Shown: positions 1-39,833 of the stretch, one piece after another | Position numbering within the stretch: the stretch's first letter is position 1 | How the letters are laid out: every line of letters begins with the position of its first letter | Made by a program: the position numbers and the translations under genes | NCBI GenBank assembly: GCA_016745055.1 | Contig: JADGDF010000020.1 | Span: 1 to 39,833 of the forward strand | Length of the DNA stretch: 39,833 nt | Source of the DNA: Thiotrichaceae bacterium | GTDB taxonomy: Bacteria > Pseudomonadota > Gammaproteobacteria > Beggiatoales > Beggiatoaceae | Reading direction: 5' to 3' | The notes under the pieces: generated by a model | What the model was told of the DNA's origin: nothing | Seen by the model: the letters and a program-made list of their open reading frames with translations, nothing else | The model's database searches: none

Positions 1-69
1 CTTATTGATTTATATGATGAAATAATTGGAGTATGTGCCGGACTATGGAACTTTTATCTAGCTAATTGA
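1..69 (+). CDS. C-terminal end of an unidentified ORF (cut by window edge)
   Basis: Frame 1 is open from the first base to a TGA at 67-69 and encodes 22 residues ending in ...CAGLWNFYLAN. I do not recognise it. It is directly followed by gene debris, so it may itself be part of a broken gene. Confidence 0.2.
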   Translation, partial: LIDLYDEIIGVCAGLWNFYLAN

Positions 70-73
70 TTGA

Positions 74-283
74 TTTTTAACGGGATACAACTCTATTCAA
101 AAACGTCGTTTGGGACTAGACAAAGGGCGCTTTACTGTGCCAGACGATTTCGATGCACCAAACACAAGGATTTTTATGGTACGTAGCCTTTTGTTGGATA
201 CCCATGTCTGGCTATGGATGCACCAAAATCCTGATAAGTGCGTGCCATCGGTGCATGAACGTTTTCTGGCACAAAAAACCTAA
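74..283 (+). pseudogene. Relic of a type II toxin-antitoxin pair (antitoxin tail fused to PIN toxin head)
   Basis: A single open frame without a convincing start encodes RRLGLDKGRFTVPDDFDAPN, which looks like the C-terminal tail of DUF2281-type antitoxins. It runs straight into MVRSLLLDTHVWLWMHQNPD (ATG at 176), the typical first strand of a PIN-domain (VapC-type) ribonuclease with its first catalytic Asp. In intact modules these are two proteins in overlapping or adjacent genes. Here the antitoxin stop is missing, and the toxin ends after about 35 residues at TAA 281-283, losing the remaining acidic residues. This looks like a deletion relic. Family assignment is from pattern recognition only. 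Confidence 0.55.
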
Positions 284-795
284 GAGAATTTGATTTGAGA
301 GATGCTAATTTAACGCAAATTCACGCATTAGACACAGACTTCCGTGGTGCTAACTTAACGGGAGCTTGCATAAAAAACTGGAACATTAATAGCGAAACCA
401 AGTTTGATGGTGTTATTTGTGATTACGTATATTTGGAATCCAATCAACAAAAACGTTATCCTCCTGCTCCAGAAACTTTTAAACCAGGAGACTTTGCTAA
501 ACTATTTCAAACAGTCGGAGAAACTATAGAACTCTTCTTCAGAGAGGGTATTGACTGGCACGCTTTTTTAGCCGCTTTTAACGAATTCAAACAAACTTAC
601 AGTGATGAAGAATTTTCTGTACAAAGCATTGAGCAAAAAATGGGAGGCTCACTTTTAGTTAAACTCACTGTACCTGAAAATTCCACCGAACAAAAGAAGG
701 CAAAATACACTAATTCCCTTCATGAACTATACGAATCTAAACTAAAACTCATAGAGCAGCAAAAACAGCTGTTAGAAAAAACTGTTATAAACTGA
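259..795 (+). pseudogene. Pentapeptide-repeat protein, 5'-truncated N-terminal part
   Basis: The frame opens after a TGA at 256-258. Its first residues (NLREFDLRDANLTQ, then FRGANLTGA) are pentapeptide repeats of the A(D/N)LXX type, which normally build a right-handed beta-helix. They start abruptly with no ATG; the first possible start is TTG 295. The following ~125 residues (FKPGDFAKLFQ, TIELFFREGIDW) resemble a C-terminal region I associate with multidomain cyanobacterial and Beggiatoa proteins. The frame ends at TGA 793-795, but the same frame stays open past it up to 1170, so the TGA looks like a nonsense mutation in a longer gene. The 5' end is fused to the toxin-antitoxin relic. Confidence 0.6.
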
Positions 796-1282
796 GCAGG
801 GTACCGTAGGAGTTATAATGATTTAAAAACAAGCCATTCCAATTTAGAAATAATGGCTAAAACACTTGCTCAAGCTCAAAAAGTAGAAATTAATCAGGAG
901 ATAAAAGCAATGGCTGGCAACGATTACAGTGGTATGACAACAAATATTCACGACAATGCAGTCGTCACATTTGGCGATGTCAGTGACACAGTGGCTCAAA
1001 CCATCAACCAACTTCCTCAAGAAAATGGCGCTAACAAAGAAACCTTGAAAGAGTTATTAACCAAATTGCAGACTTTAATTGAAAAAGCCGAAGAATTAGA
1101 ACAATCCACCAAAATAGATGCGCTTAAACATGTTAGCAAAAGCAGGCATCAATCCCAATGTCATCGGTAAACAAGCTGCTTTTACCTATTTTGAAGAACT
1201 GACCCAAGCAGTTCTTATCAGCGCATTAGGGGGAGAAATTAACAAATTGCTTTCAGGTATTATCACTTATTTACCCAAATAG
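796..1282 (+). pseudogene. Downstream part of the same pentapeptide gene, frameshifted
   Basis: After TGA 793 the frame continues without a stop through YRRSYNDLK, MAKTLAQAQ (ATG 853) and MAGNDYSGMTTNIHDNAV (ATG 910) to a stop at 1168-1170. The last ~14 codons (HVSKSRHQSQCHR) look out of frame. The +1 frame gives MLAKAGINPNVIGK... ending LLSGIITYLPK with TAG at 1280-1282, a natural continuation. Removing one A from the AAA at about 1127-1129 would restore a single product. An alternative is a separate small gene starting at 853 or 910. A well-spaced AGGAG precedes ATG 818, but that frame stops after two codons (ATG ATT TAA). Confidence 0.5.
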
Positions 1283-1315
1283 TCAGACAAACATGGTTAG
1301 TAACCAGATGACGCA

Positions 1316-1339
1316 GGGGCAGGTTACAAACCTGCACCC
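1316..1339. repeat. Short palindrome with GGTTACAAACC core
   Basis: Perfect 7-bp arms GCAGGTT / AACCTGC surround ACA, with flanking GGG and CCC offset by one base. The same core recurs with different outer arms at 12211-12235. It lies between the broken pentapeptide gene and the next minus-strand gene. Confidence 0.6.
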
Positions 1340-1389
1340 ACAGATTTAGATTTGGCAGGTCTTATTTCATATTTTCAAACTTTCATTCT

Positions 1390-1644
1390 CTAGCAGCCGT
1401 CGCCACCTCCACAGCCACCGCAACAGCCACCGCACCCACCTCTGTTACCCAAAAAAGAATTATTTCCTTTTTTTGAACGACTATAGCTAGAGTAACTAGC
1501 TCGCTGTGACAAAGAACCGACTAATACCATACCACTACCAATTAATCCCATTGTCACTAGCATACTAGGAGGTAAAATCATTAGACATAAGCCTGAGCAA
1601 AGTAGCACTGCCCATCCCATTTTATTAATAATATTACTTAGCAT
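1390..1644 (-). CDS. Small membrane protein with Gly/Cys-rich tail
   Basis: An 84-aa protein. Residues 9-26 and 28-46 are hydrophobic and probably form a membrane hairpin. A basic, serine-rich linker (SYSSYSRSKKGNN) leads to a C-terminal tail of almost only Gly and Cys (GGCGGCCGGCGGGDGC, five Cys after the linker). The start ATG (1642-1644) has a purine-rich GGGGG stretch upstream on the minus strand. I recognise no characterised family. The tail could bind metal or form disulfides, or be a peptide precursor, but none of this is shown. It stands alone, with AT-rich DNA on its 5' side. Confidence 0.6.
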   Translation of the reverse strand: MLSNIINKMGWAVLLCSGLCLMILPPSMLVTMGLIGSGMVLVGSLSQRASYSSYSRSKKGNNSFLGNRGGCGGCCGGCGGGDGC

Positions 1645-1888
1645 GGTGCTTTTTTACCCCCTTCTTTTATATTATATCGTCATCCTTACATATATAAACC
1701 TTGACTAAATTAGATTTCCTTCCTTTTTTAACAAAAAACTGCAAATACACTAAATAACTAACAAATCACAAAATTCCCCTTGTAACTTATTGATTTTAAT
1801 TATTAATGTATATATCAACCTTTAAACTGACTTAAAACTGTAACAATTCAAACCCTAACACATAACATGGTAAGTTATCACGTCAATG

Positions 1889-2521
1889 CTAGAATTTAGT
1901 GACTTCTTTAATAAATAGTGCCATTTTTTCTTCGTCTTTAATACCTTTTTCCTTTTCAATTCCACCACTGACATCTACTGCATAGGGTTTAACTTTAGAA
2001 ATAGCTTGTGCAACATTATTAACAGTCAATCCACCAGCTAGAATAATGGGTTTTGATAAATTGTTTGGAATTTGTTGCCAGTCAAAAGTTGTGCCTGTCC
2101 CGCCTTTTACTCCTTGAACATAAGCATCTAATAAAATTGCGCTTGCCTTAGTGTAATTTTCAAAAAATTCATGCACATTAGCTTTAGGCTTCATACGCAA
2201 TGCTTTGAGGTAAGGTTTGCGAAAACTTTGGCAAAAATCCGGCAATTCTTCCCCATGAAATTGTAAACGGTCTATAGGTATTTTATTTAGGATGGTATTG
2301 ATAAATTCAAGCTCTGGATTAACAAATAAACCAACAGTCGTTACAAAAGGTGGTAAAGCTTCAATAATAGCTTGTGCTTGTTCAATCGAAACATTTCTTG
2401 GACTTTTTGCGTAAAAAACTAACCCAATAGCATTTGCACCAAGTTTTGCAGCTAGAATGGCATCTTGCGGACGAGTGATACCACAAATTTTAATCCGAGG
2501 GGAAGAAGAGTATATTTCCAT
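1889..2521 (-). CDS. trpF: Phosphoribosylanthranilate isomerase
   Basis: A 210-aa single-domain (beta/alpha)8 enzyme of tryptophan biosynthesis that converts N-(5-phosphoribosyl)anthranilate to CdRP in the cytoplasm. The diagnostic KICGIT motif holds the catalytic base Cys13, and LLDAY holds the general acid Asp132. Phosphate-binding loops are seen as ILAGGL (160-165) and DVSGGIE (183-189). The length is normal for a monofunctional TrpF. It is not next to trpB/trpA here, and both neighbours are small membrane proteins. The ATG at 2519-2521 is the first in frame and is kept. Confidence 0.95.
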   Translation of the reverse strand: MEIYSSSPRIKICGITRPQDAILAAKLGANAIGLVFYAKSPRNVSIEQAQAIIEALPPFVTTVGLFVNPELEFINTILNKIPIDRLQFHGEELPDFCQSFRKPYLKALRMKPKANVHEFFENYTKASAILLDAYVQGVKGGTGTTFDWQQIPNNLSKPIILAGGLTVNNVAQAISKVKPYAVDVSGGIEKEKGIKDEEKMALFIKEVTKF

Positions 2522-2620
2522 TATATTTAAGAGAATTTAATTGCGTTGCTGAAATAAAATTGACGAAAATGCACAGTAGGAGACTACAATTTACCTTTAA
2601 TTTGAGTAATAGGTAAACAA

Positions 2621-2986
2621 TTACTTTTTATTAGCATTATTTGAAGTGTTACTCGAATTACATTCAGTAAACATTTCATCTATATAAAAACTACATTCTC
2701 TTTTACCTTCTTTGTTAAAAAAGATGAGATCAATTAAGGCACCACCAAATACAATTAATAAAAGCACAAAAATTAAGGTAGCTAATTGTTTAATAAAATT
2801 TTGTAAAAATTTCCATAAAGTATCAAAAAAATGGAGAAATAAAAAAAATATAATTGAAATGCCAACCAGAGCACCTAAAAGCTCAACCAGTGAACCTGTT
2901 ACAATTAAATTCCAAAAACTATTAAAAAGGGTATTTGCAAGTTCTGATATTTTCTGCAAACTATCTCCTGATAAGGGCTGTGACAT
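2621..2986 (-). CDS. Small membrane protein of unknown function
   Basis: A 121-aa protein with two long hydrophobic stretches, at about residues 27-54 (VTGSLVELLGALVGISIIFF) and 66-90 (QLATLIFVLLLIVFGGALID). They are joined by an aromatic/basic linker, and a short polar tail with two Cys and many Asn/Ser follows. A GGAA lies 6-10 bases upstream of the ATG. No family was recognised. It is on the same strand as trpF with a 99-bp gap, so co-transcription is possible but unsupported by function. Confidence 0.55.
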   Translation of the reverse strand: MSQPLSGDSLQKISELANTLFNSFWNLIVTGSLVELLGALVGISIIFFLFLHFFDTLWKFLQNFIKQLATLIFVLLLIVFGGALIDLIFFNKEGKRECSFYIDEMFTECNSSNTSNNANKK

Positions 2987-3497
2987 ATATCATTTCCAAG
3001 TTTTATACTCGCTACTTCTGAAAAATTAGCATAGGAGATTTACCAATGATTTGAAAGTTATCAGTCAGAAGTAAGATTAAGAATTCAAAGTAAATGCCTA
3101 AATTTAACAAAAAAGATTTAAAATTAATCACCTTTACATTATAACTTAGGAATAGGAATTAAATAACATCCATAAATTTTCAATCAGACCTGGCAGGTTT
3201 TAAAAAACTGCCAGGTCTTGTTCTGATTTTATTTAGTTCCCGTTCCTTACTTATCCTTTGAGTTCATAAGTCACAAGTCCAGAAATATTAGCTAACATTT
3301 TTAATTAATCTAAACCATAGAAGCTCTAATGTAAAATATCTACTAATTTAATGGCCACAGTGCATAACACCAAACTTAATATAAAAAAAGTGAGAATGCT
3401 ACTTAGTCCTGATAAACTAAGCCATCATACGTACATTCATTGCAGAACATGATAAAATGCCAATGTCCAACATCAACTTCTTTTTTGGGCGAATTTC
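2987..3497. other. Intergenic region, no gene seen
   Basis: A 511-bp AT-rich stretch between divergent genes (minus-strand membrane protein and plus-strand moeB). The only structured element I see is the palindrome at 3187-3217. No ORF has coding character. Promoters for both neighbours must lie here, but no clear -35/-10 pair stands out. Confidence 0.5.
3187..3217. repeat. Dispersed palindrome, GACCTGGCAGGTTTT type
   Basis: Near-perfect inverted repeat: GACCTGGCAGGTTTT, then AAAAAACTGCCAGGTC, followed by TTG. A second copy with the same outer arms lies at 18634-18664, so this is a dispersed family. It could act as a bidirectional terminator between the divergent genes. Confidence 0.7.
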
Positions 3498-4250
3498 ATG
3501 GAAGAAAGCGAATTATTGCGCTATAGTCGACAAATTTTACTCCCTCAAATTGGGATTGAAGGACAAACTCGTTTAGCTCAATCAACTGCGTTAATTGTTG
3601 GTTTAGGAGGCTTAGGGTCACCTGCTGCTATGTATTTAGCAGCCGCTGGCATTGGTCACCTTATACTATGTGACTTTGATGTAGTTGAAATTTCTAACTT
3701 GCAGCGCCAAATAATACATACAAACAATCAATTGGGCCAAACAAAAGTTGAATCGGCCCGTATTCGTTTACAAGCATTAAACCCACTTTTAACTATCACA
3801 ACGTTTCATCAGCAATTAGATACCGGTTTTCTGATTCAACAGCTTGCTGGCGTGGATATTGTGTTAGACTGTTGTGATAATATGAAAACTCGTTTAGCGG
3901 TGAATCAAGCCTGTGTACAAATGAACACCCCCTTAGTTTCTGGGGCTGCAATTCGTATGGAAGGACAACTTGCTGTATTTCAGGGTTATTTACCTAAACA
4001 TCCTTGCTACCGTTGTCTGTATCCAAAAGCAGCGGAGTTGGAGACTACCTGCACACAAAACGGGATTCTAGCGCCAGTAACAGGTGTAATTGGCAGTTTG
4101 CAAGCTTTAGAAACCATCAAGTTTTTACTAGCTGTGGGAGAAGCTTGGGTAAGCCAACTTTTTATCTTTGATGCTTTAACAATGGAAGGTTATCAAATAA
4201 AATTACCAAAAAATCTTGATTGTCCAGTATGCAGCAATATCAATAGGTAA
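3498..4250 (+). CDS. moeB: Molybdopterin-synthase adenylyltransferase (MoeB/ThiF family)
   Basis: A 250-aa E1-like enzyme that adenylates the C-terminal glycine of MoaD, the sulfur carrier for molybdenum cofactor. It shows the Rossmann ATP loop GLGGLG (35-40), the NLQRQ arginine motif (67-71), the Asp in LDCCDN (Asp127 region) and zinc-binding CYRC (170-173) and CPVC (242-245). There is no C-terminal rhodanese domain. CTQNGILAPVTGVIGSLQALE (185-205) is closer to MoeB than ThiF in my reading, but the two paralogs are hard to separate by eye and no moaD or thiS lies beside it. MoeB-dependent cofactor would serve the molybdoenzyme at 20-23.5 kb. Confidence 0.85.
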   Translation: MEESELLRYSRQILLPQIGIEGQTRLAQSTALIVGLGGLGSPAAMYLAAAGIGHLILCDFDVVEISNLQRQIIHTNNQLGQTKVESARIRLQALNPLLTITTFHQQLDTGFLIQQLAGVDIVLDCCDNMKTRLAVNQACVQMNTPLVSGAAIRMEGQLAVFQGYLPKHPCYRCLYPKAAELETTCTQNGILAPVTGVIGSLQALETIKFLLAVGEAWVSQLFIFDALTMEGYQIKLPKNLDCPVCSNINR

Positions 4251-4298
4251 GAAAGACTTCCGCATGATGGCCTCGTATTTTACGAAAAGGTGACCACT

Positions 4299-5075
4299 AT
4301 GGAAACAAGTGCATCAACACAGCCAAGCATTCTAATTGTGGATGACAGCGAACAAAATCGTAAAATATTCTCGCTGATGCTAAAACGGTTGGGGTATAAA
4401 GCGCAATTTGCCGAGAATGGCCAATGTGCCTTGGATAAAGTGCAGCAACAAAATTATGATCTCATCTTTATGGATTGTGAAATGCCAATAATTGATGGTT
4501 ATACCGCCACGCAGCGTATTCGGCAGCAAGAGCAACAACAGAACCAATCACGCACAATCATCATTGCACTTTCCGCTTACTCATTGCCAGAACATCGTGA
4601 GGCAAGTCTTGCCGCTGGCATGGATGATCATGTCAATAAACCATTACGTTTAGAAACATTAAAAGCTGTTTTAGCTCAGTGGTTGGAAAAGTCTTCTGTA
4701 TTACATAATGAAAAAAATCATTCACCCATGACAGTCAGTGTCTTAGATACCAGCATTATTGAAGATTTACGCAAACAATTAGGGGATGATGTTGAATTTA
4801 TTCTTCATCAATTTTTAGACTATATGTCTCACCAACTACAGGCAATCCAAGCAGCAACACTTGAAAAAGACAGTGAGTCTATTCGTCACATTGTTCATCA
4901 ATTTAAAGGAGAAAGTTTACAGATTGGGGCAACTTCTTTAGGCGAAATTTGTAAAAATATTGAAACTTTTGCCAAACGGCAACAGATTGACGCTATTTCT
5001 GCCACAATTCCTCAACTTAAAACTGCCATTGAACATGTACATTCAGCTATCCTAGCGCAACACTTTTCCTCATGA
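4299..5075 (+). CDS. Receiver domain plus HPt domain protein
   Basis: Numbered from GTG 4290, residues 13-132 form a CheY-like receiver with acidic pocket DD (18-19), phospho-acceptor Asp62 in IFMDCEMP and Lys117 in NKPL. Residues ~155-255 form an HPt domain with phospho-His203 in the HQFKGES motif. I chose ATG 4299 because AAGG lies 9 bases upstream; GTG 4290 overlaps that site. There is no histidine kinase or output domain, so it is a phosphorelay intermediate, probably receiving phosphate from a hybrid kinase elsewhere. Its stop overlaps the next start (ATGA at 5072-5075), indicating translational coupling with the c-di-GMP protein. Confidence 0.88.
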   Translation: METSASTQPSILIVDDSEQNRKIFSLMLKRLGYKAQFAENGQCALDKVQQQNYDLIFMDCEMPIIDGYTATQRIRQQEQQQNQSRTIIIALSAYSLPEHREASLAAGMDDHVNKPLRLETLKAVLAQWLEKSSVLHNEKNHSPMTVSVLDTSIIEDLRKQLGDDVEFILHQFLDYMSHQLQAIQAATLEKDSESIRHIVHQFKGESLQIGATSLGEICKNIETFAKRQQIDAISATIPQLKTAIEHVHSAILAQHFSS

Positions 5076-7144
5076 ATAAATCCGCCGCCCATATTCTTGT
5101 TGCCGATGATGCCCCATTGATACGAGGTATGCTCGTCAGAATGCTGCGTAAATATGGTTATTATGTGGGCGAAGTGGAAGATGGGGAACGGGCAATTCAA
5201 TATTTTCAGACTTATCACCCCGATCTTATTTTAATGGATGCAGATATGCCAGTGCTTGATGGCGTTGTCGCTTGTAGCCAGATAAAACAATTGCCCAACG
5301 CGAAATATGTACCCGTTGTTATTGTCACCTCATTCGTCGAAAGAGAGTGGATAGATAAAGCTTATGCCGCAGGTGCAACTGACTATATTACAAAACCAGT
5401 TAATTGGGATGTATTACGCAATCGAGTACACTATATTCTACAGGCAAAAAGGGCAGAAGAAGCCCTATTTGACGAAAAGGAAAAAGCACAAATTACCTTA
5501 GCCTCTATCGGTGATGGTGTTGTAACAACTGATGCTCAAGGGTTAGTCGAATATATCAATCCAATCGCTAATAAATTAACTGGTTGGTCTGTCACTGAAG
5601 CCAAAGGATTACCGCTGAATCAAGTTTATTCCATTATTGAAGAAACCACGCAACAAACAATTCATTTTCCTGTCGAACGTTGTTTGAAACAAGGTGAAAC
5701 AGTTGACTTATCTCATAATACCGTATTAGTTCATCGTGACCAAGCCACAAAATTTGCCATTGAAGATACAGCAGCGCCTATTACTGACCGTAAAGGCAAA
5801 ATCATCGGGCTAGTGCTCGTTTTTCGAGATGTGACTGAAAATCGTGAAATGACCCGAAAGCTAGCTTATCAAGCTAACCATGACCCTCTAACCAGTCTAT
5901 ATAATCGCCATGCATTTATGAATGGCCTAATGCAAAAGCCACATGAATCTCCAGGTAGTATGTTGGTCTACATGGATTTAGATCAGTTTAAAACAGTCAA
6001 TGATACCTGTGGACATGAAGCTGGTGATCAACTATTAAAAAATGTGGCTTTGATTTTAAAAAAGAAAATCACGCAATTCGCTTTGGAAGATAATGCCATG
6101 CTTGCTCGCTTAGGGGGAGATGAATTTAGCTTATTATTAAGTCAATGCTCCTTGGAAGCTGCAACAAAATTAAGCCAACAACTTTGTGAATGCATTCAAA
6201 ATTTCAAATTTTTCTGGGAGAAAGAAGGGCAAAAACATGTGTTTGCTATTGGTATTAGCATAGGTATTTTGCCAATTCCAAGTGATTGTAGCACTTCCCA
6301 TAAAAATCTGTTAGCAATGGCTGATGCTGCTTGCTACGCAGCTAAAAATGCGGGTAGAAATCAAGTACATATTTACCAAAAAGGGGATGAAGATGAAACG
6401 ATTCAATCTCTGTCTTTGATCAATGAAAATTTAGAAGATACAACTGGATTTCGTTTATTTTCACAAACAATACTCCCTTTGAATGCGACCCCAGATCAAC
6501 AATTGCGTTATGAAATTTTACTACGTATGAAAAATCAAAAAGGAGACTGGTTACGACCTGGTGCCTTCTTATCTACTGCAGAACGTTATAATTTAATGCC
6601 GGCTATTGACCGACGAGTAATCACTGAGTTGATGCATTGGTTTGAAAAGTCTACCACTCAACTATCAAAAATTGCATTTATTTCAATCAATCTTTCGCAT
6701 CACTCGCTCACAGACAAAGATTTTTTTGCATTTTTAACCAGTTTTTTAAAAAAGTATCCAAAAATTGCAGCTAAAATTTGCTTTGAGATTCCAGAAACAA
6801 TAGTTATTACTTACTTTTCTGCTATTCACCACTTTATTCATCAAATAAAACCTTTGGGCTGTAAAATTATTATTGATAACTTTGGAGTCGGTATGCTCTC
6901 CTTCCATTATTTGAAAATTTTAGCCGTTGATTTTGTAAAAATTGATAAAAATCTTAGTAAAAATATCTTAAAAAGCGTCGTTGATTTAACGATTATTCAA
7001 TCCATTATTACGGTGACAGAACACCTTAATATTCAGACTATTGCGACTTGTATTGAAGAAGAAGAAGTTTGCAAACAACTACAAACCTTAAAAATTGACT
7101 ATATTCAAGGTCATTGGTTGGGAAAACCTTCTGAGCTTAATTAA
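5072..7144 (+). CDS. Receiver-PAS-GGDEF-EAL cyclic-di-GMP protein
   Basis: A 690-aa protein. Receiver at 6-124 (phospho-Asp56 in LILMDADMP, Lys108 in TKPV), PAS at about 140-255, GGDEF at 265-437 with intact GGDEF at 348-352, and an EAL-type domain at about 460-690. The diguanylate cyclase looks active, but the RxxD inhibitory site before it reads ALED. The EAL part has Glu481 (YEILLRM), Asn540, Glu572 (FEIPE), Lys623 (VKID) and the QGHW motif, but the metal-binding DDFG is IDNFG (Asp602-Asn603). One key Asp is lost, so phosphodiesterase activity is doubtful. It overlaps the receiver-HPt gene by 4 bp and is the likely output of that relay. Confidence 0.92.
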   Translation: MNKSAAHILVADDAPLIRGMLVRMLRKYGYYVGEVEDGERAIQYFQTYHPDLILMDADMPVLDGVVACSQIKQLPNAKYVPVVIVTSFVEREWIDKAYAAGATDYITKPVNWDVLRNRVHYILQAKRAEEALFDEKEKAQITLASIGDGVVTTDAQGLVEYINPIANKLTGWSVTEAKGLPLNQVYSIIEETTQQTIHFPVERCLKQGETVDLSHNTVLVHRDQATKFAIEDTAAPITDRKGKIIGLVLVFRDVTENREMTRKLAYQANHDPLTSLYNRHAFMNGLMQKPHESPGSMLVYMDLDQFKTVNDTCGHEAGDQLLKNVALILKKKITQFALEDNAMLARLGGDEFSLLLSQCSLEAATKLSQQLCECIQNFKFFWEKEGQKHVFAIGISIGILPIPSDCSTSHKNLLAMADAACYAAKNAGRNQVHIYQKGDEDETIQSLSLINENLEDTTGFRLFSQTILPLNATPDQQLRYEILLRMKNQKGDWLRPGAFLSTAERYNLMPAIDRRVITELMHWFEKSTTQLSKIAFISINLSHHSLTDKDFFAFLTSFLKKYPKIAAKICFEIPETIVITYFSAIHHFIHQIKPLGCKIIIDNFGVGMLSFHYLKILAVDFVKIDKNLSKNILKSVVDLTIIQSIITVTEHLNIQTIATCIEEEEVCKQLQTLKIDYIQGHWLGKPSELN

Positions 7145-7263
7145 TTGTTTGGTACAACAATCCAAATAAAGGGCGTAGCTTTGAAAAAATCTATCCCTAT
7201 TACATGAATATTTTTTTGTGTCTATTACATTCTTTTTTTAACAAACTACAAGCTATTAAGCTA

Positions 7264-7506
7264 ATGACCAACGAAATTTCTCAGCTAAAATGGCGCTGCC
7301 GGCGCGGTATGAAAGAATTAGATTTGTGCCTGCAAGCTTACCTGGAACATGCTTACCTTCATGCAGCAATTGAAGAACAACAAACATTTAAACACTTACT
7401 TGCTTTACCTGATGACGAATTATATGCTTTACTTATCTTAGACAATTTATCCCCCAATCCATTGATTCAAGCAATCATTCACAAAATTCAACGAGCGTTA
7501 TCATAA
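7264..7506 (+). CDS. sdhE: FAD assembly factor SdhE
   Basis: An 80-aa helical protein of the YgfY/SdhE (Sdh5) family that promotes covalent flavinylation of succinate dehydrogenase in the cytoplasm. It carries the conserved RRGMKELD motif near the N terminus (RGxxE) and a typical FKHLLALPDDELYALL helix. I use ATG 7264 because it matches the usual family start (MTNEISQLKWRCRRG). The open frame extends upstream to 7204, but those 20 hydrophobic residues do not fit the family. Only 2 bp separate it from the next gene, so sdhE, the ferredoxin-like gene and bioF are probably one operon. Confidence 0.88.
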   Translation: MTNEISQLKWRCRRGMKELDLCLQAYLEHAYLHAAIEEQQTFKHLLALPDDELYALLILDNLSPNPLIQAIIHKIQRALS

Positions 7507-7508
7507 TT

Positions 7509-8492
7509 ATGTCGCGAATACCTCCTTTAATTGCGGATTTCTCAGTCTGTCATGGATGCAGTTTATGTTTACTTGTTTGCCCTATCTGGCATCAAAAACA
7601 TGATGTTTTCTTAACAGCTAAAGGTCGAGCGAAAGGGTTACAGCAAGGGTCTAAATGTAAAGATTTATCTGATTCTATTTTAAGTTGTACTTTATGTGGT
7701 GCATGTGAACCTGTGTGCCCAGAACAGCTAGATGTACGCCGGATTATTTTACGATTAAGACGTCAGCTATTTATTCAACAAAAAGAACGTTATGCTAATA
7801 TTGTTGCTAAAGTACAAGCAAGCTTTAAAACAATCAGCGAAAAAAACGTGTATCAATTTCATCATGGTCGAGTATTATTAGCTGGCAAACATTTGCATGA
7901 ACAGCCTGATGTTCTGGCGAGAATTCAACGATTATTGGGCAAAAAAGTAGAAATTGCTTCCGATGATGCTTGGGATATTGCGCTTGCTGTCGAAGCTGGG
8001 ATAGATATTCCTACGCAAAGATTAGAACAATTTTTAAAGCCTTTGCGGACAGCAAAGCAAGTCATTGTCACTGATGGTATTTTACATCGCTCACTTGGCT
8101 TATGGTTACCAGAGTCTATTGATGTTACCAATTTAGGTCAGGCACTTTCTCAACTTTCTGCAGTACGTAAACAGTTACAACCCACTGATTTATATATTAT
8201 TGAGGAGCGAAGTTACCATTCAGATTATCAACGATTGGTCAAATATTACGATACATTGCGTCAAGAAAAACAGTGCCAATTTAATTTAGATTTACAACGC
8301 ATTGCAGTCCCTACAACCCGCAACAGCATTCATCATGAATTAGGATTGATCAGTGTTGATTATAAGCAACAAGTTGAATGGATACTTTCCCACCGAAATG
8401 TAGAACGAGTTGTAGTAGAACATATTTTAGATAAACAGGCATTTCAATCTGTTACAGCCTTACCCGTCATTCACTTGGCTGAAGTCGCCTAA
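7509..8492 (+). CDS. 4Fe-4S dicluster ferredoxin-like protein
   Basis: A 327-aa protein. The N-terminal ~75 residues hold two clusters, C14-C17-C20-C24P and C60-C63-C66-C70P, in the spacing of GlcF/HdrC-type electron-transfer proteins. The remaining ~250 residues contain no cysteine-rich CCG domains, so it is not a full GlcF or HdrB/D, and I do not recognise that part. It sits 2 bp after sdhE and 2 bp before bioF, which suggests one transcript, but the sequence does not say which redox partner it serves. The start ATG 7509 is the only reasonable choice. Confidence 0.75.
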   Translation: MSRIPPLIADFSVCHGCSLCLLVCPIWHQKHDVFLTAKGRAKGLQQGSKCKDLSDSILSCTLCGACEPVCPEQLDVRRIILRLRRQLFIQQKERYANIVAKVQASFKTISEKNVYQFHHGRVLLAGKHLHEQPDVLARIQRLLGKKVEIASDDAWDIALAVEAGIDIPTQRLEQFLKPLRTAKQVIVTDGILHRSLGLWLPESIDVTNLGQALSQLSAVRKQLQPTDLYIIEERSYHSDYQRLVKYYDTLRQEKQCQFNLDLQRIAVPTTRNSIHHELGLISVDYKQQVEWILSHRNVERVVVEHILDKQAFQSVTALPVIHLAEVA

Positions 8493-8494
8493 AT

Positions 8495-9646
8495 ATGGAA
8501 GATTATCTTGTTGACTTATTGGCTCAACGTCAACAAACGTCGCTTTACCGTTTACGGCAAATTCATGACAGTCCACAAACTCCTTTTTTAACCATTGATG
8601 GGCAACAATATTTATCTTTTTGCAGCAATGACTATTTAGGGTTGGCTAACCACCCTAAAATCAAAGCTGATCTCCAAGCGGCTATCGAAACTTATGGTGT
8701 AGGCAGTGGTGCTTCTCATTTGGTCAATGGGCACACGACAGCTCATCATACGCTTGAAGAAGCATTAGCCCAATTCACTCAGCGAGAAAGTGCCTTAGTT
8801 TTTTCAACCGGATATATGGCAAATTTGGGCGTATTAACTGGCCTACTTGGTAGGCAGGATGCCATTTTTTTAGATAAATTGAATCATGCTTCCTTGATTG
8901 ATGCTGCTTTATTGTCACGAGCAAAACTATATCGTTATCCGCATAATGACATGCAAGCACTAGAGCAATTGTTGGCAAAATCAAAGGCTGTTCATAAAAT
9001 GATTGTCACTGATGGTGTGTTTAGCATGGACGGCAATGTTGCAAATTTGCCAGTCATTTGTGAGTTGGCGGCTCATTATCAAGCTTGGGTAATGGTAGAT
9101 GATGCCCACGGCCTAGGCGTAATTGGAGAAACCGGGGGTGGCAGTTTGGAAATGTATAAATTGACAGAGAAAGACGTACCCATATTAATTGGTACTTTGG
9201 GCAAAGCCTTTGGGGTATTTGGTGCTTTTGTAGCTGGCAGTCGTTTATTAATTGATGCTTTGATCCAAACAGCTAGAACTTATATTTATACGACTGCTTT
9301 GCCACCTGCATTAGCGGTTGCTCTGCAAACAAGTTTACTATTAGCTAAACAAGAACCTTGGCGACGCAAACATTTAAATGAATTAATTCATTACTTTCGT
9401 ACAGAAGCCAAAAAAAGAAATATCGTTTTAACAGATTCAATCACGCCTATTCAGCCGATTATATTAGGTTCTTCAGAAAAGGCGTTGCAAGTTAGCCGTG
9501 CTTTGCATAACCAAAATATTTGGGTCACAGCAATTCGCCCACCGACGGTACCAGTTGATAGTGCGCGATTACGAATTACTTTTTCAGCAAGTCATCAATA
9601 CCAACACATTAATGAATTGTTAGCAAAATTAGAAAATGAGTTTTAA
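8495..9646 (+). CDS. bioF: 8-amino-7-oxononanoate synthase
   Basis: A 383-aa PLP enzyme of the alpha-oxoamine synthase family. It condenses pimeloyl thioester with alanine in the first step of the biotin ring pathway. Visible features are the N-terminal FCSNDYLGLANHP signature, the PLP-stacking His131 (LNHAS), Asp202 in VDDAHG, and the Schiff-base Lys237 in GTLGKAFG. Length is normal for BioF. Kbl and serine palmitoyltransferase are paralogs, but the sequence near GSGASHLVNGH fits BioF. It starts 2 bp after the ferredoxin-like gene. No other bio gene is present in the window. Confidence 0.93.
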   Translation: MEDYLVDLLAQRQQTSLYRLRQIHDSPQTPFLTIDGQQYLSFCSNDYLGLANHPKIKADLQAAIETYGVGSGASHLVNGHTTAHHTLEEALAQFTQRESALVFSTGYMANLGVLTGLLGRQDAIFLDKLNHASLIDAALLSRAKLYRYPHNDMQALEQLLAKSKAVHKMIVTDGVFSMDGNVANLPVICELAAHYQAWVMVDDAHGLGVIGETGGGSLEMYKLTEKDVPILIGTLGKAFGVFGAFVAGSRLLIDALIQTARTYIYTTALPPALAVALQTSLLLAKQEPWRRKHLNELIHYFRTEAKKRNIVLTDSITPIQPIILGSSEKALQVSRALHNQNIWVTAIRPPTVPVDSARLRITFSASHQYQHINELLAKLENEF

Positions 9647-9665
9647 TCAACATCAACGATTTCTT

Positions 9666-9840
9666 CTATCCCTTGTTTTTAACAGGATAACGCCGCCAAC
9701 TGAATAAATTATTAAATAATAGTGCAATAACTAAAATGACAAATATGTTAAGCAGAACAGGTATAAACACATAAATATAACCCAAATCAAGAATATCTTG
9801 TCCACCAATCACGGCAGTTAAAGCTGTTGCTCCTCCAGTA
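9666..9840 (-). pseudogene. C-terminal remnant of a second HPP-family gene
   Basis: The minus strand reads GGATALTAVIGGQDILDLGYIYVFIPVLLNIF... SWRRYPVKNKG, ending at TAG (9666-9668). This matches the last ~57 residues of the intact HPP protein at 16272-16787 with a few conservative changes. At DNA level 9685-9838 aligns to 16285-16438 with roughly nine mismatches and no gaps. The HPP motif and everything before it are missing; upstream the frame joins a torD fragment. Confidence 0.85.
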
Positions 9841-9985
9841 ACTGCGCTAAAATTTGGTAATAAGCTAATGAGGTTGTGTCGCTCAGTTTGTTACAAAAAG
9901 CAGTGATCCATTCGCCCAAATGCTCTCCTTGAAATGTTGCAAGCGCTTGATAGGTAGTTTTAGCTGATGTTTCACAGCGGTTATT
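9841..9985 (-). pseudogene. Internal remnant of a second torD-like gene
   Basis: The minus strand encodes TTYQALATFQGEHLGEWITAF and TTSLAYYQILAQL, clearly homologous to HQALASFQGDHLGEWITAF and TTSLAYYQLLSQL in the chaperone gene at 16802-17497. The N-terminal half and the last ~40 residues are gone. The deletion end joins the HPP remnant near 9840, so this is one eroded torD-HPP locus in the same gene order as the intact pair. Confidence 0.8.
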
Positions 9986-10050
9986 TTTTGCGCTTTACTT
10001 AACTGAATTATTTTTACTGCTTTGAGGAGAATTTATAAAGAGGGTAAAAG

Positions 10051-10088
10051 GACAAATCAGACATAGGCTATTATCTGTCTGATTTGTC
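10051..10088. repeat. Perfect 13-bp inverted repeat before the LRR gene
   Basis: GACAAATCAGACA (10051-10063) and its exact complement TGTCTGATTTGTC (10076-10088) are separated by 12 bases. It lies about 35 bp upstream of the LRR gene start, where it could be an operator, a terminator for upstream transcription or the end of a mobile repeat. No U-run follows on the plus strand. Confidence 0.7.
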
Positions 10089-10122
10089 ATTATCACTAGC
10101 TTTTGTTTCAAAGGAGGTGTTT

Positions 10123-11079
10123 GTGAAACAACCATTTTTAAGCATAAATTGTACCCATTTTTTACAACAATGTAGGAGAAGTGTTTTTCTAATTGTATTT
10201 TCTATTTGGCTCATGATAGGGCAACTCGCTTTTACTGGCACTGTACACGCCGTCGACGCATATGGTAAACCGCATACCACGCAACTTGTACTTTCTGACA
10301 CAACCCTTCATATGGCCGATGAATACGATAGTTCGTATACCTTTGACCCTGCCATAAACACATTCTGTAATACTGTTACTCAGATTCCCCAAATAGAATG
10401 CCAAGCCTTGGTTGATTTTTATCATAGTACCAATGGTCAAAATTGGGAAAGAAGTGCGGGTTGGAACATAACTGATGAACCTTGCAGTTGGCGTGGAGTG
10501 TCTTGTAGTGGAAATGTTGTGATAGACCTCGTATTGGAACAAAATAGGCTTAATGGCTCTATTCCAGAATCATTGGGAAATTTGACGAATTTGCGGAAGT
10601 TGATATTGAATCATAACCAGCTCAGTGGCTCTCTCCCTAAGTCATTAGGCTATTTGAGCAATTTACGGCTCCTTCATTTGATGAGTAACCAAATCTGTGG
10701 AGAAATTTCCACTTCCTTGATGAATCCAAGTAGACTAGGCTATTTACAATTGCAGAACAACCACCTATCTGCTTCTGATCCAGAATTTATTGAATGGCTT
10801 AATGTCAAAAATCCCGAGTGGGCAACGACGCAAACACCTTGTCCTTGTTTTGTCTATGCAGTCCATGATGATAAACTAAACAACTCACAGTTGTTTACCA
10901 TTGATCCTACTCAAAATTTTCAAGTCAACGCTTTGGGTGACATCCATCAAGTCTATGATCTAGAAGGATTAGATTTTCATCCTCAAACACTGATTCTCTA
11001 TGCCTCATCAGGTGATAATCCTGCACAAGGCTTACCTGCTGGCTACCTATACCAAGTCAATTACGACTTAGCCAAGTAA
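10123..11079 (+). CDS. Secreted leucine-rich-repeat protein, probably truncated
   Basis: GTG 10123 is chosen because a perfect AAGGAGGT (10111-10118) sits just upstream. The protein has 318 residues. A signal peptide (hydrophobic about 21-40, cleavage after VHA43) is followed by an LRR N-cap (W..DEPCSWRGVSC) and plant-type repeats (LNGSIPESLGNLTNLRKL, LSGSLPKSLGYLSNLRLL) to about residue 235. The start of a second domain (VYAVHDDKLNNSQLFTIDP... GLDFHPQTLILYASSG) is interrupted after YLYQVNYDLAK by TAA 11077. The missing part of that domain is found at 15530-15966, so a ~4.4-kb insertion split the gene. The N-terminal half may still be secreted. Confidence 0.75.
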   Translation: MKQPFLSINCTHFLQQCRRSVFLIVFSIWLMIGQLAFTGTVHAVDAYGKPHTTQLVLSDTTLHMADEYDSSYTFDPAINTFCNTVTQIPQIECQALVDFYHSTNGQNWERSAGWNITDEPCSWRGVSCSGNVVIDLVLEQNRLNGSIPESLGNLTNLRKLILNHNQLSGSLPKSLGYLSNLRLLHLMSNQICGEISTSLMNPSRLGYLQLQNNHLSASDPEFIEWLNVKNPEWATTQTPCPCFVYAVHDDKLNNSQLFTIDPTQNFQVNALGDIHQVYDLEGLDFHPQTLILYASSGDNPAQGLPAGYLYQVNYDLAK

Positions 11080-11096
11080 TGTGAACGTCTTTTGGT

Positions 11097-11315
11097 TTGC
11101 TCACCATAAAGCTATCCCGTTTATCACAAATTAATGAAGTTAACAAAAAAGCGATTCATATGTTATTTCAAAAGATGGGCGTGGTTGATACTGTGCGATT
11201 CTTAAATCAATTTAGTTTGGGAAGTGGAGATTACACAAAAGATAGGCATCAATGGTTAGATTATTTGTATTTGGATGATATTTTTTCTGAAATAGAAGCA
11301 CGTAGACAACGATAA
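11097..11315 (+). CDS. Small conserved protein (DTVRFLNQF...GDYTKDR type)
   Basis: A 72-aa ORF containing VVDTVRFLNQFSLGSGDYTKDRHQW and ending DIFSEIEARRQR. I have seen this pattern in small cyanobacterial and Beggiatoa proteins, often beside toxin-like genes, but no function is assigned. No ATG starts the homologous region: TTG 11097 is the first possible start, and ATG 11160 would remove the first 21 residues. It begins 17 bp after the LRR stop, so its 5' end may have been altered when this segment was inserted. Confidence 0.5.
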   Translation: MLTIKLSRLSQINEVNKKAIHMLFQKMGVVDTVRFLNQFSLGSGDYTKDRHQWLDYLYLDDIFSEIEARRQR

Positions 11316-11378
11316 AAGGTCTATGAGTCTACGGTTGGGTCTAGGTGGCAAAGCTTGCCCTGGTACTTATTACCATTT

Positions 11379-11888
11379 TTAAAAATTGTCATTGAAATCA
11401 GGTAGTCTATCAAACCAATCAGGCGGATAAATGCCTAGTGTGATATAGCAATGGTAAGAGGAGTATGGCCAATCACGGGGATGTTTGACGGGATTGTAAT
11501 GAATATAGTCAACATGGTTGGCATAGTCGGTTTCGTCGCGGATGGTGTGTTCCCAAAAGCGACGTTGCCAAATCCCCCGCTCATCCCGTTTGATGCGGGT
11601 GTGTGAACGCCATTCTGCGGCTGGAATGTCTTTCGTGAAGTGTTTTTTTATGGCTCGCCAGCGACCGGAATAGTCGTCATCATTCGGTGGTAGGGTTAAC
11701 ACACAGTGGAGGTGTTCAGGTAAGATGACGATGGCATCGAAATGGAAAGGGCGTTGTTGTTTGGTTTTACGGAAGGCTTCGCGGAGGATGTCGATATGTT
11801 GGGTCAACAGGTGTTTGCGGCGTTCCAACAAGTTGACGGTGAAAAAGTAACAACCGCCCGGAACACGGTTGCGGCGGTAGTTTGGCAT
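11379..11888 (-). CDS. REP-associated tyrosine transposase (RAYT)
   Basis: A 169-aa Y1-type HUH nuclease. The N-terminal [17 protein letters not shown] strand is followed by the metal-binding HLH (59-61) in [12 protein letters not shown] and the [30 protein letters not shown] block with the candidate nucleophilic tyrosine. RAYTs cut and rejoin single-stranded REP hairpins. ATG 11888 matches the family start; the open frame reaches 11927, but that stretch contains a degenerate REP. Three REP hairpins with related loops lie within 230 bp upstream. It is part of the DNA that splits the LRR gene. Confidence 0.9.
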
Positions 11889-11906
11889 GGAAAATCCTTC
11901 ATGTAA

Positions 11907-11932
11907 GGTGCATAAATCCGGTGTCATGCTCC
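11907..11932 (+). repeat. REP hairpin, degenerate copy
   Basis: GGTGCAT, then AAATCCGGTGTC, then ATGCTCC. It has the same stem-loop-stem layout as the copy at 11963 with one stem mismatch. It lies just upstream of the RAYT start. Confidence 0.55.
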
Positions 11933-11962
11933 ATTATAATCAGGAAATAAGTATTGAGGTAG

Positions 11963-11988
11963 GGTGCATAAGCGCAGCGTCATGCACC
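11963..11988 (+). repeat. REP hairpin (GGTGCAT stem)
   Basis: A perfect 7-bp stem GGTGCAT / ATGCACC encloses the 12-base AAGCGCAGCGTC. It lies about 75 bp upstream of the RAYT start and is the likely cognate substrate. Confidence 0.8.
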
Positions 11989-12092
11989 TTATATGAGAGA
12001 CTAGCTAAATGGTGGATGATGCTTATGGAATCAGCCTAGGGACTTGTGAGGAAAACTGTCCACAGTTGAGTAGTGTGCAAGGGTTTCCAAAT

Positions 12093-12118
12093 GGCGGATG
12101 ACGCTACGCTTATCCGCC
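12093..12118 (-). repeat. REP hairpin (GGCGGAT stem), inverted
   Basis: On the minus strand GGCGGAT, AAGCGTAGCGTC, ATCCGCC. The stem differs from the copy at 11963 but the 12-base loop is identical except for one base. The two copies are in opposite orientation, as in BIME-type REP pairs. Confidence 0.8.
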
Positions 12119-12210
12119 TTACGAGTTGCCTAGACGGACAGTTCCGGTCACAACGGTCTGTGGGGGACTTTCACCCCTTGGGCGTATGCCATGTCTGGCA
12201 CACAACGTTC

Positions 12211-12235
12211 GGGTCAAGGTTACAAACCTTGACCC
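12211..12235. repeat. Palindrome GGGTCAAGGTT-ACA-AACCTTGACCC
   Basis: Perfect 11-bp arms around ACA. It shares the GGTTACAAACC core with the element at 1316-1339 but has different, still self-complementary outer arms. The stretch 12119-12279 around it has no credible gene; a 71-codon ORF (12073-12288) crosses the REP and this palindrome and is not convincing. Confidence 0.75.
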
Positions 12236-12279
12236 GCGAGACTTACTCTCAAGCGCCAGCGTGGGAGCGATTGAAAGTC

Positions 12280-13683
12280 CTAGAATGAGTTAGAGTCGTA
12301 TACAACAGTAATGACGCGGAATGTATCGTCACTACGATGCCCGATATCATTTGTACCTTGCAACACTGTTTTGTTGTTTTTTCCGACATTGCCAGCATCA
12401 ACTGTACTCTGCTTTTTACCGATGTTATCGTATAGGTCTTTAGGAGTGTCCACTCTAGAATCTCCAATAGCGATGGCTTGCTCGTTGTCAGTGCCATAGT
12501 GCACTTCATATTTAGCAGAGATGCTTGGTTCTGAAGAAGAATGCTTTGAATCTTTCATGCTAAACAAATAGCCTACGCCCTCCATGAGCTTGTGATTGTT
12601 CAACACGCCGAACATCCCGTAGTGAATAACAGCCGTTGATGTTCCGCTACTGAAGTTCAGCAATTCCACTTCTGTGATTTCCATGCCGGGAATCGGGGGC
12701 GGCGTAAAGGCACCAGGTAAACTACAATTGGAAACTTTGGTTGGGTTTAACATTGGCGGCAGTTGCCCAGGTCCGTGAGCGACATTATCCGTGTATGGTC
12801 CAAAAAACTGATATGAAATGCCACTCATATTAAATGCGATATGATTGACGTAAAATACTTTGTCTATTAGGTGCCATAGCCAAATAATTATTGCGATGAT
12901 TACGATTGTAATTAAGCCAACTACACCAGCCGCAATGAAGTCACCAATTATTGCACAGGTCAGACCTTCGTCCAATGCCGCTTCAAAAGCCGAAGTGTCC
13001 AGTTCCATAGTCACATCCGACTCTGATTCAGCTTCGGATAGTGCATCTTGTTGTTCTTCTTCTGTAAGATTAGGCGGCTTTCCCTCGCGTATTTTTGTTA
13101 CAACTTTAGTAGCTACCGCTGCGATTGATTTTTTTAATGCCTTTGATACAAGAGTAGCTACCGTGGCACTACCAATGCCTATAGCCAACCCGTACATTAT
13201 CATGCACGTTACCGAGCAATAATCGCCCTTTGGGTTGAAGACAAACTGCTGAGCAAAAGCTGTTTTGTTACTTTTATCCTTGAGAGCTTCCTGAGGTATG
13301 AACCTGTTATATTCTTCAGGGACGTTGCCGTGATAGGCGACGACCATGTTGTAAACACCATTGACCTCGCAGTATGACATATCATACTTTCGGCCATGCG
13401 AGTCGGTTTTATTAGTGTAATCGGCCCAGTTTTCGTCTTTGGAGAGTGTTTCAAAATGATTTTCGATGTCAGCTTTACCGGGGGTAGGTGTCCCGTATGT
13501 CCCTTTAGTAATGTGATCGAAAATCTTTTGGACATAGGCAGTGTCGTTGGTTTCAACAAAGCTCTTGAGCAAACTGAAAAGTTCACTTTCCTTCCCTTTA
13601 TGCGCAGAGCTCAGTCGTGATATTCCTGTGTCGACAGGGAAGTATTTCACCTTCTTCAAGCTGTTTGATGCAATGGTTGTCAT
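12280..13683 (-). CDS. 467-aa membrane-inserting protein of unknown family
   Basis: Start ATG 13683 has GGAGGAAT about 8 bases upstream; an open extension to 13755 is ignored. Residues 1-155 are soluble and polar. Residues 158-180 (CMIMYGLAIGIGSATVATLV) and 243-273 (CAIIGDFIAAGVVGLITIVIIAIIIW) are hydrophobic, separated by a basic helix and an acidic stretch (EEEQQDALSEAESES). Residues 278-467 look beta-rich (VNHIAFNMSGISYQFFGPYT; TSTAVIHYGMFGVL; KYEVHYGTDNEQAIAIGD). I recognise no family. The central membrane segments plus a beta-rich C-terminal domain recall pore-forming or membrane-attacking proteins, a guess only. It lies 208 bp downstream of the reverse transcriptase on the same strand, so the two may form one unit. 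Confidence 0.7.
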   Translation of the reverse strand: MTTIASNSLKKVKYFPVDTGISRLSSAHKGKESELFSLLKSFVETNDTAYVQKIFDHITKGTYGTPTPGKADIENHFETLSKDENWADYTNKTDSHGRKYDMSYCEVNGVYNMVVAYHGNVPEEYNRFIPQEALKDKSNKTAFAQQFVFNPKGDYCSVTCMIMYGLAIGIGSATVATLVSKALKKSIAAVATKVVTKIREGKPPNLTEEEQQDALSEAESESDVTMELDTSAFEAALDEGLTCAIIGDFIAAGVVGLITIVIIAIIIWLWHLIDKVFYVNHIAFNMSGISYQFFGPYTDNVAHGPGQLPPMLNPTKVSNCSLPGAFTPPPIPGMEITEVELLNFSSGTSTAVIHYGMFGVLNNHKLMEGVGYLFSMKDSKHSSSEPSISAKYEVHYGTDNEQAIAIGDSRVDTPKDLYDNIGKKQSTVDAGNVGKNNKTVLQGTNDIGHRSDDTFRVITVVYDSNSF

Positions 13684-13891
13684 TATGGAATTCCTCCGTT
13701 TAGTAAAGAGAGCAATCGATAGAAAATATATCAGGATTCTGCTTACTGGTGCCAAAGTTTAGGTTAATTTTCAAATGGATAAAGGTGATGCTACCCTATT
13801 AGCGCAGATGGAAGGATATCGAGTTATCCAGTATCAACCAGCTTCATAAATTGAGAAGCCAAGTAGCAAATCCCACCATCCCCTGAAACCT

Positions 13892-14860
13892 TCACTTCCC
13901 CAACCCCACTCCTCGCACCACATACTGCCCAATGTCCCGTTCAGAAACACCTTGCTCATAAAGCTGGCACAGTTTGCCTTGATGGTTAGCCCAAGTCTTC
14001 CAAGCGATATCCAACCCCGCCCGCAAGCGGTTGCCGATTCGATACCCCAGAAAATCAAACCCAGACTCCTTAATGCGTCCGATAAAAGTTTTGTAAGGGT
14101 GTTTAGTCATCTTCACGCGGTCTAACACCCGATTCATAATCCGTACTCCCGTCCGTAATTGCTGGCGTGTCCGGCACAGAATCACCCAATCATCCATGAA
14201 CCGCGCATAAAACAACCCCTGCGCCGCACAATACTGACCAAGTTCCTCATCCAATGCCTGCAAATACACCGCCCCCAACAACGGCGACAGCGGATTACCT
14301 TTACTGATGCCAATCTCAACCGGGTGCAAAACACCCTGCACATCATCCAACCGATCCAACATCCGGCTTAATAACGTCAGCACCGTTTCACTAGGAATCA
14401 ATGCCTGTAACTGCTTGATTAAAATGCCGTGGTCAATCGTTGCATAATATGAATTGACATCACTGCGACACACAAAACGGTACTCATCCACCTGCTCATG
14501 CACCGCATTCACACAATCCTTAGCCCCGCCATTGCCTGCTAAATGGAAACAATGTTGACTCAGCTGAGGGTTGAGATAAGGGCTTAACACCTGCGCCATG
14601 GCCTTCAAGACCAAAGCATCTTGCGCACACCAGACTAACCCGCCTTCATACTGTTGACAGGGACTAAACTGATAAGTCCCATCGCAAATGGCTGCAATGA
14701 TCTCCGGCTCCAACTGTTGGCGATGATGCCGTAAGTGCCAATAATCACTATTGTGATGACTGCGCTTACGCCGACTCGCCAACCATGCCCAAGCCGCTTG
14801 GAGATTTTCCGCTGCCACAATCTGCTCAATTAAACCCATAATGTTAAGCCGAGTAGCCAT
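13892..14860 (-). CDS. Stand-alone reverse transcriptase
   Basis: A 322-aa RT domain protein. Motif A is CRSDVNSYYATIDH (Asp134), the motif B region is GISKGNPLSPLLGAVYL (184-200), and the catalytic motif is FMDD (221-224). A thumb-like HPYKTFIGRI..GFDFLGY follows (254-273). There is no maturase (X), DNA-binding or endonuclease domain, and the length is that of a bare RT. The motif B box differs from the IGNLTSQ box of diversity-generating retroelements. It resembles stand-alone RTs with CPLSPLMGALYL that I recall from many proteobacterial genomes without a known role. ATG 14860 is the first ATG; ATG 14839 is possible. No group II intron or retron RNA was recognised nearby. Confidence 0.88.
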   Translation of the reverse strand: MATRLNIMGLIEQIVAAENLQAAWAWLASRRKRSHHNSDYWHLRHHRQQLEPEIIAAICDGTYQFSPCQQYEGGLVWCAQDALVLKAMAQVLSPYLNPQLSQHCFHLAGNGGAKDCVNAVHEQVDEYRFVCRSDVNSYYATIDHGILIKQLQALIPSETVLTLLSRMLDRLDDVQGVLHPVEIGISKGNPLSPLLGAVYLQALDEELGQYCAAQGLFYARFMDDWVILCRTRQQLRTGVRIMNRVLDRVKMTKHPYKTFIGRIKESGFDFLGYRIGNRLRAGLDIAWKTWANHQGKLCQLYEQGVSERDIGQYVVRGVGLGK

Positions 14861-15020
14861 GAACAATAGCGCATCCTGTATCGCACTTCACCTAATAAAA
14901 ATAGTAACGTGCTTCAAGAAGCTGAATATAATTCACGAAAAATATGGTAATTGAAATTTTACAGCATGTAAATACAACTTAAGTCGTATTGACAAAAATG
15001 ATTAAATAGTATAAGGAAAT

Positions 15021-15047
15021 TTACCCGCTGGCTATCTATATCAAGTT
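15021..15047 (+). pseudogene. 27-bp second copy of the LRR-gene breakpoint
   Basis: Encodes LPAGYLYQV, as at 11038-11064 in the LRR gene, with about four silent transitions. Sequence similarity stops on both sides. It marks the right edge of the inserted segment or a remnant of a paralogous gene. Confidence 0.5.
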
Positions 15048-15102
15048 AGTAACTCACGTTACGAAATAATTGGAACGTTGTTTTCTCATTCTTGTAAACA
15101 TT

Positions 15103-15179
15103 GTCATTCCCACGAAAGTGGGAATCTAGAATCTAACTAACATGACAACCTCCTAGATTCCTGCCTGCGCCGGAATGAC
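15103..15179. repeat. dRS3-like dispersed hairpin repeat
   Basis: GTCATTCCCACGAAAGTGG, AATCTAG at the left and CTAGATTCCTGCC, CGCCGGAATGAC at the right form a long inverted repeat. The ATTCCC-N8-GGGAAT core is the pattern called dRS3 in Neisseria and is widespread in proteobacteria. Confidence 0.65.
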
Positions 15180-15381
15180 TGCGTAACGTCAGTCAATAAA
15201 ACCAATGGTAGTCTCACACCTGTTTGTCACACTGGCTCCGGTGTCTCGCAGAGTTTTCGTGACGCTCATGGGACGTCCTATCCCTAAGAGCTACTCACGT
15301 CAACGATATGCTAGTTGATTGCCTCGATCCGTCCGGTCTCGATACGGCAACTGCGTACTTTGTTTCACTACGCACTCCGCC

Positions 15382-15529
15382 AGCCTACTCCACCATAACG
15401 CTGAGGTCGTTGTCAAAAATAGCAAAAAACGCACACTATCGCCCTTACGTACTGTTTTATACCATTTTTGAGCACACAGCTAGTCGCGGACTACTCGGCT
15501 CCGGCTTCGCCTTTCCATGCCTCGCAGCG
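15382..15529 (+). repeat. Left arm of ~140-bp inverted repeat
   Basis: Starts AGCCTACTCCACCAT, passes TTGTCAAAAATAGCAAAAA and TACTGTTTTATACCATTTTT, and ends CCATGCCTCGCAGCG. The reverse complement of 15980-16114 matches along its length with small indels. It abuts the gene fragment at 15530. Confidence 0.85.
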
Positions 15530-15966
15530 TAGGAAAAGTGTCCGCCATGGCTTTCCATCCACAAGAGGGCAGTTTATGGGTCTGGGCTGATGGTGAAGGT
15601 TTATTTACCGTTGATATTAACCAAATTGATCAGGAAACTTGTCACAAAACTGAAATCATCTCTGCCGATACCAAAGTTGAAGGCTTAACTTGGGATATTC
15701 AAGGACATACCCTGTATGCGGCCTTGGGCAAAGCTTTATATCAATTTGACTATCAAACGGGAGTTGTTGATAAAACTTGCAGGCACTTCCCTAGCCAAGT
15801 TGAAGCGTTATCAATGCTTGATACGAACGAGTTATTATTCAGTTTACATAAATCCAGCGATACCAGTATTCATTCATTTGATCCTAGCAGTTGCACTATC
15901 ACTAACAGCCTGTTAGTCAATACTCCCTATACTGATATTGAAGGTATCGTTTGGCAATGTACTTAA
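15530..15966 (+). pseudogene. C-terminal half of the split LRR protein gene
   Basis: Encodes VGKVSAMAFHPQEGSLWVWA, GLFTVDINQID, VEGLTWDIQGHTLYAALG, VEALSMLDTNELLF and TPYTDIEGIVWQCT, stopping at TAA 15964-15966. These WD/beta-propeller-like blades continue the domain started before 11079 (GLDFHPQTLILYASSG...). An ATG at 15517 gives an open frame, but that codon lies inside the left inverted repeat, so it is not a native start. It has no ribosome-binding site of note. Joining to the N-terminal half would restore a secreted protein of roughly 460-480 residues. Confidence 0.75.
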
Positions 15967-15979
15967 GTTTTTTTACTTG

Positions 15980-16114
15980 CGCTGCGAGGCATGGATGCCG
16001 AGTAGTCGCGACTGGCGCTCAAAAATAGTATAAAACAGTATGCAAGGGCGATAGTCCTTGACGTGCGTTTTTGCTATTTTTGACAACGACTCCAACGTCA
16101 TGGTGGAGTAGGCT
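15980..16114 (-). repeat. Right arm of ~140-bp inverted repeat
   Basis: Starts CGCTGCGAGGCATGG and ends GGTGGAGTAGGCT. It is an inverted copy of 15382-15529, lacking about 13 bases near the inner end. It begins 13 bp after the stop of the enclosed gene fragment. Confidence 0.85.
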
Positions 16115-16271
16115 AACGGAGATTTATAGATTAAATCATATAATACATAATTATTTATTATAATTACAAATAAAATTCCAGATAGTTCCAATATGGTTTT
16201 CGATTTTTAAAGACAGAGCTTTTCTGACCAAGCAAGAAGCCCGTTGGCGCAGTGCAGAAAAACTAAACCTG

Positions 16272-16787
16272 TCAAGTTTTCACCGGATAACGCCGCCAAC
16301 TGAATAAATTATTAAATAATAGTGCAATAACTAAAATGACAAATATGTTAAGCAGAACAGGTATAAATACGTAAATATAACCTAATTCCAAAATTTCTTG
16401 CCCACCAACCACGGCAGTTAAAGCTGTTGCTCCTCCAGGAGGATGCACACAGTCACAGTATTGCATCAGAATAATGGCAACAGACACTGCTAAAGCAGCT
16501 GCAATTAGGGGATCAGCAACTCCCTGTGCGCAAGTGACTCCAACAATAGCAGCAATGCTGTGCCCACCAATTAAAGCTCGAGGCTGTGATAATTTGCCTT
16601 GAGGTACAGCAAATAGTAATACAGCAGACGCGCCCATTGATGCAACGATCATAGGTAAACTTTGAAGAGCAAACAAGTCACGGCTGGTAAAAATAATGGC
16701 AGCAATCGCAATAAAGCTACCTATCAACGAAACCAGTTTATCAATATGGCACTGATATTTGTTTTGCTTGATGGGGAAAGTCATCAT
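16272..16787 (-). CDS. HPP-family integral membrane protein
   Basis: A 171-aa protein with about five hydrophobic segments and the family signature CVHPPGGATAL (residues ~114-124). HPP proteins of cyanobacteria and chloroplasts have been linked to nitrite transport. As the last gene of a nitrite/nitrate-type molybdoenzyme operon, a role in moving nitrite or nitrate is plausible but inferred. The start is ATG 16787 or 16784; it follows the chaperone stop by 14 bp without a strong ribosome site, suggesting coupling. Its 3' 154 bp are duplicated at 9685-9838. Confidence 0.85.
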   Translation of the reverse strand: MMTFPIKQNKYQCHIDKLVSLIGSFIAIAAIIFTSRDLFALQSLPMIVASMGASAVLLFAVPQGKLSQPRALIGGHSIAAIVGVTCAQGVADPLIAAALAVSVAIILMQYCDCVHPPGGATALTAVVGGQEILELGYIYVFIPVLLNIFVILVIALLFNNLFSWRRYPVKT

Positions 16788-16801
16788 TTCACTAGTAACT
16801 T

Positions 16802-17497
16802 TTAAGCTGGAACCACATCACATTCATAAGGAGTGCCTTGTTCATCACTGATTGGCTCTGCTGTTGATTCTGGTAAAGGTAATTGATTTGCTGTGACAAT
16901 GCCATCCCAGGTTTTTTCTAATAACTGTGATAAAAGTTGATAGTAAGCCAATGAGGTTGTGTTAGTTAATTTGTCACAAAAAGCGGTGATCCATTCGCCT
17001 AAATGATCTCCTTGAAATGAGGCAAGGGCTTGATGTGTCGTTTTAGATGACGTTTCATCATCTGCTCGGGATAACATAACCAGGAGTAAGGCTGCAAATT
17101 CCAGCTCACAAATTAAATGATCCGCTTTTTCGGTTGCATTTTCTGCTAATTGAAAACCAAAAGCACGATAGAATCCAGCAATATCGGCTAAGATTGCGCC
17201 TTTGTCGCGTCGAATAAATCCAGATTCATTAATTGGGCAGGCAACACCACCTTCAAACAAGTAGGTATGTTCTTCTGTCAACTCCTCTAAATTACTATTT
17301 TCTGCGTATTGTCTCAATTGTTGATACAAACTCTCCAAATTAGACGCATTTGATATTCCTGTATTGTCAGCTAATGCTTGAATATCTGTGACTTCTTGTT
17401 GTAATAAAGTAAACGTTTTATCAGAAGGGGGCGCTAGTAATTGTGCAAGCAGTAAAAGTAAGTCAGCCTGGGCGAGTTGGTTAATTTTTTGAGACAT
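16802..17497 (-). CDS. TorD/NarJ-type molybdoenzyme chaperone
   Basis: A 231-aa all-helical protein. The family signature region LTEEHTYLFEGGVACPINES lies in the first half, followed by GFYRAFGFQL and DHLICELEFAALLL typical of TorD/DmsD/NarJ-like chaperones. Such proteins bind the Tat signal of the apo-catalytic subunit and help cofactor loading. ATG 17497 is preferred over 17509 because GGAA lies 6 bases upstream. Encoded after the gamma subunit and just before the HPP gene, it corresponds to the delta subunit of ebd/pcr-type operons. It is cytoplasmic and not part of the final enzyme. Confidence 0.85.
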   Translation of the reverse strand: MSQKINQLAQADLLLLLAQLLAPPSDKTFTLLQQEVTDIQALADNTGISNASNLESLYQQLRQYAENSNLEELTEEHTYLFEGGVACPINESGFIRRDKGAILADIAGFYRAFGFQLAENATEKADHLICELEFAALLLVMLSRADDETSSKTTHQALASFQGDHLGEWITAFCDKLTNTTSLAYYQLLSQLLEKTWDGIVTANQLPLPESTAEPISDEQGTPYECDVVPA

Positions 17498-17519
17498 GGT
17501 AAGTTCCATTTATTTAACA

Positions 17520-17559
17520 GGAGTGCAAAACTTGTTTTGCAAGATAAATCTTGCACTCC
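17520..17559. repeat. Hairpin repeat between gamma and chaperone genes
   Basis: GGAGTGCAA (17520-17528) pairs exactly with TTGCACTCC (17551-17559). The inside holds alternative short stems (CTTG/CAAG). It may stabilise or attenuate the operon mRNA. Confidence 0.6.
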
Positions 17560-17574
17560 TTCAAAGTTTATTTG

Positions 17575-17646
17575 TTGCCAAGCTTTGCTTTGCGAATTTG
17601 GGAAGCTGCTCTTCCTTGGCAAACACTCCCAAACAGAGCTTGGGAG
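17575..17646. repeat. Palindromic repeat cluster 3' of gamma gene
   Basis: TTGCCAAG (17575) pairs with CTTGGCAA (17615-17622), and CTCCCAA (17626) with TTGGGAG (17640-17646). The sequence is related to the array at 18672-18766 on the other side of the gamma gene. Confidence 0.65.
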
Positions 17647-17687
17647 CGAGTTTTTACTTGGGTGAGATCAATAAAGTTAGAGAAAAA

Positions 17688-18533
17688 TTATTGCAACTGG
17701 TACTCTACCCAACTTGACCAATGTTTTTTGCCACCCACATTGCCTTTATCTCCTAACCACAAGGCAAACGCCACCTGTCCTTTATCTTTGAACTGATGAT
17801 CATTAGGATCATCTGTTGTTAAAGGACGAGCAAAGACCACTTGCCATTGCCCATTTTGCCAAACACCTTTGGACAACGTGACACTATTATCCTGGTGAGT
17901 TAACGTTCCCCAACCTTCGGCAACTAACTCTTCTGCAGGTTGACTGCGACTAAACATTGACATAGGGTTTCCTGCTTGTTTGGCAATAAACCATTGTTGA
18001 GCTGCCGGATTTTGAAAATCTTCTGGAATACGATAAGGATGTTCGCCATCTGCAAACCAGTACAAATCCGACCAATAATTAGGATACAAGTCTTGCACAT
18101 CTTGAAAACCAACATCCTGGTCTTTTTGCCATAAGCCTTTCCAGTACAAAATTTGTACTTTTGCACCTTTATGACCCATCATGGGCGCGGCATTTTCTCC
18201 TAATGGAAATTCCAGAGCCACTGCATCCGAGAAACGTTGAGTGTCGACATTAAAATCCGCCGTTGCATCGGCCCAAGTCACACGCCAGGCAATGTTTTTC
18301 CCATCGCTTAGCGCTTGCACGGTGAGCTTATCAACAGACGCTGTTGCCAATGCAGGCATTGCCATTTGTTGCGGTAAGATAATGACGTCTTGGGTAGGCG
18401 CTTTTTGCCAGCTTTCAGCCAAAGGATCAACAGGCACGTCACCAGAAATAGAGGTGACTGCAATGGGCGCTGCTAATAGCATTGTAGCCCATGAAAATAG
18501 CAGGAGGGTAAAAATAGTTTGAAATGCTCTCAT
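17688..18533 (-). CDS. Periplasmic haem-b (gamma) subunit of type II molybdoenzyme
   Basis: A 281-aa protein with a Sec signal peptide (MRAFQTIFTLLLFSWATMLLA, cleavage near residue 21-22). The mature part resembles the ethylbenzene dehydrogenase/DdhC/SerC haem-binding domain. Visible blocks are DGKNIAWRVTWADATAD, DAVALEFPLG, a Met-rich APMMGH segment and a C-terminal GGKKHWSSW, where the family uses one Met and one Lys as axial ligands of a b haem. GGAGAAGG precedes the ATG. It would receive electrons from, or give them to, the beta subunit's Fe-S chain. No NarI-like membrane cytochrome is encoded. The operon order alpha-beta-gamma-chaperone matches ebd and pcr operons rather than ser or ddh. 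Confidence 0.8.
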   Translation of the reverse strand: MRAFQTIFTLLLFSWATMLLAAPIAVTSISGDVPVDPLAESWQKAPTQDVIILPQQMAMPALATASVDKLTVQALSDGKNIAWRVTWADATADFNVDTQRFSDAVALEFPLGENAAPMMGHKGAKVQILYWKGLWQKDQDVGFQDVQDLYPNYWSDLYWFADGEHPYRIPEDFQNPAAQQWFIAKQAGNPMSMFSRSQPAEELVAEGWGTLTHQDNSVTLSKGVWQNGQWQVVFARPLTTDDPNDHQFKDKGQVAFALWLGDKGNVGGKKHWSSWVEYQLQ

Positions 18534-18586
18534 TGTCCTTCTCCAATCTAACGAGGGTAAAATATAAAGAACATGGTATGTCTGCT

Positions 18587-18616
18587 CTGGTTCCCACGCT
18601 AGAGTGTGGGAACCAG
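18587..18616. repeat. Palindrome CTGGTTCCCACGCT type
   Basis: 14-bp arms (CTGGTTCCCACGCT / AGTGTGGGAACCAG, one mismatch) around AG. A decayed second copy (CTGGTTCCCACGCTGGAGCA) begins at 18784. Confidence 0.7.
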
Positions 18617-18633
18617 ATGAAGATTCTCAGACA

Positions 18634-18664
18634 GACCTGGTAGGTTTTGAAAACCTGCCAGGTC
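18634..18664. repeat. Dispersed palindrome, GACCTGGCAGGTTTT type
   Basis: GACCTGGTAGGTTTT, then GAAAACCTGCCAGGTC. Same family as 3187-3217, with one arm mismatch. Confidence 0.75.
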
Positions 18665-18671
18665 TTTCTCG

Positions 18672-18766
18672 TTACCAAGCTCTGCTTGGTAATGCTTGCT
18701 AGCAAAGCTCTGCTTTGCGGGAAAGCAGAGCTTCCCGTGCAGACACTCCCAAGCAGAGCTTGGGAG
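18672..18766. repeat. Array of four hairpins, three with AAGC-NNN-GCTT cores
   Basis: In order: TTACCAAGC-tct-GCTTGGTAA (18672-18692); GCAAAGC-tct-GCTTTGC (18702-18718); CGGGAA-N8-TTCCCG (18718-18737); CTCCCAAGC-aga-GCTTGGGAG (18746-18766). The outer arms differ from copy to copy but stay complementary. Confidence 0.8.
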
Positions 18767-18840
18767 CGAGAGGTCGTGATTACTCTGGTTCCCACGCTGG
18801 AGCATAGGAACGAGATGCAATAATGTTCACTTCTTTTGCT

Positions 18841-18861
18841 CCCCTCCTTACCAAGGAGGGG
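18841..18861. repeat. CCCCTCCTT/AAGGAGGGG dispersed hairpin
   Basis: 9-bp arms around ACC, followed by CTGGGGGTGG. I have seen this sequence as a dispersed repeat in many unrelated bacterial genomes. It lies 26 bp after the beta-subunit stop. Confidence 0.65.
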
Positions 18862-18886
18862 CTGGGGGTGGTTAACTTACTAATTA

Positions 18887-20014
18887 TTAAGTCGTATTAT
18901 GCCGATACACATCAAAGCGTTTATCATAATGATCACGAATGTAAGTGTGTTCTGTGAAAGGCACTCGGGCAACTTCTTCACCTTTCACATCCCAACCAAT
19001 GACTTCGTTCTCATTCACTTTAAATTTCGTCACAATCCGCGTAGTCGCCCCAAACAGCAACAGTGCACCCAAAAGTTCCTTATCATTTTTGAGTGTACTG
19101 TACATGGCCTTAGCTTTTTCAACATTGGGGCCAAACAACTGACCTAAAAAACCATCGGGGACGTGTACAGGCGGAATGTAATATACATTTGGCCCTGTGC
19201 CAAATTGTGGATAAAGAGGTAACGCCAATTGACGAATTTTGACGATATAATCCAAAGGATTATCGGCTTGCGGTTCACCTTGTGTGCTGAGAAAGCCGTG
19301 CAGACGAATCTTGCCAATACAAGACTCCACGCATAAAGCCACTTCACCTTGCTCAACCCGAGGATAACAGCCAATGCATTTTTCACTGGTACGACTGATC
19401 ATATTAAAGAATGTTTTTTTGTAAGGGCAAGCTTTCACACATTCCTGATAACCACGGCAACGTTCTTGATCTATCAGTACAATGCCATCTTCATCCCGTT
19501 TATACACCGCCTTACGTGGACAAGCAGCAACGCAAGCGGGGTTATCACAATGGTTACAAATACGCGCCAGATAAAACATCCACATGGGGTGTACACCAGA
19601 AAAATGCCCCCCTTGCTCTACCGTGCCAGTAATATCATCTTCCCCCAAATTCAGTGCGGAATAATCATCCGGCGTTGGGTGATGTCCCGTAGGTGAGTCT
19701 AATGGCCCATGATCTTCAAAAATCGTCTTGGTTTTTAAAACACCATTTTGCCATTGTGCAGGTTCGCGTTGTTCCAATAACTTCAAATCCCAGGTAGTGG
19801 GGTAACCACCATAGGGTTTGGTTTCAACGTTATTCCAAAAAATGGTTTCCTCACCTTTGGCACTGGTCCAACAGGTTTTGCAAGCAATGGTGCAGGTTTG
19901 ACATTCAATACATTTGTTAATGTCAAAAATATAGGCAACTTGCTTTTGCGGTGGCGGAGCATCATACGGATATTCGATGTCGCGGCCCAATTGCCAGTTA
20001 GTACGTGTAGGCAT
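18887..20014 (-). CDS. Iron-sulfur (beta) subunit, NarH/NxrB type
   Basis: A 375-aa protein with four Cys clusters: I C35-C38-C41-C45; II C153-C156-C161-C165; III C186-x2-Y189-x2-C192-x3-C196; IV C213-C216-C228-C232. In NarH a Trp occupies the Y189 position and cluster III is 3Fe-4S; Tyr there is seen in other type II beta subunits, so the same is expected here. There is no signal peptide; it would be exported by the Tat pathway with alpha. AGGAG precedes the ATG, and it starts 12 bp after alpha. The gene product carries electrons between the Mo site and the gamma haem. Confidence 0.9.
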   Translation of the reverse strand: MPTRTNWQLGRDIEYPYDAPPPQKQVAYIFDINKCIECQTCTIACKTCWTSAKGEETIFWNNVETKPYGGYPTTWDLKLLEQREPAQWQNGVLKTKTIFEDHGPLDSPTGHHPTPDDYSALNLGEDDITGTVEQGGHFSGVHPMWMFYLARICNHCDNPACVAACPRKAVYKRDEDGIVLIDQERCRGYQECVKACPYKKTFFNMISRTSEKCIGCYPRVEQGEVALCVESCIGKIRLHGFLSTQGEPQADNPLDYIVKIRQLALPLYPQFGTGPNVYYIPPVHVPDGFLGQLFGPNVEKAKAMYSTLKNDKELLGALLLFGATTRIVTKFKVNENEVIGWDVKGEEVARVPFTEHTYIRDHYDKRFDVYRHNTT

Positions 20015-20026
20015 TAGTAATCTCCT

Positions 20027-23000
20027 TTAACTGAGCATTGAAATGAATTGACCCGCGATAAATTGCTTCAAGCTGTCGCGTTCATAGGTGGGACGTAATC
20101 CTTTGGCTGCAGGTGCCCATAACCCTTCACCGCCTAACCCGCCAGCTTCTGCTTTGGTAATTTTGACATAGGCTTCACGCGGTGCACCCGTGGGACAATG
20201 AACGTCAGGCACAAAGCCTTGAGCCATTTTTTGTCCCAGCAAACCTTTAACGTATAAAGAATCTGTCATCCAGGTTGGTTTTAACCAGCCTCGGGTACAG
20301 CTTTGATGACTGCCGCCTCGGAAAATAGATTGATAGCCGGTTTCCGCTGATTTTGCCAATCCAGTGGAATTGGTTTTCTGTGCTTTAACGGTGCCAAAAG
20401 AAGCACTGTACATGTTATGCCACATGCGCGTCACGCCACGCGGTGTACCAGGATAGTAGCGTGCCCGTACTAATAAACGCGCCACTTCATACCCTTCAGG
20501 ATTATTTTGCCATTTACGGAAAGGACGATCATGCGGATCAGCATCCACATAGACATAATCCCCATCTTCAACGCCTAACGCTTTAGCATCCATTGGGTTA
20601 ATATCAATATAAGCTTCGGTCACAAACGGCATGCGCTTATCACGACGCAACATATCACCAAAAGGGCCAAACCAAGCGGCAACAATATCGGTATCAACCG
20701 CAGTCGTATGCGCACCATGTCGATATTTTGGCGTATGGAAAATAAAACCGTGCCCAATTTCGTTGAGTGGATGTACGCTAGCCAAGACTTCTTCCACCGT
20801 TTTAATGACATGACGGGCCTGGCGAGTATCACCAGAAATATCACTTGAACTCACCCCGTAATCTTCTGGAGATTTTGGCTTTAACAAAGGATGTGTTGTG
20901 GCAACAATCACATTAGGTTCAAAGAAGGTTGAATCAATGGGTTCGCGGTGAATAACCATGTTCTCGCCACTGTCACGAAATTCTGGCTCTTCACGGTAAA
21001 ATTCCAAGCGTCCACTCTTGGTATACCAGGGCTTGTCCTCGTTGCCTTGTTCCCAAGCTCCAATTTTGGGATACGTCCGCGTTTGAATAATAGCTGGAAT
21101 ACCTTCTGCGGCTTTCTTCTCCAAATCTTCAATTTTATAACCGCGCATGACATTGGAATGATCCAGCACCCGTTGGATGTACGTCCGCATTTGCCCATTG
21201 TCCATGAAATGCCAATACGCTTCATGACGGTCATCACCCGTGGCTTGTCCAATCGCTTTACAAATACCTGCAGCCACTTCATTATCCGAACGGGTATCAT
21301 GAATCCGTTTTAAAGGTGTAGCAGGAAAAACGTATAAAAATGGGTTAGTGACGCTGATACTCATGTCGGGGTATTTGAGCTCTGCCCAACTGTCCACGGC
21401 AAACACAATATCTGCATATTCACAACTGGCTGTCCACCACCACTCATTTTGCGCGACGAATTCAACTCTGGATAACACATTAATCACAAAATCATAATGA
21501 CCTTTGACATTACCAATCAACGAGTTAGAGTTACTGACATGCACAGCTTTAGTCGGCGTAGGAATGTGGGTTTTACCTGTAAGGACCGTTTTCCCCATGC
21601 GTAAAATGGTGTCACCATGATTGAAATAATGGACACTTTCAGCTTTCCAACGCTTATTTAATTTCGCTGGTTTATTAGGGTCTAATTCAGGATTAAAGGG
21701 GTCTTCACCAATGTATTGTGGTAACCCGTTAAAAAAGCTGGCACGGTAATTACCCGCATAGCTGCCCACATTGCCACTGATTTTACCCAAGTTACGGGTT
21801 AATGCGGCGACAAGGAAAATCGCCCGATCTTTTAAATCATTGTTGAAGAACTGATTAGGGCCCATGCCCACGGTAAACAACGTTTTTTCAGGATTTGCCC
21901 CAATTTGCCGCGCTAAACCTTGAATTGCTGCCTCTGGTGCCCACGTCAGTTTTGCGACTTTGTCTGGGGTATACGTACTATCCAATAACTCTTTGGTCGC
22001 ATCAAAGACGGTGCGACAGGTAATGGTTTCACCTGAAGCCAGAGTCACTTGAAATTCACCGTTTAATTCGGGATTCACGCCTAATTGGGCAAAATGTTTG
22101 CTGACTTGGTCGCGATTAATAGCCACGGGTTGTTTTTTGTTCGCATCCCAAATGACAAAATCACCCCAGTCTTCGCGTTGTTTTTCATTCAATACCAAAG
22201 CAGGTTGTTTATGAATAGGTGGGCCTTTTTCACCTGCTTTGATCATCACAATACTGTTTTTCAACGTAGCCAATTTATAATCTGTAAATACATCGCTAGC
22301 ACGTAGCATTTCGCCCGTATCCATGCGAACTAATAAGGGCAAATCTGTGTTTGCCTTCACATAAGCATCATCAAATAATTTTTCACTGATAAGCACTTGC
22401 GCAATACCCAGGGCCAATGCTGGTGTGGTACCTGGGCGAACAATAATAGCTTCATCGGCTTTACTGCTAGTGGCGCTGTACTCTACTGCAATCACGACCA
22501 CTTTCGTGCCTTTCATGCGAGCTTCCGTCATCCAATGGGAATCAGGCATTTTAGTGGTAATCCAGTTCATGCCCCACACGAGCAATAAATTGGCATGTTC
22601 CACATTACATAAGTCAAAATCGTTAGTTTGTTGCCCTGTTACCATGGGGTGGCCAGGCGGTAAATCAGTATGCCAACTGTAATTGTCAAATCCGCGTCCA
22701 CCCAAGGATTCTTTTTCTCCCTTGCCGCGAATTTTATCGTCTAGCAACGCCATGGCATTCGCTTCACGATATTGAGCAAACACGCGCGTCATCCCTAAAG
22801 GAGGCATCCCTCCTCTGAATTTCAACGTTTGAGTACCCGCCCCTTTGGTTGCATCAACCATCAGAGGATCGTAACCTTGGGCCAATAAGCGTTGTTTACC
22901 CGCTTCACCAGAATAGGTTTGGGCGATATTGGTCAATGCTTTGCCTGCAAATTCAAACGCATCATCCCAGGAAACGGCAACCCAGCTATCTCTACCACGT

Positions 23001-23509
23001 TGCAAATATTTTTGATCAACGGCTCCTGTGTTTTCATCACGCGGAAAATCAGACTTTACCCATTCCATAAAGCCTTTACGCACCATGGGTCGTTTACAAC
23101 GCCGGTCGCCATAAAAACGCCGCACTAAGGCTAGACCTTTTTGACAACAACGTGGGTCCCAGCGTTGTCCAGCTTGATTACCATCTAAATCAGTGGCTTT
23201 TTGATAGCCGTAAGTAGGTGCAATGCGCGTAACAACGCCATTTTTTACAAAACCACGTAATAAACAGTTGTGAGTATCGTTAGGTGCACACAGGAAAGTA
23301 AAAGAAGAATCGTAATGATATAAGTCGCGATACGTTTTTTCCCAATCACGGTTGGGATATTGAGAGAGAGGATTAGCAATATCAACAGGACTGAGCAATT
23401 GCATTGCAGAAACAGTCTGTTGTGAAATAAGGGCAACACTGGCCCCTGTAGCAGCCGTTTGAAATAGAAATTGACGGCGGGAAATATTGGAGGACTGTGA
23501 ATTTGACAT
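20027..23509 (-). CDS. Catalytic molybdopterin (alpha) subunit, Nxr/Nar-like, Tat-exported
   Basis: A 1160-aa type II DMSO-reductase-family enzyme. The Tat signal SRRQFLF (10-16) and hydrophobic run show periplasmic export with beta as hitch-hiker. The FS0 ligands read C74-x3-D78-x3-C82-x39-C122, where E. coli NarG has His-Cys-Cys-Cys. Asp282 in HTDLPPGHP aligns with the Mo ligand Asp222 of NarG, and GTTPALALG and the C-terminal molybdopterin-binding domain are present. Length and sequence look closest to periplasmic Nxr of Nitrospira/anammox and to Nar; selenate, chlorate, perchlorate or dimethylsulfide substrates cannot be excluded. AAGGAG precedes the ATG. Direction (nitrite oxidation or nitrate reduction) cannot be read from sequence. 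Confidence 0.85.
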
Positions 23510-23570
23510 GAACGCTCCTTCGGTGGTTTACGTCAGGATACATCTTGGCTCAAATGTCAAATGGTATTCC

Positions 23571-23584
23571 TTGATCTAGATCAA
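23571..23584. promoter_or_regulatory. FNR/Anr-type operator
   Basis: TTGATCTAGATCAA is a perfect match to the FNR consensus TTGAT-N4-ATCAA. Its centre lies about 68 bp upstream of the alpha-subunit ATG, compatible with activation of the operon under oxygen limitation. It is over 450 bp from lon. Confidence 0.8.
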
Positions 23585-23944
23585 TTTTTTGTCATATTTT
23601 TATTTATAATAAGCCTATTATATGATCTCATGGCCGAAAAACAGTTTTTTATCTTGACTCCTATAATTGAGAAGTTGTAAAAATTCTAAAGTTTTGGATT
23701 TTGGCGTTATCTAAAACGTAGAATCAGTGATTTATAGTTCAAAAGGCTATTTTTTGAGATTTTTTACACAATTTTTTTGAAGGCTCAGCAGGTAAGGCAT
23801 TAAAATATTTTAATTTTCTAAGCATTCGACTATTTTTAGCTTAGTAATAGGTACCATTTATTTATACAAGGATTTTGCTATAAGTTATTAGTGCCGCCCA
23901 AAAACCGTTCACTCCCATAAACGTGAGGTTACACTGATTTTTTT

Positions 23945-23977
23945 CTTGACTTATACCAAGAATAGTACCATTATAAA
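23945..23977 (+). promoter_or_regulatory. Candidate lon promoter (sigma-32-like)
   Basis: CTTGACT (23945-23951), 15 bases, then ACCATTA (23967-23973) resembles the heat-shock pattern CTTGAAA-N13-CCCATNT. TATAAA at 23972-23977 offers an overlapping housekeeping -10. It lies about 110 bp before the lon start. Confidence 0.4.
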
Positions 23978-24084
23978 GTAAATTCGTTCGCCACTTAAGT
24001 AAAACAAGGCTGTCGAAAGAAAAAGATAGTCAAATATGATACCGAGCGGTGTCTAAATCAACAAAATTAATGAGGAATATACTA

Positions 24085-26535
24085 ATGGCGTCTAATGACA
24101 ATCCCTCCGAAATAATTGAAGATCAGCGCCATATTCTACCCGTACTCCCTCTGCGTGATGTGGTTGTTTATCCTCATATGGTTATTCCGTTATTTGTTGG
24201 ACGAGATAAATCCATCGAAGCGTTAGAACAGGCCATGTCAAAAGATAAGCGCATTTTACTGGTAGCTCAAAAAAATGCGGCAGAAGATGAACCTAATATA
24301 AAGGATATGCACCGGACAGGTACGATTGCAAGTATATTACAATTGCTTAAATTACCTGATGGTACGATAAAAGTGCTTGTTGAAGGTGGGCAACGCGCTA
24401 AAATCCTAGAATTCATTGCTGAGAATGATACATTCACCGCAGAAATAGCTGAATTCAAATCAGGAGAAATTGACGAAAAAGAAATTGAAGTCTTATCTCG
24501 TTCTGTTACTTCTCGTTTTGATCAATACATCAAACTCAACAAAAAAGTGCCACCTGAAATCCTTAATTCTCTTGCCAGCATCACAGAGCCTAGTCGCTTA
24601 GCCGATACTATTGCTGCTCATATGGCAATTAAAATTGAGGAAAAACAGAAAATCCTCGAAATCATCAATATCCGTAAACGACTAGAACATCTTATCGGCA
24701 TTATGGAAGCTGAGATTGATCTACTACAGGTTGAAAAACGTATTCGCAAACGCGTTAAAGGCCAGATGGAAAAAAGTCAGCGCGAATACTATCTCAATGA
24801 ACAAATTAAAGCCATTCAGAAAGAATTGGGTGAAATGGAAGATGCACCTAATGAAATTGAGGAATTGACGCAAAAAATTGAAGAAGCTGGCATGCCAGTA
24901 GAAGCTAAAGAAAAGGCGGTCAGCGAGTTAAACAAACTCAAGATGATGTCTCCTATGTCAGCGGAAGCCACGGTTGTACGCAATTATATTGACATTATGG
25001 TCGGTGTGCCTTGGAAAAAGCGTACTAAGATTAGTCGTGACATTGCCAAAGCAGAAAAAATTCTGGAAGAAGATCATTATGGGTTAGAAAAGGTTAAAGA
25101 ACGCATTTTAGAATATTTAGCCGTTCAACAGCGAGTACAAAAGTTAAAAGGACCCATTTTATGCTTAGTTGGACCACCAGGTGTGGGCAAAACCTCACTG
25201 GGTAAATCTATCGCTCGTGCAACAAATCGCAAATTCGCACGTATGTCATTAGGTGGTGTCAGAGATGAAGCTGAAATACGAGGACATCGACGTACTTATA
25301 TCGGTTCTATGCCAGGGAAAATTATCCATAATTTAAGCAAAGTTGAAGTGCGTAATCCTTTATTTTTGTTTGATGAAGTTGACAAAATGTCAATGGATTT
25401 TCGAGGTGATCCTTCTTCTGCATTACTTGAAGTATTAGACCCTGAGCAAAACACAACTTTTAATGATCATTATTTAGAAGTTGATTATGATTTATCCGAT
25501 GTGATGTTTGTGGCAACGGCAAACACATTAAATATCCCGCCACCACTTTTAGATCGCATGGAAGTCATCCGCATCTCTGGCTATACTGAAGACGAAAAGA
25601 TCAATATTGCTAAACAATATCTATTACCCAAACAGCTTAAAAATAATGGTGTCAAAAGAGGTGAACTAGAGTTTGAAGAAACTGCTATTCGAGATATTAT
25701 CCGATTTTATACCCGTGAAGCAGGTGTGCGCAATTTAGAGAGAGAAATTGCCAAAGTCTGTCGCAAGATTGTAAAAAGTATTTTACTTAAGCCAAAAACA
25801 ACGAAAAAGGCTTTAATTACTGTCAATGATGAAAATGTCAGTGATTATCTTGGTGTAAGACGATATCGTTATGGACTTGCTGAAGAACAAGACCGTATTG
25901 GACAAGTCACAGGATTGGCGTGGACTGAGGTAGGTGGCGATTTACTTACCATTGAATCGACTGTGATGCAAGGAAAAGGAAAGCTTTCTTATACTGGGCA
26001 GCTAGGAGATGTGATGCAAGAATCCATCCAAGCAGCCATGAGTGTTGTGCGCAGTCGAGCAGCAAGTTTATATTTGGAAGCTGATTTTTACCAAAAGTTT
26101 GACCTCCATATTCATGTGCCTGAAGGCGCAACGCCTAAAGATGGTCCAAGTGCAGGTGTTGGTATGTGTACAGCAATGGTTTCTGCCTTGACTAATATTC
26201 CAGTACGTTCAGATGTTGCTATGACGGGAGAAATTACGTTACGTGGTGAAGTATTACCTATTGGCGGTTTGAAAGAAAAATTACTTGCCGCGCTGAGAGG
26301 AGGAATTCGCACGGTTTTAATTCCTGTTGAAAATCAGCGTGATTTACAAGAAATCCCAGAGAACATCAAGAATGACCTGCAAATTCATCCTGTGCGTTGG
26401 ATTGAAGAAGTCTTAGAAACAGCATTGCAATATATGCCTTCTCCTGATGAGACGAGTGATGTTGCGCAAGTACAAAAAAGTACATCAAGTGCAAAAATAA
26501 CAACACCAAAAAGTAAAACTGTTCATACCCACTAA
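24085..26535 (+). CDS. lon: ATP-dependent Lon protease
   Basis: An 816-aa cytoplasmic AAA+ serine protease. The N-terminal substrate-binding domain starts with [23 protein letters not shown]. Walker A is GPPGVGKTS (~363), Walker [11 protein letters not shown]. The protease domain carries the Ser689 ([11 protein letters not shown])-Lys732 ([10 protein letters not shown]) dyad. ATG 24085 is preferred: GAGGAA lies 7 bases upstream, and it gives [11 protein letters not shown] before the conserved core; GTG 24049 and ATG 24070 lack such a site. hupB follows, as in many gammaproteobacteria. The Ser/Thr/Lys-rich tail after the protease domain is variable in the family. Confidence 0.97.
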
Positions 26536-26588
26536 AATTGTCTAATTTGGGCTGTTAATTTAGTAATTTTAAGGTTAAAATATACATA

Positions 26589-26605
26589 GTCCTCACAAAG
26601 AGGAC
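26589..26605 (+). terminator. Weak hairpin after lon
   Basis: GTCCTC-ACAAA-GAGGAC, a 6-bp perfect stem 54 bp after the lon stop, followed by AAAATTGCATTTTATTT without a clean U-run. It may be a partial terminator or processing hairpin between lon and hupB. Confidence 0.4.
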
Positions 26606-26767
26606 AAAATTGCATTTTATTTACCTAAAATACTTCGCAATCGTTTTATAAGTGTAAAAGCTTTTTTATTTTTTAAAATTTACATAATGGTGTATGTTCT
26701 ACGTATACTAGATGTATTATTTAACTAACATGTATTTAAATCCTGTACTATGTAAAATGGGGGAAAA

Positions 26768-27043
26768 ATGAATAAATCGGAATTAGTTCAGTCTATTGCT
26801 GATGCGACAGATATGCCAAAGTCCAGTGTTGCAAAGGTTGTTGATGCTGCAATGGAAAGCATAAAAAACTCACTTTCAGATGAGGAGCCTGTCACTTTAA
26901 TTGGGTTTGGTACTTTTACTGTCCGTGAAAGAGCTGCAAGAACAGGACGCAATCCACGTACTGGTCAGCCTATCAACATCAAAAAAGCTAAAGTGCCTGT
27001 TTTTAAACCAGGTAAAGCATTAAAAGATTCTGTTAATGGGTAA
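26768..27043 (+). CDS. hupB: DNA-binding protein HU, beta type
   Basis: A 91-aa histone-like protein. MNKSELVQSIADATDMPKS starts the helical dimer core. FGTFTVRERAARTGRNPRTG is the beta arm, with the conserved Gly-Arg-Asn-Pro tip that intercalates into DNA, and it ends VPVFKPGKALKDSVNG. GGGGGA lies 5-9 bases before the ATG. The position after lon matches the common lon-hupB order. Length is normal for HU, and the tail fits HU-beta rather than IHF. Confidence 0.95.
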   Translation: MNKSELVQSIADATDMPKSSVAKVVDAAMESIKNSLSDEEPVTLIGFGTFTVRERAARTGRNPRTGQPINIKKAKVPVFKPGKALKDSVNG

Positions 27044-27075
27044 TTTTGATAATAATAAATAGACAAAAATTAAAG

Positions 27076-27104
27076 TTGACGAGTGAATGGTTTGCATTTA
27101 TAAT
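27076..27104 (+). promoter_or_regulatory. Sigma-70 promoter for tRNA-Val
   Basis: TTGACG (27076-27081), a 17-base spacer and a consensus TATAAT (27099-27104), 18 bases before the mature 5' end. Confidence 0.85.
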
Positions 27105-27122
27105 TTCCTGCTTTAGACGTCT

Positions 27123-27195
27123 GGGTGTTTAGCTCAGCTGGGAGAGCGTCGCCCTTACAAGGCGAATGTCGGGGGTTCAAATCCCTCAACACCCA
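27123..27195 (+). tRNA. tRNA-Val (anticodon TAC)
   Basis: Cloverleaf read directly. Acceptor GGGTGTT / AACACCC, D arm AGCTCAGCTGGGAGAGC, anticodon stem CGCC / GGCG with loop CTTACAA (anticodon TAC), T arm CGGGGGTTCAAATCCCTC. CCA is not encoded (CCCATAAAA follows), so it must be added by the CCA enzyme. Confidence 0.95.
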
Positions 27196-27201
27196 TAAAA
27201 C

Positions 27202-27229
27202 TTGCATAATACGTTTAATTCGATATAAT
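27202..27229 (+). promoter_or_regulatory. Possible second promoter before tRNA-Asp
   Basis: TTGCAT (27202-27207), 16 bases, TATAAT (27224-27229), 13 bases before tRNA-Asp. tRNA-Asp may thus be transcribed separately from, or in addition to, readthrough from tRNA-Val. Confidence 0.55.
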
Positions 27230-27241
27230 GTAGACAGTTAG

Positions 27242-27319
27242 GGAGTGGTAGTTCAGTTTGGTTAGAATACCAGCCTGTCACGCTGGGGGTCGCGGGTTCG
27301 AGTCCCGTCCACTCCGCCA
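27242..27319 (+). tRNA. tRNA-Asp (anticodon GTC)
   Basis: Acceptor GGAGTGG / CCACTCC, discriminator G, anticodon stem CCAGC / GCTGG with loop CTGTCAC (anticodon GTC), T arm CGCGGGTTCGAGTCCCG. CCA is encoded at 27317-27319. The D loop has one extra T compared with the E. coli gene. Confidence 0.95.
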
Positions 27320-27330
27320 AGTTTCTAAAA

Positions 27331-27357
27331 GCGTACCTTTTTAGGTGCGCTTTTTTT
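27331..27357 (+). terminator. Rho-independent terminator after tRNA-Asp
   Basis: GCGTACCT-TTTT-AGGTGCGC (8-bp stem with one G-T pair) followed by seven T. It ends the tRNA transcript 12 bp after the CCA end. Confidence 0.9.
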
Positions 27358-27402
27358 ATGTTTAATTTTTGATTGAATATTAGGAAATAAGTATCGAATC
27401 AC

Positions 27403-27804
27403 TTACAGGGATTGAGCTTGAATGAAGCGATATTCTTGGGTTTTACCCTGAAAACCCCATGCGTCACCACGAACATCATGAATCACAATGTAACTTGCAG
27501 GTGTGATTGGCCCTAATATGTTTTGGATGTCAGAAAAAACATTATTAACATAGTGTGATTTTTCAGCTTTCGTATTTGTGCCTTCTGTCACTTTAATATC
27601 CAAATAAAAGGTGACTGCACTTTGGCTTTTTACACTGGTGCCACCAACGAACCATAATTCTGGCGCAACAAAATCAATAGCAATAGAGGTCACTTCTGGT
27701 TTTTTGCCTAGAATGTCACTGGTATGAGTCATTAAAACAGATACAATTTTTTCTGCAATATCAGCAGATTCAGCCATTGAGAGTCGAACATTTAAATAGG
27801 GCAT
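27403..27804 (-). CDS. Tautomerase-superfamily protein
   Basis: A 133-aa protein beginning MPYLNVRLS. Pro2 becomes the N-terminal catalytic proline after Met removal. The size fits two beta-alpha-beta units (about 1-60 and 60-130), as in MIF-like and cis-CaaD-like members rather than the ~60-aa 4-oxalocrotonate tautomerase. The second part includes HYVNNVFSDIQNILG and SYIVIHDVRGDAWGF. Substrate cannot be assigned. AAGGAAGAAAG precedes the ATG. It is transcribed towards the tRNA terminator and appears monocistronic. Confidence 0.75.
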   Translation of the reverse strand: MPYLNVRLSMAESADIAEKIVSVLMTHTSDILGKKPEVTSIAIDFVAPELWFVGGTSVKSQSAVTFYLDIKVTEGTNTKAEKSHYVNNVFSDIQNILGPITPASYIVIHDVRGDAWGFQGKTQEYRFIQAQSL

Positions 27805-27946
27805 TCTTTCTTCCTTGATTAAATTTTATCCAACTTTAAATTTAGCAAAATTATTTCGTTAATACCAACCTATCTATACAAAAAATAGTGTTTAGGCATA
27901 AACAAAATTTTTGCAGATTTTTTAAGCGATTAACCAATTTTGTAAA

Positions 27947-28981
27947 TTATTTTTTCGCTTTGCCAAATTTAAGAAAAGAAGAAAGTAAAGAATATTCCGT
28001 CAATGTTTTTTGTTTCTTTTCTAATTGATTGAGAGATTTTTCCATTTTTTCCTGCCACTGACGGAATTCGTCAACATCTTGACGATGAGAATGTTTTTTC
28101 TCTTCTTTCTTTGCGGGTGCTGTTGGAGTTGTTATATTTTCAGTTTTATGAGCTATTTCTTTTGCTGGGTCTTCTTTTTTAGACGCTGTTTGTGTATGAG
28201 GTTTGCTGCAAACAAGTATTCCTTTTTCCATTAGCAAATTTAACTTATTTGTTTTATTAATTGAACATCTTACAAGTTCACTTGCCAATATTTTACAAAC
28301 ACCTTTGGGAGGAATGTGGTAAATTTTTTGTCCCAAATCCCAAGTTAGTGCTGGTAAATAAGACAAGTTGACATTCGTAGTAATTAAATCAATGCAACGT
28401 TTTTCTGGATTACCTACAAAATTTAACTCTATCGGAATAATTGGATTTAGCCGAAAAACAGTTTTGATTTTCTCCTTAATTTTTCTTTCTTCACATACTT
28501 CAAAGCGAATTTTACTTTCTTTAAGGTATTGTTCCATCCCCATTTCTGAACGTTTTTCCGATTTATCTCGAAAATCGTGCACTTTTATCACATAATCATT
28601 AGCTTGTGAAATAGTACAACGACAATTGAAAACAAAGTCTACACTTTGACTGCCTGCATATCGAAGCATTCCATTGGCATCTTCATAGGCCGTTTCTGTT
28701 GTGGCACGATTTAACAGCGAAACACGATACTTTGACTGCTGTAGATTTTCGAGCACCCCGTAATTTTTTATTTCATAACTCAGCGTCGTAGAAAATTTTA
28801 ATTCATTGAGTTTTTTAGCTAATTCAGAGAAATAATTGTGAAGCTGTTTCAGTGGATTTTTTAATTCTTCATTGTAAATCTTATCCAATAATCGTTGTTT
28901 TTTTAAATTTAATTCTTTTTGTCGATTGCGTTGGGTATGGACTTTGTCAAGCGTTGTAAATAAATCACGTTCTTTTGACAT
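27947..28981 (-). CDS. Unknown charged protein with C-terminal coiled coil
   Basis: A 344-aa protein without signal or membrane segment. Residues 1-60 are basic and helical (LNLKKQRLLDKIYNEELKN). The middle (60-260) looks like a mixed alpha/beta domain with repeated Cys (CRCTIS, EVCEERK, KRCIDLI). Residues 265-300 are a low-complexity Ala/Lys/Thr/Pro linker, and 300-330 (DEFRQWQEKMEKSLNQLEKK) is a predicted coiled coil. I recognise no family. It is a single gene between the tautomerase and smg with gaps on both sides. Confidence 0.6.
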   Translation of the reverse strand: MSKERDLFTTLDKVHTQRNRQKELNLKKQRLLDKIYNEELKNPLKQLHNYFSELAKKLNELKFSTTLSYEIKNYGVLENLQQSKYRVSLLNRATTETAYEDANGMLRYAGSQSVDFVFNCRCTISQANDYVIKVHDFRDKSEKRSEMGMEQYLKESKIRFEVCEERKIKEKIKTVFRLNPIIPIELNFVGNPEKRCIDLITTNVNLSYLPALTWDLGQKIYHIPPKGVCKILASELVRCSINKTNKLNLLMEKGILVCSKPHTQTASKKEDPAKEIAHKTENITTPTAPAKKEEKKHSHRQDVDEFRQWQEKMEKSLNQLEKKQKTLTEYSLLSSFLKFGKAKK

Positions 28982-29368
28982 ATATTTCTCTTAAAATATT
29001 ATTTACACTAGGTTCAAATTATTTTAATGGTATTTATTGGTAGTGTAAATACCCCTAGAAGGGAAATGTTGACTTTCTACCTGGGCATATTAAAATTTAT
29101 TTTACTAAAGCCATACTATTTACATATTTTATGAAATTCAGCTTAATAATAACAGTGTTTTTAAATGTCTTATGGCAATATTGTCAATGGTAATTTTGTA
29201 TGATTGTTTATGCTCATTCTTTTCTGTTTTTTTAAGTTAGATTGAAGTTACACAAAATTTTACATTGACTTATTTTTGTAATAGGTAGCGTACTGCTTGC
29301 AGATAAAACTTGACTTCTGTTGTTGAAACTCTTAAATATATATAGCGTTTATTAAAAAGGCCACTATT
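28982..29368. other. Intergenic region before smg, no gene seen
   Basis: A 387-bp AT-rich divergent spacer. A small CCCCT-AGA-AGGGA stem lies near 29052. TTGACT near 29265 could be a -35 for smg, but no good -10 stands at the right spacing. No ORF has coding features. Confidence 0.45.
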
Positions 29369-29848
29369 GTGAAAGAAAGTATTTTCGATGTGCTGATGTA
29401 TTTATTTGAAAACTATATGGATGATGAAAACCAGCTTAACCCTGATCCTGAACGTTTGCAGTTTGAACTTACAGAAGCAGGATTTCATAGTACTCAAGTA
29501 GATAAAGCATTTGATTGGTTAGAGGGTTTGACAGAGCAGCAAAACCTTAAAGAGATTCAGTTACAACAAAATACAGTCGCTATTCGCGTTTACCAGCCTC
29601 AAGAAGCGGAAAGATTTAATACGCAGTGCCAAGGCTTTCTGTTATCCTTAGAACAAATGGGCATTTTGGACCCTGTGAATCGCGAATTGATTATTGATCG
29701 TGCCATTGCGTTAGAAGTTGATGAACTAGACTTAGACAGACTTAAATGGGTTACTTTAATGGTCTTATTAAATAGTCCCAGCCAGGAAAAAAACTTTGCT
29801 TGGTTAGAAGATTTAGTTTATGGTAATGTCGAAAGATCGTACCACTGA
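29369..29848 (+). CDS. smg: Smg family protein (DUF494)
   Basis: A 159-aa acidic helical protein with the family start KESIFDVLMYLFENYMDD and the FELTEAGFHSTQVDKAFDWLEGL segment. The start is GTG 29369 with AAGG about 9 bases upstream; no ATG fits the conserved N terminus. Function is unknown across the family, though it is usually found between dprA and topA; here topA follows after 40 bp and dprA is absent. Confidence 0.85.
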   Translation: MKESIFDVLMYLFENYMDDENQLNPDPERLQFELTEAGFHSTQVDKAFDWLEGLTEQQNLKEIQLQQNTVAIRVYQPQEAERFNTQCQGFLLSLEQMGILDPVNRELIIDRAIALEVDELDLDRLKWVTLMVLLNSPSQEKNFAWLEDLVYGNVERSYH

Positions 29849-29888
29849 TAACCTTTGATAACATATTTAACACTGATATAATTTTCTA

Positions 29889-32198
29889 ATGAGTAAATAT
29901 TTAGTTGTTGTAGAATCCCCCGCCAAAGCAAAAACCATTGAAAAATACTTAGGTAAAGACTTTAAAGTCCTGGCTTCTTATGGGCATGTAAGAGATTTAC
30001 TCCCCAAAAATGGTGCCGTTGATCCTGATAATCATTTTGCCATGAATTATCAGCTTATTGAAAAAAATCTTAAGCATACTGATGCCATTAGCAAGGCCAT
30101 GCAAGCTTCACAAGCCTTATACCTTGCTACTGACCCTGATCGCGAAGGCGAAGCGATTTCATGGCATATTAGTGAAATTCTAAAAGAAAGAAAAACTTTA
30201 GAAAATAAAGCAGTACATCGTATTGTTTTTCATGAAGTTACTAAAACAGCAATTCAAGAAGCCATTGAACATCCACGTCCTTTATCCACTGATTTAATCA
30301 ATGCGCAGCAAGCACGACGCGCACTTGACTACTTAGTAGGCTTTAATTTATCCCCTTTGTTGTGGAAAAAAATTCGTACGGGTTTATCAGCAGGCCGTGT
30401 CCAAAGCCCTGCTTTGCGGCTTGTTGTTGAAAGAGAAATTGAAATTGAAAAATTCAAGCCGCGTGAATATTGGACAGTGGGGGCAGATTGCCTTAAGGGA
30501 AAACAGAAATTTCAAGCCAAATTGACCCATTTTGATGGCAAAAAACTGACCCAATTTAGTATCGGCAATGAAGAACAAGCCACGCATATCAAAACAACCT
30601 TATGGGATGCTGCCGCAGGTAAGTTGCAAGTTATCAAGGTTCAAAAAAAGCAATTAAAACGTCAGCCTTCTGCCCCCTTTATTACCTCAACGTTACAACA
30701 AGAGGCCGCTCGTAAATTAGGTTTTACCACTCAACGTACCATGCAGGTTGCACAAAAGCTGTACGAAGGCATTGATACCGGTGAAGGCGCAATGGGATTG
30801 ATTACCTATATGCGGACAGACTCAGTGAATTTAGCCGACGAAGCGCTTGAAGACATTCGTCAAACCATTGTTGATCGTTATGGCAAAGGTATGTTGCCAA
30901 CCAAAGTGCGCACCTTTAAAACTAAGGCTAAAAATGCCCAAGAAGCACATGAAGCCATTCGTCCTACCTCTGCACAACGTCATCCAGACACATTAACAAC
31001 TCATTTAACCCAAGAACAGCTCAAACTGTACACTTTGATTTGGCAACGCACGGTGGCTTGTCAAATGATTCATGCAACCTTGGATACGGTAGCCGTTGAT
31101 TTGATCTGTGCTGATGAAAAAAATTTATTTCGGGCCAATGGTTCTGTCTTAATTAGTCCTGGTTTTATGACAGTTTATCAGGAAGGTCAAGATGATTTGC
31201 CTGAAGACGATAACAGCCAGAATAAAATTTTACCAGCAATGGAAAAAGGCGATGTGGTTGATCTTAAAGAGATTAAACCAGTGCAACATTTTACCGAGCC
31301 ACCTCCTCGCTATTCGGAAGCGCGTTTGGTTAAAACGCTAGAAGAATTTGGTATCGGTCGACCTTCAACCTATGCTAGTATTATTTCTACCTTACAGCAG
31401 CGTGGATATGCGGTACTGGAGAAAAAGCGCTTTACACCAACGGATGTAGGCAGAATTGTCAATAAATTTTTGACGGAACATTTTACTCAGTATGTCGATT
31501 ATGATTTTACGGCAAAGCTTGAAGACGAGCTAGACGCAATTTCTCGTGGTGAAGAACAATGGGTACCTTTGATGGAACGCTTCTGGCAATCATTCAAAGA
31601 CCTGGTTGATGAAAAAACGGAAACAGTTCAACGTAAAGATGTGACTCAGGAAGCCATTGATGAAAAATGTCCAAAATGTGAAGCGCAACTTGTCATTCGT
31701 TTAGGTAAACGTGGAAGATTTGTTGGATGTACTAATTATCCTGATTGCGACTACACTCGCAATGTGGATGGGGATACTTCTGCACCACCGCCACCAAATG
31801 AGCCAGAGGTTGTTGAAGGCAGAACCTGTCCTGCTTGTGATTCACCTTTGCATATTAAACAATCTCGCAATGGCAGTAAATTTATTGGTTGCAGTAATTA
31901 TCCCAAGTGTAAACACACAGAGTCTATGCCGGAAGATAATACGGGTGTGACTTGTCCACAATGTGACTCAGGGGTTTTGGTGCGTAAAAAATCACGGTTT
32001 GGTACGTTTTTCTATGCATGTAATAATTATCCAACCTGTAAATACGCAGTATCTCATTTGCCAATTAAAGAGCCTTGTCCACAATGTGGTTGGCCAATTT
32101 TAACGCTAAAAACAACCAAACGTTGGGGCACTCAGAAGGTTTGTCCGCAAAAAGAATGCGATTTTATTGAGTCTGTAGAAACAGAAAAAACTGAATAG
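29889..32198 (+). CDS. topA: DNA topoisomerase I
   Basis: A 769-aa type IA topoisomerase that relaxes negative supercoils. The Toprim domain starts KYLVVVESPAKAKTIEKYLG with DPDREGEAISWH as the acidic metal site. The active tyrosine is Tyr307 in GLITYMRTDS. The C-terminal part has four zinc-finger-like repeats (CPKC..CTNYPDC, CPAC..CSNYPKC, CPQC..CNNYPTC, CPQC..CPQKEC), the last with a changed C-terminal pair. The length is shorter than E. coli TopA (865 aa). Together with smg this is a conserved pair. Confidence 0.97.
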   Translation: MSKYLVVVESPAKAKTIEKYLGKDFKVLASYGHVRDLLPKNGAVDPDNHFAMNYQLIEKNLKHTDAISKAMQASQALYLATDPDREGEAISWHISEILKERKTLENKAVHRIVFHEVTKTAIQEAIEHPRPLSTDLINAQQARRALDYLVGFNLSPLLWKKIRTGLSAGRVQSPALRLVVEREIEIEKFKPREYWTVGADCLKGKQKFQAKLTHFDGKKLTQFSIGNEEQATHIKTTLWDAAAGKLQVIKVQKKQLKRQPSAPFITSTLQQEAARKLGFTTQRTMQVAQKLYEGIDTGEGAMGLITYMRTDSVNLADEALEDIRQTIVDRYGKGMLPTKVRTFKTKAKNAQEAHEAIRPTSAQRHPDTLTTHLTQEQLKLYTLIWQRTVACQMIHATLDTVAVDLICADEKNLFRANGSVLISPGFMTVYQEGQDDLPEDDNSQNKILPAMEKGDVVDLKEIKPVQHFTEPPPRYSEARLVKTLEEFGIGRPSTYASIISTLQQRGYAVLEKKRFTPTDVGRIVNKFLTEHFTQYVDYDFTAKLEDELDAISRGEEQWVPLMERFWQSFKDLVDEKTETVQRKDVTQEAIDEKCPKCEAQLVIRLGKRGRFVGCTNYPDCDYTRNVDGDTSAPPPPNEPEVVEGRTCPACDSPLHIKQSRNGSKFIGCSNYPKCKHTESMPEDNTGVTCPQCDSGVLVRKKSRFGTFFYACNNYPTCKYAVSHLPIKEPCPQCGWPILTLKTTKRWGTQKVCPQKECDFIESVETEKTE

Positions 32199-32224
32199 TT
32201 TTTTATGCCAAAGTGGAGTTAACA

Positions 32225-32731
32225 ATGTCAAAACAAGCATGGTACATATTAATTGCTTTATGTGCCATTGCTGACTTGTTGATTATTTTTTTGGTTAGCA
32301 CCCCTCCAGAATATTTTTTTACTCTAAAATTAATGAGTATTATATTTATTGTGCTCACAGTGGCATGGCTATCAGCTACTTTTGTTGCTTTCAGATTGAA
32401 TAGTTGGTTTAAACACATGGTACAAACGATTAAGCTGCCATGGAAAAATTATAAGTACTACCATTTTTCGTCCATGATGTTTAAAAAACGTATCAGAAAA
32501 ATGCTCGAAAATGAGTTATCTTTTGACACAGACTCTCATATCAACCGCCTTTCCAAAATAGAACTTAATCAAATTGAAAAAAAATTTATAGCGTGGTTAA
32601 TAGGGGAGTTAGAATACAATTTAGGGAAAATCACATTTGTTCAAATTCGTGATTATCTTTTTTGGGGACTGATTGTTACATCAGCAGTATTTATTATTGC
32701 TTCATTGCTTGTCATTCATTTCTTGCACTAA
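32225..32731 (+). CDS. Membrane protein of unknown function (pair member 1)
   Basis: A 168-aa protein with three hydrophobic segments: about 6-25, 34-58 (LMSIIFIVLTVAWLSATFVA) and 140-165. Between them lies a cytosol-like loop with LENELSFDTDSHINRLSKIELNQIEKKFI. ATG 32225 has GGAG 7 bases upstream; GTG 32213 overlaps that site. It is separated from the next gene by one base, and their loops look related (LSKIEL / LSPIEL), so they are probably a paralogous, co-translated pair. No family was recognised. Confidence 0.6.
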   Translation: MSKQAWYILIALCAIADLLIIFLVSTPPEYFFTLKLMSIIFIVLTVAWLSATFVAFRLNSWFKHMVQTIKLPWKNYKYYHFSSMMFKKRIRKMLENELSFDTDSHINRLSKIELNQIEKKFIAWLIGELEYNLGKITFVQIRDYLFWGLIVTSAVFIIASLLVIHFLH

Positions 32732-32732
32732 A

Positions 32733-33470
32733 ATGAATAAAATTATTCAATTTATAATGATTCTTTTTGGTTTCATTATTCATGAACTTGTATTTTTTGT
32801 ATTTTTGTTTGTCTTAGCCTACTACCAGTTTGCTAGTTTATTATTTAAAGAACAGGCATTACCCAACTTTATTTCTATTGAACAATTGATTTTTATCAAT
32901 ACCATACTTATCTTTGCTAAATTTTGGAAACTACTATTCAAATTACTAGAAAGAACCTATCAAAAACATCGATTAACTTTTGACAGTATTGCTTTTTTGC
33001 TTGGTATTGCAATAACTATTATGATTGCTCAGTTTTTTTTTAAAGCTTACATTAACGCAAACAATCAGGACCTTGTTCAGCTTATTCTCAATGTTATCAA
33101 TATCTCATGGGCTTCTTCCATGATAACGGCTTATTTTTTCACGCATTGGTACACCCGAACAGTTATTCACGAACATAACTTCATCATTGGTTTTATCACT
33201 CGTAAAATACTGATCTACGATCGTATAGAAAAAGGTGAGACAAAAGATTACATGAAGAATTTTCTGGAAAAAGGAGTTATCCCTCATCTCTCTCCTATTG
33301 AGCTGAAAAGAGCAGAGCGGCTACTTAAAAACAACTTAGAAATGCTTTTAAAAAGAGAACTCATTCATGCCATTCTTCCCACTTTTAAAAGAGTTTCTTT
33401 TGTGTTTTTTTTAGTCACCTATGGAATGTTTTTATTTCTATTTATGTTTTTAAAACCATTTTTAAAATAA
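32733..33470 (+). CDS. Membrane protein of unknown function (pair member 2)
   Basis: A 245-aa protein with about six hydrophobic segments: 4-32, 47-65, 83-103, 115-137 and a C-terminal pair at about 220-242. A loop FLEKGVIPHLSPIELKRAERLLKNN resembles that of the upstream protein. ATG 32733 follows the previous stop by one base; an in-frame extension to 32673 overlaps the upstream gene and is not used. Function is unknown. Confidence 0.6.
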   Translation: MNKIIQFIMILFGFIIHELVFFVFLFVLAYYQFASLLFKEQALPNFISIEQLIFINTILIFAKFWKLLFKLLERTYQKHRLTFDSIAFLLGIAITIMIAQFFFKAYINANNQDLVQLILNVINISWASSMITAYFFTHWYTRTVIHEHNFIIGFITRKILIYDRIEKGETKDYMKNFLEKGVIPHLSPIELKRAERLLKNNLEMLLKRELIHAILPTFKRVSFVFFLVTYGMFLFLFMFLKPFLK

Positions 33471-33602
33471 TCTCCCCTCCAAAATCGTACAAAGTGCTAT
33501 AATATTAAAAATACGTGTTGAGGGAACAATGGAAAACTGTAAGTGAAGTTATTGAATCGTATCGCAACCTCGTGTGCGACTTACATTTCATCAAGGATTA
33601 AG

Positions 33603-34949
33603 ATGATGTCTTTTTCATCCAATAAAGAAAGGATAAAGGATGACTACATTGATGTAGTTCCTTCCTTTTGCCCAACACCAACTCGTATTCCCCGCCCAGA
33701 ACATAAGCTTTCTCGCCAATCCATCAGTAAAAATGCACTCACAGTACTTTACCAACTCAAAAACGCGGGTTACCAAGCTTTTTTAGTTGGTGGTGGTGTA
33801 CGTGACGTTTTGCTTGAACGTTTACCAAAAGACTTTGATGTTGTCACTAATGCTCATCCTGAAGAAGTGAAGCGTTTATTTCGTAATTGTCGCTTAATTG
33901 GCAGACGCTTTATTTTGGCGCATGTTTACTTTGGCAGAGAAATTGTGGAAGTCGCTACTTTTCGCGCCCATCACGACAAAAGCGGAGAAGGTATTGTTGA
34001 AGATGGCAGAATTGTTCGAGATAATGTTTATGGTACCAATTTAGACGAAGATGCGCTAAGACGTGACTTTACTATTAATGCTTTGTACTATGATATCAGT
34101 GATTTTTCCCTCGTCAGTTACGCCAATGGATTACAGGACTTACAAAGAGGAATGATTCGTTTAATTGGTGATCCAGTTTTGCGTTATCAAGAAGATCCTG
34201 TTCGTATGCTACGGGCTATTCGGTTTGCTGCCAAGTTAAATTTTGTCATAGAACCTGACTCTGCAATGCCAATTTATGAGCAAGGGGATTTACTGAACCA
34301 TGTGAATCGGTCCCGTTTATATGAAGAAGTGCTCAAGCTCTTTCATACTGGACATGGCGTAAATTCTTTTGCCCAGCTTCGGCACTATGAATTATTTAAC
34401 TACCTGTTTCCCCATACTGAAGATTGTTTTGATGATCCCATGACTATCAAACTAATTGAACAAGGATTAGCGAATACCGATCAAAGAATTCATGAAGAAA
34501 AGCCAGTTACCTCAGCATTCCTGTTTGCAAGCCTATTATGGCCACCTCTATTACGCGTGATGGAAAAACACGCCTACAAAGAAATGAGTGACCAAGATGC
34601 CTTATTTGCAGCAAGCCAATACATAGTCTCCAAACAGAACCAGCATGTGGCTATTCCTAGAAAAGTCGTCATCTTGATGCAAGATATTTGGTGGATGCAA
34701 TTACGTCTGACGCAACGTAAAGCTAAAAATAGGCGTAGCTTAACCTTACTTACCCATCCTCGGTTTAGAATTGGCTACGATTTTCTATTGTTACGCGCCA
34801 GTGCGGGTGAGGCTGTTGAAGAATGGGCTAACTGGTGGACGTTACTTCAAGCGGTGACAGAAGATGAACGTGATAGCTTATTTGGTGAAAAGAAAAATAT
34901 TAGACGTAAAAGGCCTTATCGACGCAGTAAATCCAAAAAAGTAGCTTAA
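33603..34949 (+). CDS. pcnB: Poly(A) polymerase I
   Basis: A 448-aa class II nucleotidyltransferase that adds 3' poly(A) tails to RNA and promotes decay. LVGGGVRD (61-68) and the catalytic DFD (77-79) form the active site, followed by RRDFTINALYYD and the RNA-binding ED..RMLRAIRFAAKL helix. The RRKRPYRRSKSKK tail is the basic C terminus typical of gammaproteobacterial PcnB and distinguishes it from tRNA CCA transferase. ATG 33603 has AAGGA at 5-9 bases and gives a family-like N terminus (RPEHKLSRQSISKNAL); the frame is open to GTG 33543. Confidence 0.92.
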   Translation: MMSFSSNKERIKDDYIDVVPSFCPTPTRIPRPEHKLSRQSISKNALTVLYQLKNAGYQAFLVGGGVRDVLLERLPKDFDVVTNAHPEEVKRLFRNCRLIGRRFILAHVYFGREIVEVATFRAHHDKSGEGIVEDGRIVRDNVYGTNLDEDALRRDFTINALYYDISDFSLVSYANGLQDLQRGMIRLIGDPVLRYQEDPVRMLRAIRFAAKLNFVIEPDSAMPIYEQGDLLNHVNRSRLYEEVLKLFHTGHGVNSFAQLRHYELFNYLFPHTEDCFDDPMTIKLIEQGLANTDQRIHEEKPVTSAFLFASLLWPPLLRVMEKHAYKEMSDQDALFAASQYIVSKQNQHVAIPRKVVILMQDIWWMQLRLTQRKAKNRRSLTLLTHPRFRIGYDFLLLRASAGEAVEEWANWWTLLQAVTEDERDSLFGEKKNIRRKRPYRRSKSKKVA

Positions 34950-35091
34950 ATCTCAAAGTTAAATTTTACAATTGATGAATTATTGAATTAAGTTAAAATG
35001 ATTTCTTAAAGCCTGAATTGATAAAAAGACCAATATGTTTGCTTTTTGTTTTCCAGTTTGACTGTTGATATTACCTTTAACTAAATTCATT

Positions 35092-36096
35092 ATGCCAGAA
35101 AGAATAAAAAAATTAACCAACTGGTTAAACACACAACTTAATTCAGTTTTTGAATTAACTCCCATCACAAACGATGCAAGCTTTCGCCGCTATTTTAGAG
35201 TAGACACAAATGGCGAACACTATATTGCCATGGACGCTCCACCCGATAAAGAAAATTGCCATCCTTATGTTAATGTGGCCAATCAGTTTGTTACCGCTGG
35301 TTTAAATGCACCCAAAGTCATTGCAAGCGATTTTTCACAAGGATTTCTACTGATTACCGATTTAGGATCGCAACTTTATTTACCTGCTTTAAATTCATCT
35401 ACTGTGGAAAAGCTTTACAAGGATGCATTTGACGCATTACTCATCATGCAAACACTATCGGCAGGACATTTACCTGCTTATGATGAAGCGTTATTGCAGC
35501 GAGAAATGAATTTATTTATTGATTGGCTGCTTGAAAAGTATTTAAATTATCCATTGAGTACTGATTTACGTAATCAACTACAAATCTGTTTTAACATTTT
35601 AATTGATAACGCTTTGTCTCAGCCGCAAATATTTGTTCATAGAGACTATCATTCTCGTAATTTAATAGTGACAACGGAAAATAATCCTGGCATTTTAGAT
35701 TTTCAAGATGCGGTGAAAGGCCCAATCACTTATGATTTAGTCTCACTGTTGCGTGATTGTTATATTGCTTGGCCACAATCTCAAATTGAAACTTGGGTAA
35801 AACATTATTACCAACGTACATTAAATGTTGAAAATATGACAGAAGAGACATTTTTACGTTGGTTTAATTTAATGGGAATACAACGACATTTAAAAGCCAG
35901 TGGTATCTTTGCCCGTCTTTATTGCCGAGATCAAAAAAATGGTTACTTAAAAGATGTTCCCAGAACCTTAAATTATATTGTGACTGTCAGTGAACATTAT
36001 CCAGAATTAAAGTTATTACATGATTTAATTGCCCAAGAAATTTTGCCTCAATTTTTTAAACACACAACAAAAATTCTTGCTACTATCAAAGCTTGA
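35092..36096 (+). CDS. amgK: Sugar kinase of the AmgK/aminoglycoside phosphotransferase fold
   Basis: A 334-aa protein. TNDASFRRYFRV and AMDAPPDKENCHPYVNVANQ at the N terminus, the Brenner catalytic motif FVHRDYHSRNLI and the metal-binding LDFQDAVKGP are typical of AmgK, which phosphorylates cell-wall N-acetylmuramate/N-acetylglucosamine at C1 for peptidoglycan recycling. The usual partner murU does not follow; a repeat and unrelated genes do, so the substrate is inferred. ATG 35092 fits the family N terminus (MPERIKKLTNWL), without a strong ribosome site. Confidence 0.8.
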   Translation: MPERIKKLTNWLNTQLNSVFELTPITNDASFRRYFRVDTNGEHYIAMDAPPDKENCHPYVNVANQFVTAGLNAPKVIASDFSQGFLLITDLGSQLYLPALNSSTVEKLYKDAFDALLIMQTLSAGHLPAYDEALLQREMNLFIDWLLEKYLNYPLSTDLRNQLQICFNILIDNALSQPQIFVHRDYHSRNLIVTTENNPGILDFQDAVKGPITYDLVSLLRDCYIAWPQSQIETWVKHYYQRTLNVENMTEETFLRWFNLMGIQRHLKASGIFARLYCRDQKNGYLKDVPRTLNYIVTVSEHYPELKLLHDLIAQEILPQFFKHTTKILATIKA

Positions 36097-36228
36097 ATAA
36101 TTTATCCTCCTTACGTTAAATACGTCTCAAACATTCCAATTAAAAAATACTACCATATTGAATATCAAGCCACTTTAAGTTACCTTATCAATATTATTTA
36201 GGAAATTTGAAATGGTTGTTTTATTCAC

Positions 36229-36319
36229 TGATGTTACGCACCCATAACGAAAAATCAATGGGTGACAAGACTTTTTTGTCTCGTAAGTTATTGATTTCTA
36301 GTTGGCCTGCGTAACATCA
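36229..36319. repeat. 91-bp MITE-like element with 12-bp terminal inverted repeats
   Basis: TGATGTTACGCA (36229-36240) is perfectly repeated inverted at 36308-36319. The inside also pairs in part (AAATCAAT / ATTGATTT; GAC-TTTTTT-GTC near the centre), so the whole can fold into one long hairpin. No coding content. It lies between amgK and a frameshifted secreted-protein gene. Confidence 0.75.
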
Positions 36320-36363
36320 ATTATTTAATTTGTGTGTATGCATTAATAATACTGGAGGATAAG

Positions 36364-36748
36364 ATGCGCTCGTTGATCATTGTTCTTTGTTTTTTTGGAA
36401 TAAGCTTGAATATTCAAGCTGAAGAAGCCTATTTTACAACTCGGACTGTCACAGTTCCTAACGTAGGCGACCAAGTAGATTGTGTGTTAAAAGCTAAAAA
36501 GTTGCTTGAATACCTAAAATATGATCAGGGTTTAGATCATGACAATGGATCAGCCTGGGGAAAACTAAGAGGAAATAAACAACTTAAAGCTGGTATAAGA
36601 TGTGCTGAAGGAAAAGAGGTAATTTTATATTGTTGTTGTTGGGACAAAGTCACAAAATATTAGAAACAAAGCTAATGCATTGGCAAAAAAATTTGCCAAA
36701 CATTTTAAAGGTGCTTGGCTAGAAAAAGATGAGTACAAAGATAAGTAG
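36364..36748 (+). pseudogene. Small secreted protein gene with apparent frameshift
   Basis: GGAGG lies 5-9 bases before ATG 36364. The signal peptide MRSLIIVLCFFGISLNIQA is followed by EEAYFTTRTVTVPNVGDQVDCVLKAKKLLEYLK. The ATG frame ends at 36663 in the odd sequence LYCCCWDKVTKY. The +1 frame, open from 36623, continues as VVVGTKSQNIRNKANALAKKF... and stops at TAG 36746-36748, a far more natural C terminus. The shift lies within 36621-36640, around TTATATTGTTGTTGTTGGG. It could be a real mutation in the TTG repeat or a sequencing error. I do not recognise the family. Confidence 0.55.
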
Positions 36749-36937
36749 TACATTTTTTACGAAAATCTAGCTTGTTATGTCATTATTTTCCCAACAAGCT
36801 AGTTATTCATAATCTACTTTCGTAAATAATTATTCATTTTTTCTGTGGCTTATGTATTTAAATTGCGACAACTCACTATATTTCTACCAATATAATATGT
36901 CTAAACTAATTATAAAATATATGGATATAAGCGAGCC

Positions 36938-38137
36938 ATGAAAAAAATTTCTTATTTTTTTATTATTTTGTTACTTGTCAGTTGTGGCCAAGGAAGAGAC
37001 ACTGAAGTCCAAATACCCATTGCATTAGCTAAAAAATTACCTCAAGCGCATATTACTAACCAGGGTATTTTTGATTGCTTTGAAGAAAATTTACGTGCTT
37101 CAACCAGTTTGCTTCATTGTGAAACATCAGCCGTTGTCTTTAATGGACAAAATTTGATTTTTGGTAGTGATGCTCCTATTCCTGGCAAAAACCGTTCTGC
37201 TGCTTTTTCAATAGGTTATACAGAAGGAATGCTAGCTGCTAAAACTTTAACCTATTTAACACCCGCCCCTATTGTTAGTGCCATTAAGTATGAGGATTTT
37301 ACCCTAACGCCAGACGGTCAGTATATTATTGCCACGACTGGATTTGACCGCGTAAAGCGTAATTCTCCTAAATGGGATAATTACAATATGTTGTTGGCTT
37401 GGCCAGCAAATAATCCAAATGGCGCGCATATTATCTCTCCTTCGGAAAATCAAGGCGTAGTCAGCTCAGTTAATTTGCGTAAAAAAATTTCCAGCATTTT
37501 AACAACAGATCGATTTCCTCATGGTGTGCCTTACTTCAAAATTGAAGGATTGGCTGCAATTCCTGGTAATAAATTATTGTTTGGGGTAAGAGAACATGGT
37601 CGAACTTATAACAATTTTTCTTATGTTATTAAAATAATTGCAGTTTCTTATCAAGTTAATGACAATAAAATTCAATTAGCGGATGATTTTAGTTTAGCCT
37701 ATAGTTATAACCCAAATCGAATCCCATTCATTCATCACCAATTAGCCCTATCTAGTATTGAATATGATAAATATAACCACCGCTTATATTTATTAACCAG
37801 TTTTGAAGAAGGCGATTCAGACGAAGGTGTTGGCGGCTTTATGTGGATATTACCCTTAGAATATTTTCGTACCACTCATTTACCTTTATTAGTATTAAAA
37901 CAAAATACTAATAAACCTTTAATGTTTGCTCATAAGGCTGAAGGTATTACAGTATTGGCAAAAAATAAAGTATTTGTTATTCATGATGATGACAGAGTTT
38001 TGGGAAGAGATATTGTGGAAAATCCAGAATCCCAATTTTCTCGGAAAGCCCACCAAGCAGCTTATGACATTGTAGAACTGTTTGATATTAAAGATAATTT
38101 ACCAATCAGTATGACAGGCGAAAATAGTAATTTTTGA
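36938..38137 (+). CDS. Lipoprotein with beta-propeller-like domain
   Basis: A 399-aa protein. The lipobox LLVSC gives a lipidated Cys16. The mature part has blade-like motifs: YEDFTLTPDGQYIIATTG (~114-131), FKIEGLAAIPGNKLLFGVRE, LSSIEYDKYNHRLYLLTS and HKAEGITVLAKNKVFVIHDDD. This resembles phytase/esterase-like beta-propellers (DUF3616-like), which often bind calcium. No catalytic residues can be assigned with confidence. The ribosome-binding site is weak. It lies between two decayed loci and seems intact. Confidence 0.65.
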   Translation: MKKISYFFIILLLVSCGQGRDTEVQIPIALAKKLPQAHITNQGIFDCFEENLRASTSLLHCETSAVVFNGQNLIFGSDAPIPGKNRSAAFSIGYTEGMLAAKTLTYLTPAPIVSAIKYEDFTLTPDGQYIIATTGFDRVKRNSPKWDNYNMLLAWPANNPNGAHIISPSENQGVVSSVNLRKKISSILTTDRFPHGVPYFKIEGLAAIPGNKLLFGVREHGRTYNNFSYVIKIIAVSYQVNDNKIQLADDFSLAYSYNPNRIPFIHHQLALSSIEYDKYNHRLYLLTSFEEGDSDEGVGGFMWILPLEYFRTTHLPLLVLKQNTNKPLMFAHKAEGITVLAKNKVFVIHDDDRVLGRDIVENPESQFSRKAHQAAYDIVELFDIKDNLPISMTGENSNF

Positions 38138-38306
38138 CTACTAGAGACTTTTGCACGAATCAATCGTATCTGTTCAAAACTAAGTCAAGATATGGGATTA
38201 GGCAATTTTTCTCCTATTTTTTTTATAACTTAACGTTAAGAATGGGTAACAAATCTTGTCCAACTTAGATAATAGCATTAGATTTCGATAAACCAGGATA
38301 CAAACA

Positions 38307-38913
38307 ATGGCGTTCACAGATTTCAACTCTGCTGATGAAGTGCAAAAAGTTTATCAAATTACTTATCAAGAACAAAAATTTTTGTATATTTAACTCAAAT
38401 CACCTTCAGATTCTTTGATTCAGGATTTTGAATTTAATCAACAAAATTTTGATATTTTTACCTCTGAAGCTTCTCGCTGTGAAGCGGTAATTTATCCATT
38501 ATTTAAGAGATGCATGCAAACAGTTTATTAGTCATTATTCTTTGTGGAGCCATAAATAAATTGCTGTTGATTTTGATCCCAAGTTGTCAGGCATACCTGA
38601 TTGTATGATTGATCACCGTTCAGATTTGGGAAAAAATGTTTTAGGTTTACCATTGGTTTTAATTGTTGAAGCAAAACAAAACAATTTCAGCAAAGACTGG
38701 GGACAATGTTTGGCAGAATTGGTTGCAGTCCAAGCTTTGAATGAATATATTCAACACCCTGTTTACGGTATTGTAACGGATGCTGAAGTCTGGCAATTTG
38801 GCAAACTGGAAAACAAATGTTTTACCCGTGCTCCTACGAGAACCACCATTAATGATCTAGCTAAAGTGTTTGGTGGTATTTATAAAACCATGGAATTAGC
38901 AACAACAAAATAG
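38307..38913 (+). pseudogene. Broken PD-(D/E)XK-type nuclease-like protein gene
   Basis: ATG 38307 starts MAFTDFNSADEVQKVYQITYQ, ending at TAA 38391. The same frame continues as LKSPSDSLIQDFEFNQQNFDI...YPLFKR and is then shifted. Another frame reads QFISHYSLWSHK, a second TAA, then IAVDFDPKLSGIPDCMIDHR and LVLIVEAKQNNFSKDWGQCLAEL to TAG 38911-38913. GIPD followed by VEAKQ fits the D-(E)XK core of restriction-endonuclease-like folds (HsdR_N type). Two stops and at least one frameshift inactivate it. Only the last 109 codons (from 38584) form a clean ORF. Confidence 0.65.
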
Positions 38914-38988
38914 CGCCTCACATGATAGCTTTTCATCGTCATTAACTGCATTACGTCAGCAAATCAAAACAGAGAGTATGGATATTAG

Positions 38989-39257
38989 GGACTGTTCCCT
39001 TTTCACATGGGTAACCAGAAAAAAGCACAGGCTAAAGCAAGAGAACTGCTAAAATTACGTTCTAACTTATCATATCACAATGGCTCTAAAATGCTTTAGA
39101 CGTGCAAATACGTTCTCAACCAAATGACGATATTTGTAAAGTGTCCAATCTATATCGTCATTTCCTACTGTTGAATTCTTTTTTCTTGGGATGATAAATG
39201 CCGTTTTTTTTCTTTAATTTTAAGACCTAACGATTCACTATCCTATCCCCTATCTGC
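38989..39257 (-). mobile_element. Remnant of an IS5-family insertion sequence (IS-B)
   Basis: The minus strand reads ADRG-stop-DSESLGLKIKEKK, shifts at an A8 run (39203-39210), then TAFIIPRKKNSTVGNDDIDWTLYKYRHLVENVFARLKHFRAIVI and, after another break, YDKLERNFSSSLALACAFFW to TGA 39003-39005. This is the C-terminal half of an IS5-type DDE transposase (second Asp in ADRG, Glu in LVENVFARLKHF). GGGACTGTTCCCTTTT just outside is a likely terminal inverted repeat. The N-terminal half is missing where it meets the other transposase. Confidence 0.75.
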
Positions 39258-39833
39258 AATTAGTTAGTTTATTATATATAGCAGCAATAAGGTTAAACCG
39301 TAGAGCAAAATGCTTACGACGATTTCGGTAACGAAAGGCAAGAATTTTGAAAATTTTAAGTGCCCGTATAACGTGTTCGACAATAATACGGATTTTATCC
39401 AGTTGGCGGTTAGCCTGTTTTTGTTCCTCAGTCAAAGGGCAAAGCTTAGTTTTTTTAAATGGGATTTGGCAACAAGTATGGTATTTTCCCATTCCTTGAT
39501 AACCGCTATCAGCTAATACTCGTATAGAGACATCAAGTTGAGCTTTCTTGAGACTTTGTTTGAATAAGGTAAAGTCATGAACACTGCCTTTAGCAAAGTA
39601 GGTTGAAATAATCTTTCTACTATTAAAATCTATCATTATTTGTGCTTTTTGAGTGTGGCGTTTTTTTTCCCACTGTAATGAATTCTTTGTCGCCTCTTTG
39701 GCCTTTCAATCTCTTGTTCTGTCGCATCAACAACTATACACTCATATTCACCAACTGATAAACTAAATTTACCACTTCTCATTAGCTTGTTTTCTATCTT
39801 TTGGATTGTCCTACATACATTGGATTCTGATAA
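39250..39833 (-). CDS. IS5-like DDE transposase (IS-A), cut by window edge, -1 frameshift at A8
   Basis: ORF 39250-39636 encodes HDFTLFKQSLKKAQLDV, LADSGYQGMGKYH (second Asp), RIIVEHVIRALKIFKILAF (Glu) and RYRNRRKHFALRFNLIAAIYN, a DDE_Tnp_4-type core. Upstream, in the 0 frame to the window edge, ECIVVDATEQEIERPKRRQ carries the first Asp, and this frame ends at TAA 39636-39638. A run of eight A on the minus strand (39659-39666) is where a -1 slip would join both parts into YSGKKKRHTQKAQIMIDF. Such A-runs drive programmed frameshifting in several IS families, but plain mutation is possible. The C terminus runs directly into IS-B. Confidence 0.75.

Follow-up and report, generated by a model that had tools for sequence, protein, structure and literature searches.

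Positions 9677-9974 (minus strand) of the contig that was analysed here over its full length of 39,833 nucleotides (the window) carry, with a probability that we put at roughly 0.8, a pseudogene remnant derived from the tail of another chaperone-HPP gene pair. The remnant is located next to bioF and probably stems from a second version of the tail of an nxr-type operon, whose intact counterpart lies 6.6 kb away in the same window.

Direct comparison within the window resolved the remnant into two collinear blocks, which agree in strand and gene order with the intact HPP and chaperone genes. The first block (9677-9838, minus strand) is the 3' end of the HPP gene from codon 117 onwards; it has no start, retains its own stop just downstream (PVKNKG*) and aligns without gaps over 162 nt with 16277-16438 at 93% identity. 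The original prediction had counted about nine mismatches, many of them silent, in the gap-free match of 9685-9838 to 16285-16438; there are exactly nine, of which six are silent. The second block (9839-9974, minus strand) represents codons ~152-199 of the TorD/NarJ-type chaperone gene, an open frame without start or end, and aligns over 136 nt with 16922-17057 (83% nucleotide and 80% amino acid identity). It is indeed an internal part of the chaperone gene, as had been proposed for 9841-9985, but the match begins at 9839 and stops at 9974 (codon 152). When the organism's own genome (4.65 Mb in 356 contigs) was searched, the HPP and chaperone blocks yielded E-values of 1.5e-64 and 3.7e-34, respectively, and the remnant and the intact copy were the only matches; a third copy of the pair was not found in this genome, and a chance match is thereby excluded.

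Relative to the intact pair, the left copy lacks 483 bp (16439-16921) comprising HPP codons 1-116, the spacer and the final 36 codons of the chaperone gene. This bears out the proposal that the chaperone's end and the HPP start were deleted at about position 9840 with gene order preserved. The junction lies at 9838/9839, where clear microhomology was looked for and none was seen. By this deletion the two remnants are fused out of frame, and start codons are absent; both frames are open, with neither a stop nor a frameshift inside either fragment. Collinear homology to an intact pair and disabling lesions, the two properties by which we define a pseudogene, are thus both found in the left copy. 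Downstream of the HPP gene the homology ends at the stop codon and the DNA flanking the two copies differs immediately, so that the duplication unit is not defined by any shared flank. A 20-bp inverted match between 10003-10022 and 17447-17466 was set aside as probably due to chance, and an Rfam scan of 9600-17700 gave no match.

The intact copy forms the tail of a predicted periplasmic nitrite-oxidoreductase-type operon on the minus strand of this Beggiatoaceae-related gammaproteobacterium. Its first gene (20027-23509) encodes an nxrA-like molybdopterin subunit with an N-terminal SRRRFL motif, which in a phmmer comparison aligned over its full length (9-1157; E=3.8e-269) with the structurally solved NXR subunit A of Kuenenia (PDB 7B04, chain 7b04_B). 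It is followed by genes for an nxrB-like iron-sulfur subunit (18887-20014; TIGR03478, E=2e-82, below the cut-off of that model), an nxrC-like haem-b gamma subunit (17688-18533; PF09459, and TIGR03477 with E=3e-41, below its cut-off), the 235-aa TorD/NarJ-type chaperone (16802-17509; PF02613, E=2.1e-18, and TIGR03482 with E=6e-18, below its cut-off) and a 171-aa HPP transmembrane protein (16272-16787) with a full-length TM_HPP domain (PF04982, E=1.3e-52). Two intergenic regions of the operon contain repeats: a short palindromic repeat that matches nearly 50 other places in the genome is present between the chaperone and nxrC-like genes (17513-17571), and repeats with dozens of genomic copies fill 18583-18877 between the genes of the gamma and iron-sulfur subunits. 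The remnant most likely no longer has a function, and it is the intact operon that carries out the enzyme work.

Divergence between the two copies was assessed over a total of 97 codons by the method of Nei and Gojobori (NG86). The chaperone part (45 codons) showed a dS of 0.74 and a dN of 0.09, the HPP part (52 codons) a dS of 0.21 and a dN of 0.035. The synonymous and non-synonymous counts confirm that divergence was mostly silent, the pooled dN/dS being 0.154, a rough value given that just 97 codons were compared. Within the HPP part, 83 consecutive bp (9685-9767) are identical in the two copies. A run of this length is unlikely under uniform divergence (P 2.6e-4; P 0.0055 for third positions alone) and points to local homogenisation or to the site of a crossover. 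The chaperone fragments of the left and right copies share 80% of their amino acids over 45 residues, and either of them matches any relative at no more than 25 of the 45.

How the second copy arose can be explained in two ways, both of which are sub-cases of the reading that we favour. There is close to an even chance that the chaperone-HPP pair, or the whole operon, was duplicated in place, tandemly or segmentally, and that long retention was followed by collapse of the distal copy, with gene conversion between the two. The copies are only 6.6 kb apart in the same orientation and order, the homogenised HPP end requires that both were present in one cell, and a comparable local duplication of the chaperone 3' part exists in Thioploca sp. 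SL_4_0 (see below). Arguing against such an origin, no duplicated nxrA, nxrB or nxrC is left, and no flank is shared downstream of HPP. Alternatively, and with only slightly less confidence, the copies may come from two close species, one of them (either could be the newcomer) having been acquired by transfer and integrated by homologous recombination; a single crossover might have left partial copies of donor and resident as direct repeats around foreign DNA. The chaperone dS between the copies is about that between two orthologues of the Thioploca genus (0.77), as expected of a gene from a congener, but an old paralog would look alike. Direct repeats are the expected outcome of single-crossover insertion, the crossover could have taken place within the 83-bp identical block, and the abrupt difference past the two HPP stops fits as well. 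On the other hand, the DNA between the repeats is not clearly foreign, since the LRR gene in it has a paralog elsewhere in this genome, in which the repeats are also common. No donor sequence was found among the genomes compared, in which this genus is represented by the present genome alone, so that this set does not separate duplication from acquisition.

It is improbable that the left copy was a partial duplicate without function from the outset. That just a partial segment is present would agree with such an origin, as would the distribution of amino acid changes in the chaperone fragments: polarised with the relatives, four fall on the left copy and one on the right copy, and four are assignable to neither. 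This lean is compatible with partial relaxation of constraint on the left copy, though not decisive. However, only 13 of the 31 changes outside the identical block are replacements. In simulations with a neutral left branch the mean replacement fraction was 0.60-0.64, and the observed fraction or a lower one occurred in 0.3-1.6% of the runs (P 0.003-0.016), whereas it was typical when both branches were constrained at an omega of 0.2. The absence of stops and frameshifts from both fragments likewise speaks against a copy that never worked. Because divergence is biased towards silent changes and a neutral left copy fits poorly, both copies were probably functional for some time. To judge from these substitution patterns, the left copy was probably an active gene for much of its history, whether in this species or a different one; the silent bias would likewise be expected of an orthologue that was functional in a different species. 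An assembly artefact is most improbable: although the draft genome is split into 356 contigs, both copies are located inside one 39.8-kb contig and differ at 34 of 298 aligned columns, so that they are not a single sequence placed twice.

The original prediction went further and suggested two functional operon copies, or a paralog acquired by transfer, before one collapsed. Past function of the left copy is probable on the above grounds, but no remnant of further operon genes backs a second whole operon: the genome contains one nxrA-like gene and no other match to nxrA, nxrB or nxrC coding DNA, and those matches that were obtained fall into the intergenic repeats at ~18583-18877.

The two copies do bracket, as direct repeats, a stretch of ~6.3 kb, as had been noted. 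Rather than an accessory module serving the enzyme, this stretch is mainly one leucine-rich-repeat (LRR) protein gene broken by mobile elements. The gene, on the plus strand, is predicted to encode a secreted protein. Its 5' part (10123-11061), with LRR matches in Pfam, is 79% identical to part of an intact, 875-aa paralog elsewhere in the genome (C317:20448-23075) and is broken at 11061; its 3' part (15191-15973) is 84-89% identical to the same paralog. The junctions with this uninterrupted paralog delimit an insertion of 4129 bp (11062-15190) that has a direct repeat of 7 bp (AGTCAAT) on its flanks and contains open reading frames for a Y1/IS200-like transposase, a 491-aa product (12280-13755) without a match in Pfam or NCBIfam, and a group II-type reverse transcriptase (Pfam/NCBIfam). 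Because 26 bp of the LRR gene are found again at 15021-15046, the segment 11062-15190 may be more than one insertion. The 3' part is itself interrupted at ~15238-15527 by a dispersed repeat of ~290 bp that the paralog lacks and of which the genome has dozens of copies, either partial or full; an inverted partial copy (minus strand), recognised by inverted-repeat comparison, follows at 15973-16121. We dismissed the idea that this repeat is a hairpin MITE, as its predicted single-strand fold was not unusual (z -0.11) and BLAST revealed no self-complementary arms. Upstream of the LRR gene, 10050-10088 contains a perfect 13-bp inverted repeat (GACAAATCAGACA ... TGTCTGATTTGTC), possibly a terminator or an operator. 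Interruption of genes by dispersed repeats and group II intron-type elements has been described for Candidatus Thiomargarita nelsonii (PMC4853749). The LRR gene is a similar case of disruption by mobile elements, with the differences that it lies beside an nxr operon and that no such element is implicated in breaking the remnant pair.

Both copies in this genome have the HPP gene next to the chaperone gene, an arrangement that was absent from the other 42 genomes in a family comparison of 43 genomes including this one; in one single-contig family genome the two genes are 130 kb apart. A first scan of the genome_contigs collection with the chaperone as query found no relatives. A second scan with an nxrA alignment returned 80 named nxrA loci, at none of which a relative of HPP was detected within the sampled flanks, some of them short. 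The order nxrA-nxrB-gamma-chaperone is common to the operon described here and those of Thioploca, Thiomargarita and other loci, which have no HPP gene; an HPP gene after the chaperone gene distinguishes the present operon from every other one sampled. Neighbouring genes do not indicate which copy sits at the original place, because bioF, lon and the nxr operon are scattered, at 4.22, 0.16 and 2.01 Mb in a single-contig genome of the same genus as Thioploca SL_4_0 (G002) and on different contigs elsewhere in the family.

Remnants of the chaperone gene also occur in two other genera. In Thioploca sp. SL_4_0 (G026, L044) a 3' part of the gene, 88% identical over 382 bp, is found 4.6 kb downstream of the complete gene; a neighbouring gene that we call PIN-domain-like from reading its sequence, with no database search behind the name, is duplicated collinearly with it (94%). 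The duplicate at L044:7922-8215 is an open, 97-aa C-terminal part (dS 0.30 and dN 0.036 to the full gene). At 92% identity over 308 bp it resembles the full gene of its own genome far more than the copy described here, which indicates that it arose independently. A third case is an isolated chaperone tail in G020 (L021:1501-1644), a genome in which nxrA was not detected at the threshold used. The codons left as remnants are 152-199 here, 136-232 in Thioploca SL_4_0 and 184-231 in G020. In Candidatus Parabeggiatoa sp. nov. 2 (G018, L047:775-11834) gaps of ~4.2, 0.9 and 3.4 kb lie between the nxr genes, which suggests insertions in the operon. It might be supposed that in the Beggiatoaceae nxr-type operons are repeatedly replaced by a second version, that every such turnover leaves a chaperone tail behind as a fossil, and that the present lineage also added an HPP nitrite transporter. 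As a general model we consider this doubtful; the three remnants are suggestive of repeated turnover and too few to test it.

Taking these data together, we propose that HPP was first joined to the chaperone gene in this lineage, given that the operons of sampled relatives are without HPP. The pair would then have existed in two versions, as paralogs or with an allele from a close relative, which diverged under selection and underwent one local homogenisation at the HPP 3' end. Subsequently, the version beside bioF would have lost its function, one deletion taking the 483 bp and the remainder of the chaperone gene being lost at 9974. The space between the copies is occupied by the LRR gene and several mobile elements.

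The remnant is a genuine but modest, mostly ordinary gene-pair fossil of ~300 bases in a transposon-rich stretch. It is a record of two versions of a chaperone-HPP pair that once existed alongside a nitrite/nitrate enzyme operon in a relative of the large sulfur bacteria, and operon turnover in this family becomes testable as more genomes appear. The most useful lead concerns HPP itself. Nitrite transport activity has been reported for HPP family proteins of cyanobacteria and chloroplasts (Maeda et al. 2014, as cited in PMC7438415). The protein described here shares the full-length domain with this family and differs in that its gene ends an nxr-type operon, and on sequence grounds it is a candidate transporter. 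Its linkage to nxr genes is a small lead towards HPP proteins moving nitrite for such enzymes.

What the first reader, a model, noticed from the sequence alone, without database searches (positions are those of the whole stretch)
15382..16114. Gene fragment enclosed by ~140-bp inverted repeats
15382-15529 and 15980-16114 are inverted copies whose inner ends (CCATGCCTCGCAGCG / CGCTGCGAGGCATGG) abut the 450-bp C-terminal fragment almost exactly. This could be two non-autonomous elements in opposite orientation that trapped a gene piece, or an invertible segment. No transposase or invertase is encoded within it.
Basis: partly seen in the sequence, partly recalled or inferred. Interest (0 to 1): 0.65.

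Follow-up and report, generated by a model that had tools for sequence, protein, structure and literature searches.

The report
ORF-less mobile element splitting a gene
The inverted repeats are two separately inserted copies of an apparently undescribed, gene-less, strongly folded mobile DNA element of Gammaproteobacteria that nearly always lands three bases after a C, a signature that points to the cell's own topoisomerase I rather than to a transposase.

Summary
The inverted repeats are real, but the left one is longer than reported: a full 292-bp element (15238-15529, minus strand). The right one (15980-16121, plus) is a copy cut off after 142 nt. The genome holds about 40 copies. The 'fragment' was not trapped: it is the in-place 3' end of an LRR gene starting at 10084. 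An intact paralogue shows that gene broken by three insertions, one of them this element, inserted without target duplication or loss and not inverted.

The element encodes nothing, has no terminal inverted repeats, and folds on one strand (30 covarying pairs). Relatives occur in Thiotrichales, methanotrophs and 15 further genomes of 369 Gammaproteobacteria searched. Rfam does not match it. Identical copies sit at unrelated sites sharing only one base: a C four nucleotides before the element (90 of 99 copies; 15 of 16 distant relatives). In most lineages its own 3' end also reads CNNN.

That is the published cleavage preference of topoisomerase I (type IA). It fails the guide rule of IS200/IS605 and the C|T rule of RAYT. 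I infer single-strand cut-and-join, most likely by host TopA. No copy was found to carry or border a shared enzyme gene; the enzyme is untested.

The parts
15238..15529 (-). full-length element, 292 bp; reads CGCTGCGAGGCATGG (head, at 15529) to CACCGG (tail, at 15238)
   Evidence: copies aligned; model R1 253 bits, E 2e-70 (the model includes this copy); empty site from the paralogue
15980..16121 (+). second copy, opposite orientation, tail missing after about 142 nt
   Evidence: model R1 69 bits
15530..15533 (-). four target nucleotides 5' of the left copy, read on the element strand as CCTA; C at -4
15976..15979 (+). four target nucleotides 5' of the right copy, CTTG; C at -4
10084..11061 (+). 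5' part of the interrupted LRR gene
   Evidence: Pfam LRR; co-linear with paralogue L094
11062..15020 (.). about 4-kb insertion in the same gene, bounded by a ~26-30-bp direct repeat of the gene
11379..11927 (-). REP-associated tyrosine transposase gene (RAYT) inside the 4-kb insertion
   Evidence: NCBIfam NF047646, E 6.7e-55
13892..14866 (-). reverse transcriptase of PADLOC group UG4 inside the 4-kb insertion
   Evidence: PDLC03779 RT_UG4, E 2.7e-98; RVT_1
15021..15046 (+). LRR gene piece
   Evidence: 96% to paralogue
15047..15190 (.). about 145-bp insertion holding a GTCATTCC-type imperfect palindrome
   Evidence: inverted pair 15103-15129/15153-15179; gap against paralogue
15191..15237 (+). 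LRR gene piece
   Evidence: 89% to paralogue
15530..15966 (+). 3' end of the LRR gene with stop codon (the 'C-terminal fragment')
   Evidence: 84% to paralogue over 15527-15973; protein P0001 84% to G000:C317
29889..32198 (+). topA, the only type IA topoisomerase gene found in this genome; candidate enzyme, linked to the element by inference only

Best explanation
SHOWN: 15238-15529 and 15980-16121 are two separate insertions of a dispersed, ORF-less element of about 285 nt. The left one entered an LRR gene that two other insertions also broke; the gene end between the copies is in place and in its original orientation. The element has no terminal inverted repeats and makes no target duplication in the cases checked. 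It keeps a secondary structure on one strand and nearly always has a C four nucleotides 5' of its first base. INFERRED: it moves as a single strand (ssDNA, perhaps RNA). A 5'-phosphotyrosine enzyme that only needs C at -4 cuts the target strand as CNNN| and the element's own 3' end as CNNN|, and the strands are rejoined crosswise. The folded ends would keep the strand exposed and place the cuts. The enzyme that best fits the one-base rule is the host's topoisomerase I (TopA), so the element needs no transposase gene.
For: Dispersed copies. Precise insertion without duplication: paralogue ACTGGCT|TAGGA against the window; copy L006 sits in a RAYT gene and the joined protein aligns without a gap to TnpAREP 4er8 across the junction; a nested pair, head next to head, on C34; long frames restored in L165, L152, L154, L134, L008. 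Target rule: C at -4 in 90 of 99 copies, other positions near background (P 4e-61), and 15 of 16 distant relatives. Identical copies at different sites share only that C (L003 CATA, L005 CTTC, L006 CATC, L009 CACT, L010 CCAC). 3' end: 24 HSG11/HSG1/CSMAG545-type copies have C 22, A 20, T 24, T-or-C 24, then random sequence, i.e. CATY| or CCTT|; CCGG| in G000. Structure: 90.3% of cells paired, 30 pairs with changes on both sides, 0 of 500 shuffles. Published rule: topoisomerase I prefers C at -4 (PMC7587558, passages; PMC11999072, passages). One PF01131 gene in each of 18 genomes; TopA keeps the residue equivalent to Arg169 and has Phe for Tyr177. No gene shared beside 21 distant loci.
Against: No biochemical link to TopA exists; it is inferred from one base. 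The search found no type IA gene in 2 of 8 carrier genomes (G041, G042; completeness not told). The residue equivalent to Arg173 is Tyr. Methylocaldum-type copies appear to end CAATCG, which does not put C at -4 (for the relatives). Nine of 99 copies lack the C. Junctions of truncated copies do not follow the rule. No strand bias relative to GC skew was seen (weak test). All 8 carriers also encode Y1 proteins, so a transposase acting in trans is possible. I found no published case of topoisomerase-driven transposition.
Confidence: 0.45

Rival explanations
1. The element is a miniature of an HUH Y1 system (IS200/IS605 or RAYT), mobilised in trans as ssDNA by a tyrosine transposase.
For: No target duplication, strand-specific folded ends, and a four-nucleotide stretch at the left flank and right end match the IS200/IS605 layout described in PMC6006769 (passages). 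Y1 proteins occur in all 8 carriers searched (genomes without the element were not searched for Y1).
Against: In IS200/IS605 the tetranucleotide is dictated by a guide in the element; here identical copies share only one of the four bases. RAYT enzymes cut C|T, or also C|A in one case (PMC8266576, passages), i.e. C at -1, not -4. No copy encodes Y1, and none of 30 Y1 loci has the element's ends as its own; L201/L206 (one locus) and L199/L212 (one locus) have a separate copy nearby.
Confidence: 0.27
2. It is an RNA-mediated (retro) element copied by a reverse transcriptase such as the UG4 enzyme next door, or an intron-like ribozyme that reverse-splices.
For: The conserved strand looks like RNA (two invariant G-U pairs in 19 of 19). 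UG4-like RT hits occur in 5 of 8 carriers against 2 of 12 others.
Against: 3 of 8 carriers, among them G020 with 17 matches to the element, lack the RT. In the window the RT belongs to a separate insertion. No group I/II intron or other relevant Rfam family matches. Identical copies at unrelated sites argue against pairing-guided targeting.
Confidence: 0.1
3. It is an ORF-less omega RNA (HEARO/IscB or TnpB) left over from an RNA-guided transposon.
For: HEARO copies, mostly without IscB, are frequent in the relative G002, so the guild exists in this family.
Against: RF02033 has no match in the own genome at E 1; RRXRR is absent there; model R1 does not match the 8 HEARO loci given to it; TnpB occurs in only 4 of 8 carriers.
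Confidence: 0.06
4. The repeats trapped the gene piece, or bound an invertible switch.
For: Inverted repeats about 450 bp apart facing each other.
Against: The piece is co-linear with the rest of its gene in a paralogue; left and right copies are independent insertions.
Confidence: 0.02

Closest known systems
HEARO / IscB omega-RNA elements without ORF (RF02033)
   Same: Short, structured, dispersed, mostly gene-less; no target duplication (recalled)
   Different: No RF02033 match in this genome and no RRXRR protein; here the rule lies 5' of the element and is a single C at -4, whereas HEARO 5' flanks in G002/G003 show no consistent C there
IS200/IS605 miniature elements (HUH Y1)
   Same: Single-strand logic, folded ends in the same orientation, no target duplication, four-nucleotide site at the left flank and right end (layout per PMC6006769)
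   Different: Only one of the four bases is fixed even among identical copies; no transposase-bearing parent found
REPINs mobilised by RAYT
   Same: High-copy, gene-less, folded, common in gammaproteobacteria; a RAYT gene lies in the window
   Different: About 285 nt rather than 21-65-nt REPs (size per PMC6006769); cut is CNNN|, not C|T (PMC8266576)
Classical MITEs, including those reported in Thiomargarita (PMC4853749)
   Same: Gene-less repeats interrupting genes in the same bacterial family
   Different: Those have inverted repeats and direct repeats at the ends (10 bp; TATAG) (passages); this has neither
Type IA topoisomerase (topoisomerase I) cleavage sites
   Same: C at -4, single-strand substrate, 5'-phosphotyrosine and 3'-OH (PMC7587558)
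   Different: Known as cleavage and religation, not as transposition

Membership tests
MITE (DDE type) | terminal inverted repeats | tested here: not met
   Ends CGCTGCGAGGCATGG and CTCTGCGNGACACCGG are similar in direct, not inverted, orientation
MITE (DDE type) | target-site duplication | tested here: not met
   Paralogue empty site; RAYT-gene site aligned to 4er8
IS200/IS605 (HUH Y1) | fixed target tetranucleotide at the left flank | tested here: not met
   Only -4 C conserved, 90 of 99; identical copies have different tetranucleotides
IS200/IS605 (HUH Y1) | Y1 transposase inside a relative with the same ends | tested here: not met
   30 Y1 loci of 8 carriers scanned; none has the element's ends as its own
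IS200/IS605 (HUH Y1) | strand-specific folded ends, insertion without duplication | tested here: met
REPIN/RAYT | cut at C|T next to a GTAG-tagged hairpin | tested here: not met
   C is at -4, first element base is C; rule from PMC8266576
HEARO/IscB | match to RF02033 | tested here: not met
   0 in G000 at E 1; 0 in 12 + 8 + 10 loci
Group I / group II intron | match to a known intron RNA family | tested here: not met
   No such Rfam match on copies
Bridge-RNA or other guide-targeted element | target sequence specified by the element | tested here: not met
   100% identical copies at unrelated sites
Type IA topoisomerase substrate | C at -4 of the cut in the target strand | tested here: met
   90 of 99 and 15 of 16
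Type IA topoisomerase substrate | C at -4 of the element's own 3' end | tested here: inconclusive
   Met in G000, HSG11 and BB2; Methylocaldum type appears to deviate
Type IA topoisomerase substrate | cleavage and strand transfer by TopA | not testable with these tools
   needs purified enzyme
Invertible segment | both orientations present | not testable with these tools
   no reads available; orientation is ancestral

The most novel reading that the evidence does not exclude
A gene-less, strand-specifically folded element has spread through Gammaproteobacteria by using the host's topoisomerase I as its transposase: TopA cuts the exposed element strand and a target strand three bases after a C and joins them crosswise. 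In the boldest form the folded strand is an RNA that is pasted into DNA by this enzyme without reverse transcription.
Probability: 0.35. Interest if true: 0.95.

Novelty: categorically new. Interest (0 to 1): 0.78.

Why it matters
If the reading holds, a mobile element can spread with no enzyme of its own and no parent transposon by exploiting an enzyme every cell must keep. That would be a new route of transposition and would link topoisomerase I to genome evolution. Even without that step, the family is an apparently undescribed conserved structured RNA/ssDNA spread over several lineages of Gammaproteobacteria, with a one-base target rule strong enough to test at the bench directly.

Tried and rejected
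Trapped gene and invertible segment: rejected by co-linearity with the paralogue. HEARO/IscB: rejected. TnpB: only 4 of 8 carriers. A UG4-like RT as parent: 74 nt of an element 3' end lies upstream of RT genes in HSG1 (L244, L250), which looked like shared 3' ends, but it is in the opposite orientation to the RT and the two loci are duplicates of each other; RT presence does not track the element well. Tail-only sites looked like parent elements but are copies cut by an IS5-like insertion (L058, L059, L063; also L020, a head-side piece) or decayed. A KilA-N-like ORF (name recalled, not searched) between two tandem copies (L140) was single. Truncated copies were tested for the C rule: not followed. 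Replication strand bias: no signal. Plasmids, phages and E. coli: 2 plasmid records of methanotrophs for one query, none for the others. L155/L181 (Parendozoicomonas-type pattern hits) were dropped as chance: they lack the rest of the element and L155 has no R1 match. Of the 15 further genomes I read heads in 12 (16 loci); several R1 matches there cover fewer than 130 nt. For the rule I used 15 of those 16 loci plus L256; L268 was dropped because its contig starts one base before the head.

Full report
OBSERVATION. A search of the own genome (4.65 Mb, 356 contigs) with the left arm gives 41 places, both window copies included; the 15-nt inner end has 47 sites with up to two mismatches, against none for the reversed pattern. 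Aligned copies show that the element starts sharply at CGCTGCGAGGCATGG and ends sharply at CACCGG, about 293 nt later. The left copy is therefore 15238-15529 and complete; the right copy, 15980-16121, has lost its tail. The two copies are about 82% identical, less than each is to other genomic copies (85-86%), so they are separate insertions.

THE GENE. The frame 15532-15966 is the end of a large paralogous family of the same bacteria (16 of 40 relatives match). The closest paralogue (L094, G000:C317, 84%) is uninterrupted and aligns in order with window 10549-11061, 15021-15046, 15191-15237 and 15527-15973. The LRR gene that starts at 10084 has thus been broken three times: by about 4 kb carrying a RAYT gene, an unknown ORF and a UG4-type reverse transcriptase; by about 145 bp with a palindrome; and by the 292-bp element. 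Nothing was trapped and nothing is inverted. The order of the three insertions was not determined.

INSERTION. Paralogue ACTGGCT|TAGGA against window ACTGGCT[element]TAGGA shows insertion without duplication or loss. A second case is copy L006 inside a RAYT gene: without the element the protein reads ...AWVLLPDHLHCLWTLPEGD... and aligns without a gap to the solved TnpAREP 4er8 across the junction. A third, by my reading of the flanks, is the head-to-head pair on C34, where one copy was inserted one base inside the head of another. Removing the element restores long frames in further copies, e.g. L165 (at least 300 aa on each side), L152, L154, L134 and L008.

TARGET RULE. Over 99 copies with 30 nt of 5' flank (36 own genome, 36 HSG11, 17 CSMAG545, 3 HSG1, 3 BB2, 2 Methylocaldum, 1 CSMAG551, 1 viral contig), position -4 is C in 90; no other position rises much above background (strongest: -3 in the own genome, 21 A and 7 C of 36) (binomial P 4e-61 against 16% C). 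Five fully identical own-genome copies have CATA, CTTC, CATC, CACT and CCAC before them. The element itself therefore does not specify the other three bases. This argues against guide-based targeting (IS200/IS605 guides, bridge RNA, intron pairing) as it is known. The 3' side shows the same pattern: in 24 HSG11/HSG1/CSMAG545-type copies conservation runs C 22, A 20, T 24, T/C 24 and then stops, so the end is CNNN|; own-genome copies end CCGG|, and the three BB2 copies end CCTC|. Methylocaldum-type copies share CAATCG before diverging, and a restored reading frame in L121 would fit an end after the G; there C is not at -4.

STRUCTURE. The head-to-tail strand of an own-genome copy folds at -124.9 kcal/mol, z -5.4; the other strand of an identical copy at -91.4, z -2.3. 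On an alignment of 19 copies from five genomes the consensus energy is -105.6 against -56.9 (sd 5.7) for column shuffles; the reverse strand gives -89.6. 90.3% of cells pair, 30 pairs show changes on both sides, and 0 of 500 shuffles reach this; structures slid by 1 to 3 columns fall to 37-44%. The structure was derived from this alignment, which favours it. The terminal 3' helix is rebuilt with different letters in different lineages: GTCTCGC/GCGAGAC, GTTTCGC/GCGAAAC, ATATCAG/CTGATAT, TGTCGCC/GGCGACA; the window's own left copy has two mismatches there.

DISTRIBUTION. A pattern scan of GTDB genomes gave 60 stretches: Ca. Halobeggiatoa, Thioploca, other Thiotrichales, Methylocaldum, and one hit I take as chance. 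One viral contig holds a copy. A covariance model finds 16 of 369 Gammaproteobacteria including the own genome at E 1e-3; I read heads in 12 of the other 15. The heads and 5' flanks of the distant hits repeat the C rule in 15 of 16 usable cases, Methylocalor L256 included. Rfam has no relevant match to the copies tested. No paper in the held library contains the head sequence, and other searches found no description (listings and, for PMC4853749, passages).

ENZYME. Published: topoisomerase I prefers C at -4 of the cut, leaves 5'-phosphotyrosine and 3'-OH, and acts on single strands; Arg169, Arg173 and Tyr177 form the site, and topoisomerase III differs there (PMC7587558, passages; PMC11999072, passages). 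In 18 of 20 genomes searched there is exactly one type IA gene; in G041 and G042, both carriers, none was found. The own topA lies in this window (29889-32198), which I take as coincidence. Against E. coli it keeps the residue equivalent to Arg169 and has Phe for Tyr177 and Tyr for Arg173 (numbering by counting along chain 1ecl). RAYT enzymes cut C|T, or also C|A in one case (PMC8266576); IS200/IS605 enzymes use a guide-set tetranucleotide (PMC6006769). Y1 proteins occur in all 8 carriers, TnpB in 4 of 8, UG4-like RT in 5 of 8 carriers and 2 of 12 others. No gene is shared beside 21 distant or methanotroph loci apart from frames that overlap the element itself. I therefore favour host TopA, but the step rests on one base and on analogy.

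VERDICT. The finding as written is explained by two insertions of a dispersed repeat. The repeat itself is unusual: each known miniature-element class tested here failed at least one defining feature, and its target rule is that of a host topoisomerase. I call the kind new on that basis, and say plainly that the enzyme is inferred.

Noticed in passing
13892-14866 (-): Reverse transcriptase of PADLOC group UG4 (E 2.7e-98); relatives in HSG11 and HSG1 carry long, variable C-terminal extensions ending in a hydrophobic stretch and basic tail (L244, L249, L250, L245).
   Followed up: partly
11032-11061 and 15018-15047: The 4-kb insertion is bounded by a ~26-30-bp direct repeat of the host gene, diverged between the two sides; origin not worked out.
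   Followed up: no
9677-9974 and 16277-17057: Pieces of the TM_HPP gene (93%) and of the nitrate reductase delta-like gene (82%) are duplicated upstream of the LRR gene, joined to each other.
   Followed up: no
L020, L058, L059, L063: An insertion sequence that looks IS5-like (name recalled, no family search) sits at the same TTA/TA inside the element in four copies, as if it targets this repeat; another IS with GAGGGCAGCCTC ends cuts two copies in L168.
   Followed up: partly
L061:4218-4250: A solitary perfect hairpin CCGGTGTCACG/CGTGACACCGG equal to the element's tail lies outside any full copy.
   Followed up: no
G002 (L099-L112): A closed genome of the same family has 20 HEARO matches at E 1, 17 of them over the cut-off, but only 2 IscB-type (RRXRR) genes.
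   Followed up: no
12280-13755 (-): 491-aa ORF in the 4-kb insertion with no Pfam, NCBIfam or PADLOC match.
   Followed up: no
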